Assembly: GCA_947313885.1 (NCBI GenBank)
Contig: CAMZNU010000004.1
Coordinates: 1 to 63,159 of the forward strand
From: an uncultured Clostridia bacterium
Lineage (GTDB): Bacteria; Bacillota; Clostridia; Lachnospirales; CAMZNU01
Reading direction: 5' to 3'
Length of the DNA: 63,159 nt
Shown here: positions 1 to 63,159 of the stretch, piece after piece
Layout: every line of letters starts with the position of its first letter
How positions within the stretch are numbered: position 1 is the first letter of the stretch
Notes under the pieces: generated by a model
What the model saw: the letters and a program-made list of their open reading frames with translations, nothing else
Database searches by the model: none
Told to the model about the DNA's origin: nothing
Position numbers and translations under genes: made by a program

Positions 1-1499
1 TTATTATCTAGACTTGTTAATTTTAATGTTGTACTTCCTTCTATCTCTACTCCTTCATCTCCTTTAATTCCTTCGTAGGTTAAATTTGATATGTCTACAT
101 CACTGTTTTTTATCGTTACTTTACTACCAGTTGTTATTCCACGTCCCGTTGTAGTGTTCATAGTAATATTTGTATTTTCTATAAATATATCACCATTTGA
201 AACTATTGCATTTGCAATTAAATTACTTGCTTCATTTCTTATCGTTAAACTTCCACTCGTTGCGTTATTTATACCGTTACTTATTGTTAAATCTCCAGCA
301 AAATAAAATTCTATTGGCATTGCACTGCCTGTAAAAGTTAATTTTTCGATTTGTGATATGTTTTCATCTACTGCTACTACTAATATTCCATCACTATTTA
401 TATCTTCTGATGTGTTTATTGTTATTTGTCCTGTAGTATTTATTACTACATCTACTTCTAAATTTTGTTGATTTAGTATTTCTAATTCTTCTGTTTCAAT
501 TCCTAAGCCTTTTAACAACTCTATTTCTTCCGTCGTTAATTTAGCCCAATCTATTAAATCTAAATTTAATATTGTTCCTTCTTCAAATCCTATTTTTATT
601 AATAACTCTTTTTCTTCTTCTGTTATCTCTTCCCAATTTATTTCATACGGGTTTGATATTTCTTCTGTTTCTTCAACTTCTATTGTTTCTTCCGTTTCAA
701 TTCCTAAGCCTTTTAACAACTCTATTTCTTCCGTCGTTAGTTTAGCCCAATCTATTAAATCTAAATTTAATATTGTTCCTTCTTCAAATCCTATTTTTAT
801 TAATAACTCTTTTTCTTCTTCTGTTATCTCTTCCCAATTTATTTCATATGTATTTGATATTTCTTCTATTTCTTCAACTTCTATTGTTTCTTCCGTTTCT
901 TCTGTTTCTGTTTCTTCTGTTTCTTCTGTTTCTTCTGTTTCTTCTATTTCTTCTGTTTCTTCCGTTTCTTCTGTTTCTGTTTCTTCTGTTTCTTCTGTTT
1001 CTTCTATTTCTTCTGTTTCTTCTATTTCTTCTGTTTCTTCTATTTCTTCTGTTTCTGTTTCTTCCGTTTCTTCTGTTTCTGTTTCTTCTGTTTCTGTTTC
1101 TTCTATTTCTTCTGTTTCTATTTCTTCCGTTTCTTCTGTTTCTGTTTCTTCTGTTTCTTCAACCTCAGTCGTTTCTTCAACCTCTGTCGTTTCTTCAACC
1201 TCTTCTGTTTCTTCAGCCTCTGTCGTTTCTTCAACCTCTGTCGTTTCTTCAACCTCTGTCGTTTCTTCAACCTCAGTCGTTTCTTCAACCTCTGTCGTTT
1301 CTTCAACCTTTGTCGTTTCTTCAACCTCTGTCGTTTCTTCAACCTTTGTTTCTGTTTCTACCATTCCAAATTCTTCACCATTAATAGTACTATTTGTAAT
1401 AATAATATTTGTATCGTCTTTGACGTTACTATGGGCAACTTTATTTGTCCCTATTATTAAGGTGAAAACTAGAGCTAGTGCTATAATTTTATTTTTCAT
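1..1499 (-). CDS. Secreted repeat-rich surface protein (3' end cut by window edge)
   Basis: The reading frame starts at an ATG at 1499 after a GGAG ribosome binding site and stays open to base 1, so the C-terminus lies outside the window. The product begins with a typical signal peptide (MKNKIIALALVFTLIIG, then a polar stretch). From about residue 48 to 200 it is a low-complexity Thr/Glu/Val region: 18-bp units coding VEETTE, then shorter TEE/IEE units. Next come two nearly identical 67-residue modules (201-bp tandem duplication, 493-893) with the core INWEEITEEEKELLIKIG. From about residue 340 on, short alternating beta-strand repeats (GDLTISNGI, GSLTIRN, GDIFIENT, SKVTIKNS) look like a right-handed beta-helix, as in carbohydrate-binding or adhesin domains. 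The export signal and repeats are seen directly; a surface or adhesin role is inference. Confidence 0.75.
   Translation of the reverse strand, partial: MKNKIIALALVFTLIIGTNKVAHSNVKDDTNIIITNSTINGEEFGMVETETKVEETTEVEETTKVEETTEVEETTEVEETTEVEETTEVEETTEAEETEEVEETTEVEETTEVEETEETETEETEEIETEEIEETETEETETEETEETETEEIEETEEIEETEEIEETEETEETETEETEETEEIEETEETEETEETETEETEETIEVEEIEEISNTYEINWEEITEEEKELLIKIGFEEGTILNLDLIDWAKLTTEEIELLKGLGIETEETIEVEETEEISNPYEINWEEITEEEKELLIKIGFEEGTILNLDLIDWAKLTTEEIELLKGLGIETEELEILNQQNLEVDVVINTTGQITINTSEDINSDGILVVAVDENISQIEKLTFTGSAMPIEFYFAGDLTISNGINNATSGSLTIRNEASNLIANAIVSNGDIFIENTNITMNTTTGRGITTGSKVTIKNSDVDISNLTYEGIKGDEGVEIEGSTTLKLTSLDN
493..893 (-). repeat. 201-bp in-frame tandem duplication
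   Basis: The segment at 493-693 repeats at 694-893 with a period of exactly 201 bp (67 codons). Only a few bases differ, for example near 538/739 and around 650/850. Each copy codes a short acidic module containing INWEEITEEEKELLIKIG and LTTEEIELLKGLGIE. The near identity points to a recent duplication. Confidence 0.85.
891..1355 (-). repeat. Thr/Glu-coding tandem repeat tract
   Basis: Inside the surface-protein gene, 18-bp units coding VEETTE dominate from about 1155 to 1345. Shorter 6- to 15-bp units coding TEE, IEE and TETEE dominate from about 891 to 1155. All units are in frame, so slippage would change length without breaking the frame. Such an acidic, Thr-rich stalk is common in Gram-positive surface proteins; its role here is inferred. 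Confidence 0.85.
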
Positions 1500-1812
1500 A
1501 ATCTTTCTCCTTTCATTTAAAGTATATATTTTTAATTAATTCATTCTATCATATTTTTTGTATAGTGTGTTAGTTTTTTTAATAAATATTGTTATATGTA
1601 ACAAAGTTACATTTGTTTTGTTTATTTTCCGTTTCTGTTTTTATTAAAGAAATACTTATTCATTAATTTTTTTGTCTATTTTTTCAAAATAAAAAATATA
1701 TAGACTTTAAATTACACATATTTCCTTAACACTAGAAAAAAGGATTTGCACATTACAACAGTAAAGAACTTTTCGCATTCTATGTGTCATTTTTATTTTT
1801 TTTAAGTACAAA
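1500..1812 (-). promoter_or_regulatory. Upstream region of the surface protein gene
   Basis: This gap holds no gene. On the minus strand a candidate extended -10 element (TGATAGAAT, with TAGAAT at 1548-1543) lies 44 bases before the surface-protein start; no good -35 is visible. A perfect 7-bp inverted repeat with a 3-base centre, ATGTAACAAAGTTACAT, lies at 1596-1612, upstream of the promoter, and could be a regulator binding site. The rest is featureless AT-rich sequence. Confidence 0.4.
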
Positions 1813-1863
1813 AAAATCTACAAACTAGACACACTTTTTTTATGTGTCTAGTTTGTAGATTTT
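1813..1863. terminator. Strong 21-bp hairpin terminator after the 3D-domain gene
   Basis: A perfect 21-bp stem (1813-1833 paired with 1843-1863) with a 9-base loop lies just downstream of the minus-strand gene ending at 1881, flanked by A and T runs. It fits an intrinsic terminator. Its core (CAAACT, A or T, GACACA) recurs in the hairpin near 20717-20746. Confidence 0.75.
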
Positions 1864-1880
1864 AGTTTATTTTTTTGTTT

Positions 1881-2915
1881 TTATTCTATATCTTCTAGTA
1901 CGTACACATTTAAATCTCTTCTTCCAAACTGTAATGCATCTGATACTTTATCATAATATAAATCTATTTTATTTCCTTTTATAGCACCACCTGTATCTCC
2001 TGCTATAGCTTCTCCATATCCTTCTATATATAATCTAGTTCCAAATGGAATTACTCTTGTATCTACTGCTACTACACCTCTTCTTGCTTTCATTCCAGAT
2101 GCTGTTATTCCATATGCTGGGTGCGATGGCGTTTTTCCTGTACTCTCATAACCTGATGTGTATGCTGTTGCATTCATATTTATTACTTTTGAATACGTAT
2201 ACGTTCCATCTATTCCTTCTACAAGGTTTTCTTTGTATACTCTTCTTACTTCATTTATCGGTTCTTTTATTACTACCTCTTCTATTTTTACATCTAGCAA
2301 TACTCCATCTTTTATAATTTCTGTTTTCTTTACTTCTACTAATCCTTGCACTCCATACACTACTATCTCATCTTTTTTTTCTTTATTTTTAACATGCTCT
2401 ACTATTTTTTCGTAATTTTGTATTTTAATCTTTATAGTTTCTACTTCTTCTAATATTTCTACTTGATAAACTTTATTCTCTACTAATATCTCTTTATGAT
2501 CACCTTCGTAATTATAAATTAATTGCGGGTTTTCTTTTATCGCTATATTTAACAACTCTGCAACTGTTGTTCCTACTATTACTTTTTTAGTTATTTCTTC
2601 TCTATCATTTATTTTTATTTTTATATCTATTCCTTCTGTTATTACTATCTCATTAACATTTTTTAACTTTAATTCTACTGGTATATTTATTCTATCCGTA
2701 TCTAAAATTTCTATTCCTTGTTCTTCTAAAAATTCTTTTACAGTATTCTCACTACTCTCATACACTCCATAACTATCGTAGTGTCTCACACTTATTAATA
2801 ATATTTCCTTTTCAGACGCCTTTACTAATACTACCGATGATATGAATCCTGTCGTTGCTATTAACATAGTGACTATATTTTTCCTTGTCCTATTTTTGAT
2901 TTTTGATTTTAACAT
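1881..2915 (-). CDS. YabE-like cell-wall protein with 3D domain
   Basis: A 344-residue protein with an N-terminal membrane anchor or signal segment (residues about 12-32). The middle contains ubiquitin-like DUF348-type and G5-like segments (for example ITEGIDIKIKINDREEITKK and VEEVVIKEP). The C-terminal 3D domain (about 245-340) shows the three conserved aspartates in VAVD, AGDTGG and NKIDLYY. This architecture is that of Bacillus YabE, a putative murein hydrolase related to resuscitation-promoting factors. A clear GGAGG precedes the ATG. It lies downstream of metG-tatD, as in Bacillus, but has its own promoter-like region. Peptidoglycan cleavage is inferred from the family. Confidence 0.85.
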   Translation of the reverse strand: MLKSKIKNRTRKNIVTMLIATTGFISSVVLVKASEKEILLISVRHYDSYGVYESSENTVKEFLEEQGIEILDTDRINIPVELKLKNVNEIVITEGIDIKIKINDREEITKKVIVGTTVAELLNIAIKENPQLIYNYEGDHKEILVENKVYQVEILEEVETIKIKIQNYEKIVEHVKNKEKKDEIVVYGVQGLVEVKKTEIIKDGVLLDVKIEEVVIKEPINEVRRVYKENLVEGIDGTYTYSKVINMNATAYTSGYESTGKTPSHPAYGITASGMKARRGVVAVDTRVIPFGTRLYIEGYGEAIAGDTGGAIKGNKIDLYYDKVSDALQFGRRDLNVYVLEDIE

Positions 2916-2966
2916 ATTTCCTCCTATTTATCATAGTATTTTTATTTAACTATTTTTGTTGGATTT

Positions 2967-2995
2967 ATCTTAACATCTTCGTAATAATTAAGCAA
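2967..2995 (-). promoter_or_regulatory. Candidate promoter for the YabE-like gene
   Basis: On the minus strand TTGCTT (2995-2990) and TAAGAT (2972-2967) are separated by 17 bases, about 50 bases upstream of the ATG. This fits a housekeeping sigma promoter. It suggests that the gene can be transcribed separately from the tatD operon. Confidence 0.4.
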
Positions 2996-3110
2996 CACTT
3001 TTGTAAATGTTTTTATAAAAATAATATGAATACATATATTTTTCCCCTTAATGAAAAAGGTTTCTTGTTTGTACTATATTATTTTTTTTTTTGGTTTTTG
3101 TGCATTTATT

Positions 3111-3875
3111 TTAAATATTAAATACTTTTAAACTATTTTCATACGTTTTTTTTGCTACTTCTTCTGGTGAAATATTTTTTATCTCTCCTATTTTTTCACA
3201 TACATATTTTAAATATTTAGATTCATTTCTTTCTCCTCTAAATGGTATCGGTGTTAAATATGGCGCATCTGTTTCTATTACTAAATGTTTAATATCTATT
3301 TCTTCTACCACTCTTTTAATATTTTTTGCATTTTTAAACGTTATTACTCCACCTATCCCTAATTTGAACCCTAATTTTATATACTCATCCCCTAACTCTT
3401 TACTACCAGCGAAACAATGTAACACCCCTTTATTTATTCCGCTTTCTTTTATTATGTCATAAACAGCTTGATCCGCTTCTCTTGCATGGACTACTATCGG
3501 TAGTTCTAACTGTTTTGCTAGCTCTATTTGTTTTTTAAACCATTTTTTTTGTTCCTCTTTTGGCGAAAAATCATAGTGGTAATCTAATCCTATTTCTCCT
3601 ATCGCAACTATTTTACCTTCTTTTTTACATACTATTTTTTTTAACTCAGCTATTGTTTTTTCTGACATGCCTGTAACGTTATGTGGATGTACCCCTACTG
3701 TACTATATACATTGTCAAATTTTTTTGATAACTCAACGCTAAAATTCGACGTCTCTAAATCTATTCCTATATTACACATTTTACTTATTCCATCTTCTTT
3801 AAAGTTTTTTATAATCTCTTCATAATCATTTTTAAATCTTTTATCGTCGTAATGTGCATGTGTGTCAAATATCAT
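3111..3875 (-). CDS. tatD: TatD-family metal-dependent hydrolase
   Basis: A 254-residue TIM-barrel hydrolase of normal length for the family. Metal-binding motifs are complete: DTHAH at residues 4-8, IGEIGLDYHYD near 96, VVHARE near 127, HCFAG near 153 and ETDAPYLTP near 202. TatD proteins are Mg-dependent DNases or exonucleases implicated in repair and DNA turnover. The start overlaps the metG stop codon (TAATG), which indicates translational coupling; the gene pair metG-tatD is conserved in Firmicutes. Confidence 0.93.
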   Translation of the reverse strand: MIFDTHAHYDDKRFKNDYEEIIKNFKEDGISKMCNIGIDLETSNFSVELSKKFDNVYSTVGVHPHNVTGMSEKTIAELKKIVCKKEGKIVAIGEIGLDYHYDFSPKEEQKKWFKKQIELAKQLELPIVVHAREADQAVYDIIKESGINKGVLHCFAGSKELGDEYIKLGFKLGIGGVITFKNAKNIKRVVEEIDIKHLVIETDAPYLTPIPFRGERNESKYLKYVCEKIGEIKNISPEEVAKKTYENSLKVFNI

Positions 3876-5800
3876 TAACTTACTATCTCCCCATTTTTTA
3901 CATTTTCATCAATTTCTACTAATTTAAGATTTTTACCACTACCTGCACATAATATCATACCCTCTGACATTACTCCTCTTAATTTTACAGCTTTTAAATT
4001 AGTAACTACTATTACTTTTTTACCAACTATGTCTTCTGGATTATAAACTTCTGCTATTCCTGATACTATTTGTCTCGTCTCTTCCCCAATATTAATTTTT
4101 GATACTAACAATTTATCTGATTTTTTTACTTTTTCACTTTCTAATACTTCCCCAACTTTCATTTCCACTTTAAAAAAATCATCTATAGTTATACTACTAT
4201 TTTCTTCCTCTACTTCTTTTGTTCCTTGTTTGCTTTTTTCTTCTATCTCTTTTAACTCTTCTAATTCCTTTTCTATATCTATTCTTGGAAATAAACTAGC
4301 ACCTTTTGTTATTTTTATATTTCTTGCCATCTTACCAAATTGTTTACTATCTTCATAATATGTTATCTCTTTTGGTATATTTAATTGCTCATATATTTTA
4401 CTCGGTACATTTGGCATAAATGGACTTATTAATATACTTACTATTCTTAACGTCTCACTTAATACATACAATACATCTGCTAACTCACCTTTTCTATTCT
4501 CATCTTTTACTAATATCCACGGCTCTGCTACATCTGTAAATTTATTTGTTTTACTTATTAATTCCCATACTTCACTTAATGCCGTACTAAACTTAAATTT
4601 ATCCATGTTTTCTTCATATTTTTTAATAGTTTCTTCTATTATATACATATGGTTTTTACTCTCTTCTCTTTCTACTTGTTTTTCTGGTAGTTCACCATCA
4701 AAATATTTATCTATCATTCCTACCGTTCTTGATAATAAATTTCCTAAATCATTCGCTAAATCTGCATTTATTCTTCTTACTAAACTTTCACTTGTATAAT
4801 TCCCATCTTGCCCAAATGATATCTCTCTCATTAAATAATATCTAATAGCATCTACTCCGTACCTATCCACTAATAATTTTGGATCTACTACATTACCTAC
4901 TGACTTAGACATTTTTTTACCGTCTATTACTAACCAACCATGTCCAAATATTTGTTTTGGTAACGGCTCTTCTAGTGCCATTAATATTGTTGGCCATATT
5001 ATAGTGTGAAATCTTAATATTTCTTTACCTACAACATGTACATCCGCTGGCCAATATTTTTTGAAATCTTCTTCATTCTCCGATAAATATCCTAATGACG
5101 TTATATAATTTGTTAATGCATCTAACCATACATATACAACGTGTTTATTATCAAACTCTACTGGTATTCCCCATTTAAACGATGTTCTTGACACGCATAA
5201 ATCTTGTAGCCCTTGTTTTATAAAGTTTATCATCTCTGTCTTACGATTTTCTGGTTGTATAAAACTTGGGTTTTCTTCTATATGTTTTAAAAGTTGTTCC
5301 TCAAATGCTGACATCTTAAAAAAGTAACTTTCTTCTTTTAATTTTTGAACATCTCTTCCGCAATCTGGACATTTACCATCTGCTAAATCTCTTTCTAATA
5401 TAAAACTTTCACAAGGTACACAGTATAACCCCTCATAACTATCTTTATATATTAACCCTTTATCGTAAAGTTTCTTAAATATTTTTTGCACAGCTTTTAT
5501 ATGAAATTGTTCTGTAGTTCTATGAAATATATCATATTTTACATCTAGTATATCCCATAATTCTTTTGTCTCTTCTACTATCCCATCTACATATTGTATA
5601 GGCTTCATTTTTTTCTCTGTCGCTATTTTCTCGATTTTTTGACCGTGTTCGTCTGTCCCCGTTAAAAATTTTACGTCATATCCTCTTAACTTTTTATATC
5701 TACTCATAACGTCACATGCTACTGTTGTATATGAATGTCCTATGTGCATTTTTGCACTTGGGTAATATATTGGCGTCGTTATATAAAATGTCTTTTTCAT
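3875..5800 (-). CDS. metG: Methionyl-tRNA synthetase with C-terminal tRNA-binding domain
   Basis: A class I synthetase of 641 residues that charges tRNA-Met. The HIGH motif is at residues 19-22 and KMSKS near residue 298. A zinc knuckle is formed by CVPC and CPDCG near residues 125-148. A C-terminal EMAP-II/Trbp111-like domain starts near residue 535 (DFFKVEMKVGEVLESE), as in dimeric bacterial enzymes. An in-frame ATG exists at 5812, but GGAGGG lies between it and the ATG at 5800, so 5800 is the better start. It is part of the minus-strand operon between rsmI and tatD. Confidence 0.96.
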   Translation of the reverse strand: MKKTFYITTPIYYPSAKMHIGHSYTTVACDVMSRYKKLRGYDVKFLTGTDEHGQKIEKIATEKKMKPIQYVDGIVEETKELWDILDVKYDIFHRTTEQFHIKAVQKIFKKLYDKGLIYKDSYEGLYCVPCESFILERDLADGKCPDCGRDVQKLKEESYFFKMSAFEEQLLKHIEENPSFIQPENRKTEMINFIKQGLQDLCVSRTSFKWGIPVEFDNKHVVYVWLDALTNYITSLGYLSENEEDFKKYWPADVHVVGKEILRFHTIIWPTILMALEEPLPKQIFGHGWLVIDGKKMSKSVGNVVDPKLLVDRYGVDAIRYYLMREISFGQDGNYTSESLVRRINADLANDLGNLLSRTVGMIDKYFDGELPEKQVEREESKNHMYIIEETIKKYEENMDKFKFSTALSEVWELISKTNKFTDVAEPWILVKDENRKGELADVLYVLSETLRIVSILISPFMPNVPSKIYEQLNIPKEITYYEDSKQFGKMARNIKITKGASLFPRIDIEKELEELKEIEEKSKQGTKEVEEENSSITIDDFFKVEMKVGEVLESEKVKKSDKLLVSKINIGEETRQIVSGIAEVYNPEDIVGKKVIVVTNLKAVKLRGVMSEGMILCAGSGKNLKLVEIDENVKNGEIVS

Positions 5801-5811
5801 AATTCCCTCCA

Positions 5812-6651
5812 TTATCTATTATTTAAATAACTATATATGTCTCTTTTACTTACTCCCCTATCTTTTGCTACTAATTTCATACTTTCTTTTTGACTATTCC
5901 CTTTACTTAAATAAAATTCCATATGTTCATCTATCGTTGATTTTTCCCATTTTTCTACTTCTTTATGTTTTAAATCCTCAAATGTCGTTCCTTCTATTAC
6001 TATACACATCTCCCCTCTTGGCTCTTTTTCATCACACCATTTTATTAAATGTTCTATTTTACCAACTTTTACTTCCTCATATTTCTTTGTTATTTCCCTT
6101 ACTATACTAACTTCTCTATTTCCTACATAAGTTTCTAACTGTTTTAATGTACTTTTTATATGATGCGGTGCTTCGTAAAATATCGTCGTCTTTACATCTT
6201 CTTTTATCGTTTCTAATACTTTTTTTCGCATTTTTTTATCCCGTGGTAAAAATCCCTGAAACGTGTAGCTCCTCATATTTAACCCCGATAAAATTAATGC
6301 ACTTACTACCGCTGTTCCCGTTGGCACTGTTGTAACTTTTACCCCCCTTATATAGCACTCTTTTATTAAGTCCTCTCCTGGGTCTGATATACACGGCATT
6401 CCTGCATCACTTACTAATGCTACGTCTTGTCCTTCTTTTAAAGTTTTTATTATTTTTGCTATTTTACTACCTTTATTATGCTCGTTGTAACTTATCATTG
6501 GTGTCTTTATTTCAAAGTGATTTAATAATTTTATCGTGTTTCTCGTGTCTTCTGCCAATATTAAATCAACTTCTTGTAATGTCCTTACACCTCTATATGT
6601 CATATCTTCAAGGTTTCCTATCGGTGTTCCACATATATATAACATTCCCAT
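5812..6651 (-). CDS. rsmI: 16S rRNA 2'-O-methyltransferase RsmI (C1402)
   Basis: A 279-residue tetrapyrrole-methylase-fold enzyme that 2'-O-methylates C1402 of 16S rRNA. Diagnostic motifs are present: GTPIGNLEDMTYR near residue 9, LAEDTR near 33 and VSDAGMPCISDPG near 81. The length matches the family. The ATG overlaps the stop of the upstream methyltransferase gene, and its own TAA abuts the metG leader, so the genes are co-transcribed. Confidence 0.95.
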   Translation of the reverse strand: MGMLYICGTPIGNLEDMTYRGVRTLQEVDLILAEDTRNTIKLLNHFEIKTPMISYNEHNKGSKIAKIIKTLKEGQDVALVSDAGMPCISDPGEDLIKECYIRGVKVTTVPTGTAVVSALILSGLNMRSYTFQGFLPRDKKMRKKVLETIKEDVKTTIFYEAPHHIKSTLKQLETYVGNREVSIVREITKKYEEVKVGKIEHLIKWCDEKEPRGEMCIVIEGTTFEDLKHKEVEKWEKSTIDEHMEFYLSKGNSQKESMKLVAKDRGVSKRDIYSYLNNR

Positions 6652-7373
6652 TATTTTTTATCCTCATATATTTTTTTTACTTCTTCTGTATACTCACGAT
6701 TATTATTATACACTACTAAATTATTTTCTATTATTAATCCTTCTTTTCCATTTTTTAACCCTTCTATTAATACTATATTTGCTACTTTACCTTCATATGG
6801 TTGCACCAATTTCATTACTTTAGGTTCTATTTTATATTTCTTCATCATATAAAATATTTCCCCTAATCTATTTGGTCTATGTACCATATAAAAACGACCC
6901 CCATATTTTAAAAGGTCGCTAGATACTCTTATTACATCTTCTAACGTACACATTATTTCATGACGCGCTATTTTTTTCTCGTCCGTTACGTTTTTTTTAC
7001 CACTTCCATCTATCATATACGGCGGGTTTACCGTTACTACATCTACTCCATGTTTTCCTAATCTGTTTGTTATTTTTAATATGTCTTCATTGTAAAATAT
7101 TACCTCTTCACTTATTCCATTAACCTTTGCACTCTTTCTACACATGTTTATATTTTCTTCTATTATATCTACTCCGACTATTTTTTTACTATTGCTTTTA
7201 CAATTTAATAACATTGGGATTATTCCATTACCTGTACATAAATCCACTACATACTCTTTTTTTTTAACTTTTGCAAAGTCTGCTAACAATACTGCATCTA
7301 TACCAAAACAAAACATTTTTTTGTTTTGGTATAACTTATAATTACAACAATGTAAATTTTCAATTTTAATCAT
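6651..7373 (-). CDS. TrmN6-like tRNA adenine-N6 methyltransferase
   Basis: A 240-residue class I SAM methyltransferase. The SAM loop is DLCTGNGIIPMLL near residues 44-56, and the catalytic NPPY motif of N6-adenine or N5-glutamine methylases is at about residue 115. In the equivalent Firmicute position (between ricT/yaaT and rsmI) lies YabB, related to E. coli YfiC, which modifies A37 of tRNA1(Val). The substrate is therefore inferred from family and neighbourhood. Confidence 0.85.
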   Translation of the reverse strand: MIKIENLHCCNYKLYQNKKMFCFGIDAVLLADFAKVKKKEYVVDLCTGNGIIPMLLNCKSNSKKIVGVDIIEENINMCRKSAKVNGISEEVIFYNEDILKITNRLGKHGVDVVTVNPPYMIDGSGKKNVTDEKKIARHEIMCTLEDVIRVSSDLLKYGGRFYMVHRPNRLGEIFYMMKKYKIEPKVMKLVQPYEGKVANIVLIEGLKNGKEGLIIENNLVVYNNNREYTEEVKKIYEDKK

Positions 7374-7385
7374 TTAATAGTTCCT

Positions 7386-8261
7386 TTAAATAGTTTCATT
7401 TTTTATTATACCTTTATTATCTCTCTCTTTTGTTTCTATGTCTTTTATTTTTACCTCTCTTATTACTACTTCATCCGTTTTTTTATCTCTTATTTTTACT
7501 TTGACCTCTCCTTTTAATAACAATATAGATATTATTTCCCCTCTTCCTTCTTTAGTCTCTACTATGTCGCCCTCTTTAAATTTAATTTTACTTAACTCTT
7601 TATACACTTCTTCTTCATATTTTAAACAACACATTAATCTTCCACATGAACCCGAAATTTTATTTGGGTTTAATGATATTCTTTGCTCTTTTGCCATCTT
7701 TAACGACACTACTTGAAATGATGTTAAAAATGTCGCACAGCACAACATTCTACCACATTTGCCAATTCCATTTATTATTTTAGCTTCATCTCTAACCCCT
7801 ACTTGTCTTAACTCTATTCTAGTCCTAAACATTCCCGCTAAATCTTTTACCAAATTTCTAAAGTCTACTCGATCTTCTGCCGTGAAATAAAATAACAATT
7901 TCGTTCTATCAAATGTATATTCTACATCTATTAAATTCATATCTAATTTATGAGTTTTTATTTTATCTATACATATTTTTTTTATCTCTTCCTTCTCTTC
8001 ATTATTTTTTTTATTCTTTTTCACATCACTTTTAGTAGCTTTTCTTATTACATTTTTAATTTCTCCTAGCTTCTCTGTTATTTCTATTCCATGTCTCTCT
8101 TTTATTACTGTTCCAAATTCTACTCCTCTTATTGTTTCTACTATTACATTTTCTCCATTTTTAAAATTCATTTTATTAGGTTTAAAATAATGTATTTTGC
8201 CAACCTCTGTAAATCTTACAGCTATTACTATTGTTTTTTTCGATTCGTTCTTCCCCTCCAT
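7386..8261 (-). CDS. ricT: PSP1-domain protein RicT (YaaT)
   Basis: A 291-residue protein with the PSP1 fold. Two Cys-rich motifs, CGRMLCC (about 165-172) and CGRLMCC (about 205-212), match the iron-sulfur cluster ligands of RicT. In Bacillus RicT works with RicA and RicF in the Y-complex that directs RNase Y processing and affects sporulation and competence. Position between holB and the methyltransferase gene is the conserved Firmicute order. AAGGAG precedes the ATG, and the gap to holB is two bases. Confidence 0.92.
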   Translation of the reverse strand: MEGKNESKKTIVIAVRFTEVGKIHYFKPNKMNFKNGENVIVETIRGVEFGTVIKERHGIEITEKLGEIKNVIRKATKSDVKKNKKNNEEKEEIKKICIDKIKTHKLDMNLIDVEYTFDRTKLLFYFTAEDRVDFRNLVKDLAGMFRTRIELRQVGVRDEAKIINGIGKCGRMLCCATFLTSFQVVSLKMAKEQRISLNPNKISGSCGRLMCCLKYEEEVYKELSKIKFKEGDIVETKEGRGEIISILLLKGEVKVKIRDKKTDEVVIREVKIKDIETKERDNKGIIKNETI

Positions 8262-8263
8262 AT

Positions 8264-9238
8264 TTATTTCTCCTTCATCTTAAGCAACATCATCTCTATT
8301 GTTAACCCAAAATTACAATTATTTTTTAATCGTCTTTTACATACCATTATATTTTCTACTTTCTTTACTAAGTTTTTTATCGTCCATTTTTCACTTTCTT
8401 CTTTTATTTTTTCTATTCTTCCTTTTTGTATTACATGCCTTATATCTGCTGTACGTTTATATACTATTACGTCACGATAAAATACTATTATTACGTCTAA
8501 TAACATCTGTATATCTTTATCGTACTCTTTAAATTTTTTTCCTAATCCAAATACTTCCACTAAATTTTTATTCTTTAAACTTATAAATGTATCTATTATA
8601 TCCTCTACTTCTTCTTTTAATTCGTTATCTTCATAACTATCTATGCTAACCCCTATATTCCCCCTACCTATCATACTCATTTCTTTACTTACATTTTTCT
8701 CGATTCCCTTTTCTTCTATTAAATAGTTCTCTACTTGTTCATCACTTACTTCTTTACATTTTAACGTTACACATCTTGATTTTATTGTCTCTAAAAAACT
8801 ACTGCTATTTCTCGTCATTAAAAAAAATATACTATGTCTTGGTGGTTCTTCTATACTTTTTAACAGCATATTTTGCGCCATTATTGTCATAGTTTCACAC
8901 CTATCTATTATATATATTTTATATTTGTTTCTGTAAGGTTTTATAGCTAGATTTTGTATTACTCCTTCTCTTATATTTTCTACCCCTATAGTTTTTTTTC
9001 CTTTACTTGGATTTATATAAAATATATCTACATTGTTTTTACTATTTATTGTTTTACATGGCGTACACTTATTACACGGTTTATTCTCTCCCTCACATTG
9101 TATTCCCTTTGCAAAATACTCCGCCATTATAGATTTTCCTAAACCTTTTTCTCCCTCTATTATATATGAATGTGAAAACTCATTTCGTTTTATACTACTT
9201 CTTATCATCTTTAAAACTATTTCATTTCCAACTATCAT
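8264..9238 (-). CDS. holB: DNA polymerase III delta' subunit
   Basis: A 324-residue AAA+ clamp-loader subunit. The Walker A-like loop GEKGLGKS lies at residues 28-35. A four-Cys zinc module (C48, C55, C58 and C61 in CEGENKPCNKCTPC) follows, and the SRC sensor motif occurs near 165 (ETIKSRC). It helps load the beta clamp in the replisome. It sits between yaaR and ricT in the tmk operon, as in other Firmicutes. Confidence 0.93.
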   Translation of the reverse strand: MIVGNEIVLKMIRSSIKRNEFSHSYIIEGEKGLGKSIMAEYFAKGIQCEGENKPCNKCTPCKTINSKNNVDIFYINPSKGKKTIGVENIREGVIQNLAIKPYRNKYKIYIIDRCETMTIMAQNMLLKSIEEPPRHSIFFLMTRNSSSFLETIKSRCVTLKCKEVSDEQVENYLIEEKGIEKNVSKEMSMIGRGNIGVSIDSYEDNELKEEVEDIIDTFISLKNKNLVEVFGLGKKFKEYDKDIQMLLDVIIVFYRDVIVYKRTADIRHVIQKGRIEKIKEESEKWTIKNLVKKVENIMVCKRRLKNNCNFGLTIEMMLLKMKEK

Positions 9239-9245
9239 TTTACAC

Positions 9246-9686
9246 CTACACTATTAAGTCTATTAATAACCCTTTTATTTCATCTGTTTTATCTAATATA
9301 TTTATATTGTTTTTTTCTGATTTTATTAACTCTCTCGCTAACTCATCTAATGCTACATCTACTTTTCTTACTATCCCATATACTCTATGTCGTCCTCTAC
9401 TATCTAAAAAATTTTCTCGGCTGAATTTATGGGAATTAGTTACTATCTCATTCATAAATTCTCCTATTAATTTTCTATATTCCCTCATATCATATACATC
9501 CATATGATCACTTAATTTTTTTCCCTGCTCTGTTATATCTTTTATTAAACCATCTAGTTTATTTTTTAAATTACCTTCACTTACTTTTTTTAACGTGAAA
9601 TCAAAATTATTATCTACTTTATTTATTGTTTTATTTACTACTGTGTTTAATCTATTTTGCAATATCTCTGTTACTTTTACATCCAT
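9246..9686 (-). CDS. yaaR: YaaR-family protein (DUF327)
   Basis: A 146-residue, charged, mainly helical protein. The segment DVYDMREYRKLIGEFMNE followed by RGRHRVYGIVRKVDVALDEL is typical of the YaaR/DUF327 family. The family lies between tmk and holB in many Firmicutes but has no established function. It is encoded 11 bases downstream of tmk and seven bases before holB, so co-transcription is likely. Confidence 0.85.
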   Translation of the reverse strand: MDVKVTEILQNRLNTVVNKTINKVDNNFDFTLKKVSEGNLKNKLDGLIKDITEQGKKLSDHMDVYDMREYRKLIGEFMNEIVTNSHKFSRENFLDSRGRHRVYGIVRKVDVALDELARELIKSEKNNINILDKTDEIKGLLIDLIV

Positions 9687-9697
9687 ATTATCACCTC

Positions 9698-10318
9698 TTA
9701 AATTAATTTTCTGTTTTTTAATACTTTGGATATAATTTTATTTGTTGTATTTGGTGACATAGCACTATTTATTACAACTATTCTTTTCCTTTCTTTACTT
9801 GCTAAATGTAAATATTCATGGCGTAAGTTTTGAAAAAATTCCGCCCCTTCTGATTCTAATCTGTCTACATTAAATCGTTTGTTACGTCTTTTTATACTTA
9901 CCTCCGGTGTAACATCTAACAAAAATGTTATATCTGGTACTAATCCATTTGTCGCATATTTATTAATATCAACTATTAACTCTTCTCCTAGTCCTCTAAC
10001 TTTGCCTTGGTACACAATGCTAGAATCTACAAACCTATCTAGCACCACTATTTTACCTTCTGCTAACGCTGGTTTTAGTACTTCATCTACCAACTGCGCC
10101 CTCGACGTTGCATATAGTAACGCTTCTGTTGTATACGACATTTCTGTATTATTTTTATCTATTACTATATTTCTAACTTTTTCGCCTATCTTTGTACCAC
10201 CTGGCTCTCTTGCTACTAATACATCCAAACCTATATTTTCTAATTTTTCTTTTAGTAGTTTTATTTGTAATGTCTTCCCTGAACCATCTATCCCTTCGAA
10301 TGTTATAAATAAACTCAT
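9698..10318 (-). CDS. tmk: Thymidylate kinase
   Basis: A 206-residue kinase that phosphorylates dTMP to dTDP. The P-loop FEGIDGSGKT lies at residues 6-15, followed by AREPGGT, and DRFVDSSIVYQG in the middle. The frame also has an ATG at 10330, but TGGAG is placed correctly for the ATG at 10318, which gives the family's usual MSLFITFEGIDG start. It is the first gene of the minus-strand operon running down to tatD. The darA/yaaQ gene often found directly after tmk is absent. Confidence 0.94.
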   Translation of the reverse strand: MSLFITFEGIDGSGKTLQIKLLKEKLENIGLDVLVAREPGGTKIGEKVRNIVIDKNNTEMSYTTEALLYATSRAQLVDEVLKPALAEGKIVVLDRFVDSSIVYQGKVRGLGEELIVDINKYATNGLVPDITFLLDVTPEVSIKRRNKRFNVDRLESEGAEFFQNLRHEYLHLASKERKRIVVINSAMSPNTTNKIISKVLKNRKLI

Positions 10319-10451
10319 CTTTTGCTCCATTTTCTTTTAATTTAGGTAATATTTATTTCTAATTGTAACATATTTATTTTTTAGTGTCATTATTATAATA
10401 ATTATTTTCTATTATTTTTATAATCTTTTACATATATATTTCCCTATATTA

Positions 10452-10480
10452 TTAACATGCTCCTTTTTTTAATATATAAT
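10452..10480 (+). promoter_or_regulatory. Candidate sigma-A promoter for malQ
   Basis: TTAACA at 10452-10457 and TATAAT at 10475-10480 are separated by 17 bases and lie about 40 bases upstream of the malQ ATG. This is a good match to the housekeeping consensus. Confidence 0.6.
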
Positions 10481-10518
10481 TATATTATTAAATATTAAAT
10501 ATATTATTTGGAGGTATT

Positions 10519-12108
10519 ATGAAACTACAACGTTCTAGCGGTATTTTAGCACACATAACTTCTTTTCCATCTAAATATGGAATAGGTGACCTTGGTCACG
10601 AAACTTTTAACTTTATAGATTTTTTACATAACAGTAACCAAAAACTCTGGCAAGTCCTCCCTCTAGTTACAACTAGCTACGGTGATTCGCCTTATCAAAG
10701 TTTTTCCACTTTTGCTGGTAACCATTTACTTATAAGTCTTGACTCCTTAGTCGATGAAAATTATTTATCTCATGACGATTTAATTAATATTCCTCACTTC
10801 GATGAAAATAAAATTGACTACGGTAAAGTTATTGGTTTTAAAATGCCTCTATTTAAAAAAGCATTTGAAAACTTTAAATTAAACTGTTCTAATGAACAAA
10901 ATAAAAATTTCGAAAAATTTTGTTCTACTAATAAATCTTGGTTAGATGATTTTTCACTATTCATATCGTTAAAATTTCATTTCATTAATGAAAGAGATCA
11001 ACAATTTGAACCCGATGCTCTTAAAACTTTTAGAAACTCTAACAAAAATCTTTTAACAGAACAACAAATATTAACTTTTTTCTACGGTGCTACTTGGAAC
11101 TCATGGCCTACTGATATAAGTTTATTTAAACCTTCTGCCGTTTCTAAATGGTCAAAATTATTAGCTGATGATATACAGTTTTATAAGTTTTTACAATACG
11201 AATATTTTAGACAATGGAATAAAGTAAAAGTTTATGCTAACAATAAAAATATTTCTATTATCGGTGACATACCTATTTTTGTAGCTATGGACTCTTGCGA
11301 CGTATGGGCTAATAAACATTTATTTCAACTTGATAAAAACGGTAACCCAACTTCTGTAGCTGGTGTACCACCTGACTATTTTAGTTCTACTGGTCAACTA
11401 TGGGGTAACCCTCTTTTCGATTGGAAAGCTTGCGAAAAAGAAAATTTCAACTGGTGGGTTACTCGTGTTCATGAATCTACTAAAATTTACGATATTATTC
11501 GTATCGATCATTTTAGAGCTTTTGATACTTATTGGGCTATTCCTTATGGCGAAAAAACTGCCATTAAAGGAAAATGGATTAAAGCCCCTGGCTACAAACT
11601 TTTTGCAACATTAAAAAAACAATTAGGTGATTTACCTATTATTGCTGAAGATCTTGGCGATCTTAATTTAGACGTAGCTAAATTACGTGATGACCTTGGT
11701 TTTCCTGGTATGAAAATTTTACAATTTGCCTTTGATGATGATGAAGAAAATGATTACTTACCTCACAATATAGAAAATACTAATTGTGTCATCTACACAG
11801 GTACTCATGATAACGACACCACTCGCGGATGGTTTAATAATTCAACAGAAAAAAATCGCGACCATTTTAGACGTTATATGAATGTTAATGGTCACGATCC
11901 CGCTTATGATTTAATACGTCTTTGCTTTTCTTCTGTAGCTAAGTATTCTATTATTCCTATCCAAGATTTAATGCGTCTTGATAGCAATTGTAGAATGAAT
12001 ACTCCTGGCGTTCCATCTGGTAACTGGGCTTTTAGATTTACTAGCGATATGTTAACCAAAGAAATAGAACATTATCTTACTTATTTAACTAAACTTTTTC
12101 ACAGATAA
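10519..12108 (+). CDS. malQ: 4-alpha-glucanotransferase (amylomaltase)
   Basis: A 529-residue GH77 enzyme that transfers alpha-1,4-glucan segments between maltodextrins or glycogen. Family motifs are complete: the N-terminal SSGILAHITSFPSKYGIGDLG, the nucleophile region IRIDHFRAF near residue 328, the acid/base region IAEDLGDL near 375 and THDNDTTRGW near 428. GGAGG precedes the ATG. It stands alone on the plus strand, diverging from tmk and ending at a terminator. No other maltodextrin or glycogen gene is adjacent. Confidence 0.95.
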   Translation: MKLQRSSGILAHITSFPSKYGIGDLGHETFNFIDFLHNSNQKLWQVLPLVTTSYGDSPYQSFSTFAGNHLLISLDSLVDENYLSHDDLINIPHFDENKIDYGKVIGFKMPLFKKAFENFKLNCSNEQNKNFEKFCSTNKSWLDDFSLFISLKFHFINERDQQFEPDALKTFRNSNKNLLTEQQILTFFYGATWNSWPTDISLFKPSAVSKWSKLLADDIQFYKFLQYEYFRQWNKVKVYANNKNISIIGDIPIFVAMDSCDVWANKHLFQLDKNGNPTSVAGVPPDYFSSTGQLWGNPLFDWKACEKENFNWWVTRVHESTKIYDIIRIDHFRAFDTYWAIPYGEKTAIKGKWIKAPGYKLFATLKKQLGDLPIIAEDLGDLNLDVAKLRDDLGFPGMKILQFAFDDDEENDYLPHNIENTNCVIYTGTHDNDTTRGWFNNSTEKNRDHFRRYMNVNGHDPAYDLIRLCFSSVAKYSIIPIQDLMRLDSNCRMNTPGVPSGNWAFRFTSDMLTKEIEHYLTYLTKLFHR

Positions 12109-12126
12109 GTTATTTAATTTAAACAT

Positions 12127-12161
12127 AAAAAAAGAGATACTTAAAACGTATCTCTTTTTTT
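12127..12161. terminator. Bidirectional terminator, malQ / symporter
   Basis: AAAGAGATAC pairs with GTATCTCTTT around a seven-base loop, with A and T runs on both sides. It lies between the convergent malQ and symporter genes and can serve both. Confidence 0.85.
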
Positions 12162-12169
12162 GTTTATTT

Positions 12170-13438
12170 TTATCCTACTTTATGATTTTCGCCGTAAAAT
12201 ATTTTTTCATCAAAAGCACCTTCACTTTTAGCTATTATTATCGTACATGCTTGATCCCCTGTAATATTTACCGCTGTTCTTGTCATATCTAGTAATCTAT
12301 CTATACCTACTATTAATCCTATCATCGCTGGGTCTAATCCTACTTGCACTAATACCATCGATAACATTATAAGTCCTGCTCCTGGAACTCCTGCCGTTCC
12401 CACTGATGCTAGAGTTGCCGTTATTACTACTGTTAATAACATCCCTGGTGTTAATGTAACTCCTGATAACTGAGCTATTAAAACTACTGCTACACCTTGC
12501 ATTATTGAAGTACCATCCATGTTTATTGTAGCACCTAGCGGTATCGTAAATGCACTTATACTTCTATCTACACCATGGTTTTTATCTAGCGTTTCTAACG
12601 TTACTGGTATTGTTGCACTTGATGATGATGTTGAAAATGCAAAAGCTGATACTCCAAATCCATTTTTGAAAAATTGTTTTGGACTAAGTTGTGCAAATAT
12701 TTTTATCATAACACCATATGTAACAAAATATTGAATCATTAATGCTATTAAAACACCTACAAAATATTTACCAAGAGGCAATATAACCGCTAACCCCTCT
12801 GTTGCAAATACTCTTGCCATAAGTCCAAATACACCATAATGCGCATAACTCATTATACCCATAGTCATATTTAAAAATATATCATTTGATTGTGAAAAGA
12901 AATCTTTTGCTACTTTTACTTTTTCATCCAATATAGTTATGCTAACTCCTAATAACATCGCAAAAAATATTATTTGCAACATATCGCCACTTACAAAAGA
13001 TTTAATCGGGTTAGACGGTATTATATTTATTAAAGTGTCTATAAACCCAACTCCCTCTGATGCTACATATTCTGACTGAGTTGCCATTTCTAATTGAACT
13101 CCAACTCCTGGATCTAATACATACCCTACTGATAATGCAACCATTATTGCAACAGCTGTAGTTACTAAATAAAATACCAATGTTTTTGTTCCTATTCTTC
13201 CTAATTTGTTAACATCTCCTATACTCGCTGTCCCCATAACTAACGAGAAAAATACAACTGGTACCATCATCATTTTTATAGCATTCATAAATAATGATCC
13301 TAGTAATCTAAATAGACCATCTACTAAATATATGTTAACTATTTCATTACTACTAAAAAAATTATTAATGATAGAACCAATTATCATTCCCAAAATTAAT
13401 GCTACTACTATGTTTCTTGTTAAGTTTTTACTTTTCAT
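12170..13438 (-). CDS. Dicarboxylate/amino acid:cation symporter (DAACS family)
   Basis: A 422-residue GltP/DctA-type transporter with about eight membrane helices. Family signatures are visible: the serine-rich hairpin FSTSSSSATIP in the middle, and GATINMDGTSIMQG downstream, which carries the cation- and substrate-binding NMDGT motif. These carriers import glutamate, aspartate, serine/threonine or C4-dicarboxylates with Na+ or H+; the substrate cannot be told from sequence alone. AGGAGG precedes the ATG and it forms a single-gene unit. Confidence 0.92.
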   Translation of the reverse strand: MKSKNLTRNIVVALILGMIIGSIINNFFSSNEIVNIYLVDGLFRLLGSLFMNAIKMMMVPVVFFSLVMGTASIGDVNKLGRIGTKTLVFYLVTTAVAIMVALSVGYVLDPGVGVQLEMATQSEYVASEGVGFIDTLINIIPSNPIKSFVSGDMLQIIFFAMLLGVSITILDEKVKVAKDFFSQSNDIFLNMTMGIMSYAHYGVFGLMARVFATEGLAVILPLGKYFVGVLIALMIQYFVTYGVMIKIFAQLSPKQFFKNGFGVSAFAFSTSSSSATIPVTLETLDKNHGVDRSISAFTIPLGATINMDGTSIMQGVAVVLIAQLSGVTLTPGMLLTVVITATLASVGTAGVPGAGLIMLSMVLVQVGLDPAMIGLIVGIDRLLDMTRTAVNITGDQACTIIIAKSEGAFDEKIFYGENHKVG

Positions 13439-13528
13439 ATACTTTCCTCCTATTAAATTCTTTTACAATATACATTCTATATAACTCATCAATTTTTTTT
13501 CCGTTAAATTATATATACTCTTTACATT

Positions 13529-13557
13529 ATAATAACATTTATAGTTACTTTTGTCAA
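13529..13557 (-). promoter_or_regulatory. Candidate promoter for the DAACS symporter
   Basis: On the minus strand a consensus TTGACA (13557-13552) is followed after 17 bases by TATTAT (13534-13529), about 90 bases upstream of the symporter ATG. Confidence 0.5.
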
Positions 13558-13678
13558 AATTATAGATTTTCACCGTTATTTCGGCTTATATTTTTTTATA
13601 AATAATGTTATTATATTACTATATGTTTATTACTTTAATTATATGGTTATAATTATTAAAAACTTTAGGAGGTTTATT

Positions 13679-15472
13679 ATGAGAAGGTGTGATATCGATA
13701 ATAAATATAAATGGGATTTGAAATGTATTTATGAATCTGATGAGTTTTGGAATGCAGATTTTGAAAAACTTTCTACCTCTTTGCATTTATTAAGTGATTT
13801 TAAAGGTACTATGCACAATTCACCAGAGGTTTTATTGAATGCTTTAAATACTTATTGTGATTTTTCTATCACTTTAGAAAAATTATATTGTTATGCAAAT
13901 CTTAGTTTTCATCGTGATATGTCTAACACTTATTATCAAGGGCTAAGTGAAAAAGCAGATTCTATTTCTACTAAATTTTCTGCCGTTTCTTCTTTTATTA
14001 ACTCGGAAATTTTAGCTATGGATAAAGAAACTGTTGATAATTTTTTTAATGCACTTCCTGAACTAAATCCTTATAAACAATTTTTAAATAATTTATATCG
14101 CGAAAAAGAACATTACCTTTCTAATGAAATTGAAGAAATTTTAGCCTTGTCTCATGAAGCTACTTCTAACGATAGTAACACTTACAACATGCTTACTAAT
14201 GCTGATATGGTTTTTCCAGCTGTAAAAGATGATAACGGTGATGACGTTACCCTTACCCATAGTAAATTTATTTCTCTAATGTATTCGTCTAATAGAGCTA
14301 TTCGTGAAAATGCTTTTAAAGTTTATTATGAAAGTTTTAAAAATTTAAAAAATACTTTATCACAAACTTATAACGGTTCTATTAAATCGGCACTTTTTTA
14401 CAGCAACATTCGTAAGTACGAATCTTCTTTAAGTATGTCTTTAAGTTCTGACAACATACCTGTTAAAGTCTATGAAAATTTAATTAGTACCGTTCATAAA
14501 CATTTACCTCTTTTTCATAGATATATGAAACTTAGAAAAAAATGCCTCGGTGTAGATAGTTTACATATGTATGATTTATATGCACCTATGGTTAAATCAC
14601 CTGATATAACTTTTGATTATGAAACTTCTAAACAACTTTGCCTCGATGGACTAGCTCCTCTTGGCGAAAAATATACTGATATTTTAAAAAATTCTTTTGA
14701 TAACAATTTAATCGACGTATATCCTAGCGACAATAAAATGAGTGGTGCTTATTCATGGGGAATTTATGCTAATAACCCTTTCATTCTTCTTAATTATGAA
14801 AATAAAATTGACGATACTTTTACTTTAGCTCATGAACTTGGTCATTCTGTCCATAGCTATTTAAGTACAGATAAACAACATTATATCAATTACAGCTACA
14901 CTACTTTTTTAGCAGAAATTGCATCTACTGTTAACGAAAATTTATTAATGCAACATATGTTAACTACAACTGATGATACTTCTACTAAAATATATTTACT
15001 AAATTATCTTTTAGAACAATTTAGAAGCACTCTTTTTAGACAAACTTTATTCGCAGAATTTGAATTAGAATCACATAAAATGATTCAAAATGGCATCCCT
15101 CTAAACACCGAATCTCTTAATGAACTTTATTTTAACCTCATTAAAAAATATTATGGCGATAATATAGTTCATGATCCGCAAATTGCTTTTGAATGGTCTC
15201 GTATACCACATTTTTATAATCCTTTTTACGTTTTCCAATATGCTACAGGGTTCTCTTGTGCTATCGCTTTTTCTAAAAAGATTTTAGAAGATTCTAATTA
15301 TGTACCTAAATATTTAGACTTTTTACGTAGCGGTTGTTCTGATTACTCTTTAGATATACTTAAAAAAGCTGGCATCGATATGTCATCACCAGAACCTATT
15401 GAAGATGCTTTTGTACTTTTTGAACAAACTTTATCTAAACTAGAAGACTCTATAAACAACCAAAATAAATAA
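13679..15472 (+). CDS. pepF: Oligoendopeptidase F
   Basis: A 597-residue M3B zinc metallopeptidase that cleaves peptides of roughly 7-17 residues in the cytoplasm. The HELGHSVHS zinc motif is near residue 385, and EIASTVNE supplies the third ligand about 25 residues later. The frame opens at 13643, but AGGAGG sits seven bases before the ATG at 13679, giving the start MRRCDIDNKYKWDL. It is a monocistron-like gene followed by the TauE-type permease 67 bases later. Confidence 0.94.
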   Translation: MRRCDIDNKYKWDLKCIYESDEFWNADFEKLSTSLHLLSDFKGTMHNSPEVLLNALNTYCDFSITLEKLYCYANLSFHRDMSNTYYQGLSEKADSISTKFSAVSSFINSEILAMDKETVDNFFNALPELNPYKQFLNNLYREKEHYLSNEIEEILALSHEATSNDSNTYNMLTNADMVFPAVKDDNGDDVTLTHSKFISLMYSSNRAIRENAFKVYYESFKNLKNTLSQTYNGSIKSALFYSNIRKYESSLSMSLSSDNIPVKVYENLISTVHKHLPLFHRYMKLRKKCLGVDSLHMYDLYAPMVKSPDITFDYETSKQLCLDGLAPLGEKYTDILKNSFDNNLIDVYPSDNKMSGAYSWGIYANNPFILLNYENKIDDTFTLAHELGHSVHSYLSTDKQHYINYSYTTFLAEIASTVNENLLMQHMLTTTDDTSTKIYLLNYLLEQFRSTLFRQTLFAEFELESHKMIQNGIPLNTESLNELYFNLIKKYYGDNIVHDPQIAFEWSRIPHFYNPFYVFQYATGFSCAIAFSKKILEDSNYVPKYLDFLRSGCSDYSLDILKKAGIDMSSPEPIEDAFVLFEQTLSKLEDSINNQNK

Positions 15473-15539
15473 ACTATTTACATATTTATCACTTTTTATG
15501 ATATATTTTATTCAATATATATTTTATAAGGAGGTTTAT

Positions 15540-16298
15540 ATGTCTTATTTACAGCAACTATCAATTTTATTACCTTTTATATTTTTAGCTAGTTTTGTAG
15601 ATTCTATTGCTGGCGGTGGCGGACTTATTTCTTTACCCGCCTATTATCTCGTTGGCGTTGATCCTAAATTAGCCCTCGGTACTAATAAATTTTCATCAAG
15701 CCTTGGCACTCTAACTTCTTCTATTATGTTTATTAAAAACAAAAAAGTTGATTTTTATAGCGTTGCCTTTGCTGTTGTAACCGCTTTTGTAGGCTCTTTC
15801 TTAGGTGCTACAATCGCTAAATCTTTAAGCGATGTTTTTCTATCTTATTTTTTAATCGTTGCTCTACCTTTAATTTTAATATTTTCACTTAAAAATAAAG
15901 AGTTTTCTAAAGAAAATATTTCTAAACTCGAAAATAAAAAAAAAATAGCATTGTTCTCTTTATTAATAGGTTTTACTGTAGGTTTTTATGACGGTTTTTT
16001 TGGTCCTGGTGCTGGAGTTTTATATATGATCTCCTTTAATTTTATCGGATTTGATATTATTAAATCATCTGGTAATGCTAAAATTGTTAACTTCACATCT
16101 AACATAGGTTCTCTAATTTCTTATGTTATTGGCGGTCATGTGTTTTTTGCCCTCGGTATTCCCGCTATGATCTTTAGTATATTAGGAGGGTATATAGGCT
16201 CTAAACTCGCTATTAAAAACGGTGATAAAATTATTAAACCTATTCTCATATTTGTAGTGTTTTTATTACTCGTAAAAATACTTTCAACTATATTATAA
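15540..16298 (+). CDS. TauE/SafE-family membrane permease
   Basis: A 252-residue membrane protein with about seven to eight helices. The N-terminal signature DSIAGGGGLISLPAYYLVGVD and KLALGTNKFSSSLGT is diagnostic of TauE/SafE anion exporters, and the half-repeat DGFFGPGAGVLY occurs in the second half. Members export or import sulfite, sulfoacetate or other organic anions; the substrate here is unknown. The frame extends upstream to 15498, but AAGGAGG directly before the ATG at 15540 fixes the start. Confidence 0.9.
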   Translation: MSYLQQLSILLPFIFLASFVDSIAGGGGLISLPAYYLVGVDPKLALGTNKFSSSLGTLTSSIMFIKNKKVDFYSVAFAVVTAFVGSFLGATIAKSLSDVFLSYFLIVALPLILIFSLKNKEFSKENISKLENKKKIALFSLLIGFTVGFYDGFFGPGAGVLYMISFNFIGFDIIKSSGNAKIVNFTSNIGSLISYVIGGHVFFALGIPAMIFSILGGYIGSKLAIKNGDKIIKPILIFVVFLLLVKILSTIL

Positions 16299-16305
16299 AA
16301 CAAAT

Positions 16306-16332
16306 AAAAAAAGCCTTCATCGGCTTTTTTTT
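16306..16332. terminator. Bidirectional terminator, permease / thrS
   Basis: AAAAAAGCC and GGCTTTTTT form a short stem with U-run on either strand between the convergent permease and thrS genes. Confidence 0.8.
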
Positions 16333-16357
16333 ATTTGCAATATTTTTTATTATTACT

Positions 16358-18316
16358 TTACTTTTCTTCTGATATTATATTATTTTCTCTTGTTACTACT
16401 TCTTTTATTATTCTATCTATAAATCCTTCTACATCCTCTGTACCTTCATCGCCTTTTCTACTTCTAACAGCTATCGTATTATCTTTTTCTTCCTTTTCAC
16501 CTAATACACATATATACGGTACTTTTTCTAATGTAGCTTCTCTTATTTTATATCCTGTCTTTTCCGCTCTTGAATCTACTTCTACTCTTATCCCACTTCT
16601 TTTTAATTTCTTTTCTACTTCTTTTGTATAATCATTATATTTATCTGATATCGGTAATAATTTTACTTGCACTGGTGATAACCATGTTGGAAATACCCCT
16701 GCATATTTTTCTATTAACATCGCTAACGTTCTTTCATAACACCCTAATGATGTTCTATGAATTGTCGTTGGATGCACTTTATTACCTTCTTTATCTATAT
16801 ACGTCATATCAAATTTTTCCGCTAATGCAAAATCTAATTGTACCGTTATTATCGTGTCTTCTTTTCCATGGACATTTTTAAATAATATATCTATTTTGGG
16901 ACCGTAAAATGCTGCCTCTCCATCTACTTCCTTATACTCTACTTCTAAATTATTTAATGCATTTCTTAACATCTCTTGCGTTTCTTCCCAATCTTTTTCA
17001 TCACCTATATATTTTCCTTTATTTGTTTTATCCCATTTTGATAACATATATTTTACGTCTTTTTCTATTCCTAACGTCTCCATTACAAAATTTATTAGTT
17101 CTAACACTTCTTTTATTTCATCTTCTACTTGCTCTTTCATACATACTATATGCCCTTCTGATATAGTGAACTGTCTTAGTCTTATTAATCCATGCATCTC
17201 TCCTGACGACTCTTTTCTAAACAATGTTGACGTTTCTCCGTACCTTATAGGTAATTCTTTATATGAATGTTGCTCTGCATTATATACCGTAAATTGGAAC
17301 GGGCATGTCATAGGGCGTAATGCAAACACTTCTTTATCTTTTTCTTCATCCCCTAATATAAACATACCATCTTTATAATGTTGCCAATGTCCTGATTTCT
17401 CATACATATCACTTTTAGCCATTAACGGCGTTTTCGTAAGTTTATATCCTCTTTTTTCTTCCTCATCTTCTATAAATCTTTGTAATAATTGTATTACTTT
17501 AGCACCTTTTGGCATTAATAACGGTAACCCCTGCCCTATATCTTCTGACGTTGTAAATAACTTTAATTCTCTTCCTAATTTATTATGATCTCTTTTTTTC
17601 GCCTCCTCTTTAGCTTCTAAATATTTATTTAAATCGGCATTTTTTAAAAATGACGTACCATATATTCTAGCTAACATTTTATTTTTCTCGTCACCTTTCC
17701 AATATGCACCTGATGACCCATCTTCTCCTAACAGTTTTATACTTTTTACTTGTTTCGTTTTTAATAAATGCGGTCCTTTACATAAATCAACAAACTCACC
17801 TTGTTTATAAAATGTTATTTTTTCATCTTCTGGTAAATCATTTATTAATTCAACTTTATAAGGCTCATCTTTCATAAGTTCTAATGCTTCTTCTCGCCCT
17901 AACTCAAATATTTCTATTTCTAAGTTTTCCTTAACTATTTTTTTCATTTCCTTTTCTATTAAAACTATTTCATCTTTTGTAAAACTTCTATCTAAGTCAA
18001 AATCATAATAAAATCCCTCTTCTATCGACGGTCCTATTGCTAATTTAACATCTTTAAATAATCTTTTTACAGCTTGGGCTAATATATGTGCTGACGTATG
18101 TCTAAATGCTGACCTTCCTCCATCACTATCAAAACCTAATAAATTTACTTTACAATCACTTTCTAATTTAAATCTTACATCTTCTAATTGTCCATTTACT
18201 TCACATGCAAACGTATTTCTTGCTAGACCTTCGCTTATACTTAATGCAACATCTAATATTGTACTTCCTTTTTTAAATTGTTTTACTACATCGTCTTTTA
18301 AAGTTACTTTTACCAT
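16358..18316 (-). CDS. thrS: Threonyl-tRNA synthetase
   Basis: A 652-residue class II synthetase with the full bacterial domain order: TGS domain (1-60), editing and second additional domain (about 65-240), catalytic core (about 245-540) and anticodon-binding domain (about 545-645). Zinc-ligand regions are present in MTCPFQF and TIHRTSLGCYERT, and motif 2 in FRKESSGEMHGLIRLRQF. AGGAGG precedes the ATG. A T-box leader lies immediately upstream, so expression should rise when uncharged tRNA-Thr accumulates. Confidence 0.96.
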   Translation of the reverse strand: MVKVTLKDDVVKQFKKGSTILDVALSISEGLARNTFACEVNGQLEDVRFKLESDCKVNLLGFDSDGGRSAFRHTSAHILAQAVKRLFKDVKLAIGPSIEEGFYYDFDLDRSFTKDEIVLIEKEMKKIVKENLEIEIFELGREEALELMKDEPYKVELINDLPEDEKITFYKQGEFVDLCKGPHLLKTKQVKSIKLLGEDGSSGAYWKGDEKNKMLARIYGTSFLKNADLNKYLEAKEEAKKRDHNKLGRELKLFTTSEDIGQGLPLLMPKGAKVIQLLQRFIEDEEEKRGYKLTKTPLMAKSDMYEKSGHWQHYKDGMFILGDEEKDKEVFALRPMTCPFQFTVYNAEQHSYKELPIRYGETSTLFRKESSGEMHGLIRLRQFTISEGHIVCMKEQVEDEIKEVLELINFVMETLGIEKDVKYMLSKWDKTNKGKYIGDEKDWEETQEMLRNALNNLEVEYKEVDGEAAFYGPKIDILFKNVHGKEDTIITVQLDFALAEKFDMTYIDKEGNKVHPTTIHRTSLGCYERTLAMLIEKYAGVFPTWLSPVQVKLLPISDKYNDYTKEVEKKLKRSGIRVEVDSRAEKTGYKIREATLEKVPYICVLGEKEEKDNTIAVRSRKGDEGTEDVEGFIDRIIKEVVTRENNIISEEK

Positions 18317-18345
18317 AATTTCCTCCTGTTTTAAATACTAAAAAA

Positions 18346-18590
18346 TCCCTACATACCTTAATAAAGGTATGTAGGGACGCTTAAACGTGGTTCCACCCTA
18401 TTATTTTGCCGTAGCAAATTACTCATGATTTATAAATATTATAAATCTGATTATAACGTAATCAACGTGTATTATTAATACAACTCCTAGGTAGTTTTTC
18501 AATAAACTGTTTTACATTACTTCCACCATGTAACGCTCTCTTTAAAAACTAAATTTATTTACTTGTCCTCATCATCGATTTATTTTTTTA
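18346..18590 (-). promoter_or_regulatory. T-box riboswitch leader of thrS
   Basis: On the minus strand the leader carries AGGACAAGTA near its 5' end (stem I) and the conserved T-box/antiterminator sequence AGGGTGGAACCACG (18399-18386). It ends in a terminator with a 14-bp stem (TCCCTACATACCTT pairing with AAGGTATGTAGGGA, 18378-18346) and a T run. The specifier region reads AAAACTACCTAGG; both ACT and ACC code threonine, and ACT followed by A fits the usual purine after the specifier. Uncharged tRNA-Thr would pair with the T-box bulge and allow read-through into thrS. Confidence 0.9.
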
Positions 18591-18605
18591 TTTTTTTCTA
18601 TTTTA

Positions 18606-18634
18606 ATATTATAATTTATTAATATTATTGTCAA
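18606..18634 (-). promoter_or_regulatory. Candidate thrS leader promoter
   Basis: On the minus strand TTGACA (18634-18629) lies 17 bases from TAATAT (18611-18606); an overlapping TATAAT has a 15-base spacer. It would start transcription just before the T-box leader. Confidence 0.5.
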
Positions 18635-18657
18635 TTATATATTCTTATTTTTTGTTT

Positions 18658-18666
18658 TGCTATAAT
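18658..18666 (+). promoter_or_regulatory. Extended -10 promoter for the first DUF5808-like gene
   Basis: TGCTATAAT on the plus strand combines a consensus TATAAT with an upstream TG, 41 bases before the ATG. No strong -35 is visible, as expected for extended -10 promoters. Confidence 0.45.
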
Positions 18667-18707
18667 GTATATATGTTATTCAGATTAATTTATTAGGAGG
18701 TTTTATT

Positions 18708-19253
18708 ATGGTTATTTTTTCTTTTTTATTTGCACCTGCTATAATTTACTTTATAAACGTTTTTGTTTTTGGAAGATTACACAAAAATAATCTACTTTTT
18801 TCATGTCCTATAAGTTATGAACATGTTAATAACAAAAATATTAAACGTCTTGTTAAAAGTTATTTTCTTATCCAAACTTTTTTATTTTTTTCTTTCGCTC
18901 TATACATTACCCTTTATTACAAAGAGTTTTTAAGAGAGGCAAATTCTGATTCTCTTTATATTTATACATTCTTTTTATATTTTTTTGTTATTTCTTTTGT
19001 AAGCTATTTATATTTTACAAAAGCCGTTAACTTAAAAGTTACTCACAATCTAGCACCTCATAATGATGATTCTGATTTTTGGATTTTAGGTTCTATTTAC
19101 AACAATCCACATAATAAAAATATTTTTGTTCCTAAACGTTATAAACATTTAGGTTTCACTATAAATATTGGGCATCCAATCGGAAAACTTTTATTTTTTA
19201 TTCTTTTTTCTATTCTTATATTTTCAATGTTCTCAAGTAGTATGCTTTTTTAA
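18708..19253 (+). CDS. Membrane protein with C-terminal DUF5808-like domain (copy 1)
   Basis: A 181-residue protein with about four predicted membrane segments (near residues 2-20, 50-68, 82-102 and 160-178). Between segments 3 and 4 it has the pattern SDFWILGSIYNNPHN, then FVPKRY and INIGHPIGKLL. This resembles the DUF5808 motif (W-x-x-G-x-x-Y-x-N-P, FVxxR, N-x-G-x-P-x-G) seen in SdpI/DUF1648-related proteins. A paralogue lies at 20148-20687. AGGAGG precedes the ATG. The biochemical function is unknown; immunity- or signalling-type roles are known only for distant SdpI relatives. Confidence 0.75.
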   Translation: MVIFSFLFAPAIIYFINVFVFGRLHKNNLLFSCPISYEHVNNKNIKRLVKSYFLIQTFLFFSFALYITLYYKEFLREANSDSLYIYTFFLYFFVISFVSYLYFTKAVNLKVTHNLAPHNDDSDFWILGSIYNNPHNKNIFVPKRYKHLGFTINIGHPIGKLLFFILFSILIFSMFSSSMLF

Positions 19254-19270
19254 TACTTCTAATACGTATT

Positions 19271-19317
19271 AATAATAAAAAAGCAACTTCCCCGTTGGAA
19301 GTTGCTTTTTTATTATT
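19271..19317. terminator. Bidirectional 21-bp terminator
   Basis: A perfect 21-bp stem (19271-19291 with 19297-19317) and a five-base loop lie between the convergent membrane-protein and lipoprotein genes. A and T tracts flank the GC-containing part on both sides. Confidence 0.9.
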
Positions 19318-19324
19318 CCACTAT

Positions 19325-19945
19325 TTAGTTCATTTGCTCTACTTTCATTTTTATTACGTCTACTATATTCTCTATATCATATATTGCTCTTTTTATTTGG
19401 TTCATATTATTTGATAACTTTGTTTCTATTATCAAATTTTCTACTTTGCTTAGCACTTCTTCTATTTCAGATATCTCTGCTAAAGCTTCTTCTTCTGTAA
19501 CGTCTTCTTTTATTTGTTCTACTTCTTCTTTTATTTGTACAAATTTATTTTCTACTTCTATTATTCTTTCTTCATTTATTTTACCTAACTCTTCTTCAAT
19601 ATATATGTACTCTACTGTTGATTCTTCATTTAAATCTGGTTCGTCTAATGATTCTTTTACTACATCTTTCATGTCATTCATTTTATCACTTACTAATTTT
19701 ATTTTCTCTTTAATTTTAATATCATTTTTTTTATCTTTTCTAGATATTTCTAATATGTCTATACTTAAATCTCCTAATTCTTTTTCAAGCTCTGTTATTT
19801 CTCCTGCTTCATACAATTTTTTTAGTTCTTCTCTTCCCTCTGCTATAGTCTCTACACTACTGTCATTTATCGTTACAGTTTTTTCTGTGCTACAAGATGT
19901 TAGTATCGCTATGCAAGTCATTCCTATAATAGTAAATTTTTTCAT
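19325..19945 (-). CDS. Glu/Lys-rich lipoprotein of unknown function
   Basis: A 206-residue protein with a lipoprotein signal peptide (MKKFTIIGMTCIAILTSC; lipobox LTSC, Cys18). The mature part is almost entirely charged and helical, with heptad-like runs of Glu, Lys, Ile and Val suggesting coiled coil. No catalytic motif is recognised. A GGAG site precedes the ATG and the gene is monocistronic, flanked by terminator and divergent promoter. It sits between two DUF5808-like paralogues, which may be coincidental. Lipid anchoring is inferred from the lipobox. Confidence 0.8.
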   Translation of the reverse strand: MKKFTIIGMTCIAILTSCSTEKTVTINDSSVETIAEGREELKKLYEAGEITELEKELGDLSIDILEISRKDKKNDIKIKEKIKLVSDKMNDMKDVVKESLDEPDLNEESTVEYIYIEEELGKINEERIIEVENKFVQIKEEVEQIKEDVTEEEALAEISEIEEVLSKVENLIIETKLSNNMNQIKRAIYDIENIVDVIKMKVEQMN

Positions 19946-20089
19946 TTTTTCTCCTTTTATTTATACACTTATTTTTTTTACCTCTTTATCTTACGTTATT
20001 ATTTACAAATTATCAACATTTTTTTATGCACTTATTATATCCAGTTTTATTTATTTAAATGTAATTTCTTCATATTATTTACATTTGTT

Positions 20090-20118
20090 TTGACTTTTAC
20101 GTGTTTTTTTGTTACACT
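20090..20118 (+). promoter_or_regulatory. Candidate promoter for the second DUF5808-like gene
   Basis: TTGACT at 20090-20095 and TACACT at 20113-20118 are 17 bases apart, about 30 bases upstream of the TTG start codon at 20148. Confidence 0.5.
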
Positions 20119-20147
20119 CACTCATAATTTGGTAAAGGAGTGGTTTT

Positions 20148-20687
20148 TTGTTCTTTCTTTTAATTTTATTTGTTTCTTTGTTCTTACTTTTTTTATTTTA
20201 TATAGATTTTTGTTTTGGTACTATTACTAATAACAATATACTTTTTGGACTTTATTTGCCTTCAAAAAAAAATGTAAAAAATGAAATCATACATATGTCT
20301 GAAAACTTTATTTTTCTAGCTACTATTATTTTTTCCATGCACCTATCTTCATTTATTCTACTAGTCTTTTATTTTAACCATTTTACTTTTTTTACATCTT
20401 TCTTATTTTCTTTTTCTTATAATTTTATTATGACTATTGTTCGTTCTACTTATAGCTATAATTTTAAACGATATAAAGTTAAAGAAGGGTTAATGTTATC
20501 AGATGACTACGTCTGGGTTTTTGGGGCTTATTATTTAAATCCTTTCGACCATCGGTTACACGTTCCTAGTCGCTATAAATTAGGTACTGCTTATAATCTT
20601 AGTAAACCTCTTGGGAAAATTTTAGTTGGTACTTACTATTTTGTACTATGTTTGATTTTACAATATTCTTATTTGATATCATATTAA
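20148..20687 (+). CDS. Membrane protein with C-terminal DUF5808-like domain (copy 2), TTG start
   Basis: A 179-residue protein parallel in layout to the gene at 18708: an N-terminal membrane helix, two more central helices, and a C-terminal motif DYVWVFGAYYLNPFD, then HVPSRYK and LSKPLGKIL ahead of a last helix. The start is a TTG seven bases after AAAGGAG (20134-20140); no in-frame ATG has a better site. Sequence identity with copy 1 is low outside the motif, so this is an old duplication or two independent members. Function unknown. Confidence 0.7.
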   Translation: MFFLLILFVSLFLLFLFYIDFCFGTITNNNILFGLYLPSKKNVKNEIIHMSENFIFLATIIFSMHLSSFILLVFYFNHFTFFTSFLFSFSYNFIMTIVRSTYSYNFKRYKVKEGLMLSDDYVWVFGAYYLNPFDHRLHVPSRYKLGTAYNLSKPLGKILVGTYYFVLCLILQYSYLISY

Positions 20688-20787
20688 AAAGATGTAATCT
20701 ATTAAACAGTAACTTTCAAACTTGACACATAAAAAAGTGTGTCAAACTTGTAAGTTACTGTTTGCATTTTAGATTACATCTTTTTTT
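20686..20787. terminator. Three-tier nested inverted repeat acting as terminator
   Basis: Directly after the stop codon, three stems nest around one centre. The outer 15-bp stem pairs 20686-20700 with 20771-20785. A 12-bp stem pairs 20704-20715 with 20752-20763. The inner stem TTGACACA/TGTGTCAA surrounds 20730-20737. A run of T follows, so it should terminate the plus-strand gene. The inner core resembles the hairpin at 1813-1863. Confidence 0.75.
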
Positions 20788-21100
20788 ATTTTGATATTTT
20801 TTATTACTCTCCATCTACATACTTAAATTACAGCTTCTCTTTACAATGACTACCTCCTATTTAAATTTTATTTTTCATTTTTCTATCTTTACGCTAAAAC
20901 TTATTGTAATCTTTCACAATGAATTTACTATTTTATTTCCACGACTCACTATTAATTTACATCTTATCCATATGCTATCTTTAATATTTTATCCTTCTTT
21001 TAGTTTCATCATGCACATATACTTTATTTTTATTTCATAAATATATCTATTTTTCATCACTGTTAAGTCTATTTTCTAGCCCCCAATGAAATAAGCTCTA
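20788..21100. other. Gene-free AT-rich gap
   Basis: No convincing gene is present. A 64-codon plus-strand frame at 20846-21040 has no ribosome binding site. On the minus strand an AGGAGG occurs near 20853-20858 but is followed by no usable start codon. It may be a decayed small gene; nothing else is visible. Confidence 0.4.
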
Positions 21101-22264
21101 CTAACTATTATTACTTTTCACTAATTTATACAACATAGGCTCTATTTTGAATTGGTTTATCGTCTCTTCTAATTCTTCTTTATATTTTTCTATGCTATCT
21201 ATGTTATTTTTTTTATTTTTTACAGCTTTTATCATCATATTTTTAGGTGTGTTATTCTCATCTATAAATTCTATAATATCACTTTTGTACCCTTTGCTTT
21301 CTAATATCAAACTTCTTATGCTATCTGTTAATAATGTTGCAAATTTATCTTTTACTACACCATGTTTTAAAATAAACTCTAAGCCCTCAACGTTTTTAAG
21401 CTGGCTTAAAACTTCTTGATGGCAACACGGCACAGATAAGATTACTTTTGCATCCCAATTTATACTACTATATATAGCATAGTCTGTTGCCGTATTACAT
21501 GCATGTAGCGTTATGCACATGTCTATTTTTTGCTCACTTTTAAAATCTTTAATATCTATATTTATAAACTCTAAATTCTCATATTTTAATTTTTTTCTTA
21601 TTTCTTCACAATGCTCTATTACATCTTTTTTAATATCTATTCCTATTATTTTTACTTTTTTATTTTTAATTTTATTAAAATAAAAATACGTCGCAAAAGT
21701 TAAGTACGATTTACCAGAACCAATATCTATTATATTACCGCCTTCTGATACTTCTTTTTCCGTAGCTTTTAACATCTCTAAAAATTTATTTATTTGCTTA
21801 AACTTTTTTTGCTTACTAGGATATACTTTATACTTATTGTCCATTATGCCAAGCTCTACTAAAAAATCTATTTTATCCCCTTCTTTTAAAATGTAGTTTT
21901 TAACTTTATTATGACTTTGTTTTTGTTCTATATTACTAGCTCTTTTTTTCTTCTCTATTACCGTAACTTTACCTTTTTTATTAGTTAAAATTTTTATGTC
22001 TTTTGTTAACGTTTTAATATCACATTGCTTATATCCCTTACTTAATATTTTAATTATTTTCTCACTTATTCCATTTTCTATATTTTCATGTTTAACCTTT
22101 TTTTCATAATAATATGATATTTGATACGACATATTTTTATTTTTGATCCCTTCTATTGCGATTTTAAAATACTTCTCGTCTTTATCCATACTATTTGTCA
22201 TAATAACTTTTACTAATTCTTCTTTTATTTCTATATTTTTTAATAGTTCTCTTATTTTTTCCAC
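21101..22264 (-). CDS. SAM-dependent methyltransferase (Methyltransf_32-like)
   Basis: A 387-residue protein. The C-terminal half has a Rossmann SAM loop, IIDIGSGKSYLTFATYFYF, near residues 168-188, then IGIDIKKDVIEHC, an ITLHACNTATDYAI segment, and VPCCHQEV near 278. This combination is typical of the Methyltransf_32 family (related to METTL25/GSTCD), probably an RNA methyltransferase, though substrates are not established. The N-terminal 150 residues are a lysine-rich extension of unknown role. The start is a GTG preceded by GGGAG at good spacing. It is a single-gene unit. Confidence 0.82.
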   Translation of the reverse strand: MEKIRELLKNIEIKEELVKVIMTNSMDKDEKYFKIAIEGIKNKNMSYQISYYYEKKVKHENIENGISEKIIKILSKGYKQCDIKTLTKDIKILTNKKGKVTVIEKKKRASNIEQKQSHNKVKNYILKEGDKIDFLVELGIMDNKYKVYPSKQKKFKQINKFLEMLKATEKEVSEGGNIIDIGSGKSYLTFATYFYFNKIKNKKVKIIGIDIKKDVIEHCEEIRKKLKYENLEFINIDIKDFKSEQKIDMCITLHACNTATDYAIYSSINWDAKVILSVPCCHQEVLSQLKNVEGLEFILKHGVVKDKFATLLTDSIRSLILESKGYKSDIIEFIDENNTPKNMMIKAVKNKKNNIDSIEKYKEELEETINQFKIEPMLYKLVKSNNS

Positions 22265-22437
22265 GATGCTACTCCCTCTCTCCCTTTTATATACCTATAT
22301 TTTAGCATATATATTTTTTTTATTCTATAAATTTTCATTAACATTGTTTTTATATTTCCTAAGGAACTTTACTATGTCAATTATCTGTTTTTATATATAA
22401 ATATTTTGATTTTATTCATTTTTTAATGTATTCTACT

Positions 22438-22443
22438 TATAAT
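22438..22443 (+). promoter_or_regulatory. Candidate -10 box for the YczE-like gene
   Basis: TATAAT on the plus strand lies 22 bases before the ATG at 22466. A weak TTCATT is the only -35 candidate at about 17 bases. Confidence 0.3.
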
Positions 22444-22465
22444 AATTTATTTTACGGAGGTCATA

Positions 22466-23161
22466 ATGACAACAGAAAAGCGATACAAATTAATTTTATT
22501 TTCTTTTGCAACTTTTTTCACTTCTTTTGGAAATGCTTTAGCTATATATACAGATGTCGGCACAGCACCATGGTCTGCCGCTAATTTAAATATATCAAAT
22601 ACTTTAAACTCTCTTCAAAATTTTATAACCGTTACCCCTGGTAACGCCTTTAATTTTATTCTATTTATTTTTTTCATCTGTAATAAATTAATGGAAAAAG
22701 AATCTTTCTCTTTTAAGAAAGATTCTTTGGTTTTGATCTATGTCATAGTCGTCGGTAGACTTATTGATTTTTTTCTTTTCATTTTCCCGATTATTTCATT
22801 ACCTGATTACATATATTTATTAAATGTTTTTTATTCTATATTTGGTACTCTTTTAATCGGTCTTGCTCTACTTCTATTTATTAGAGCTAACATAACTTAT
22901 TTACCTGTAGATGATTTCATTAAAAATATTACTTTCTATTTCTTTAAAGGTAATATTAGAAATAGTACTTTTGTTTTTTTTGCTTTTGGTCTGTTACTTG
23001 CAATTGTTAGCGGACTTATCGGTGGGTCTGTCGTCGCTATTAATTATATTACTATTATTTTGCTTATCATTTTCTCACCTATAACTAATTTTTTAGATAA
23101 TCATTTGACTTTTATTGATGCTAAATTAGAAAGTTTTAAAAATACTAACGATATTTCATAA
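22466..23161 (+). CDS. YczE/YitT-type membrane protein
   Basis: A 231-residue integral membrane protein with about five helices. The N-terminal region contains FGNALAIYTDVGTAPWSAANLNIS, with the G-x-APWS signature of the YczE/YyaS/YitT family. The family is widespread in Firmicutes but its transport or sensory role is not firmly known. CGGAGG precedes the ATG. It ends at a terminator shared with the convergent antiporter gene. Confidence 0.8.
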   Translation: MTTEKRYKLILFSFATFFTSFGNALAIYTDVGTAPWSAANLNISNTLNSLQNFITVTPGNAFNFILFIFFICNKLMEKESFSFKKDSLVLIYVIVVGRLIDFFLFIFPIISLPDYIYLLNVFYSIFGTLLIGLALLLFIRANITYLPVDDFIKNITFYFFKGNIRNSTFVFFAFGLLLAIVSGLIGGSVVAINYITIILLIIFSPITNFLDNHLTFIDAKLESFKNTNDIS

Positions 23162-23180
23162 ATAAAAAAATAAAAAAATA

Positions 23181-23212
23181 AAAAAAAATAGAGCTAAGCT
23201 CTATTTTTTTTT
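23181..23212. terminator. Bidirectional terminator, YczE-like / antiporter
   Basis: ATAGAGC and GCTCTAT form a compact stem with A8 and T10 tracts on the two sides. It overlaps the stop codon of the minus-strand antiporter gene. Confidence 0.8.
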
Positions 23213-24364
23213 TGCATATAATGTAGTTAACAATATCGGGGTCACTAGCGATGTTAATATTACAACTATTATAATAGGAGAGAACATATCTTCGCCTATT
23301 ACTCCGAAATGTATCCCTTTATCTGCTATTATTAGCGATACTTCACCTCTTGCTACCATTCCAGTTCCTACTATTATTGCATCTTTTGTTCCGAATTTAG
23401 CAAGTTTTGCCCCTAATCCTGCACCTACTATTTTTCCTAAAAATGCTACTAAAAATAATACTCCTATCATGCTTAAAAAAGCTAAATTTATTTTACTATC
23501 TAATGTAGCTTTTATCCCTATACTTGCAAAGAATATTGGCGAAAAAAATAAATAAGATAACGTTTCTGTTTTTCTCTCAACATAATGTCCTGTATCTGTA
23601 TTCGCAAAAAATAACCCTCCTAAATACGCACCTGTTATATTTGCTATACCAAAATATTCCGCCATAAATGCTAAAAATAATGCATATGATAACGTAAATA
23701 TTGATATTCTATGTTTGTGTCCTCCTTTTTTGTCTAGACATTTTGTATATTTACTTGCTAATATTCCCGTTACTAACGCAAATACAAAAAATAATCCAAA
23801 ACTTTTAAATACTTCTAACACACTTCTACCTATACTAACATCTCCATCACTTGCACTTAATGCTAACACTAACGTTAATAATAATATTCCTAATAAATCA
23901 TCTATTATTGATGCACTTAATATAGCCGTTCCCGATTTACTTTTTATTTGGTTCGTTTCTTGTAACGTCTCAACTGTAATGCTCATTGACGTTGCTGATA
24001 ATACTACTCCTATAAATATACTTGCAAATACTCCTAATCCCATATAACTTGCAAATAAATATCCCAATATTAATGATAATATCATTCCTCCTAACGATAT
24101 TAACGTTGAACTTTTAATAGATTTTTTTAACGCAAAAATATCTGTCTCTAATCCTGCATTAAACATTAGTAATATTACCCCAATCTCTGCTAAATGTGCT
24201 AATGCATCACTCATTTGTATTATTTTAAACCCACTAGGTCCTAATAAAACTCCTGCTATTAATGCTCCTACTACTTGTGGTAATTTTATACGTTTACTTA
24301 TTAACCCTAGGGTTTTTGTTAAAAACAATATTAACGCTATATCTAAAATGTATCTCGTATCCAT
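23201..24364 (-). CDS. Monovalent cation:proton antiporter (CPA2 type)
   Basis: A 387-residue membrane protein with about eleven to twelve helices matching the Na+/H+ exchanger domain of KefB/NapA-type carriers. Visible signatures include LPQVVGALIAGVLLGPSG near residue 30, GVVLSATSMSITVETL near 120, and SIIDDLLGILLLT near 155, which carries the conserved Asp pair used for ion exchange. No regulatory TrkA domain follows, as in the short NapA-like members. It should exchange Na+ or K+ for protons; ion preference is not visible. GAGGAG precedes the ATG. Confidence 0.9.
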   Translation of the reverse strand: MDTRYILDIALILFLTKTLGLISKRIKLPQVVGALIAGVLLGPSGFKIIQMSDALAHLAEIGVILLMFNAGLETDIFALKKSIKSSTLISLGGMILSLILGYLFASYMGLGVFASIFIGVVLSATSMSITVETLQETNQIKSKSGTAILSASIIDDLLGILLLTLVLALSASDGDVSIGRSVLEVFKSFGLFFVFALVTGILASKYTKCLDKKGGHKHRISIFTLSYALFLAFMAEYFGIANITGAYLGGLFFANTDTGHYVERKTETLSYLFFSPIFFASIGIKATLDSKINLAFLSMIGVLFLVAFLGKIVGAGLGAKLAKFGTKDAIIVGTGMVARGEVSLIIADKGIHFGVIGEDMFSPIIIVVILTSLVTPILLTTLYAKKK

Positions 24365-24430
24365 TTATTTCTCCTCTCCTAATAATATTATATATCTAAT
24401 ATATCACTTTTTTACTATGCCGTATATACA

Positions 24431-24464
24431 AAAAAACCTCCACTCTTTCAGAGGGAGGTTTTTT
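24431..24464. terminator. Terminator after noc
   Basis: AACCTCC and GGAGGTT, with an inner CTCT/AGAG pair, form a stem flanked by A6 and T6. It ends the minus-strand operon containing noc. Confidence 0.8.
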
Positions 24465-24465
24465 A

Positions 24466-25278
24466 TTATCCAGTTTTATATTTTACATCTATTATTATCA
24501 TACATCCATCTTCTGTTTCTTCCATTTCATACTCTGTTGGTACTCCAGACTCTTTCATAATATCTACAGCATCTGTTATCGTATTCGTAAATAATCTTAT
24601 ATCTTTCATTATCCTCTTCACTTTAAGCTCATTTTTACTTTGTACTGTTTTTTGACTATCCTCTATGTATTTTTCTATATATGCCTCTGTTTTTTTAACA
24701 TTTAAATCTAACTCAACTACTTTTTCTAATACTTTTATTATATCCTCTTCTGCTTCTAGTTTTAACAACGCTCTTCCGTGTCTCTCTGTTAAATTATTTT
24801 CTAGTAACATCATCTTCGCTTTTTCTGGTAACTTTAATACCCTTAATTTGTTTGCTATTGTTGATTGCTTTTTTCCTATTTTATCTGCTAGTTCGCCTTG
24901 GGTTAAGTTAAACTCTGTTATTAACTTGCTTATACCTTCCGCTTCTTCTATAAAATTTAAATCTTGTCTTTGTAAATTTTCTATTAATGATAAATATGCA
25001 CTGCTTTCATCTGTTAAATTTATTATTATTGCTGGTATATATTTTAATTCCGCCATTTTAAATGCTCTTAATCTTCTCTCGCCTGCTATTAATTCATATT
25101 GCCCTCTTACATATCTAACACTTATTGGTTGCAATAACCCATGTTTTTTAATAGACATTGCAAGTTCCATTAAATTTTTCTGGTCGAATGTTTTTCTAGG
25201 TTGGTACGGACTCTTCTTTACTTTTAATACATTTAAATATATTACTTCTTTTGTACTTTCAATTACAGCATTTGTCAT
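24466..25278 (-). CDS. noc: Nucleoid occlusion protein (ParB family)
   Basis: A 270-residue ParB/Spo0J-family DNA-binding CTPase. The ParB N-terminal fold covers about residues 15-105 and includes PYQPRKTF, IKKHGLLQPISVR and GERRLRAFK. The helix-turn-helix LTQGELADKIGKKQSTIANKL spans about 129-149. The adjacent rsmG gene and the C-terminal tail ending in MIIIDVKYKTG match clostridial Noc rather than the ParB encoded beside parA. Noc blocks septation over the chromosome. No parA is present here. A strong AGGAGG precedes the ATG. Confidence 0.85.
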   Translation of the reverse strand: MTNAVIESTKEVIYLNVLKVKKSPYQPRKTFDQKNLMELAMSIKKHGLLQPISVRYVRGQYELIAGERRLRAFKMAELKYIPAIIINLTDESSAYLSLIENLQRQDLNFIEEAEGISKLITEFNLTQGELADKIGKKQSTIANKLRVLKLPEKAKMMLLENNLTERHGRALLKLEAEEDIIKVLEKVVELDLNVKKTEAYIEKYIEDSQKTVQSKNELKVKRIMKDIRLFTNTITDAVDIMKESGVPTEYEMEETEDGCMIIIDVKYKTG

Positions 25279-25300
25279 AATGTCTCCTCCTAAATAAAAA

Positions 25301-25336
25301 AATAAGTTAATTGATATTTCTATCTTTTAACTTATT
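25301..25336 (-). other. Inverted repeat in the noc leader
   Basis: AATAAGTTAA and TTAACTTATT (10 bp) enclose a 16-base loop, followed on the minus strand by a T7 run just ahead of the noc ribosome binding site. It looks like a weak terminator or attenuator between rsmG and noc, but the stem has only one G-C pair per side. Confidence 0.35.
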
Positions 25337-25400
25337 CTAACATTTAGCTTTTTATTTTTATACATTATCTTCCTACAAAAATTTCGTGTTTTACGACAGC

Positions 25401-26117
25401 CTATAATGGGTTTTTAGATATTTTTGACGGATGTCTAGGGTACTTGTAGGGGGTGTGATGTTCTTTGTCTATTATTGCTATTTTATGTGTCATTTCTGTA
25501 AATGGTAATTTTATATTTTTTACCTCTATATTAACACATCCTAATTTTTTTAGTCCTCTTTTAGCTTTTTCTAGTTCCTCATGTACTTTTGGACCTTTTA
25601 ATGCTACAAATTTACCGCCTTTTTTTATAAACGGTATACTTAATTCACCTAAAATCTCCATTCTTGCCAACGCCCTTGATACCCCTATATCAAATCTTCC
25701 CCTTAATTTTTCATCTCTCCCTAAATCTTCACATCTTCCATGTATCGCTTCTATATGTTCTAATCCTAATTTATCTATTACTACATCTAAAAACCCTACT
25801 CGTTTTTTTAAACTATCTACTAACGTAAACTCTACTTCTGGTAACATTATTTTTAATGGTATACTTGGAAATCCTGCACCTGTTCCTACATCAATTACTT
25901 TTATTCCTTTTCTAAATTTCACTACTGTTAACACACTTACACTATCTAAAAAATGTTTTACTATTACATCTTCTTTTTCTGTTATCGCTGTTAAATTCAT
26001 TTTTTCATTATATTCTAATAACAAATCCATATACTCCATAAACTGTTCCACTTGCTTATCATTTATTTCTAAACCAAATTTTTTAAATCCTTCTTTTAAT
26101 TTGTTTTCTAACTCCAT
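25401..26117 (-). CDS. rsmG: 16S rRNA (guanine527-N7)-methyltransferase RsmG
   Basis: A 238-residue methyltransferase (GidB) that modifies G527 in the 530 loop of 16S rRNA. The SAM loop DVGTGAGFPSIPLKI is near residue 74, and VSRALARM and FVALKGP are family-conserved. The frame opens with a GTG at 26126; GGGTGG is better placed for the ATG at 26117. It lies between mnmG and noc, the classical order. The tail (HHTPYKYPRHPSKISKNPL) is also typical. Confidence 0.95.
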   Translation of the reverse strand: MELENKLKEGFKKFGLEINDKQVEQFMEYMDLLLEYNEKMNLTAITEKEDVIVKHFLDSVSVLTVVKFRKGIKVIDVGTGAGFPSIPLKIMLPEVEFTLVDSLKKRVGFLDVVIDKLGLEHIEAIHGRCEDLGRDEKLRGRFDIGVSRALARMEILGELSIPFIKKGGKFVALKGPKVHEELEKAKRGLKKLGCVNIEVKNIKLPFTEMTHKIAIIDKEHHTPYKYPRHPSKISKNPL

Positions 26118-26146
26118 GTTTACCACCCTTTAAAATAGTTATTATT

Positions 26147-28048
26147 TTATGCATCTGTTTTTTTGCTTTTTTCCTGTCTCGCCTTTTCTAAAAATATCAA
26201 TAATACCGATATATCCGCTGGACTTACTCCCGTTATCCTTGATGCTCGTCCTATATTTTCTGGCTTTATTTTATTTAATTTTTGTTTCGCTTCTACTCTT
26301 AAATTTTCTACTTGGTCATAGTCAAAATTTTCTTCTAGCTTTTTACTTTCTAGTTTTTTAAACTGTCCTACTTGTTTTAATTGTCTACTTATATATCCCT
26401 CATACTTTATTTGTATATTAACTTGCTCTTTTTCACTTTCTTTTAATGGTAACCTATTAAAATCAAATTCCTCTAACATCTCATAGTTCACTTCTGGTCT
26501 TTTTATTAAATCATTTAATTTTATTCCCGTATTTATTTTTGTACTGCCAACTTTTTCTAACAGATTATTTAATTTTTCTGACGGCGGTACTGTTACCGTT
26601 TTTAATCTTTCCTTTTCTTCCTCAACATTTTTTATTTTCTCTAACAATCTATTATATCTACTTTCACTTATTAATCCTACTTTGTACCCCTTTTCACTTA
26701 ACCTTATATCTGCATTGTCTTGTCTTAACAATAATCTATATTCCGCTCTCGATGTCATCATTCTATACGGCTCTTCTGTTCCCTTTGTTACTAAATCATC
26801 TATTAAAACTCCTATATATCCTTCTGATCTATCTACTATTATACTTTCTTTTCCTAACGCTTTGTTACACGCATTAATTCCCGCTATTAACCCTTGTGCC
26901 GCTGCCTCCTCATATCCTGAACTACCATTAAACTGCCCTGCTGAATACAATCCATCAACTTCCTTAAACTCCAACGTTAATTTTAATGCCGTTGAATCTA
27001 TACAGTCATATTCTATTGCATACGCCGTTCTTGTAAATCTACAATTTTCTAACCCTTTCATCGTTCTATACATTTGTATTTGTACTTCTTCTGGTAACGA
27101 ACTTGACATTCCTTGTATATACATCTCATTTGTATTTAATCCTTCTGGTTCTACAAATACTTGATGTCTATCTTTTCCTTTAAATCTTACTATCTTATCT
27201 TCTATTGATGGGCAATATCTCGTCGCTACACCTTTTATCTCACCGCTATACATTGGCGATCTACTTAAATTATCATTTATTATTTTATGGGTTTCTTCAT
27301 TTGTATACGTTAAATAACATGGCACTTGTTCACATTCTAATTTAATATTTTCGTTCTCAAATGAAAATGGCACTATTTTTTCATCGCCATCTTGTCTATC
27401 CATTTTACTATAATCTATCGTTCTTCCATCTACTCTAGCTGGTGATCCCGTTTTAAATCTATATTTTTTAACTCCTATATCATCTAGTGACTCACTTAAC
27501 TTTATCGACATCGCTAATCCATTTGGTCCACTATTTATTACTGTACTCCCATGCAAACATTTAGCATTTAAATACGTACCTGTCGCCAACACAACGCTTT
27601 TACTTTTATATATCGCTCCTGATACCGTTTGTACCCCCACTATTTTTTTATCCTCTATTATTAAATTTGTTACCTCATCTTGTTTTAATATTAAATTTTC
27701 TGTATTTTCTATAGTCTTTTTCATTTCTATCGTATATGCAACTTTATCTACTTGTACCCTTAATGAATATACTGCTGGTCCCTTTCCCGTATTTAACATT
27801 CTTGATTGTATAAATGTTTTATCTGTATTTTTACCCATCTCTCCACCTAGTGCATCTATCTCTTTTACTAAGTGTCCTTTTGAACTTCCTCCTACGTTCG
27901 GGTTGCATGGCATTAATGCTACACTATCTAAATTCATAGTAAACATTATTGTGTTAGCTCCAATTCTTGCACTGGCAAGCCCTGCTTCACATCCTGCATG
28001 CCCAGCCCCTACTACTATTACATCTACATCATCTGCTATATAACTCAT
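26147..28048 (-). CDS. mnmG: tRNA uridine 5-carboxymethylaminomethyl modification enzyme MnmG
   Basis: A 633-residue FAD enzyme (GidA) that with MnmE makes cmnm5U34 in tRNAs. The dinucleotide-binding motif [20 protein letters not shown] is at the N-terminus, and the GidA signatures [22 protein letters not shown] and [16 protein letters not shown] are intact. The frame extends to a GTG at 28060, but GGGAG lies just before the ATG at 28048. It is seven to twenty bases from mnmE upstream and rsmG downstream. Confidence 0.96.
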
Positions 28049-28066
28049 ATATTCTCCCACTTCTCT

Positions 28067-29452
28067 CTATTTTCCTAAGCAAAACTCCGAAAATATTTTA
28101 TCTATTATATTATCTCCTAAATTCTCTCCCGTTATTTCCAATAAACTATCATAACTATCTTTTAAATCTATAACTAATAAATCTTCTTCCATTCCCATAT
28201 TTACCGATTCTATTACTGTCTCTAAGCTCATCTTAGCTTTTACTAAACATTGTTTATGTCTATTACTTATATATATTTCTTCATCGCCATCTATATCGCC
28301 ATCAAAAAATTTTTCTTCTAACCTCTCAAACAACTTCTCTAACCCTATATCTTTTTTAGCTGAAATTTCTATTATATCTTCTTTATCTACATACTTCTCT
28401 ATTTCTTTAACTTCTACTTTTTTTCCTAAATCAATTTTATTTAATAGTACTATTACTTTTTTTCCTTTTACTATTTTTAATACTTCTTTATCTTCATCTT
28501 CTAATTTTTCACTTATATCGATTACTACAAAGCATAATTCCGCTTCTTTTGCATACTCTTTTGATTTTTCTACGCCTTTTCTTTCTATTATATCTTCTGT
28601 ATTTCTTATGCCAGCCGTATCTATTATTTTTAATGGTATGTCTTTTATATTTATATATTCCACTATTGCATCTCTTGTTGTTCCTTTTATGTCCGTTACT
28701 ATCGCTTTATCTTCCCCTACTAAGTTATTTAATAATGATGATTTCCCAACATTTGGCTTCCCCAAAATAACTGTACTTATTCCTTCCCTTATTATTTTCC
28801 CTTTATCAAAATTTGATATTAATTTTTCCATCTTTTTTATTAGTACTTTTGTCTTTTTTTCCGTTTCTAAATTATTCTCATGTTCTAACTCATGTTCTGG
28901 GTAATCTATCGATACTTCTATATTTGCTATCATTAATAATATTTCTTCTCTATATTCTTTTATCGCATTTGATAAACTTCCTTCTAATATTTTTATCGCC
29001 CTATTATGTCCTAAATCTGTTTTGGCATTTATTATGTCTATTATTCCCTCGGCTTGACTTAAATCTATTCGTCCATTTAAAAATCCTCGCTTCGTAAACT
29101 CTCCGCGGTCTGCTAATCTTCCACCATTTTTTATTACTGTTTCTAATACTTTATTTACCGCCCTTATTCCGCCATGGCAATTTATTTCTACAACATCTTC
29201 TTTCGTATACGTTTTTGGTGCTTTCATTACTGATACTAAAACTTCATCTACTAACTTGTCTCCATCATATATATATCCGTAATTTATCGTATGGCTTTTT
29301 ATTTTTTCTACTTTTTTATTATCATTTACAGATTTAAATATTTTACTTAATATTTTTACACTGTCATCTCCACTTATTCGTACTATTCCTATTCCACCAC
29401 TACCTACTGGCGTCGCTATAGCTACTATCGTATCTCCTAAATTTAATCTCAT
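28067..29452 (-). CDS. mnmE: tRNA modification GTPase MnmE
   Basis: A 461-residue protein with the N-terminal tetrahydrofolate-binding domain (TIVAIATPVGSGGIGIVRISG), a helical domain, and an inserted G domain. The P-loop is GKPNVGKSS near residue 229, followed by KGTTRDAI and DTAGIR. The C-terminus ends with the essential C-x-G-K motif (CLGK). It partners MnmG in wobble-uridine modification. It is preceded directly by a small membrane-protein gene instead of the usual jag/yidC genes. Confidence 0.96.
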   Translation of the reverse strand: MRLNLGDTIVAIATPVGSGGIGIVRISGDDSVKILSKIFKSVNDNKKVEKIKSHTINYGYIYDGDKLVDEVLVSVMKAPKTYTKEDVVEINCHGGIRAVNKVLETVIKNGGRLADRGEFTKRGFLNGRIDLSQAEGIIDIINAKTDLGHNRAIKILEGSLSNAIKEYREEILLMIANIEVSIDYPEHELEHENNLETEKKTKVLIKKMEKLISNFDKGKIIREGISTVILGKPNVGKSSLLNNLVGEDKAIVTDIKGTTRDAIVEYINIKDIPLKIIDTAGIRNTEDIIERKGVEKSKEYAKEAELCFVVIDISEKLEDEDKEVLKIVKGKKVIVLLNKIDLGKKVEVKEIEKYVDKEDIIEISAKKDIGLEKLFERLEEKFFDGDIDGDEEIYISNRHKQCLVKAKMSLETVIESVNMGMEEDLLVIDLKDSYDSLLEITGENLGDNIIDKIFSEFCLGK

Positions 29453-29453
29453 C

Positions 29454-29867
29454 TTACACTTCCTTTTTCTTTTGCTTAAATTCTCTTAACTTTCTATTTA
29501 TTCTATTCGACGTCTTCACTACTACATATTCCTCTTTAAATTTTATTTCTACATAATTATTCATAAATTTTCTTTTTGGTACTATTTCTACTACTGTCTC
29601 ATATATATCCGTTTTACTTTCTTTTAATATATTTTCTTCTCTTAAAAACTGTTCTAACTTACTTAAAAAATCATTTCTTTTATACTCTTCTTCTATATAT
29701 ATTATTTTTGTAACGCTTGTTACATTTGCAATTACTGATATCATTAATGCAAATATCGTTAAAAATACTCCCACTTCTGGATAAAAACTCACTACCCCTA
29801 AACTACTTACTATTAATATTAATAATATGTTTTTTAAAATTTTATTTATTTTTTCTAACTTGTCCAT
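29454..29867 (-). CDS. Small membrane protein of unknown function
   Basis: A 137-residue protein with two adjacent membrane helices (about residues 10-28 and 31-52), followed by a charged cytoplasmic part of about 80 residues ending in a Lys-rich tail. I do not recognise the family. It is one base from mnmE and has GAGGAG before the ATG, so it is the first gene of the mnmE-mnmG-rsmG operon. The genes normally found here (rnpA, yidC, jag) are absent and it shares no visible motif with YidC or Jag. Confidence 0.7.
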   Translation of the reverse strand: MDKLEKINKILKNILLILIVSSLGVVSFYPEVGVFLTIFALMISVIANVTSVTKIIYIEEEYKRNDFLSKLEQFLREENILKESKTDIYETVVEIVPKRKFMNNYVEIKFKEEYVVVKTSNRINRKLREFKQKKKEV

Positions 29868-29910
29868 TTTTTCTCCTCTTTTCTATGTGTTGCTAATAAA
29901 CATTATTTTA

Positions 29911-29919
29911 ATTATAACA
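29911..29919 (-). promoter_or_regulatory. Extended -10 promoter of the mnmE operon
   Basis: On the minus strand TGTTATAAT lies about 43 bases upstream of the small membrane-protein gene, a full extended -10 match. The -35 is poor. Confidence 0.4.
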
Positions 29920-29984
29920 TATATATTTATCTTTATAAATGTCTAAAACCTTTCATGATTTTTACAAGCAATATTATTATTTTA

Positions 29985-29993
29985 TGGTATAAT
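29985..29993 (+). promoter_or_regulatory. Extended -10 promoter of pth-mfd
   Basis: TGGTATAAT on the plus strand, 23 bases before the pth ATG, is a consensus TATAAT with extended TG. TTTACA further upstream is too far (21 bases) to be a regular -35. Confidence 0.5.
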
Positions 29994-30016
29994 ATTAAAA
30001 TTAAGGAGTGATAAAA

Positions 30017-30580
30017 ATGCATATAATTATAGGGCTTGGTAACAAAGGCTCGCAATATAAAAATACTAGGCATAACGTAGGTTTTGAAGTCATTGATAAA
30101 TTAAGTTATGACCACAACATACCTATCAATAAATCTAAACATAAATCTCATATCGGAAAAGGACTTATTAACAATCATTCTGTTCTTTTAGTTAAACCTC
30201 AAACTTTTATGAATCTTAGCGGGCAAGCTGTTAAAGAAATTTTAAAGTATTATAAAGAAGATTTAGAAAATATAATTGTGATTTATGACGACATTACTTT
30301 AGATGTAGGTACGATAAAATTACGTAAAACTGGTTCTGCTGGTGGACAAAATGGTATGAAAAATATTATAGAACTTTTAGGCACAAAAGACATAAACAGA
30401 ATTAAAGTTGGTATAGGTGCTAAACCTAAACATTTTACACTATCTGATTACGTTCTAAGTAATTTTAAAAAAAATGAATTCGACGATTTTGTTATAGGTT
30501 GTGAAAAAGCAACTGCTAGTATCGAAACCTTCATAGCGTCATCTATAGATGATGCTATGAATAAACATAACGGCAAATAA
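30017..30580 (+). CDS. pth: Peptidyl-tRNA hydrolase
   Basis: A 187-residue enzyme that recycles peptidyl-tRNA. Catalytic motifs are intact: GLGNKGSQYKNTRHNVGFEV near the N-terminus with the essential His, KPQTFMNLSG, YDDITLDVG, and GSAGGQNGMKNI. AAGGAG is placed for the ATG at 30017; an upstream in-frame GTG at 30008 overlaps that site. It is followed by mfd, the standard Firmicute pair. Confidence 0.95.
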   Translation: MHIIIGLGNKGSQYKNTRHNVGFEVIDKLSYDHNIPINKSKHKSHIGKGLINNHSVLLVKPQTFMNLSGQAVKEILKYYKEDLENIIVIYDDITLDVGTIKLRKTGSAGGQNGMKNIIELLGTKDINRIKVGIGAKPKHFTLSDYVLSNFKKNEFDDFVIGCEKATASIETFIASSIDDAMNKHNGK

Positions 30581-30634
30581 AAAACTACTGTAATAAAAAT
30601 TTAAAAGCTGTAAATAAACACAACGGTAAATAAA
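30560..30634 (+). repeat. Partial duplication of the pth 3' end
   Basis: The last codons of pth (AATAAACATAACGGCAAATA, 30560-30579) recur at 30613-30632 with two changes, preceded by a GCTRT sequence in both copies. The second copy lies between the pth stop and the mfd ribosome binding site. Confidence 0.7.
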
Positions 30635-30646
30635 GGAGCTAATATA

Positions 30647-33600
30647 ATGGGAATTTTTCTACCCTTAAATCAATTAAATAGTTTTAATAATCTCATTTCA
30701 CAACTAAGTGATAACCAAAAAACTAAATCTCAAATTTTAACTACAGGTATTGGCATATCCCAAGATGCTCACCTTATTTCATCTGTTTCTAATTTGAAAA
30801 ATTCTACATTAGTTATAACTTCCGATGAATTAGCTGGTAAAAAAATATTCGACGATTTGAAATTTTTCTCACCTAATGAAGTTCTTTTTTACCCTGCTAA
30901 AGACATTATTTTTTATAACGCTTGTGTTAAAAGTAAAGATATCCTTAAAGAACGTTTTAAAATTATTAGTAAAATTATTAATAACGAAAAAATTACTATC
31001 GTTTTATCTATTGATAGTCTTTTTGATAGACTTACCCCTCTTGATGTGTTTAAAAATTTTATATTAACTTTAAATACAGGTATGGAAATTTCTTTAGATG
31101 ATTTAGAAAAAAAATTAACTCTTATGGGATATGTAAAACGTGGTTTTGTAGAGTATGAAGGACAATACTCTATTCGTGGCGGAATTTTAGATATTTTCAT
31201 ACCTAATGATAACAACGGATATCGTATAGAATTTTTTGGTGATGAAATAGATTCTATACGTATTTTAAACATAAGTTCTCAACGATCAACTGACAAAACT
31301 TCATCTTTTAATATTTTTCCTGTTCGTGAACTCGTTTTTACAGATTCAATTTTATTTAACGCTATTGACAATATTAAAAAAGATTTTAAAAAAGGTTTGA
31401 CATCTTTTGAAACGTCTAAAGAAAAAATAAATTTTAATAATCTAAATAACACTTTTAACGAAGTTATAGAATCTCTTACAGAAACTAAAACTACTACTGG
31501 TCTAGATTCTTTTATAAATTATTTTTATAGCACTAAAACGTCACTTTTAGATTATTTACATTGTGATACTACTATTTTTATTAGTAATCCAAATTCTATT
31601 AACGATAGTGCAACTACTAGTTTACACCGATTTACTCAAAGTATTAGCGATAAAATTTCTAACGGCTATATGCTACCTAATCAACTTCTTTCTTTTAATA
31701 GCTATGAAGATATTATATTTAAAATAAAAAATTTTAATTCCGTATTATTAACATCTCTACCCCAAACACCTAAAGACTTTACCCCAACTGCTATAATTCC
31801 TTTTACCGTACGCGAAACATCTAACTACTCTAAAATAAGCGAATTAATAGATGATATTATTTATTATAAAAAGCTTAATTATAAAATGATTATTCTTTGT
31901 AGCAATAAACACAGTGCTACCCAAATTATTGACGAACTTTATAATAAAAATATTATCGGTGTTTTTATCGATTCTTTTGAAAATAAAACTTTAAACAAAG
32001 ACAATATTTATTTTACTATTGGTAACATTAATAACGGTTTTGAATATACAGATTTAAAACTAACTATTTTATCTAGTAAAAGTTTACTTACAAACAATTC
32101 TAAAAATAAAACTACGTCAAATTCTAAACGTTTTAGTAAAAAAACTGCCCTTAAAACTTTTTCTGATTTAAAAGTAAATGATTATATCGTTCACATTAAC
32201 CACGGTATCGGTATATTTGTCGGCATAGAAAAAATTTCCACAAAAGGAATTTCTAAAGATTATATTAAACTTAAATATAAGGACGATGGATTACTTTTTA
32301 TACCTACTGACCAAATGGATTTAATACAAAAATTTTCATCATCTGATAGTGCTAAGCCAAAACTTAACAAGCTCGGCGGTTTAGAATGGAAAAAAACTCA
32401 ATTAAAAACAAAAAAAGCTATTGTAGTTTTAGCTGAAGAACTTATAGAATTATATTCTATAAGGCAACAAACAAAAGGTTATCAATTTGATGTTGATACC
32501 GTTTGGCAAGAAGATTTTGAAAACACTTTTATGTACACAGAAACTAACGATCAATTAAATGCAATTGCTGATGTTAAAGCTGATATGGAATCTCCTAGGC
32601 TTATGGATCGTTTAATTTGTGGTGACGTAGGTTATGGTAAAACAGAAATCGCTTTACGTGCATGCTTTAAAGCTATCCAAAGTGGTAAACAAGTTGCTTA
32701 CTTAGTACCGACTACTATTTTGGCACAGCAACATTTTAATTTATTTCAACAACGTATCGGCGCTTTTTCTGCCAAAGTTTCTATGCTATCAAGATTTAAT
32801 ACACTTAAACAAAAAAAAGAAACTAAGTCACATTTAAAAAGTGGCTACTGTGACGTAGTTATTGGAACTCATGCATTGTTATCAAAAGATGTCGAATTTA
32901 AAGATTTAGGTCTTGTTATCATTGATGAAGAGCAACGTTTTGGTGTTACTCATAAAGAAAAATTAAAAATGCTTAAACATAATGTTGATGTTATAACTTT
33001 AACTGCAACGCCTATACCTCGTACTTTAAATATGAGTTTAACTGGAATAAAAGATATGAGTTTATTAGAAGAGCCTCCTGTTGATAGAGTTCCTATACAA
33101 ACTTATTTACTAGAATTTAATGAAGCTTTTATAAAAGATGCTGTTTATCGGGAGATTTCTAGAAGTGGTCAAATTTATTTTCTTCACAATAGTGTAAATA
33201 CTATTGATTTTATGACAAGTAAATTAAAAGATTTATTACCCGACGTAAAAATTGATTATGCTCACGGGCAAATGCCATCAAAACAACTTGAAAATAAACT
33301 GAAATGTTTCATTGATAAAGAATTTGATTTGTTAGTTTGTACTACTATTATTGAAACGGGTCTTGATATTTCTAATGTTAACACTATTATTATTAATAAT
33401 GCTGACACTATGGGGTTATCACAGTTGTATCAACTCCGCGGACGTGTAGGTAGATCTAACCGTAGTGCTTATTGCTATCTTATGTACAAAAAATCTAAAG
33501 TTATTTCTGAAATAGCTGAAAAACGTTTAAAAACTATTAGAGATTTCACAGAGTTCGGCTCTGGTTTTAAAATTGCTATGAAAGATTTAGAAATACGTGG

Positions 33601-34147
33601 TTCTGGTTCATTTTTAGGGATGGAACAATCTGGACACATTAATTCTGTTGGGTATGATATGTATTGTATGCTTCTTGATAACGCTGTAAAAGAATTAAAA
33701 GGCGAAAAAGTAGTTAACTTTATTGAAGCTAACATAGATATTAAAATTAATGCATATATTCCACATACTTATATTGATAACGAAACTCATAAACTAGAAG
33801 TGTATAAAAAAATATCTCTAGTTCATGATCTTATATCTTTATACAGTATCGAAGAAGAAATTGAAGATAGGTACGGAACTATTCCTAAACCATTAGCGAA
33901 TTTATTAAAAGTTGCTAACCTTAAATTTTTATGCAACGACATAGGAATTTCTTCTGTTTCACATAAAGACGAAAAAACAATAATCATTTTTAATAAGTCA
34001 GCGTCAATAAATGTTGACACTATAATAGACTTGCAAAAAAATAATAGAATATATAAATTTGTAGTTTCTGACACTCCAACACTGTTTATTGGTGAAGTTT
34101 TGAAAATTGAAAAACTTTTATTATTCATTAGTTCTATACATTTATAA
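30647..34147 (+). CDS. mfd: Transcription-repair coupling factor
   Basis: A 1166-residue SF2 translocase that removes stalled RNA polymerase and recruits UvrA. Order of domains: UvrB-like N-terminal part (to about 340), RNA polymerase-interacting domain beginning with DYIVHINHGIGIFVGIEKI (about 510), helicase domains with Walker A GDVGYGKTE near 660 and DEEQRFG near 760, TRG motif region, and a C-terminal D7 domain. Length matches the family. AAGGAG precedes the ATG. The N-terminal third is Asn/Ser-rich, in line with other plus-strand genes here. Confidence 0.96.
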   Translation: MGIFLPLNQLNSFNNLISQLSDNQKTKSQILTTGIGISQDAHLISSVSNLKNSTLVITSDELAGKKIFDDLKFFSPNEVLFYPAKDIIFYNACVKSKDILKERFKIISKIINNEKITIVLSIDSLFDRLTPLDVFKNFILTLNTGMEISLDDLEKKLTLMGYVKRGFVEYEGQYSIRGGILDIFIPNDNNGYRIEFFGDEIDSIRILNISSQRSTDKTSSFNIFPVRELVFTDSILFNAIDNIKKDFKKGLTSFETSKEKINFNNLNNTFNEVIESLTETKTTTGLDSFINYFYSTKTSLLDYLHCDTTIFISNPNSINDSATTSLHRFTQSISDKISNGYMLPNQLLSFNSYEDIIFKIKNFNSVLLTSLPQTPKDFTPTAIIPFTVRETSNYSKISELIDDIIYYKKLNYKMIILCSNKHSATQIIDELYNKNIIGVFIDSFENKTLNKDNIYFTIGNINNGFEYTDLKLTILSSKSLLTNNSKNKTTSNSKRFSKKTALKTFSDLKVNDYIVHINHGIGIFVGIEKISTKGISKDYIKLKYKDDGLLFIPTDQMDLIQKFSSSDSAKPKLNKLGGLEWKKTQLKTKKAIVVLAEELIELYSIRQQTKGYQFDVDTVWQEDFENTFMYTETNDQLNAIADVKADMESPRLMDRLICGDVGYGKTEIALRACFKAIQSGKQVAYLVPTTILAQQHFNLFQQRIGAFSAKVSMLSRFNTLKQKKETKSHLKSGYCDVVIGTHALLSKDVEFKDLGLVIIDEEQRFGVTHKEKLKMLKHNVDVITLTATPIPRTLNMSLTGIKDMSLLEEPPVDRVPIQTYLLEFNEAFIKDAVYREISRSGQIYFLHNSVNTIDFMTSKLKDLLPDVKIDYAHGQMPSKQLENKLKCFIDKEFDLLVCTTIIETGLDISNVNTIIINNADTMGLSQLYQLRGRVGRSNRSAYCYLMYKKSKVISEIAEKRLKTIRDFTEFGSGFKIAMKDLEIRGSGSFLGMEQSGHINSVGYDMYCMLLDNAVKELKGEKVVNFIEANIDIKINAYIPHTYIDNETHKLEVYKKISLVHDLISLYSIEEEIEDRYGTIPKPLANLLKVANLKFLCNDIGISSVSHKDEKTIIIFNKSASINVDTIIDLQKNNRIYKFVVSDTPTLFIGEVLKIEKLLLFISSIHL

Positions 34148-34216
34148 TAATATTGTGTTATAATAATATTATTGTAAATTTGTAATTGTGTTCACGCATA
34201 TTGTAAGGAGATTTTT

Positions 34217-35743
34217 ATGGATATTTTACTGCAACAACTAATAATACCTTTTTTAAATTTATTACAAATAGTTTTTTTATCTTTAGTTTTATATGCCACT
34301 ATTAGTGGCGGCGCAACTTTTAAAACAAAGTTTTTTTATATACTTACATTCTCTATTTTGATCTTCTATCTCGGAAGATTTGTAATGATACACTCTAGGG
34401 TTGATGCTACTATTGTTATCGGTTACAAAATGGGGGTTTTAGGAGTTTTATTTTCTTTACCTCTATGGAGTTTATTTGTTTTAGAACTTTTTGAAGATTA
34501 TAAAATAAATATTTTTTACTCTTTTATATTGCTATTGCCACCTACTATTCTAGCTATTTTACTCATAGATATAGATGCCGTATATATAGTTTCTTCAAAA
34601 ATAGGTTTTTTTAGTTCTTTTGACAGTGTGCCTATTTATAGAGCGTTTTTCGTTATTTTTTTACTAACACTTTCAACTTTCGTATTTTTAAATATACTTC
34701 ATAGAATAGTTATTAAGAAAAATAAAATTACTTATTATTCTCTACTTAACTTATCTTTTTCACTATCGTTTATATTTTTAATTTTGCTAGAAAATTTTAC
34801 AGGTTTTAAAGTCACTTATTTTCTTTTTGAATTATTTTCTATGTTTATGTTTTTCGCATATATGGTTAGATTTAGAAACGATTTGAATTTTTCTAAATCA
34901 TATAAAATAGAAAGTATTGTTATTAAAAATTTATCCCAACCTTTTTTACTTCTTAATGAAAATAAAAAAATTATTAGTTGTAATTCCTCAGCTAAATCTA
35001 TTTTTAATAATTCTAATTATTTAGTAAATCGTCAGCTTTTGATAACAGAAATTCCTATATTTAAAGATTTAGATATTGATAATATTGGTAATAGTGACTT
35101 TAAAAGTTTTGATATAAAATTTCTTTCTAACGGTTCTGAAGTTTTTTTCAATGCTCATGTTTCAAAGGTTACTGTAGGTTCACAACTAGTAGGATACGGT
35201 GTAGTTTTAAATAACACGACTAATTTTGTTAACCTTATAGATAAATTCAAAACTCTTTCTGAAACAGATGGTCTCACTAAGATTTTAACTAGAAGTGCTT
35301 TTTTTGATCTAGCACAACCATCTATAGAGGGATGTTCTAGCTTCGTTATTGCTATGCTTGATCTTGATAACTTTAAAAATATTAATGACACTTATTCTCA
35401 TATGGCCGGAGATTACACTCTAGTAACGTTTACAAAATTAATTTCTAGCATTTTGCAAGATCATTGTATTCTTGGTAGATATGGTGGTGAAGAATTTTGC
35501 ATTCTTTCAACTAATAAATCTGATGAAGACGTTATAACCTTTGCTACTATGCTAAATAAAGTAATTCGTGAATATGAGTTTGTTTTTGAAGATCATGAAT
35601 TTAAACTTACTGTTTCTATAGGGATTTGCCAAGTTAAAAATAATAAAATATCTGTAGAAGAAGCTTTACGTCTTGCTGATAACTCTCTTTACAAAGTTAA
35701 AAATTCTGGTAAAGATAATTATGATATTGTTACTATAGAATAA
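34217..35743 (+). CDS. Membrane-bound diguanylate cyclase (GGDEF domain)
   Basis: A 508-residue protein with seven predicted N-terminal helices (about 8-215), which resembles the 7TM sensor module fused to signalling enzymes. A PAS-like domain (about 225-335) and a GGDEF domain (about 340-505) follow. The catalytic loop GRYGGEEF is at about residue 420 and DLDNFKNINDTYSHMAGD provides the metal and GTP-binding residues, so cyclase activity is likely. No RxxD inhibitory site is seen before GGEEF. The ligand sensed is unknown. AAGGAG precedes the ATG; a terminator separates it from the ger operon. Confidence 0.9.
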   Translation: MDILLQQLIIPFLNLLQIVFLSLVLYATISGGATFKTKFFYILTFSILIFYLGRFVMIHSRVDATIVIGYKMGVLGVLFSLPLWSLFVLELFEDYKINIFYSFILLLPPTILAILLIDIDAVYIVSSKIGFFSSFDSVPIYRAFFVIFLLTLSTFVFLNILHRIVIKKNKITYYSLLNLSFSLSFIFLILLENFTGFKVTYFLFELFSMFMFFAYMVRFRNDLNFSKSYKIESIVIKNLSQPFLLLNENKKIISCNSSAKSIFNNSNYLVNRQLLITEIPIFKDLDIDNIGNSDFKSFDIKFLSNGSEVFFNAHVSKVTVGSQLVGYGVVLNNTTNFVNLIDKFKTLSETDGLTKILTRSAFFDLAQPSIEGCSSFVIAMLDLDNFKNINDTYSHMAGDYTLVTFTKLISSILQDHCILGRYGGEEFCILSTNKSDEDVITFATMLNKVIREYEFVFEDHEFKLTVSIGICQVKNNKISVEEALRLADNSLYKVKNSGKDNYDIVTIE

Positions 35744-35757
35744 GTTTCATAAAATAA

Positions 35758-35810
35758 ATATACAAAAAAGCAAAACAGTTTAAATAATCTGTTTTGCTTT
35801 TTTGTATATT
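35758..35810 (+). terminator. Terminator after the GGDEF gene
   Basis: A perfect stem of 21 bp (35758-35778 with 35789-35809) with the core AAGCAAAACAG and T6 in the right arm closes this transcription unit. Confidence 0.85.
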
Positions 35811-35865
35811 TATTTTAAAAATTCATCACTCTATTAATAGATATATTTAGACTTAGGAGGATGAT

Positions 35866-37362
35866 ATGAACGTATGTAAAAATTTAAATGATAATATTAA
35901 ACATTTACAAAATTCGTTTACAGATTGTGGCGATATCGTTAGCCGTAAACTTTTTATAGGTGAAAACAACAATATAAAAATTTATATAACTTACATTGAT
36001 ATGCTTGTTGATAGACAAATTATAGAAGAAAAATTAATTTCACCTCTTATGTTTAGAATTAAACAGCTACCGCCTGATTTTAATAACATAGATGACGATT
36101 TATTTAATACTTTACTAAATAACGGATTCGCAACAGCCGATTTGAAAACATCAACTTCATTAACAGAAATTGAACTCGGTATGATGAGTGGTGATACCGC
36201 TATTTTTATTGATGGATACGACATAGCAGTTTTGACTGCTACTAAAAGTTGGCCTAATCGCGGTATACCAACAGCACAATCGGAAGTAGTTGTTCAAGGT
36301 TCTAAAGAAGCTTTTAGTGAAGTATTTAGATTTAATACTATGCTTATTCGTCGTCGTATTCGCGATACCAATTTAAAACTTATTCAAACAAAAGTAGGTA
36401 CTAGAAGTAGCACCGATATAGGTATTATGTACATGGATGATATCGTACGCAAAGAAACTCTAAACAGCATAATAAAAAAAATTGATTCTATTAACATCGA
36501 TGCTATTTTTGATGTTGGGTATATTGAGCAATTTATAGAAGAAGATTGGAAATCACCCTTCCCACAACTTCAAGTTACAGAACGTCCCGATAAAGTTGCA
36601 TCTTCTATTTTAGAAGGTAGAATTGCTATTATTGTTGATAATACTCCTTTTGTTCTTATAGCTCCTGCTCCTCTTAATGTGTTTTTTCAAGCTTCTGAAG
36701 ATTATTATCAACGTTTTCATATAGTTAATTTTATCCGTTTTTTACGTTATACAGGTGGCATTATTGCTGTTACTTTACCTGGATTTTATTTGGCTATTGC
36801 TCTTTATCATCCTTCTATGATCACTTTAGACCTTGTTTATAAAATTTCTAGTTCCCGTAGCATGGTTCCTTTTCCCGCTATTTTAGAACTTGTTTTTATG
36901 GACCTTGCTTTTGAACTTTTAAGAGAAGCTGGTATACGTCTTCCTGGTGCTGTTGGTAATACTATTGGTATTGTCGGCGGACTGATTATCGGGCAATCAG
37001 CTGTAGAAGCTGGACTTGTTAGTCCTATAGTTCTTATTGTAGTCGCTCTTACTGGTATAGCCTCTTTTTCTATACCATCAATATCTTTAGTACGTGGACT
37101 TCGTTTATCAAAATACTTTGTTATTTTTTCTTCAGCATTTCTTGGACTTATAGGATTTTGGCTTAGTGTATTAACTATTCTTATTCACTTATGCACTCTT
37201 AAAACTTTTGGAATTCCTTATTTATTCCCTTTCGTATCATCTGGTGTTGATGGACATACTGATGTTAAAGACAGTTTATTTAGATTTCCCCTTTTTATGA
37301 TGAAAAAAAGACCTTTTTTTGCTAGCAATAAACAAAAAATTAGGTTAGGAGGTTCAAAATGA
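35866..37362 (+). CDS. gerAA: Spore germination protein GerAA family
   Basis: A 498-residue GerA-type receptor subunit. A cytoplasmic N-terminal part (1-270) contains the family segments GDTAIFIDGYD, SWPNRGIPTAQSEVVVQGSKEAF and RRRIRDTNLKL. Membrane segments fill the C-terminal part, including PGFYLAIALYHPSMI and GAVGNTIGIVGGLIIGQSAVEAG. The subunit sits in the inner spore membrane, where oligomeric GerA receptors act as nutrient-gated ion channels. First gene of a gerAA-AB-AC operon; its stop overlaps gerAB by four bases. AGGAGG precedes the ATG. Confidence 0.94.
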   Translation: MNVCKNLNDNIKHLQNSFTDCGDIVSRKLFIGENNNIKIYITYIDMLVDRQIIEEKLISPLMFRIKQLPPDFNNIDDDLFNTLLNNGFATADLKTSTSLTEIELGMMSGDTAIFIDGYDIAVLTATKSWPNRGIPTAQSEVVVQGSKEAFSEVFRFNTMLIRRRIRDTNLKLIQTKVGTRSSTDIGIMYMDDIVRKETLNSIIKKIDSINIDAIFDVGYIEQFIEEDWKSPFPQLQVTERPDKVASSILEGRIAIIVDNTPFVLIAPAPLNVFFQASEDYYQRFHIVNFIRFLRYTGGIIAVTLPGFYLAIALYHPSMITLDLVYKISSSRSMVPFPAILELVFMDLAFELLREAGIRLPGAVGNTIGIVGGLIIGQSAVEAGLVSPIVLIVVALTGIASFSIPSISLVRGLRLSKYFVIFSSAFLGLIGFWLSVLTILIHLCTLKTFGIPYLFPFVSSGVDGHTDVKDSLFRFPLFMMKKRPFFASNKQKIRLGGSK

Positions 37363-38459
37363 TTTTTGCTAACGATAAAATTTCTTTAAGGCAATTTCAA
37401 ATTTTAATAATTTTAGATGCTTTTGGCACTGGTATGATTATATTACCGCGAAAACTTGCTATTGTCGCTAATCAAGATGCTTATATAATAGCAATTATTT
37501 CAACTATTTTTGCTATGGGTTACATGTATATTATTATGTCTGTAGGTCGTATTTTCCCTAAAGATAATTTTATTACTTATAATAAAAATTTATTTTCTAA
37601 ACCTATTGCCATTTTACTTGGCATAGCCTTTATTTTAAAAATTATTTTAGGCACTACTGTAGAAATTAGAGCCTTTGGCGAAATTATTAACCAAACTCTA
37701 TTGTACGAAACTCCTATTTTTATAATTATGGGTACAACATTAATTATTTCTATGTACGCCGCCTCTAAAGGCATCGAAACTAGAGCTAGACTAAGCGAAA
37801 TTTTAATATATATAGTTGGTATATTTTCAATCTTTGTAATACTTTTATTAGCTATTAACTCTGATTTTTCTAACTTAGCACCTTTCTTTACTACTAATAA
37901 TAATACTTTATTAAAATCAGCTTTTTTTACTACTAACTCCTTTGTGGGTTTAGAATATGGCTTGCTTATTTACCCTTTTCTTCTTAATAAAAAAGATGCC
38001 CGTAAAAGTGCCGTATATTCTGTTTTTATATACGGTGTAATATTAACTATTTTTACAATTCTTAGTATAGCAAGTTTTGGTGATACTACTCTAAAACGAC
38101 AACTATGGCCTGTTCTTGACCTTATTAATACTTTAGATTTACCTGGCTCTTTCGTTGAACGACATGATGCTTTTGTAGTTAGTTTTTGGTTTTTAGGTGT
38201 GTTTACTACTGTTACCTCTGGGCTTTTCTTTTTAGCTATTTTATTAAAAGATATTTTTGATAAAGGTTCACATTCTTTTTATATTTTTATTAGTGCTTTA
38301 ACTATTTATTTGTTAGCTATTTCTGTAACTGATATAGTAAATATTTTACTTAATACAGAAATTATCTTTTTTGCTCTAAATATTTTTTATTCTTTTTTAC
38401 TACCTATTGTAATTATTGCTACTGCTAAACTAAAAAAAGTAGGTGACCACAATGTTTAA
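37359..38459 (+). CDS. gerAB: Spore germination permease GerAB family
   Basis: A 366-residue APC-superfamily protein with about ten membrane helices. The N-terminus ISLRQFQILIILDAFGTGMIILP is a family signature. In GerA receptors the B subunit binds the amino-acid or nucleoside germinant; the specificity here is not deducible. It starts with an ATG overlapping gerAA, after GGAGG inside the gerAA end, and overlaps gerAC by eight bases. Confidence 0.93.
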   Translation: MIFANDKISLRQFQILIILDAFGTGMIILPRKLAIVANQDAYIIAIISTIFAMGYMYIIMSVGRIFPKDNFITYNKNLFSKPIAILLGIAFILKIILGTTVEIRAFGEIINQTLLYETPIFIIMGTTLIISMYAASKGIETRARLSEILIYIVGIFSIFVILLLAINSDFSNLAPFFTTNNNTLLKSAFFTTNSFVGLEYGLLIYPFLLNKKDARKSAVYSVFIYGVILTIFTILSIASFGDTTLKRQLWPVLDLINTLDLPGSFVERHDAFVVSFWFLGVFTTVTSGLFFLAILLKDIFDKGSHSFYIFISALTIYLLAISVTDIVNILLNTEIIFFALNIFYSFLLPIVIIATAKLKKVGDHNV

Positions 38460-39567
38460 AAAACTAATTTCCTTATCTTTTATTTTTTTATCTTTTATTT
38501 TTTTATCTTCATGTTATGACAAACTAGAATTAGAAGATAGAGATTTTGTCATTACTATAGGTATCGATCAACCTAAAAACCCAAAAAATAAAAATGATGT
38601 TTTTTTCATAACTTTGGCAATTCCCGACCCCCATGCTGTTAATAACTACGAACCTAACCCAGAACGAATTATATCTGGAACAGGCTCTACTATACTTACA
38701 ACTATTAATAACATAAGTAACAACTCTAGTAATGTTCTTGATTTTTCTCAAACTAAATTAGTGTTATTAGGTGATGGAATATTGAAAAATGAACACCTTT
38801 TAAAAGAAACTATCGACGTTATGGAACGTAATCGCAAACTATCAAAAAAAGTTTTATTTTTAGGTACAAATGATTATGCCAACTCTATAATTACAAGTGA
38901 TATCAATAATGTTTCTATTTTAGCTAATTTTCTTACTAATTATTTTTCTAAATCTAATAATATATTTAATTACACTTTATTCGATGTTATTAAAAATTTG
39001 GAAACTTCTAAATTTGCTATTCTACCTTTAGTTAAAATTGACGATAGCCATATTTATTTAGATAATTCTATTATTATTAAAGACTTTAAATTATTTGGTA
39101 TTTTAGACTACAATATGAAAAAAGGACTTTCCTACCTATTTAGTAATAATAATATTTTTACTGTCATTGAACATGATAATTTTTTTATACCTCTAAAAAT
39201 CACTTCCATAAATAAAAAAACCTTTTTTACAGAAAATAACGGATCTTTAGTTTATAACATTGACTTAAATATTATAGGTACTGTTAATGAATTCTCTTTT
39301 GGTAACTCCTCTTTATATAACAGTGATTTCATTAATAATATTAGTTTAGATTTTTCTAAAAAAATACATTCCGAAATTTTAACCTCTTTTAATTATTTTA
39401 ATAAATCTATTAATATAGATGCTTTTAATATTGCTACAACTCTTAAAAAGAAAAATTATGATCTATATTTAAAATATTATGATGGTGACATGGAAAATTT
39501 TTTAAATAATATTAATCACGTTATAACCGTAAATGTAACTATTGACTCTACAGGGTCTATAAAATAA
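38452..39567 (+). CDS. gerAC: Germination lipoprotein GerAC family
   Basis: A 371-residue Ger(x)C lipoprotein with a signal peptide and lipobox LSSC (Cys about 21), followed by the conserved YDKLELEDRDFVITIGID. It completes the germinant receptor as the membrane-anchored C subunit on the outer face of the inner membrane. The frame opens with a GTG at 38443, but AGGTGA is spaced for the ATG at 38452. The C-terminal domain is divergent and Asn-rich. Confidence 0.92.
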   Translation: MFKKLISLSFIFLSFIFLSSCYDKLELEDRDFVITIGIDQPKNPKNKNDVFFITLAIPDPHAVNNYEPNPERIISGTGSTILTTINNISNNSSNVLDFSQTKLVLLGDGILKNEHLLKETIDVMERNRKLSKKVLFLGTNDYANSIITSDINNVSILANFLTNYFSKSNNIFNYTLFDVIKNLETSKFAILPLVKIDDSHIYLDNSIIIKDFKLFGILDYNMKKGLSYLFSNNNIFTVIEHDNFFIPLKITSINKKTFFTENNGSLVYNIDLNIIGTVNEFSFGNSSLYNSDFINNISLDFSKKIHSEILTSFNYFNKSINIDAFNIATTLKKKNYDLYLKYYDGDMENFLNNINHVITVNVTIDSTGSIK

Positions 39568-39589
39568 TAATAGTTCATTAAAAAAACAA

Positions 39590-39630
39590 AAAAGAGATAT
39601 AACAATTATAATTGTTATATCTCTTTTATT
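39590..39630. terminator. Bidirectional terminator, gerAC / cyclophilin
   Basis: A 17-bp perfect stem (39590-39606 with 39611-39627, core AGAGATATAACAAT) with a four-base loop lies between convergent genes. Confidence 0.85.
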
Positions 39631-39641
39631 TATTCTCTATT

Positions 39642-40541
39642 TTAATATTCTGTAATTTCTATACTTTCTATTATTACAGGTTCTATTGGTCTACTTGCCT
39701 CATCTACTTCTACTTTAGATATTTTATCTACTATTTCCATTCCTTCTATTACTTGCCCAAAAACTGTGTGCGAATAATCTAAATGTATCGTTCCTCCTAC
39801 TTCTTCATATTTATCTAATATTATTTCTGGATACAAATCATCTACTGTTACATTTATTGAGTTTGCTAATTGTGCTATTACTACGTCTTTTTCTTTTCGT
39901 GTATCTGCTATTTGCTCCGATAAATCCGTACTTGTATTTACTATGAAAAATTGTGACCCATTCGTGTTAGGTCCTGCATTAGCCATTGCTAATGCACCAT
40001 TAAAATGTCTTGCTCCCTTATGTAACTCATCTTTAAATTTATCACCCCATATACTTACTCCACCAATACCTGTTCCTTTTGGATCTCCCCCTTGTATCAT
40101 AAAGTTCTCAATTGTTCTATGAAACGTTAACCCATCATAGTAGCCATTTTTTGCATGCCCTATAAAATTCTCTACCGCTAACGGTGCATACTCATCTAAA
40201 AATTTAACTTTTATATCACCATAATTTGTTTTTATTATAGCTATAGTTTCACCTTTTTCAGTTTCTTTGAATTGTGCTACCTCATCTATTTCATAATCTT
40301 GTAACATTTTAAGGTATTTGCCTACCTCTTCTATTTCTTCTTTTATTGTTTCTTTTTCCTCATCACTTAAGCTATTAAATATTTCTTTTTCCTCGTCACT
40401 TAATTTGTCATACACTTCTGAATAATATTCGTCTACTATTTTATCTACTTCTACATTACTAGTTTTATTTTCATCTTTTTTACAACTAGTTAAACCTACG
40501 CTCATTATACCTATCATTGCTATCACTACTAATTTTTTCAT
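39642..40541 (-). CDS. Cyclophilin-type peptidyl-prolyl isomerase lipoprotein
   Basis: A 299-residue lipoprotein (lipobox LTSC, Cys20) with a charged linker to about residue 90, then a cyclophilin domain. The active-site segment FHRTIENFMIQGGDP and the NGSQFFIVN motif are intact. An insertion of roughly 45 residues (LSEQIADTRKEKDVVIAQL and onward) separates the core strands from the final DYSHTVFGQVIEGM part, as in several clostridial secreted cyclophilins. It probably assists folding of exported proteins outside the membrane. GAGGAG precedes the ATG; it is monocistronic. Confidence 0.9.
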   Translation of the reverse strand: MKKLVVIAMIGIMSVGLTSCKKDENKTSNVEVDKIVDEYYSEVYDKLSDEEKEIFNSLSDEEKETIKEEIEEVGKYLKMLQDYEIDEVAQFKETEKGETIAIIKTNYGDIKVKFLDEYAPLAVENFIGHAKNGYYDGLTFHRTIENFMIQGGDPKGTGIGGVSIWGDKFKDELHKGARHFNGALAMANAGPNTNGSQFFIVNTSTDLSEQIADTRKEKDVVIAQLANSINVTVDDLYPEIILDKYEEVGGTIHLDYSHTVFGQVIEGMEIVDKISKVEVDEASRPIEPVIIESIEITEY

Positions 40542-40722
40542 TTTTTCTCCTCTTTTTTAATCATATTCTTAAAATCTACTTACTATTTTAATATATTTAT
40601 ATGTACATAGCAACCTTATTGAGTATTTTTTTGTGTCATTTTTTCAACACATTTATTTTACCTATATAAAAAATCTTATGGGCTATTTTTTTTATCTATT
40701 TAAAATAATTATTTCAACAAAC

Positions 40723-40758
40723 AAAAAAATACCTTGTATTTTTACAAGGTATTTTTTT
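40723..40758. terminator. Terminator after mtnN
   Basis: A 16-bp stem (AAATACCTTGTA with its complement, 40723-40738 and 40743-40758) with a TTTT loop overlaps the end of mtnN and closes the cdaA-glmM operon. Confidence 0.85.
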
Positions 40759-41458
40759 ATATTGTATTTAATAATTCTCTTACTATTTTATAAGAATCTT
40801 TACTTGCATTTCCTACAAACTCATCAAAGTCTACAAAAGCAGTATCATTAGCTTTATCTGATATTGCTCTTATTATTACATAATCTATTTTATTTAAAAT
40901 ACACACTTGTGCTATAGCTCCGCTCTCCATTTCTCCACAAGTACCATTTAGTTGTTTTTGTAACATCTCTTTTTCTTCCTTGCCATTTATAAATTTATCC
41001 CCTGTAACTATTGTCCCTTTTCTAACTCTATTGTCTCCTATTACTTTTTTTGCACTTTCATATGCTTTTTCTACAAGTACTTTTGTTCCTTCTATTTTTT
41101 CACTTTCCATGTTTGGTATGTGACCTAATTTCCTACCAAATATCGTCAAGTCAAAATCATATTGTATCATAGTTTTTCCAATAACTACGTCATATATATT
41201 CAAACTATTCTCTATTGCACCTGCTACTCCTGTATTTATAATTTTGTCTACTAGAAATTTTGTTATCATAATTTGGGTACACATAGCACTATTTACTTTT
41301 CCTATACCACATTGCGATACTATTACCTTTTTATCTTCTATATATCCTTTATAAAAAGTTATCCCGCTATATTTTATTTCTTCCACTTCTTTTATATCTC
41401 TTATTAGTAGCTCTACTTCAACTTCCATAGCCCCTATTATTCCTACTATTTTACTCAT
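40757..41458 (-). CDS. mtnN: 5'-methylthioadenosine/S-adenosylhomocysteine nucleosidase
   Basis: A 233-residue nucleosidase (Pfs) that cleaves adenine from MTA and SAH in methionine and methyl-cycle salvage. Motifs GIIGAMEVEVELL at the N-terminus, QCGIGKVNSA, INTGVAGA, GEMESGAIAQVC and RAISDKAND (catalytic Asp) are all present. The start overlaps the GNAT gene by eight bases, so it is the last gene of the operon. Confidence 0.95.
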   Translation of the reverse strand: MSKIVGIIGAMEVEVELLIRDIKEVEEIKYSGITFYKGYIEDKKVIVSQCGIGKVNSAMCTQIMITKFLVDKIINTGVAGAIENSLNIYDVVIGKTMIQYDFDLTIFGRKLGHIPNMESEKIEGTKVLVEKAYESAKKVIGDNRVRKGTIVTGDKFINGKEEKEMLQKQLNGTCGEMESGAIAQVCILNKIDYVIIRAISDKANDTAFVDFDEFVGNASKDSYKIVRELLNTI

Positions 41459-41939
41459 TTGTTAATATCCTTTCATAACAATTATATAGCCCTTTTTCTA
41501 ATGTTATCGTTCCTACATACATAAACCCATTTTTTAAATAAAATTTATTTGATGAAATATTTTTACTAAATGTATCTAGTCTTATACTTTTTATACCTCT
41601 AGTTTTACAATATCCATATACTTCCTCTAACATCTTTGTTCCATATCCTTGTTTCATTTTTTCATACTTTACAGCGAATCTGTGTATTACTACATAACTA
41701 TCTTTTTCTTCAAACATATCATCATCATATTCTAACTCTTCACTTATCGTATAAAACCCTACTATTTCATCTCCTTCTTTTAAGATATATAAATTTCCTT
41801 TATCTATATCTTCTTGAAAATTTTCCTCTTTTGGATACGTACTATCCCACATATTTCTTTCATTTTCCACTACTTTGCCTCGTAACCCTATTATTATTTC
41901 ATTTATTTCTTCTATGTTACCTTCTACTCCCTTTTCCAT
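41451..41939 (-). CDS. GNAT-family N-acetyltransferase
   Basis: A 162-residue acetyltransferase. The acetyl-CoA loop is MKQGYGTKMLEEV near residue 105, and YCKTRGIKSIRLDTFSKN and FYLKNGF follow in standard order. The substrate is not recognisable. The frame starts with a GTG further up, but AGGTG is correctly spaced for the ATG at 41939, which overlaps the glmM stop (TAATATG). It is embedded between glmM and mtnN. Confidence 0.88.
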   Translation of the reverse strand: MEKGVEGNIEEINEIIIGLRGKVVENERNMWDSTYPKEENFQEDIDKGNLYILKEGDEIVGFYTISEELEYDDDMFEEKDSYVVIHRFAVKYEKMKQGYGTKMLEEVYGYCKTRGIKSIRLDTFSKNISSNKFYLKNGFMYVGTITLEKGLYNCYERILTNE

Positions 41940-41940
41940 A

Positions 41941-43293
41941 TTAATCACCTAACTCACTTTTTATAATCACACTTAATTTTTTTGCATCTTTTTCTATTTC
42001 TTCTGCATCATTACCTTCTATCATAACCCTTACTAAATCTTCTGTCCCTGACGGTCTTATTAAAACTCTTCCTTTTTCTTCATATTTTTTTTCTAATTGT
42101 TCTACTCCATGTTTTACTTTATCATTTTCTAAGTACTTCATTTTATTTTCTTTCTTAACTTCTACGTTTATTAAAATTTGTGGCATAACTTTCATATATC
42201 TATTTAATCTCGAAAACTTTAACCCTTTTTCCTTTATCATCTCTATTAATTTTAACCCTACTAACAACCCATCTCCTGTAGTATTGTGATCTAAATATAT
42301 TACATGCCCTGATTGTTCACCACCAAAATTATATTTACCTTCTAACATTTTTTCTAATACGTATCTATCTCCTACTTTTGTCTTTATTATTTTTATGCCT
42401 TTTTCTTTTCCCATTTCTACTAAACCTAAATTACTCATTATCGTTGCCACTATTGTTTTTTTATATAACTTACCTCTTTCTTTTAATTTATTTCCTAACA
42501 TTGATAATATTTGATCACCGTCTACAAAGTTTCCTTTTTCATCTACCGCTAAACATCTATCTCCATCACCATCAAAAGCTAATCCTAGCTCCGCTTTTTC
42601 TTCTACTACTTTTTTTGAAAGCCCTTCCATATGTGTAGAGCCACATTTATCATTTATATTTACTCCATTTGGCTCGTCATTCATAACTATTACATCTACT
42701 CCTAATTCCTCTAACAATTGTCTTGCCACTTTATACGTTGCACCATTAGCACAATCTATTACTACTTTTACACCTTCTATATTTTCTTCTATTAATGATT
42801 TTAAATATTCTTTATATTCTTCTGTTCCTGTACTTATATTTTTTATATATCCTATTTCATCTCCTACGCATACATTATTATCTTTAAAACCTTTATCTAT
42901 TTTTTCTTCTATTTTTTTTTCTATCTCGTCTCTTAATTTATATCCATATCTATTAAAAAACTTTATCCCGTTATCTTCATAGGGATTATGTGATGCTGAA
43001 ATCATTACCCCAGCTGTACAATTATATTTTTTTAATAAATATGCTACTGCTGGAGTAGGTATTATGCCTACCGTATATATTATAGCTCCAACAGAACACA
43101 TGCCTGCTACTAATGCACTTTCTAACATATCACAAGATATTCTTGTATCTTTTCCCACTAATATCCTAGGTTTTTCTTTCATTTCTTCCTCTAGTAATAA
43201 CGCTGATGCTATTCCTAATTTATATGCTAATTTTGGCGTTAATGTTACATTTGCTTTACCTCTTACGCCATCAGTTCCAAATAATTGTGACAT
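41941..43293 (-). CDS. glmM: Phosphoglucosamine mutase
   Basis: A 450-residue enzyme that converts glucosamine-6-phosphate to glucosamine-1-phosphate for peptidoglycan precursors. The phosphoserine loop ISASHNPYEDNGIKFF is near residue 100, the metal loop DGDGDRC near 241, and the sugar/phosphate loop RPSGTEDLVRVMIEG near the C-terminus. GGAGG is placed for the ATG at 43293, not the one at 43305. The neighbourhood cdaA-cdaR-glmM is the conserved c-di-AMP/cell-wall module; GlmM can bind and inhibit CdaA in relatives. Confidence 0.96.
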   Translation of the reverse strand: MSQLFGTDGVRGKANVTLTPKLAYKLGIASALLLEEEMKEKPRILVGKDTRISCDMLESALVAGMCSVGAIIYTVGIIPTPAVAYLLKKYNCTAGVMISASHNPYEDNGIKFFNRYGYKLRDEIEKKIEEKIDKGFKDNNVCVGDEIGYIKNISTGTEEYKEYLKSLIEENIEGVKVVIDCANGATYKVARQLLEELGVDVIVMNDEPNGVNINDKCGSTHMEGLSKKVVEEKAELGLAFDGDGDRCLAVDEKGNFVDGDQILSMLGNKLKERGKLYKKTIVATIMSNLGLVEMGKEKGIKIIKTKVGDRYVLEKMLEGKYNFGGEQSGHVIYLDHNTTGDGLLVGLKLIEMIKEKGLKFSRLNRYMKVMPQILINVEVKKENKMKYLENDKVKHGVEQLEKKYEEKGRVLIRPSGTEDLVRVMIEGNDAEEIEKDAKKLSVIIKSELGD

Positions 43294-43365
43294 GCTTTCC
43301 TCCATTTGATTACTCTTCTTTTATTCATTATATTCATTATTCTACTTTTAGAGAATGTCCTTTTT

Positions 43366-44652
43366 TTACTCCATATTTATTTGTTCTTTATCCTCTTTTA
43401 CATATTGCACTGTTATTATTGGTATTTTACCCTCCAATAACTCTATACCTTTGGGAAGCTCAAAATCTATTTCAACTTCTGTTACTCCCTCCTCTATATT
43501 TCTTAAATCTAATGATATTTTTAAATCTTCAACTTTCACATTTTCTACTATTGTATCCTCACCTATTATACCTATTTCTATTTCATCTGTTAATTCCATT
43601 CCTACTTTTAATCCTTTTATCAATATATCTTCTGTTGGTATTGTTAAATATTTCGTAGTTTGTTTACTCATTTGAATCGTTACTGATACAGTTTTTGCTT
43701 CACCATCTACTATTTTTAAACCATATTTATCTATAAATCCATAGATGTCATACGTTATCGTTGTCGTATAGTTCATGTCTTCTATTTCTATATCTGGTAT
43801 CTGTATATTTTTTATTTTGTTTAGTACTACCTCATCTCCTATTACTTTGACTTTTTTTGGCGTAACTATTACTTCTATTATTTCTAAATTTTCTCCTATC
43901 TCCCCTACTAACTTAGGTTTTATTATTTCCAATTCACCATATTTACTTATCTTAACTCCTATTGCCACATATTCTCTTTCTAACGTAAACTTATCCGTTA
44001 TTATTTTGCCTTCCTCGTCATATATTTTTAACTCGCTTTTACTATTAAAGTCTTTACTTGCATTTTCTATATATACTTCTGCCACAACCTCGGCTATTTT
44101 TTCCAACTCTTTTTTCGCACCTTTTATCTCAACTACATTTTTTTCAACGTTAATATTATTAACTTCATACCCCGTTAGCGGTTTTCCCTTCTTAAGCAAC
44201 GTTATATCTTTTTCTATTGTCGTTATCTCGTCAAACTTTAATTCTTTTTGCTTTGGTGTATAACTTATTAACTCATAGCTTAATGGTAAATCTTCTATAT
44301 GTATTGTAGTCCTTATATCTTCTCCTACATTTCCTCTATTTGTTATATCCATAGGGCTTAAATCTATATACCCTTTTACTATTCTTTTATTTTTTTTTAA
44401 CTCTTCTATATCTCTTCTACTTCCTCTTATTTTTATTTTAATTTTTTCTTCTTCTATTTCCTTTTCGTTTACTAATATTAATCCTCTTTCTGATACATCC
44501 TCTATATTTCTTAATTCTAATTTAACTTCAAATACTTTGTTTATATATGGATTATTTACATTCATACCTATAAACCACAACATTATTCCTAATATTAGAG
44601 ATATTATTTTCCACGGTAAATTTCTTGAAAATAGCGTTTTATATTTATCCAC
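43366..44652 (-). CDS. cdaR: CdaR (YbbR-domain) regulator of c-di-AMP synthase
   Basis: A 428-residue protein with one N-terminal membrane helix (about residues 15-31, KIISLILGIMLWFIGMNV) and a long extracellular part made of about four YbbR repeats rich in short beta strands (for example KGKPLTGYEVNNINVEKN and KPKLVGEIGENLEI). It modulates CdaA from the outside face of the membrane in relatives. It starts with a GTG after AAGGAGG; the site overlaps the end of cdaA, with the cdaA stop one base upstream of the GTG. Confidence 0.9.
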   Translation of the reverse strand: MDKYKTLFSRNLPWKIISLILGIMLWFIGMNVNNPYINKVFEVKLELRNIEDVSERGLILVNEKEIEEEKIKIKIRGSRRDIEELKKNKRIVKGYIDLSPMDITNRGNVGEDIRTTIHIEDLPLSYELISYTPKQKELKFDEITTIEKDITLLKKGKPLTGYEVNNINVEKNVVEIKGAKKELEKIAEVVAEVYIENASKDFNSKSELKIYDEEGKIITDKFTLEREYVAIGVKISKYGELEIIKPKLVGEIGENLEIIEVIVTPKKVKVIGDEVVLNKIKNIQIPDIEIEDMNYTTTITYDIYGFIDKYGLKIVDGEAKTVSVTIQMSKQTTKYLTIPTEDILIKGLKVGMELTDEIEIGIIGEDTIVENVKVEDLKISLDLRNIEEGVTEVEIDFELPKGIELLEGKIPIITVQYVKEDKEQINME

Positions 44653-44653
44653 T

Positions 44654-45523
44654 CTATTTACCTCCTTCTTTACCCCATTTTATCTTTTTTCTTTTTCTCT
44701 TTTTCTTTTTCTTCTTTACTAATTCTGTTTCTTTAAATCTTATTATTTTCCTAACATCCTCTTCTTTTATGTTTCTTTGTAATATACCTTTATGGGCTAA
44801 CGATAATGCCCCTGTCTCCTCTGATAATATTAATACAAATGCATCCGAATACTCGCTTACCCCTACACCTGCTCTATGTCTTGTTCCTAACGATTTGCCT
44901 ATCTCCTTATTTGTTAACGGTAATATGCAACTAGCCGCCGCTATTTCATTATTTTTAATTATTATCGCACCATCATGTAATGGCGTTTTATCCTCAAATA
45001 TATTTACTATTAACTGGCTCGTTATTTTAGCATCTAATGGTACTCCTGTACTAACATGCTCTCCTAACGGCACTTCATCTTCCAATACTATTAATGCTCC
45101 CGTTCTACTTTTTCGCATAGTATCTATAGATACCAATATTTCGTCTAGATTTTTTGCCGATATGCCACTATTCTCCATCTTTACCAGTGCAACATTTAAT
45201 CTACCACTGCCTAACTTTTCTAACATTTTTCTTATTTCTGGTTGAAATATTATTATTATTGCTATTATTCCAACATTAAACGTATTACTTATTATCCAAC
45301 TTACCGTATATAAATTAAAAGTATATGATATTATACTCGTCAATATTAATACTACTATCCCTTTAAATAACGACCATGCTCTAGTTTCACGTACCCATAG
45401 TAATGCTTTGTATATTATATACGACGTAAAACCTATATCTATTATTGCAAATACATCAAAAGAAGTTCCACGCGTTATATTTAAACTTGTTAAAATATTT
45501 TCTAAAATACGCCCTATATCCAT
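44654..45523 (-). CDS. cdaA: Diadenylate cyclase CdaA
   Basis: A 289-residue membrane enzyme that makes c-di-AMP from two ATP. Three N-terminal helices (about 12-85) are followed by a DAC domain with the catalytic DGAIII motif near residue 183 and RHRAGVG near 214. The C-terminal tail is unusually rich in Lys/Arg (KKKKKKRKRKKIKWGKEG). c-di-AMP controls potassium and osmolyte transport. AAGGAG precedes the ATG. The gene follows two unknown membrane-protein genes and precedes cdaR-glmM. Confidence 0.95.
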   Translation of the reverse strand: MDIGRILENILTSLNITRGTSFDVFAIIDIGFTSYIIYKALLWVRETRAWSLFKGIVVLILTSIISYTFNLYTVSWIISNTFNVGIIAIIIIFQPEIRKMLEKLGSGRLNVALVKMENSGISAKNLDEILVSIDTMRKSRTGALIVLEDEVPLGEHVSTGVPLDAKITSQLIVNIFEDKTPLHDGAIIIKNNEIAAASCILPLTNKEIGKSLGTRHRAGVGVSEYSDAFVLILSEETGALSLAHKGILQRNIKEEDVRKIIRFKETELVKKKKKKRKRKKIKWGKEGGK

Positions 45524-45536
45524 AAATTTCTCCTTA

Positions 45537-46466
45537 TTATATTTGTTTGCCTATACCTCTGTTTATAGGTATTACTTTTACTATGTATATATTTTTACTA
45601 TCTTTAAATTTTAGGTTTTTAACTTTTTTGTATTCTAGCACACCTTTAAATAACATGGTTACCCCTATTATAATATCTCCTAAAAAAATTTTTAAGACAA
45701 ATGCTGCTACACTACTATGATACGGACGCAATAATGTGAAATACATTATTAATAAAACTATGTTGCTTATTATTACACTTATTATTTCTGCATTTTTGAC
45801 ACGCTTTTTAGACGCTATGTATACTATTAAAAATATAGTTACAAAGGCTATTGTGTTTGAAATAAAAAAATTATTTTCTGCCATATATATATTTACATAT
45901 TCTATTAATTCTGTTAACCCCTCTATGCTTAACTCTAATATCGATGGATTTTTTACACTGTACAATATTATTTCTTTCCCTAATTCCATAATTCCTATAA
46001 CAAATACTCCTATAACAATTGGTGTTAACGCCGTTAATCCATAATACATCCCACTCACTATCGGTACGACAAATGGTACATTAAATAATATCCCAAGTAC
46101 TGTTAACATTACTATTACACTTTTTTTTGCAACCCTCGCATATATAAAAACTATCGATAGCCCTACAAATAAAAATATCATCGCTAAAATTATCATACTA
46201 CTCATCTGTAAAAATATATTAAACACTACCAATACATATACATGCGGTATCGATACTATAGAACTTATTACACTTAATGCTACTAAATAAATAAACCCAT
46301 TTAACCCTTCATACAAACTACTTATATTTTCTGCATTATGTCCTATTTTAAATATCATTCTGTATATTATTAAATATGCCACTATTTTTAACATGGGAAA
46401 AATTACTTTCTCATATTCACTAAATATATAACTTATTTTTAACCTCATGTTTTCCGTTTTATTCAT
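45537..46466 (-). CDS. Polytopic membrane protein upstream of cdaA
   Basis: About 309 residues with about eight hydrophobic helices (for example IFPMLKIVAYLIIYRMIF, VLVVFNIFLQMSSMIILAM, VIVMLTVLGILFNVPFVVPI and a C-terminal pair). I do not recognise a named family. The ATG at 46466 is favoured over 46481 because GGTG sits before it, and it overlaps the upstream gene by eight bases. It precedes cdaA by 13 bases, so it is in the same operon and may be linked to envelope or turgor control; this is inference from context. Confidence 0.7.
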   Translation of the reverse strand: MNKTENMRLKISYIFSEYEKVIFPMLKIVAYLIIYRMIFKIGHNAENISSLYEGLNGFIYLVALSVISSIVSIPHVYVLVVFNIFLQMSSMIILAMIFLFVGLSIVFIYARVAKKSVIVMLTVLGILFNVPFVVPIVSGMYYGLTALTPIVIGVFVIGIMELGKEIILYSVKNPSILELSIEGLTELIEYVNIYMAENNFFISNTIAFVTIFLIVYIASKKRVKNAEIISVIISNIVLLIMYFTLLRPYHSSVAAFVLKIFLGDIIIGVTMLFKGVLEYKKVKNLKFKDSKNIYIVKVIPINRGIGKQI

Positions 46467-46857
46467 TTTTGTCACCATCATCCATCTTATTTATAGAATT
46501 TAAAATTCTTGTGTACTTTTTTACATTTTTTTCTGCTATATCATATTCATTAGATTTTATTATGACTACTACTAACGTATATATCGCTAATATAATTAAT
46601 GCTATTACTACATATGTTGCACTCTCTTTTTTTATTAAATCCATATCTATAATTGCATCGTTTTCTAATATTAAAATCCCTACTTTAAATAAATATATTG
46701 TAAATAAAAATGTTATCATATAAATACTACTACTTGTTACCTCACGTCCTATGTAATCACTTTTAAAATATTTCACCATTTCTTTCTCCCTACTTCCATT
46801 TCCACTATCATATACACACGCTCTACTCATTTGCACTATTTTTTTTTTGTTTATCAT
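46459..46857 (-). CDS. Small two-helix membrane protein, first gene of the cdaA operon
   Basis: A 132-residue protein with an N-terminal soluble part containing FKSDYIGREV, two membrane helices (about residues 42-62 and 82-102) and a charged C-terminal tail ending in MDDGDKNE. Similar short proteins with an R/KSDYIG motif occur in Lachnospiraceae, but I know of no assigned function. AGGGGT precedes the ATG. It overlaps the next gene by eight bases. Confidence 0.7.
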   Translation of the reverse strand: MINKKKIVQMSRACVYDSGNGSREKEMVKYFKSDYIGREVTSSSIYMITFLFTIYLFKVGILILENDAIIDMDLIKKESATYVVIALIILAIYTLVVVIIKSNEYDIAEKNVKKYTRILNSINKMDDGDKNE

Positions 46858-46890
46858 ATTTTACCCCTATGTATATTAATTATTTTAATT

Positions 46891-46899
46891 ATTATATCA
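46891..46899 (-). promoter_or_regulatory. Extended -10 promoter of the cdaA operon
   Basis: On the minus strand TGATATAAT lies about 34 bases upstream of the first gene of the operon (46857), after the spoIIR terminator. It gives the operon its own promoter. Confidence 0.45.
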
Positions 46900-46956
46900 C
46901 AACATTTTACCCTTTAATATATTTTTATCAAAATCTATACACTCTTTATTTCAAAA

Positions 46957-46988
46957 AAAATAAAAGGTATTTTCATACCTTTTATTTA
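46957..46988 (-). terminator. Terminator after spoIIR
   Basis: AATAAAAGGTA and TACCTTTTATT (11 bp) with a six-base loop overlap the spoIIR stop. It separates spoIIR from the cdaA operon. Confidence 0.7.
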
Positions 46989-47633
46989 TCCTCTTTGAAA
47001 CATTTCTATTATTTTAAACTTCATTACATAACTAATGCTGTCTTTTGTTATTATTTTATAATTATCATCACCTATTATTTTCCTAAGCTCTTCATTTTTT
47101 ATTATCTCTTCTCTATCAACTGTCTCATCTACATAGCATAACGGTGGAAACATAATACACCACCAATTTTCTCCTACACTTTCTCCTATCTCTATTTTTA
47201 ACGATGTGTATTCTCCTTTTGGTAATGTTACATCTCCATATATTTTCGTCGGAAAATACGACTTACCTACATATACTTTTACTTCGTATTCATACCCCTC
47301 ATCTTCTATTATAGTTCTTACATACTTTTCTATTTCTTCTGTTTTTCTATTAAATTTCTCTAAACCATCCTCCCTGTTTTTAAACCCTTCTATATCTCCC
47401 CTAAATTTCTCCAATACTTTATCTTTTACTTTTAATTTTAAAATTTGATCTTCCTCTGCATTACTATTTGCTAATACATGAAATCTTATTACTTCCTCTG
47501 ATATTTCTTTTACCATCTCTCTTCCGTATACTTCTAATTCCACTGCTATTGTAATTATTATTCCTATTAATATAGATAGTATTATATATTGTCTCTCCTT
47601 TATATTTCCTATCCCTCTTATACTCTTTTTCAT
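46986..47633 (-). CDS. spoIIR: Stage II sporulation protein R
   Basis: A 215-residue exported signalling protein. An N-terminal membrane segment (about 15-30) is followed by the conserved IRFHVLANSNAEEDQILKLK, and the C-terminal part has GEYTSLKIEIG and GENWWCIMFPPLCY. In sporulating cells SpoIIR is made in the forespore and triggers SpoIIGA to process pro-sigma E in the mother cell. GGGGG before the ATG serves as ribosome binding site. It is a single-gene unit between the FliK-like gene and the cdaA operon. Confidence 0.93.
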   Translation of the reverse strand: MKKSIRGIGNIKERQYIILSILIGIIITIAVELEVYGREMVKEISEEVIRFHVLANSNAEEDQILKLKVKDKVLEKFRGDIEGFKNREDGLEKFNRKTEEIEKYVRTIIEDEGYEYEVKVYVGKSYFPTKIYGDVTLPKGEYTSLKIEIGESVGENWWCIMFPPLCYVDETVDREEIIKNEELRKIIGDDNYKIITKDSISYVMKFKIIEMFQRG

Positions 47634-47698
47634 TTTATTTCCCCCTTTTTATTATTTTCATTATTGCCAAAAGGAAAATATTTTATACATTTTTTAGG

Positions 47699-49312
47699 TT
47701 ATATCTTTATATCTACATTGTTATCCCCTATTTCTTCCACTAATACTTTTTCTTCATCTATTATTGTAAAACCTGTTTCACTTTTCACCGTTGTTATACT
47801 CTCTACATTATATCCATATACCTCTAACATCTTATATAACTTGTTTTTTTCCTTCTCAATTACTTCTCTTACATCATCTTTTTTTATTCTAAATTGTATG
47901 TTTACTTTATTATCTCTTTTCCTAACATAACTCTCTACTAATCCTAACTTATTCATATTTAAACTTATTAATGCCGTCATATCTCCTTTCTTATTTTTAT
48001 TTTTACTTTTACCTTTAAACATTATTATTTCTAAATCTACTTTCTTTCCCTGTACATCTACAGGTATTTGAACATAACTACCTTCTTTTACTAAATTAAT
48101 AAATTCTAATTTTTCTTTTATACCTTCTACCTGCTTAACTATTTTTTCTATACCTTCTTCCTTACCTTTTACTTTCTCTAATATCTCATTTACTTTTCTA
48201 TACTGATCCTCTATCTTTTCTTTTACCTCTTCTTTATTTAATCTATTTATATTTATTCTACCTTCTTTATTTTTTACCGCATTTTTAACTATTTTAACTA
48301 ACTCTTCTTTATCTACATATTCTAATAACTTAAAAATATTTTTTATCTCTAACCCTGACTTTATTATTTTTTTTACTTCATCATTTTTATCCCCTTCTAT
48401 TTCTTCTTTTATTAATTTTGTAATAGCTTTCTTTACATCTTCTACATCCTTTTTATTTTTATTCATAATTTCTACAGTTTGATTTTTTTTATCCCCTCCT
48501 ACATCTGTCATTAAACCTTTTTTTATTTCACTCTTATCTCCTTCTTCTCTTCTCTTTGTTCCTTTTATCATTTTCTCTAACTCATTATATATATCTCTTT
48601 CTTTTATAATTTCTTTTATTATATTTACTACGTTACTTTTATTTATTTCTATCCTTTCACTACCTTTTAATATAGTTTCTAATTGTTTTTTTATCTCACT
48701 TTCTTCTAATTTTTTTATTTCTTTTTCAAGACTTGTTATCTCTTCTTCTATATTCACTTCCTTTTTGCTATACTTATCAAGATTAATAACATTTTTTATG
48801 TTTATATCTATTTTGTGTTTTAACAAAAATGTTTCAACATTTTTATTTTCTACTTTTATATCTTTACTTTTTAATATTTTTATTATTCTATTTAAATCTC
48901 TTATCATCTCTTTTGTTATAGGTAACTTGTTCTCTATTAACTTATTGCATATTTCTACATTCTCCTCACTTTTTATTACCCCTAATTCCTTTAATGCATT
49001 TTTGACCTTACTATCATCTTTTATATCACCTATTACTTCTTTCATTTTTAATACGCCATTTTCTACATATACTTCAAATGTTTTATAATCCCCTAACTTA
49101 ACTCCTTTACTTTGACTCTTCCCTCTTATTTCTTCACCATCTACTGTTTTTATTTTTACTATTTCACCTTTGATTTCGATTACTTCTCCTTTTAATATTC
49201 CTACCTTTCCTTCCTTTACCTTCACGCCATCTTTATTTTTATTTTTTAAACTTTTTAACATCTCTCCTGTTGTGTATTTTATTTTTTCATTGTTTTCCCT
49301 TTTTATTTCCAT
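47699..49312 (-). CDS. Lys/Glu-rich protein with FliK-like C-terminal domain
   Basis: A 537-residue protein whose first 400 residues are strongly charged, low-complexity and helical, rich in Lys, Glu and Ile. The last 130 residues read YVQIPVDVQGKKVDLEIIMFK, TALISLNMNKLGLVESYVRKR and LYKMLEVYGYNVESI. This resembles the C-terminal domain of flagellar hook-length control proteins (QIPL, then L-x-x-LG-V, then L-x-x-x-L-x-x-x-G). No other flagellar gene is nearby, so the role is uncertain. GAGG precedes the ATG. Confidence 0.65.
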   Translation of the reverse strand: MEIKRENNEKIKYTTGEMLKSLKNKNKDGVKVKEGKVGILKGEVIEIKGEIVKIKTVDGEEIRGKSQSKGVKLGDYKTFEVYVENGVLKMKEVIGDIKDDSKVKNALKELGVIKSEENVEICNKLIENKLPITKEMIRDLNRIIKILKSKDIKVENKNVETFLLKHKIDINIKNVINLDKYSKKEVNIEEEITSLEKEIKKLEESEIKKQLETILKGSERIEINKSNVVNIIKEIIKERDIYNELEKMIKGTKRREEGDKSEIKKGLMTDVGGDKKNQTVEIMNKNKKDVEDVKKAITKLIKEEIEGDKNDEVKKIIKSGLEIKNIFKLLEYVDKEELVKIVKNAVKNKEGRININRLNKEEVKEKIEDQYRKVNEILEKVKGKEEGIEKIVKQVEGIKEKLEFINLVKEGSYVQIPVDVQGKKVDLEIIMFKGKSKNKNKKGDMTALISLNMNKLGLVESYVRKRDNKVNIQFRIKKDDVREVIEKEKNKLYKMLEVYGYNVESITTVKSETGFTIIDEEKVLVEEIGDNNVDIKI

Positions 49313-49405
49313 ATCATTACCTCACATTATTTTTTCATATAATCGCTATTTTTTTCATATATTTATTATACATTATTTTTATTCTTTATTTTAGGAGGCT
49401 TAACT

Positions 49406-49822
49406 ATGAACGATTTTGACAACGATAAACTTAACTCTATTCTATCTAATTGTATAGATGACGCTTTAATTCAAAAACATATTATTTCTCAACTAATACC
49501 TATTGCTAAAACACCTTACGATAGCAAAATGCTAAGATCTATCCATCTCACTACCACTAAACATGTTAATATACTTATTAAAATGTATTTGGATTCTTCT
49601 TATAATCATTCCTACGAGCCTAAAATTAAATATAATGATCTTATAGGTTCTTTTGACGATAATTTACGCGATTTGTTTTCTACATCTTTCGAACACACTT
49701 GTATATACAGATACCTTTATTCATCATCTCATTCTTACGAACATAAAGACCTTTTGTTTGAAATTTTTACTGACAACCAATGTATTTCTACAAAACTATC
49801 TTATCTAATCAATGCTCACTAA
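49406..49822 (+). CDS. Small helical protein, possibly ferritin-like
   Basis: A 138-residue protein predicted to be four helices. Pairs such as HTCIY in helix 3 and a C-terminal segment LLFEIFTDNQCISTKLSYLIN resemble the helix layout of short ferritin-like proteins that end with E-x-x-H motifs. The usual ligand His at the last motif is not present (DNQC instead of D-E-x-x-H), so metal binding is doubtful. AGGAGG precedes the ATG. It lies upstream of a two-component system with a separate promoter. Confidence 0.55.
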   Translation: MNDFDNDKLNSILSNCIDDALIQKHIISQLIPIAKTPYDSKMLRSIHLTTTKHVNILIKMYLDSSYNHSYEPKIKYNDLIGSFDDNLRDLFSTSFEHTCIYRYLYSSSHSYEHKDLLFEIFTDNQCISTKLSYLINAH

Positions 49823-49838
49823 ATATTTTTACTTAAAT

Positions 49839-49867
49839 TTGACATATTTAAATCATATTTATATAAT
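49839..49867 (+). promoter_or_regulatory. Consensus sigma-A promoter of the two-component system
   Basis: TTGACA at 49839-49844 and TATAAT at 49862-49867 are separated by exactly 17 bases, a perfect housekeeping promoter, 37 bases before the response-regulator ATG. Confidence 0.8.
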
Positions 49868-49903
49868 TCTTTTATGATAATATATTATAAAGGAGTGATT
49901 CAT

Positions 49904-50587
49904 ATGAACAAACTTATATATATAGCTGATGATGATTCAAACATTTGTAACTTACTTAAAACTTCTCTTATAAACGAAAATTATAATGTAGAAGTTTTTT
50001 TTGATGGAAAAAAACTTTTAGACGCCTTTGTTTCAAAACCTTGTGATATCATTTTAACCGATATTATGATGCCTAACATGAACGGGTATGAACTTTGTAA
50101 AAATATTCGCAAACTTAGCAACGTCCCAATTATTATGCTATCTGCTAAAGATGAAGAAATTGATAAAATACTTGGTCTTGAATTAGGTAGTGATGATTAC
50201 TTATCTAAACCTTTTAGTTTACGTGAAGTTACTATTAAAGTTAAAAATATTCTTAGGCGTACTTCTTCTATACCTGATACTATTTCTAATAACATTTTAA
50301 CTTCCAAAAATTTAAAACTAAATAAAACTAACCGCGAAATTTTTATTAATGATACTTTATTTTCTACAACTACTAAAGAATATAATCTCCTTGAACTACT
50401 TATAGAAAATAAAAACAAAGCTTTTTCTAGAGAAGTTATTATTAACAACGTTTGGGGTTATGACTATTATGGCGACACGAGACAAGTTGACCATCTTATT
50501 AAACGTTTACGTAAAAAAATGCTCCTCGCCGATTCCCTTTGTAAAATTGAAACTATTTGGGGCTTTGGCTATAAGGTAACTGACTAA
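49904..50587 (+). CDS. OmpR/PhoB-family response regulator
   Basis: A 227-residue regulator. The receiver domain (1-115) has the acidic pair D9/D10, phosphoacceptor D53 in LTDIMMPNM, and Lys in LSKPFSLRE. A winged-helix DNA-binding domain (about 130-225) includes NVWGYDYYGDTRQVDHLIKRLRKK. The frame opens at 49874, but AAGGAG is spaced for the ATG at 49904. The stop overlaps the kinase start by one base, showing translational coupling. Target genes are unknown. Confidence 0.93.
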   Translation: MNKLIYIADDDSNICNLLKTSLINENYNVEVFFDGKKLLDAFVSKPCDIILTDIMMPNMNGYELCKNIRKLSNVPIIMLSAKDEEIDKILGLELGSDDYLSKPFSLREVTIKVKNILRRTSSIPDTISNNILTSKNLKLNKTNREIFINDTLFSTTTKEYNLLELLIENKNKAFSREVIINNVWGYDYYGDTRQVDHLIKRLRKKMLLADSLCKIETIWGFGYKVTD

Positions 50588-51963
50588 TGAAAGCCGTTAA
50601 TAAACTTTTAGCTATTCAAGTCGCATCTACTATATCTATTTTGTCTCTAGTCGCTTTGATCGTAATTATAAGCACTAATAAATATATAGAAAGTAATTTT
50701 GCTAACGATTTATTTTATGAACACATACTTTTTGAAATAGAACTTATTAATTCTACTAATCTTAATAAAAAAAATTTAAATAATAAGCCCCGTATGGAAC
50801 GTATGCGGAATTCTATGGATCATATGTCCCGCAATACTAAATCACCATTTAATAGAGATATCGCTAAAAATGTTATTAGTTTTGCTATACCCTATGATGG
50901 TATTAATATTATTTATTTTTCAAATACTAGTTTTTCTTTAAATACTGACGATATTAAACTTTTTTATAATGCACCATTAAATGCAATATCTAAAATTACT
51001 ATTGATAACGTTAATTATCTTACCGTTACAACTAAAGTTGATAATTTAATAGCAACTACTTTATTACCAACTAACTATGTTTCTTCTTTTATGTTTCCTA
51101 TTTTTATTGTTTTTGCAGGTCTTTTGCTAATAATCGCTTTTGCATCTTCTGTAACTACTTTTTTTGCGCAAAGAATTATTACAAAACCTATAAACATTTT
51201 AATTGACACTACTAAAGAAATTGGTAATAAAAATTTTGATTACAAAGCTTTAATTACTACTAATGATGAATTTTATACCCTTGCATCATCTATTAATAAA
51301 ATGTCTGATAATCTTAAAGAAAAAGATTTAGAACAGAAAAAGTTTTATGAAAACCTTTCCCATGAAATTAAAACTCCGATTACTGTTATTAGTGGATATG
51401 CCCAAGGTATTCGTTCTGGTATTATGGATAATGATTCTTTAGATATTATTGTTGATGAATGTAATAAACTTAAAAAACAAGTAGAAGATATTATTTATTT
51501 AAGTAAACTAGATACTATTAAAGATAATTATAATTTCAAAAATATAGATATTAATAACATCATAGGCTCTTCTCTTAATAGCCTTGAAAGTATTATAATT
51601 TTAAAAGACATCGATATTATATTTGAACCTTCTACTACTATTTTTTCTCATGTTGACGAAGAAAAGTTTTCTAAAGTAATTGTTAATATTCTTTCCAATT
51701 GTATTAAATACACTAAAAATACTATTACCATTACTAGCGAATACAATAACAACGATGTTATTATTAAAATTTTTGATAATGGTAATGGATTTAATAATGA
51801 TATTTTACAAAACCCTTTTTCTGGCAACATCATTGGCGAAAAAGGTGGTAGTGGTGTTGGACTTACTATTATTAAAAAAATTATTGACTCTCATAATAGT
51901 CGTATTTTTATAAATAATAATGATGATGGCGGTGCTATATATACTATAGTTCTAAAACAATAA
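50587..51963 (+). CDS. Sensor histidine kinase
   Basis: A 458-residue membrane kinase. Two helices (about 7-29 and 170-192) enclose an extracellular domain of about 140 residues. A HAMP linker (about 193-245) leads to the HisKA domain with phosphoacceptor His259 in NLSHEIKTP, then an ATPase domain with NCIKYT (N box), DNGNGF (G1) and GEKGGSGVGL (G2). All catalytic motifs are intact. It should phosphorylate the upstream regulator in response to an unknown envelope signal. Confidence 0.93.
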   Translation: MKAVNKLLAIQVASTISILSLVALIVIISTNKYIESNFANDLFYEHILFEIELINSTNLNKKNLNNKPRMERMRNSMDHMSRNTKSPFNRDIAKNVISFAIPYDGINIIYFSNTSFSLNTDDIKLFYNAPLNAISKITIDNVNYLTVTTKVDNLIATTLLPTNYVSSFMFPIFIVFAGLLLIIAFASSVTTFFAQRIITKPINILIDTTKEIGNKNFDYKALITTNDEFYTLASSINKMSDNLKEKDLEQKKFYENLSHEIKTPITVISGYAQGIRSGIMDNDSLDIIVDECNKLKKQVEDIIYLSKLDTIKDNYNFKNIDINNIIGSSLNSLESIIILKDIDIIFEPSTTIFSHVDEEKFSKVIVNILSNCIKYTKNTITITSEYNNNDVIIKIFDNGNGFNNDILQNPFSGNIIGEKGGSGVGLTIIKKIIDSHNSRIFINNNDDGGAIYTIVLKQ

Positions 51964-51994
51964 GCAAATTTGTAACATTATCTTATTATTACGC

Positions 51995-52030
51995 AAATAA
52001 AAAACCACCTTTAAAGGTGGTTTTTTATTT
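51995..52030. terminator. Bidirectional terminator, kinase / ileS
   Basis: A perfect 36-base palindrome, AAATAAAAAACCACCTTT joined directly to its complement, lies between the convergent kinase and ileS genes and can end both. Confidence 0.9.
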
Positions 52031-52035
52031 ACTTT

Positions 52036-55000
52036 TTATTTTTCTACAGAAATTTTAACAGCTTCACCATTTATATCCCATACTTTACTATTTTTAAATT
52101 GGTTAGATGTACTGATTTCTAACGCTAATACTTCGTTTTTTATTAATTCTTTATTTTTATTAACTATATTTTCTATTTTTTTGTTTTCTAATATTGATAT
52201 TTTAACTTTATCTAATATATCAAAATCTAACTCTTTTCGCATCGTTTGCACTTTACTTATTACTTCTCTTACAAATCCTTCTTCTAATAACTCATCTGTT
52301 AAATCTGTTTTTAATACTACTGTTACTCCTTTATTTGTTTCTGCTACGTATCCTTCTTGTTGTTCTACTGCTACTAATACATCTTCTAGTTTTAATGTTA
52401 TTTCTTCTTCTTTTATTTTAAACGTTACTCCGCCATTTTCTAATTTATCCATAAACGTTCCATCTTGTTCTTTTAAATATTTACTTATTTCCCCTACTAA
52501 TTTTCCGTACTTAGGTCCTACTGTTTTTAATTGTGGTTTAAACGAATATGTCGTGTACTTACTCGTATCTTCTACAAATTTTATTTCTTTTATATTTAAT
52601 TCATCTTTTATTATTTCTAAATATGATGATTCTATTTCTTTTTCTATTTTTACATACATTTCACCTATTGGCTGTCTATTTTTTATATTTGCTACATTTC
52701 TCGCTGTTCTTCCTACCATTACTACGCTTAATACTTTTTCCATCTCTTCTTCTAATTTTTTATTTATATATTGTTTTTCGCTTTTTGGATAATCCGCTAG
52801 ATGTACACTTTCTTTCTCATCTTTTTCTACACTTAACGTTAAGTTTCTATATATTTCTTCTGACATAAACGGTATAAATGGCGCTGATAATTTACTTAAC
52901 TGTGTTAAACATTTATACAGTGTTAAATATGCATTAACTTTATCTTCTTCCATTCCTTTTGCCCAAAAACGTTCTCTACTTCTTCTTACGTACCAATTTG
53001 ATAAGTCGTCTACAAACTCTACCATCTTTCTCGATGGCTCTACTAATTTATAATTATTTAAACTATCATCTACAAATTCTATTAACGTATTTAATTTTGA
53101 TAATATCCATCTATCCATTTCATTTAATTTATTTAATTCTAATTTATGTTCCGCTGGATTGAACTTATCTATATTCGCATACATTATATAAAATGCATAT
53201 GTGTTCCACAACGTACCCATAAATTTTCTTTGCCCCTCTGCTACCGCTTCATCTGAATATCTAGATGGTAACCATGGTGACGAATTTGAATAAAAATACC
53301 ATCTTATCGCATCTGCTCCGTGGCTTTCTAAAATTTCAAAAGGATCTACTACATTCCCTTTTGACTTAGACATTTTTTTACCTTCTTTATCTTGAACGTG
53401 TCCTAATACTATTACATTTTCATACGGTGCTTTATCAAACAATAACGTCGATATTGCCATTAACGTATAAAACCATCCTCTCGTTTGGTCAACACCTTCT
53501 GAAATGAAATTTGCTGGGAAATTTCTCTCAAATATATCTTTATTTTCAAATGGATAATGCCATTGTGCAAAAGGCATACTACCAGAGTCAAACCATGCAT
53601 CTATAACTTCTGGTATTCTATTCATCTCTTTATTACACTTATCACATTTTAATTTTATTTTATCTATATACGGTTTGTGTAATTCTACATCACCTTCTAA
53701 ATTTGTAGCCATTTCTTTTAACTCTGCTACACTTCCTACCATATGTCTATGTCCACAACTACATTCCCATATCGGTAACGGCGTTCCCCAATATCTCTCT
53801 CTTGATAAACTCCAATCTATTACTCCTTCTAAGAAATTTCCAAATCTTCCTTTCTTAACAGTTTCTGGCATCCAATTTACCGTATCATTGTTTTTTACTA
53901 AGTTATCTCTTACTTTTGTCATCTCTATAAACCATGATTGACGTCCATAATACAATAACGGTGTGTCGCATCTCCAACAAAACGGATAGTTATGCGTATA
54001 CTTCTCCGACTTAAATAAAACTCCTCTAACTTTTAAATCTTTTACTATTGGTAAATCTGCGTCTTTTACAAACATACCTTTATAATCTACTGCCTCATCT
54101 TTAAATTTACCTTCTTCATCTACTAATTGTACAAATGGTAAACCGTACACTTTTCCTATTCTTGCATCTTCTTCACCAAATGCTGGTGCTGAATGCACAA
54201 TTCCCGTTCCATCTGTTAATGTTACATAATCATCACAACAAACATAATATGCTTTTTCATGTTCACTTATTTTTGCATAGTTAAATAACGGTTCATATTG
54301 TACATGCTCAAGTTCTATTCCTTTAAATTTTTCTAGTATTTCTACATCTTCTCCTAAAACTTTATTTATTAATTCCGTCGCTAATATATATATTTCATCT
54401 TCAACTTTTACTTTAGCATATTCTTCATTACCATTAACTATTAATGCAACATTAGACGGTAACGTCCACGGCGTCGTCGTCCATGCTAAAAAATATTCAT
54501 TTTCTTTATCTTTTAATTTAAATTTAACTGTCGCTGATAAATCTTTTGTTTCTTTATATCCTTGGGCTACTTCATGACTAGATAAACTCGTCCCACATCT
54601 TGGGCAATACGGCACTACTTTATGACCTTTATATATTAAATCCTTATTCCATATTTCTTTTAATGCCCACCATACTGATTCTATATAATCATTTTCATAA
54701 GTAACATATGGTTCTTTCATATCTACTGAAAATCCTACTTTTTCACTCATGTCTTCCCATATGCCTTCATATTTCCATACACTTTCTTTACACTTTTCCA
54801 CAAACTCACCTATACCATAATTCTCTATTTGTGGCTTACCATTTATTCCTAATTGTTTTTCTACCGCTAATTCTACTGGTAGACCATGGGTATCCCATCC
54901 CGCTTTTCTTAATACATCATATCCTTTCATCGTTTTATATCTTGGTATTATATCTTTTATCGCTCTTGTTAATATATGTCCTACATGTGGTAGTCCATTT

Positions 55001-55149
55001 GCTGTTGGTGGTCCATCGTAAAAAGTAAACGGCTCTCCCCCTTTTCTTAATTGTACTGATTTTTTAAATATTTCATTTTCTTTCCAATATTTTAACGTCG
55101 TAGCTTCTCTTTCAACAAAATTTAATTTTGTGTTTACTGGTCTATACAT
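52036..55149 (-). CDS. ileS: Isoleucyl-tRNA synthetase, long form
   Basis: A 1037-residue class I synthetase. The HIGH-type motif is PHVGH in GPPTANGLPHVGHILTR near residue 55, and KMSKS (GKKMSKSKGN) lies near 600. CP1 editing domain, WWALKEIWNKDLIYKG and an anticodon-binding domain are present, and CPRCGTSLS and CDKCNKE add Cys motifs. The length (about 1040) and this motif form match the eukaryote-like IleS2 clade rather than the 920-residue E. coli type. A T-box leader lies upstream. Confidence 0.95.
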   Translation of the reverse strand: MYRPVNTKLNFVEREATTLKYWKENEIFKKSVQLRKGGEPFTFYDGPPTANGLPHVGHILTRAIKDIIPRYKTMKGYDVLRKAGWDTHGLPVELAVEKQLGINGKPQIENYGIGEFVEKCKESVWKYEGIWEDMSEKVGFSVDMKEPYVTYENDYIESVWWALKEIWNKDLIYKGHKVVPYCPRCGTSLSSHEVAQGYKETKDLSATVKFKLKDKENEYFLAWTTTPWTLPSNVALIVNGNEEYAKVKVEDEIYILATELINKVLGEDVEILEKFKGIELEHVQYEPLFNYAKISEHEKAYYVCCDDYVTLTDGTGIVHSAPAFGEEDARIGKVYGLPFVQLVDEEGKFKDEAVDYKGMFVKDADLPIVKDLKVRGVLFKSEKYTHNYPFCWRCDTPLLYYGRQSWFIEMTKVRDNLVKNNDTVNWMPETVKKGRFGNFLEGVIDWSLSRERYWGTPLPIWECSCGHRHMVGSVAELKEMATNLEGDVELHKPYIDKIKLKCDKCNKEMNRIPEVIDAWFDSGSMPFAQWHYPFENKDIFERNFPANFISEGVDQTRGWFYTLMAISTLLFDKAPYENVIVLGHVQDKEGKKMSKSKGNVVDPFEILESHGADAIRWYFYSNSSPWLPSRYSDEAVAEGQRKFMGTLWNTYAFYIMYANIDKFNPAEHKLELNKLNEMDRWILSKLNTLIEFVDDSLNNYKLVEPSRKMVEFVDDLSNWYVRRSRERFWAKGMEEDKVNAYLTLYKCLTQLSKLSAPFIPFMSEEIYRNLTLSVEKDEKESVHLADYPKSEKQYINKKLEEEMEKVLSVVMVGRTARNVANIKNRQPIGEMYVKIEKEIESSYLEIIKDELNIKEIKFVEDTSKYTTYSFKPQLKTVGPKYGKLVGEISKYLKEQDGTFMDKLENGGVTFKIKEEEITLKLEDVLVAVEQQEGYVAETNKGVTVVLKTDLTDELLEEGFVREVISKVQTMRKELDFDILDKVKISILENKKIENIVNKNKELIKNEVLALEISTSNQFKNSKVWDINGEAVKISVEK

Positions 55150-55167
55150 ATTTTTTTCCTCCCTAAA

Positions 55168-55430
55168 ATCAAAAAAAGCCTACTTCATCCTAACTCAAAG
55201 GACGAAAAGGCTTTTACTTTTCCGCGGTACCACCTTAATTAGTAGCTATGCTACTCTCTCTACAACTCTTTAACGAAAGTTAACCGTTATGCCTACTTAT
55301 TTTCAACATACCATTTCTGTTTCCACAGTAAATTAGTGATCTTTTAAAAACATTTAAGGTTTAGCTTACACCATCCTAAACTCGCTTTCTCTTGTATGTT
55401 TTTTACTTTTCTAATTTCTAATGTTTATTA
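55168..55430 (-). promoter_or_regulatory. T-box riboswitch leader of ileS
   Basis: On the minus strand the T-box core AAGGTGGTACCGCGGAAA lies at 55236-55219. It is followed by a terminator hairpin (AGCCTTTTCGTCC pairing imperfectly with GGATGAAGTAGGCT, then T7). In stem I the specifier loop has ATC (55340-55338) in AAAGATCACT, an isoleucine codon. Uncharged tRNA-Ile should favour the antiterminator and allow ileS transcription. Confidence 0.92.
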
Positions 55431-55443
55431 TTTTATTTCTATT

Positions 55444-55472
55444 ATTATATATCCGTTTTTTTTATTTGTAAA
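55444..55472 (-). promoter_or_regulatory. Promoter of the ileS leader
   Basis: On the minus strand TTTACA (55472-55467) and TATAAT (55449-55444) have a 17-base spacer just upstream of the T-box leader. Confidence 0.6.
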
Positions 55473-55606
55473 TAGTTTTATACTCTTTACTTCTTAAAAT
55501 TTATTTATACTTTTACAAATTTATTTACTTTATAAATATATTACGTTATATTTATACATAATAATATTTATATATTAATTTTTTACTCAAGCAAGGGGGT
55601 ACTTTT
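55473..55606. other. Gene-free upstream region of the prepilin-like gene
   Basis: Very AT-rich sequence with no gene. A GGGGG lies just before the ATG at 55607. A promoter for the plus-strand operon must lie here, but several TATAAT-like sequences overlap and none has a clear -35. Confidence 0.35.
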
Positions 55607-58600
55607 ATGCGCAAAGGATTTTCACTTTTAGAACTTGTAATCACTATAATAATAACAGGACTCCTTGTTGGTATTATGGCCATGTTTCTAGGATCTTCTT
55701 TTACTATTTTTAGGTCGACTAATGTTAATACTCGTTCTTATGATTATTTACAATTACTTTCTGAATTTGTAACTTCTCAAACTAAAAGTGCCGAAGAATT
55801 AGAAATTTTTGATTCTATTGATGATATGCTACCTTTAGAGGACGGTTATCGCTACATTTATTTAGATACTGATACAGATGATCATAACAAAGTCTTTTTT
55901 TCTGACGGAGAAAATTACACAAATACTATACCTACTATTTCTACTGAAGGTGTAGGAAATTATACTATTATTTTTTCTACTGAAGATGATTCTATTTTAG
56001 ATGTTCAAACTGAACTTGAAACTTATAATTCTAAGAAAAATAGAGACTACTCTATAAGCCTTGAAAGTTTGTTAAATAGATCCAGCGCTATTTTACACAG
56101 TAAAGCTACTGATAGATCAGGAACAGCTATTAGGTATAAAAGTGATTTACCTATACCGACTCCTCCTATTCTTTATAGTGTTACTGTTCCTAAATATAAC
56201 AGTATTACTGAACCTGATGAAAACAATAATGTTAACATAGTTTTAAAATCTAATAATTTTATCGATTTAGAAAATCTTATTGCTACATATCAATATAGTG
56301 CCGATTCTATTAAAGTTTTTGGTTCTGGTGATACCCATCCCGATGACATTCGCGATTATTCTAAAGAAGTTGTCGTTATTCTTGAATCCGCTGGGTTTTT
56401 ACCTGTATATTATTTTATTAATGTTGATATCGATGGTGATGCTGAACTTTTCACTTTTGATTTATTTAAAAAAGATAACCCTTCTTTAAAATCTTCTAGA
56501 AAAGATAAAATCGGTGACTTCTTTTATAGTTACGTATCTTTGTATTTCTTTAACGATGAAATAGAAATTATGGATAGTTTAATTCCTACCCTTACTTTTG
56601 AAGCCGATAAACTTACCGTTAATGGTAACGAAATTGACACTACTATTTTTACACCTTTATCTTCTAAAGTCGATGGCGTAATTTTACCTACATCTCTAAA
56701 CTTTAATTATCCTATTAGTGTCACTGTTGAAAAAGGTCCTTATGTTAAAACTTATATTATAAATTCTTTTGTAGAACCTATTTTAACAGAACTTGAATAT
56801 TCTTATAATGGACTTACTAGATTCGCTAAAATAAATCAAAGCACTTCAACAGTTTCTATTTATGCTAACCCTGCCGACATTATTCCCGTTAAAGTAAATT
56901 ATATCGGTAATAGTGTAGTCGTTAGTGATAGAAACACTTTAGACAACAGTAAAATTATTTCTAACTCTAGAAATAATAACGATAAACTAAAACCTGATGT
57001 GCCAAGCCCCGTTACTCTAAATAACGATAAGCGTATTATCGTATACGGAAATGAAGGTAGTTTTAAAACTTATATGATCGTTTTTGAAGATAGTGCATTG
57101 CTTACAGAACTTGAATACAATGAATTAACTTCTAACAATCAAATACTTTTAAATGAACATATATTTAGAAAAAAAGTTGCTGGTCTTATTTCTTATAACG
57201 ATATTAATAGTACTAAAGGCGATATAACAGTTTTATTTCCACAAAATGAATTTTTATACCGTCGTCTTGCATCTTTTGAAACTTCAAATATTCTAGATGT
57301 AACGACTATTTCAAATAAATTACAACAATCTGAAATTAAAGAAATAAAAGACTTAACCAAAGATTTTACTTATGTTGTCGAATCGCCTATTTCAAAAATT
57401 AAAACAAATTATTTTTTGAATGTTTTATTTTCTGATAAACCTACTGTTGAAATTTTAAATGACAACCAATTAGTTGAAACTTTTAACGATAACTCTTTAG
57501 CGTTAACTGGTAATTATAATTATAGTCAAGGTTTTAATCGTACTATTAAAAAATATAAATACGTTTATGAAATGTCTAACACTATAGATTTTACAACTAA
57601 AGAAACTTTAGTAACTTATTCTAGTGATTTATTAGATTCTAATCCTTTAAACATCGAAGTTATTCCTTTAAATCTTGGTGCTATACACGAAAATAAATAT
57701 ATTCGTCTTGGTATTTCTGTCATTTCAGATACTTATGAAATGGATAATTCAACTTATGGTGGAGTTGAGTCTGACATGGTTTATACCGATCCTTATTTTT
57801 ACGAACAATCAGCTTGTCCTATTTCGCCATTTGCTAGTAATATGTACAACAATAGATTTTTATCACCTAATGTTATGTACTTATATTATCCTCTTGATAA
57901 TATGCCTATGGATAGTGACTTTGATGTTCAAGATGTAGTTATTGATGCTAGTAAAATTATTATACCTAAATACCCTAGCACCTCTTTATCTACAGATTTA
58001 CTAATTATGATTAATAACAATGATTTTAAAAATCTTGATTCTGTTATTTCTAAAATAGGTGGTGATACCGTATCTCCATCGCAAGTTATTAATATGGGAC
58101 TAAGAAAAGGTAGCAAAAACTTAGAACTATTATTACTTTTTAATGATAGTAATATTTTACCTGATGATGGAGGGTTTAAAGGCGGTTTCCCTATCGTTAA
58201 GTCTGGTGGGTTTACTTACCCATCTGGAAATACCGAAATTTCAAAAGCTTTCTCTTTAGAAAACGTTTTTGAAAATAATAAAAATAAATTTGCATTAGTT
58301 GACTATGCCAAAAATATTAATGGTCATAATCCTATTAATACATCTTTTAAAACTAATTCTGGAATTGGTGTTTGGAATGATTCATATATAGATTTACAAC
58401 GTGATATGGATGGAGATGAAGATTATTTTTTCTTTATCTCTACAGAAATTGACACGTTAACACAAACTAATGGATTCCGTGGTATGTTATCGGATGATAC
58501 TGCTCTACCCTGGAGTGGCACTAGTAAAAAAGGTTCTAACATTCAATTTGTACCTTTCCCTCCACAAGCTGGTTCAGAGGATTCTTTAATTCACATTTTT

Positions 58601-59041
58601 AGTTGGCATGGTTTTGCGGAACAAACTCATTACGGATCTGTAAATAAAGGCACTACAGATGAAGTTTCAAATGGTACTATAATGGGTACTATTCAAGCTA
58701 CGGGACTATATGAAGGGTTACATGATTATTCACCTGATAACCCTATAACTATATTAGCTATGAAAAAACGTGATAAACTTGTTTTCCAAGCTTTTCACGG
58801 AGAAAACTTCACTCCTGTACTAGTTTCTCACCATAAGCAAGCGCCTTTTTTACCTAGTTTTCCAACTTGTGGCATTCACTCTCATGAGGAAAATATTCCT
58901 TATGCATACATTTACTTCGGAGATTCTGATTATCACAATTTTGAAGGGCTTACTTTTAATAAATTTACTTTATTACCTATTCAATCTGCCTATAATATAA
59001 ATTTTGATAAAATTCGTGTTTTCGTAACTACTTTTAACTAA
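55607..59041 (+). CDS. Giant prepilin-like surface protein
   Basis: A 1144-residue protein with a type IV prepilin signal: MRKGFSLLELV, cleavage after Gly4, Phe5 as mature residue 1 and Glu9 as the conserved +5 Glu, then a hydrophobic helix (to about 30). Typical pilins have 130-250 residues, so this is five to eight times longer. The middle holds about four related beta-sandwich-like modules that each end in a V-x-x-G-x-x-KTY-x-I-x-F-like strand, near residues 275, 390, 495 and 605; these resemble DUF5018/cadherin-like repeats. The last 220 residues (921-1144) are Trp/His/Phe-rich and could be a lectin-like jelly roll. Only the prepilin signal is certain; adhesion is inference. It is 28 bases ahead of trpS with no terminator. 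Confidence 0.8.
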   Translation: MRKGFSLLELVITIIITGLLVGIMAMFLGSSFTIFRSTNVNTRSYDYLQLLSEFVTSQTKSAEELEIFDSIDDMLPLEDGYRYIYLDTDTDDHNKVFFSDGENYTNTIPTISTEGVGNYTIIFSTEDDSILDVQTELETYNSKKNRDYSISLESLLNRSSAILHSKATDRSGTAIRYKSDLPIPTPPILYSVTVPKYNSITEPDENNNVNIVLKSNNFIDLENLIATYQYSADSIKVFGSGDTHPDDIRDYSKEVVVILESAGFLPVYYFINVDIDGDAELFTFDLFKKDNPSLKSSRKDKIGDFFYSYVSLYFFNDEIEIMDSLIPTLTFEADKLTVNGNEIDTTIFTPLSSKVDGVILPTSLNFNYPISVTVEKGPYVKTYIINSFVEPILTELEYSYNGLTRFAKINQSTSTVSIYANPADIIPVKVNYIGNSVVVSDRNTLDNSKIISNSRNNNDKLKPDVPSPVTLNNDKRIIVYGNEGSFKTYMIVFEDSALLTELEYNELTSNNQILLNEHIFRKKVAGLISYNDINSTKGDITVLFPQNEFLYRRLASFETSNILDVTTISNKLQQSEIKEIKDLTKDFTYVVESPISKIKTNYFLNVLFSDKPTVEILNDNQLVETFNDNSLALTGNYNYSQGFNRTIKKYKYVYEMSNTIDFTTKETLVTYSSDLLDSNPLNIEVIPLNLGAIHENKYIRLGISVISDTYEMDNSTYGGVESDMVYTDPYFYEQSACPISPFASNMYNNRFLSPNVMYLYYPLDNMPMDSDFDVQDVVIDASKIIIPKYPSTSLSTDLLIMINNNDFKNLDSVISKIGGDTVSPSQVINMGLRKGSKNLELLLLFNDSNILPDDGGFKGGFPIVKSGGFTYPSGNTEISKAFSLENVFENNKNKFALVDYAKNINGHNPINTSFKTNSGIGVWNDSYIDLQRDMDGDEDYFFFISTEIDTLTQTNGFRGMLSDDTALPWSGTSKKGSNIQFVPFPPQAGSEDSLIHIFSWHGFAEQTHYGSVNKGTTDEVSNGTIMGTIQATGLYEGLHDYSPDNPITILAMKKRDKLVFQAFHGENFTPVLVSHHKQAPFLPSFPTCGIHSHEENIPYAYIYFGDSDYHNFEGLTFNKFTLLPIQSAYNINFDKIRVFVTTFN

Positions 59042-59069
59042 ATTATTTGTAACGAACAAGGAGATTACC

Positions 59070-60065
59070 ATGAACAAAAAACAAGTTTTATTTAGTGGCA
59101 TTAAACCGTCTGGAGATATTACCCTTGGAAATTATTTAGGTGCTATTAAAAACTGGGTCGATTTACAAAATGACTACGATTGTTATTTTTCTATTGTAGA
59201 TTTACATGCAATTACTGTTAAACAAGAACCTAAAGATTTACGTAAATCTACTTTAGAAATTATGGCAATCTATATAGCAAGTGGTATCGATATTAAAAAA
59301 AGTACTATTTTTATTCAAAGTCATGTACCAGCTCATACAGAATGTTCTTGGCTCTTAAATTGCTACTCCTATATAGGCGAATTATCACGTATGACTCAAT
59401 ATAAAGACACTTCTAAAAATAAAGACCAAAACGTTAGTGTAGGACTTTTTGATTACCCTGTACTTATGGCATCGGATATATTGCTTTATCAAACGGATTT
59501 AGTTCCTGTTGGCGAAGATCAAAAACAACATATAGAACTTACTCGTGATATTGCAACTAGATTTAATAACTTATATTCACCAACTTTTAAAATACCAACA
59601 CCTAGTATCCCTAAAGCTGGCGCTAGAATTATGGGACTTCAAGACCCAACTAAAAAAATGTCTAAATCTGATGAAAATGAAAATGGTTGTATTTATATTT
59701 TAGATAGTGATGACGTTATAAGACGTAAAATAAATAAAGCTGTTACAGATACTGTAGGTATTGTTCAAATTAGTGATGATCAATTAGGTGTTAAAAATTT
59801 AATAAACATATATAGCGTTGTAACTGGTTTATCTTTTAACGACATTGAAGAAAAATATAAAGGCAAAAATTATTCGCACTTTAAAAAAGATTTAGGTGAT
59901 ATTTTAGTTGCAGAACTATCACCTATAAGAGAAAAAGCTAATAGTTTACTACAAAATAAAGACGAACTTTTAAAAATTGCTAAAGAAAATTCGGATAAAG
60001 CAAACTATGTAGCTCAAAAAACTTTACGAAAAATGAAAAAGAAAATTGGCTTGATTTCGCTATGA
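59070..60065 (+). CDS. trpS: Tryptophanyl-tRNA synthetase
   Basis: A 331-residue class I synthetase. The HIGH-equivalent segment is SGIKPSGDITLGNYLGAIKNW near residue 10, the KMSKS motif (KKMSKSDENENG) is near 195 and DLVPVGEDQKQH is present. Length and motifs are standard. AAGGAG precedes the ATG. No T-box is present; it seems to be transcribed from upstream of the prepilin-like gene. Its stop overlaps acpS. Confidence 0.96.
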   Translation: MNKKQVLFSGIKPSGDITLGNYLGAIKNWVDLQNDYDCYFSIVDLHAITVKQEPKDLRKSTLEIMAIYIASGIDIKKSTIFIQSHVPAHTECSWLLNCYSYIGELSRMTQYKDTSKNKDQNVSVGLFDYPVLMASDILLYQTDLVPVGEDQKQHIELTRDIATRFNNLYSPTFKIPTPSIPKAGARIMGLQDPTKKMSKSDENENGCIYILDSDDVIRRKINKAVTDTVGIVQISDDQLGVKNLINIYSVVTGLSFNDIEEKYKGKNYSHFKKDLGDILVAELSPIREKANSLLQNKDELLKIAKENSDKANYVAQKTLRKMKKKIGLISL

Positions 60066-60430
60066 TAAAAGGAATTGGTACAGATTTAATTGAAATTGAT
60101 AGAATTAAAAAAGCCGTTTTAAAGGAAAGATTCACAAAAAAATGTTATACTATTAATGAACTTAATAATTTTTATTATGTAGATAATATAAATTATAATT
60201 CTTTAGCTGGTAATTTCGCAGGTAAAGAAGCCGTTAGCAAAGCACTAGGTACAGGGTTTAGCAATGTTTCTTTACTTGATATCGAAATACTTCGCCACCC
60301 ATCGGGAAAACCTTATGTAAATTTATTTGGTAATGCTAAATTAATTGCCGACTCTTTAAATATTAATGAACTTTTAATTTCTATTTCTCATAATAAAACT
60401 AGTGCCTCGGCTTTTGTCATTGCACAGTAA
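60062..60430 (+). CDS. acpS: Holo-[acyl-carrier-protein] synthase
   Basis: A 122-residue phosphopantetheinyl transferase that activates ACP with CoA. GIGTDLIEIDRI at the N-terminus contains the first Mg-binding Asp, and FAGKEAVSKALGTG the second acidic residue. HPSGKPYV and SISHNKTSASAFV are also conserved. The ATG overlaps the trpS stop by four bases. Confidence 0.95.
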   Translation: MIKGIGTDLIEIDRIKKAVLKERFTKKCYTINELNNFYYVDNINYNSLAGNFAGKEAVSKALGTGFSNVSLLDIEILRHPSGKPYVNLFGNAKLIADSLNINELLISISHNKTSASAFVIAQ

Positions 60431-60443
60431 AGAAAGGAGTTTT

Positions 60444-61583
60444 ATGAAAGCTATAATTAACAGTAATTTATTTTACGAAAATAAATTCCAAAAAAACTTA
60501 GTAATAATATTTGACGACGTAATAAAAAGTATTATTTCAATAGATGATTTTGAAAAACTTAATTTCAATTCTTTAAATGTCATAGATGCTAAAGGAGATT
60601 TTGTAGTACCTGGATTTATAGATGTTCACATTCACGGATATGATGGCTTTGATACTATGGATGGAACTACAGAAGCTATTGATGTAATTAGAAAAGGTAT
60701 TACCGCAAACGGTGTAACATCTTTTTTACCTACTACTATGACGATGGAACAACCTAAAATTGAAAAAGCTATTAAAAACGTAGAAAGAGCATCAACTTTT
60801 AAAATTGGTGCTAATATCCTTGGGGTACATTTAGAAGGCCCTTACATAAACAGCAAATATAAAGGCGCTCAAGATTCTAGTTATATCGTTGAACCTGATT
60901 TTGATTTTTTAAATCGTTACAAAAATATTATTAAAGTAGCAACTATTGCACCAGAAATTAACAACGCTTTACCTATAATAGAAAAGTTTCATAAAGATTT
61001 TAACTTTTCTATAGGGCATAGTAACGCAACTTATGAAGTCGCTTTAGATGCTTTTAATAAAGGTTGCACTGGTATAACACATTTATTTAATGCTATGACA
61101 CCTTTAAATCACAGGTCTCCTGGTATTGTTGGATGTGCTTTAACTCACGATTTTTATACTGAGCTTATTGCCGATAATATTCACGTATCTGAAGATTTGT
61201 ATGATTTTTTAATAACTAATAAAGGTTTTGATAAATTAATTTTAGTTACAGACTGTATTCAAGCTACTAATATGCCTAATGGCATTTATTCTCTTGGCGG
61301 TCAAAATGTTACCGTTAACAACGGTAGATGTACTCTAGATTCTGGTACAATAGCTGGTAGCACTTTAAAACTTAATACAGCACTTAAAAATTTTACTACA
61401 GCTACTAAGCACCCATTAGAAAAAACTATTAACCTTGTTACTTCTAACCCTGCTAAATACCTTGGTGTTTACGACACTATCGGTAGCTTAGATGTTGGTA
61501 AAAAAGCAGACATCGTTATTATGGATGAAAATTTTAATATTAAAAATACAATTGTAGAAGGAGATATGACTTATGAAATTTAA
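60444..61583 (+). CDS. nagA: N-acetylglucosamine-6-phosphate deacetylase
   Basis: A 379-residue amidohydrolase that deacetylates GlcNAc-6-P in amino-sugar catabolism and cell-wall recycling. Motifs: DVHIHGYDGFDTMDG, HLEGPYINSKYKGAQD, GHSNATYE, THLFNAM and the catalytic Asp region VTDCIQAT. AAAGGAG is placed for the ATG at 60444; the frame opens earlier inside acpS, which is not a likely start. It overlaps nagB by eleven bases. Confidence 0.95.
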   Translation: MKAIINSNLFYENKFQKNLVIIFDDVIKSIISIDDFEKLNFNSLNVIDAKGDFVVPGFIDVHIHGYDGFDTMDGTTEAIDVIRKGITANGVTSFLPTTMTMEQPKIEKAIKNVERASTFKIGANILGVHLEGPYINSKYKGAQDSSYIVEPDFDFLNRYKNIIKVATIAPEINNALPIIEKFHKDFNFSIGHSNATYEVALDAFNKGCTGITHLFNAMTPLNHRSPGIVGCALTHDFYTELIADNIHVSEDLYDFLITNKGFDKLILVTDCIQATNMPNGIYSLGGQNVTVNNGRCTLDSGTIAGSTLKLNTALKNFTTATKHPLEKTINLVTSNPAKYLGVYDTIGSLDVGKKADIVIMDENFNIKNTIVEGDMTYEI

Positions 61584-62346
61584 TTACAGAGGAATTACTA
61601 TTTTTATTTTAGAAGATTATAACAAAGTAAGTAAAAAAGCAGCTCAATTATTATCAGCTCAAATTACTTTAAAAAGTAACAGCGTTTTAGGATTAGCTAC
61701 AGGCTCAACACCTGAGGGAATGTACAAAGAATTAATTGATATGTATAATGATCATATTTTAGACTTTAGCGAAGTTACAACGTTTAACCTTGATGAATAT
61801 TATAATATCGATCCTAATAATAGCCAAAGTTATCACTACTATATGAACACTAATTTATTTAATCACGTTAATATAGATAGAACTAAAGTTAATATACCTT
61901 CTGGTAAAATTAAATCATCTGAAGTTGATAAGTTTTGTAATGATTATGATGATTCTATTTTTAAATGCGGGAAAATTGATTTTCAAGTTCTAGGTATAGG
62001 TACTAACGGACATATAGGATTTAATGAACCTGATATTCATTTTGAAGCTGGTACACACCTTGTTGACCTTGATCAAAAAACTATTGATGCTAATGCTAGA
62101 TTTTTTAATAGTACTGATGAAGTTCCTAAACAAGCTATTAGTATTGGAATTAGAAATATTATGCAATCTAAAAAAGTTATGCTTATGGCATCTGGTTCTA
62201 CTAAAGCATCTGTTATTGATAAAATGATTTTTGGCGAAGTTACACCGCATCTACCTGCGTCAATTTTACAAGTTCATAATGATGTTACTATTATTGTTGA
62301 CAAAGAGGCTGGTAGTATTATCCTTGATAAACTAAATAAAATTTAG
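61573..62346 (+). CDS. nagB: Glucosamine-6-phosphate deaminase
   Basis: A 257-residue aldose-ketose isomerase/deaminase that converts glucosamine-6-phosphate to fructose-6-phosphate and ammonia. GLATGSTPEGMYKEL, TFNLDEYYNI and GIGTNGHIGFNEPD with the catalytic residues are intact, as is the SIGIRNIMQSKK segment. It overlaps nagA, so the two enzymes are made together. GlmM at 41941 acts in the opposite, biosynthetic direction of the same amino-sugar pool. Confidence 0.95.
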   Translation: MKFNYRGITIFILEDYNKVSKKAAQLLSAQITLKSNSVLGLATGSTPEGMYKELIDMYNDHILDFSEVTTFNLDEYYNIDPNNSQSYHYYMNTNLFNHVNIDRTKVNIPSGKIKSSEVDKFCNDYDDSIFKCGKIDFQVLGIGTNGHIGFNEPDIHFEAGTHLVDLDQKTIDANARFFNSTDEVPKQAISIGIRNIMQSKKVMLMASGSTKASVIDKMIFGEVTPHLPASILQVHNDVTIIVDKEAGSIILDKLNKI

Positions 62347-62354
62347 GTAGTATT

Positions 62355-62732
62355 ATGGGATTATTTGACGGATTGGTTGGTAATTCATCATCAATTAGCA
62401 CTGAAGAAGCAACGAAAATTTTTAAAGATATTTTAGGCGAAAATGAAACTATTTTTATCGCTTTTAAATTAATTAGAGATACTATTGGTTTTACAAACTC
62501 TAGAGTTGTTTTTCTAGATAAACAAGGGATTACAGGTAAAAAGTGTTCTTTTTTATCTATTCCTTATAAATCAATTTCTATGTTCTCTATTGAAACTTCT
62601 GGCACTTTTGATTTAGATTCAGAACTTAAAATTTGGGTGTCTAGTTCTTTAATAGTTGACAAAAAATTTAATAAAAATGTTAATATATTCGAAATACAAA
62701 AAGTATTAGCAACATATGTTGCTAATGTTTAA
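62355..62732 (+). CDS. Bacterial PH-domain protein
   Basis: A 125-residue protein matching the short bacterial pleckstrin-homology family (bPH): the N-terminal MGLFDGLVGN, then strands FIAFKLIRDTIGFTNSRVVFLDKQ, KSISMFSIETSGTFDLDSELKIW. Function of this group is not established. It begins nine bases after nagB and ends at a terminator, so it belongs to the same transcript. No distinct ribosome binding site is visible, only GGTAG. Confidence 0.85.
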   Translation: MGLFDGLVGNSSSISTEEATKIFKDILGENETIFIAFKLIRDTIGFTNSRVVFLDKQGITGKKCSFLSIPYKSISMFSIETSGTFDLDSELKIWVSSSLIVDKKFNKNVNIFEIQKVLATYVANV

Positions 62733-62789
62733 AAAAAGACTGTTATAAAATTAATCTCCCTAGATTAATTTTATAACAGTCTTTTTTTA
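62732..62789. terminator. Bidirectional 27-bp terminator
   Basis: A long stem of about 27 bp, from AAAAAGACTGTTATAAAATT to its complement, with a CCCT loop and T7 ends the prepilin-trpS-nag unit and can also serve the convergent gene at the right edge. Confidence 0.9.
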
Positions 62790-62796
62790 TTTTTAT

Positions 62797-63159
62797 TTAT
62801 TTTTTATTATCAATGTAATTTTTAATTTTCTCAATACTTAAACCTGTACATAGCGATATAGTTTTATTGTCTAATCCATTTTTATGCATATTTTTCGCTG
62901 TTTCTATTATTCCTTGTTCTATTCCTTGTTCTATTCCTTGTTCTATTCCTTGTTCTATTCCTTGTTCTATTCCTTGTTCTATTCCTTGTTCTATTCCTTG
63001 TTCTATCCCTTGTTCTAATCCCTTGTCAAAACCAAAATCTATCTCTGCTTCTCTGTCTCTAATCATTTTTTGATTTATTTCATACTCTGATATTACGTAT
63101 GGGTTTTCACTCATTTTTTTTAATACTTTTACTGGCTTTTCAAATCTTAAATCTTCTTT
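62797..63159 (-). CDS. C-terminal part of an Rpn/PD-(D/E)XK-type nuclease (5' end outside the window)
   Basis: The frame continues to base 63159 without a stop upstream, so only about 120 C-terminal residues are visible. The sequence KPVKVLKKMSENPYVISEYE, then REAEIDFGFDKG, followed by one GLEQ and eight GIEQ tetrapeptides and a NMHKNGLDNKTISLCTGLSIEKI tail, is typical for the end of Rpn-family recombination-promoting nucleases (PD-(D/E)XK transposase-like). The catalytic part lies beyond the edge. Whether it is intact cannot be told. Confidence 0.7.
   Translation of the reverse strand, partial: KEDLRFEKPVKVLKKMSENPYVISEYEINQKMIRDREAEIDFGFDKGLEQGIEQGIEQGIEQGIEQGIEQGIEQGIEQGIEQGIIETAKNMHKNGLDNKTISLCTGLSIEKIKNYIDNKK
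62908..63021 (-). repeat. Perfect 12-bp tandem repeats coding GIEQ
   Basis: Nine copies of a 12-bp unit (plus-strand TTCTATTCCTTG), mostly identical, code for GIEQ repeats in the nuclease-like protein. The unit length is a multiple of three, so copy changes keep the frame. Confidence 0.9.

Follow-up and report, generated by a model that had tools for sequence, protein, structure and literature searches.

A probable modular minor type IV pilin of 1144 residues with cargo matching no family, encoded by an uncultured Clostridia bacterium

A 1144-residue open reading frame (P0001), uninterrupted by stops, lies in the 63,159-nucleotide stretch of DNA from an uncultured Clostridia bacterium that was analyzed here (the window), and we consider it to be, in all probability, a modular minor type IV pilin. 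Type IV pili are retractable hair-like surface fibres; on the reading that we favor with reasonable confidence, P0001 would be displayed at the tip of such a fibre and would consist of a carrier of the PilW/S. sanguinis PilB type joined to an adhesive added part. The protein fits a known and widespread class, that of the modular pilins, and what is unusual about it is its size together with a cargo that matches no family. The window corresponds to contig C4 of a genome of 1.55 Mb in 49 contigs, estimated to be 95.8% complete, and it carries sporulation genes (spoIIR-, gerXA- and gerC-type). The features discussed below are placed in Table 1.

Table 1. Positions of P0001, its parts and the adjoining gene in the window.
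Feature	Position	Strand	Basis
Ribosome-binding site AAGGGGG	55593..55599	+	7 nt 5' of the P0001 ATG; read from the sequence
P0001, modular prepilin, 1144 aa	55607..59041	+	PF07963 and TIGR02532 matches
Class III leader MRKG, predicted cleavage after Gly4	55607..55618	+	direct reading
Hydrophobic alpha-1N segment, residues 5-28, Glu at mature position 5	55619..55690	+	
Complete PilW/PilB-type minor pilin module, residues 1-182	55607..56152	+	alignments A2 and A3, head-only profile, 7b7p/7ba2 match
Possible chain of about four beta modules (95-115 residues), residues 183-612	56153..57442	+	repetition not above chance
Extracellular region, residues 613-885	57443..58261	+	nothing matched in Pfam, NCBIfam, PHROGs or PDB sequences
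C-terminal region rich in Trp, His and Phe, candidate ligand-binding domain, residues 886-1144	58262..59038	+	composition
trpS, next gene	59070..60065	+	TIGR00233; 28 bp downstream of P0001

The N-terminus of P0001 reads MRKG|FSLLELVITIIITGLLVGIMAMFL, which is the class III signal of a type IV prepilin, with Gly4 before the cut and Glu at mature position +5. This is the signal that the initial annotation had claimed, and TIGR02532 matched it above the cut-off. The Pfam N_methyl model (PF07963) was slightly below its cut-off in the protein scan (E 9e-4) and above it in the genome scan. Furthermore, residues 5-28 were the only stretch of P0001 for which AlphaFold2, run without an alignment, gave a somewhat confident helix prediction.

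The part of P0001 that follows this signal, up to the boundary sequence GTAIRYKS, is minor-pilin-like. Comparison of sequences gives good support to residues 1-182 being a complete and normal minor-pilin module, the carrier part, because a head-only profile matches residues 48-179 and relatives of 163-165 aa stop at the boundary. That profile combined the head sequences of L022, L023 and L025, which come from other genera, and both the signal region and P0001 itself were excluded from it to avoid circularity; its match to P0001 had an E-value of 8e-6 (Z=1000), and the best of 200 shuffles reached 0.37. The same profile also recovered the modular pilins L068-L073, including L072, which bears a vWA domain, and L069 and L070, which bear fn3. 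The ordinary minor pilins L023 (163 aa) and L025 (165 aa), both complete, end in GKVIKYKKP and GKAVKYKKP, respectively; at the point where they stop, P0001 reads ...SGTAIRYKSDLP and then goes on for about 960 further residues. When the whole of P0001 was used to search the class, the matches fell on the N-terminal parts of other prepilins, together with two chance matches.

Profiles that themselves contain P0001 matched the pilin head of S. sanguinis PilB at residues 9-156 in hmmsearch (E 1.2e-4 with alignment A2 and 4e-4 with A3). The matched region lies outside the common N-terminal helix, and the PilB sequence GIAIAYRTDPI stands opposite the module boundary of P0001, which has a complete pilin module in the sense used for modular pilins (PMC8179133). 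PilB is a bimodular pilin of solved structure with a vWA module (PDB 7b7p/7ba2; PMC8179133), and it resembles P0001 in its pilin module of about 180 residues and the same type, and in that the profile match ends at the module boundary, directly after which the added part begins. P0001 differs from PilB in the 960 residues of its added part, which no profile identifies as vWA, and in that its gene lies outside the pil operon. The proposal of a prepilin with a large additional extracellular part is supported. We regard it as quite improbable that P0001 is instead a membrane-anchored surface protein that uses a prepilin-like N-terminus as its anchor and stays out of the filament: although the gene stands away from the pilus genes, the added part is about five times as large as the pilin module and N_methyl was borderline in the protein scan, the protein has a consensus cleavage site and a complete head that is homologous to those of polymerising modular pilins.

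No pilus-assembly genes were found among the window ORFs that were read, as the initial annotation had stated, and its expectation that the machinery would be elsewhere was borne out by pilB, pilC and a prepilin peptidase on contig C20 and by a second set on C6 and C11. Absence of a prepilin peptidase had been named in advance as grounds for rejecting the prepilin reading; the peptidase is encoded at C20:70373-70696 (PF01478). On one strand of C20 we found, in order, pilB, pilT, pilC, a 139-aa pilin gene (pilA), genes for an X-like protein of 144 aa and a V-like protein of 113 aa, a PilM-like gene, genes for two proteins at the PilN and PilO positions, one for an SLH-domain protein and the peptidase gene; the labels X, V, N and O rest on position and our reading, and no NCBIfam model gives them. 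The platform family PF00482 is present on both C20 and C6 and PilB/PilT on C20, and the genome contains an assembly ATPase and platform as well as the peptidase. The SLH-domain protein is a 580-aa S-layer homology protein (L015:7058-8800, minus strand) encoded in the C20 operon directly upstream of the peptidase gene, and a role in anchoring or gating the pilus at the cell wall is possible. C6 carries the second ATPase and platform and two prepilins, and C11 carries a PilO-like protein and more prepilins; the second type IV filament set is split across these two contigs (L016:1119-5008 and L017:4224-8971).

The C20 set has no pilin of the P0001 type, although X- and V-like pilins are present, and therefore the window gene, by elimination, probably supplies it. 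The genome has one other candidate for a pilin of this type, a 179-aa prepilin on C6, which is a weak match (E 0.024) and would serve the second system. The P0001 gene itself stands apart from the pilus genes and adjoins trpS; no intrinsic terminator was found between the two, which are probably co-transcribed. Such an orphan position has a precedent in pilJ and pilW of Clostridioides difficile, which are regarded as accessories and lie outside T4P clusters (PMC9556784). PilJ and PilW resemble P0001 in being T4P minor pilins that a sporeformer encodes away from its pilus cluster, but they are much smaller, PilJ being a dual pilin and PilW resembling the major pilin. Further along the same strand, after trpS and an acpS-like gene, there are a nagA-like gene and nagB (window 60402-62346), whose products serve N-acetylglucosamine use; that these neighbors hint at an amino-sugar-containing ligand is possible but very weak. 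Near the end of the window a 105-aa ORF on the minus strand (62797-63114) contains a long run of EQGIEQGI repeats.

In several other genomes, P0001-type pilins follow X- and V-like genes, and pilB or pilT is often part of the set. The pilX-pilV-pilW products of three such sets measure 493/113/165 aa (L081), 402/138/276 aa (L083) and 369/124/964 aa (L070), and the W-type pilins of L018, L031 and L032 have 771-812 aa. Of the 34 matches listed that extend to profile position 150 or further, 13 are in open frames of at least 300 aa, P0001 being the longest of these. Pfam recognized cargo on several W-type pilins: vWA (L072), CBM_X2 (L074), CBM_5_12 (L071), fn3 (L069 and L070) and CBM_2 (L018). These six share with P0001 the same or a related carrier with added domains, and they mostly close a pilX-pilV-pilW set; however, they are 325-971 aa long and lie beside other pil genes, whereas P0001 is longer and stands alone, and their added domains do not match those of P0001. 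The surface structure had been thought uncommon, a view that does not survive comparison: the related genomes searched commonly have prepilins in long open frames, and the modular pilins reported number over 1,200, in 264 architectures (Raynaud et al. 2021, PMC8179133).

The gene order of these relatives, with P0001-type pilins in the pilX-pilV-pilW set, and the lack of such a pilin in the C20 set also bear on whether P0001 could be a core assembly or priming subunit, namely the W/J-type pilin missing from C20, with an extra part that is mainly a spacer or cap. In S. sanguinis the minor pilins PilA, PilB and PilC are each required for filament assembly (PMC9934059), which favors this explanation, but about 960 added residues would be costly for a pure primer, and L023 and L025 manage without them. 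We therefore consider a purely priming role unlikely; priming and adhesion are, moreover, compatible, as the two functions are combined in S. sanguinis PilB and PilC.

Other large prepilins came to light in these comparisons. Two genomes of one genus, in the same order as the source of the window, encode related prepilins of 3722 aa (L029:1096-12264, minus strand) and 2725 aa (L030:1323-9500, minus strand) among pilus-assembly-like genes. Lysine is almost absent from both (0.3% K and 5.5-6.6% R), and they share about 40% identity over their first 860 residues; to our knowledge, no known pilin approaches them in size. A 1959-aa prepilin (L076:1643-7522, minus strand) contains five or more Listeria-Bacteroides repeat domains as well as a weak Hint-like match, and an adjoining ORF of 656 aa also has a prepilin-like signal at its start.

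Residues 183-1144, the added part of P0001, gave nothing above chance in Pfam, NCBIfam, PHROGs or PDB sequences. In particular, neither the whole protein nor its pieces matched a vWA module with a MIDAS in Pfam or NCBIfam, and no profile matched a ConA/LamG-like beta-sandwich at the C-terminus. We found no relatives of the added part in the genomes of 96 relatives, in 391 sampled genomes of the class (whole-P0001 query), in genome contigs (searched twice), or in viral contigs, phages and plasmids; likewise there were none of residues 609-1144 in 398 sampled genomes of the phylum, and none of residues 899-1144 in 392 sampled genomes of the order beyond two chance matches. The two weak matches to residues 899-1144 were rejected, the frame reading as a sugar-phosphate isomerase/epimerase-like protein, and so were the two to the middle of P0001 in the class search, whose frames read as lysyl-tRNA synthetase and dephospho-CoA kinase. 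AlphaFold2 predictions were of low confidence because they were made without an alignment: the pLDDT of 28.5 for the whole protein was too low for a fold, and for residues 886-1144 it was 30.7, with noise (best E 2.3) in a PDB fold search.

About four similar modules with V-x-x-G-KTY-like strands had been described near residues 275, 390, 495 and 605, and their similarity did not exceed chance. KTY occurs in P0001 at positions 381 and 487 only, and the best self-match (381-399 against 487-505, score 43) was equaled or beaten by half of 20 shuffles; pairwise alignments of the modules gave z-scores of -1.2 to 2.4, and hhalign between them gave probabilities of at most 2.4%. Two of the best self-matches within the region are, however, spaced 101 and 106 residues apart, consistent with tandem modules about 105 aa long, so that repetition, though not demonstrated, is not refuted either. 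The tail is indeed rich in Trp, His and Phe: residues 886-1144 hold all three Trp of P0001, 11 of its 16 His and 23 of its 70 Phe. Our own reading of the strand pattern suggests that the pieces may be beta-rich and the tail ConA/LamG-like, which we treat as a lead only.

The absence of any recognized adhesive or sugar-binding domain among residues 183-1144 speaks against the adhesin reading as far as sequence goes. By analogy, an adhesin or sugar-binding tip on P0001 is nevertheless plausible, and adhesion is probably the function of this part. The His- and Asp-containing C-terminal region, and the peptidase modules found among modular pilins (PMC8179133), could also suit an enzyme displayed on the pilus, such as a glycan or protein hydrolase; no catalytic family was found in Pfam or NCBIfam, ligand binding is the role of most characterized cargo, and we consider an enzyme highly improbable. 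S. sanguinis PilB and PilC are adhesive in experiments and have been modeled at the pilus tip (PMC8179133, PMC9934059). PilC has pilin, Ig-like and ConA-like lectin modules (PMC9934059), and the plan of P0001 is possibly alike; an arm of beta modules with a ConA/LamG-like tail would resemble it, again as a lead only. The two proteins have no detectable sequence match, and PilC differs in its single Ig-like module and unusual pilin head, the lectin fold of P0001 being conjecture.

We infer that P0001 is exported, cleaved, used by the C20 system and not by that of C6/C11, located at the tip and adhesive towards a ligand. As an adhesive modular pilin, P0001 would lose its MRKG leader to the C20 prepilin peptidase and would be polymerized through its N-terminal helix by the pilB/pilC machine; it would most likely sit at or near the pilus tip because of its bulk. 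The remaining 960 residues would form a long outward arm with the C-terminal domain at its end, binding a surface ligand, and the pilus would attach and pull, the retraction ATPase PilT being encoded on C20. More tentatively, and with some doubt on our part, P0001 may represent a new adhesin family, with a rigid arm of several Ig-like modules and a new glycan-binding end domain, on a pilin encoded apart from the pilus operon in a small-genome sporeformer and with no other member among the genomes searched.

With 1144 aa, as against 860 residues in the most extreme multi-domain modular pilin cited in PMC8179133, P0001 adds a large example to the modular pilins. It is a further instance of the idea that bacteria give type IV pili new functions through the fusion of domains to a single carrier pilin. 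Furthermore, the carrier profile connects many pilins of this class with S. sanguinis PilB, and could reveal cargo domains that databases do not recognize.
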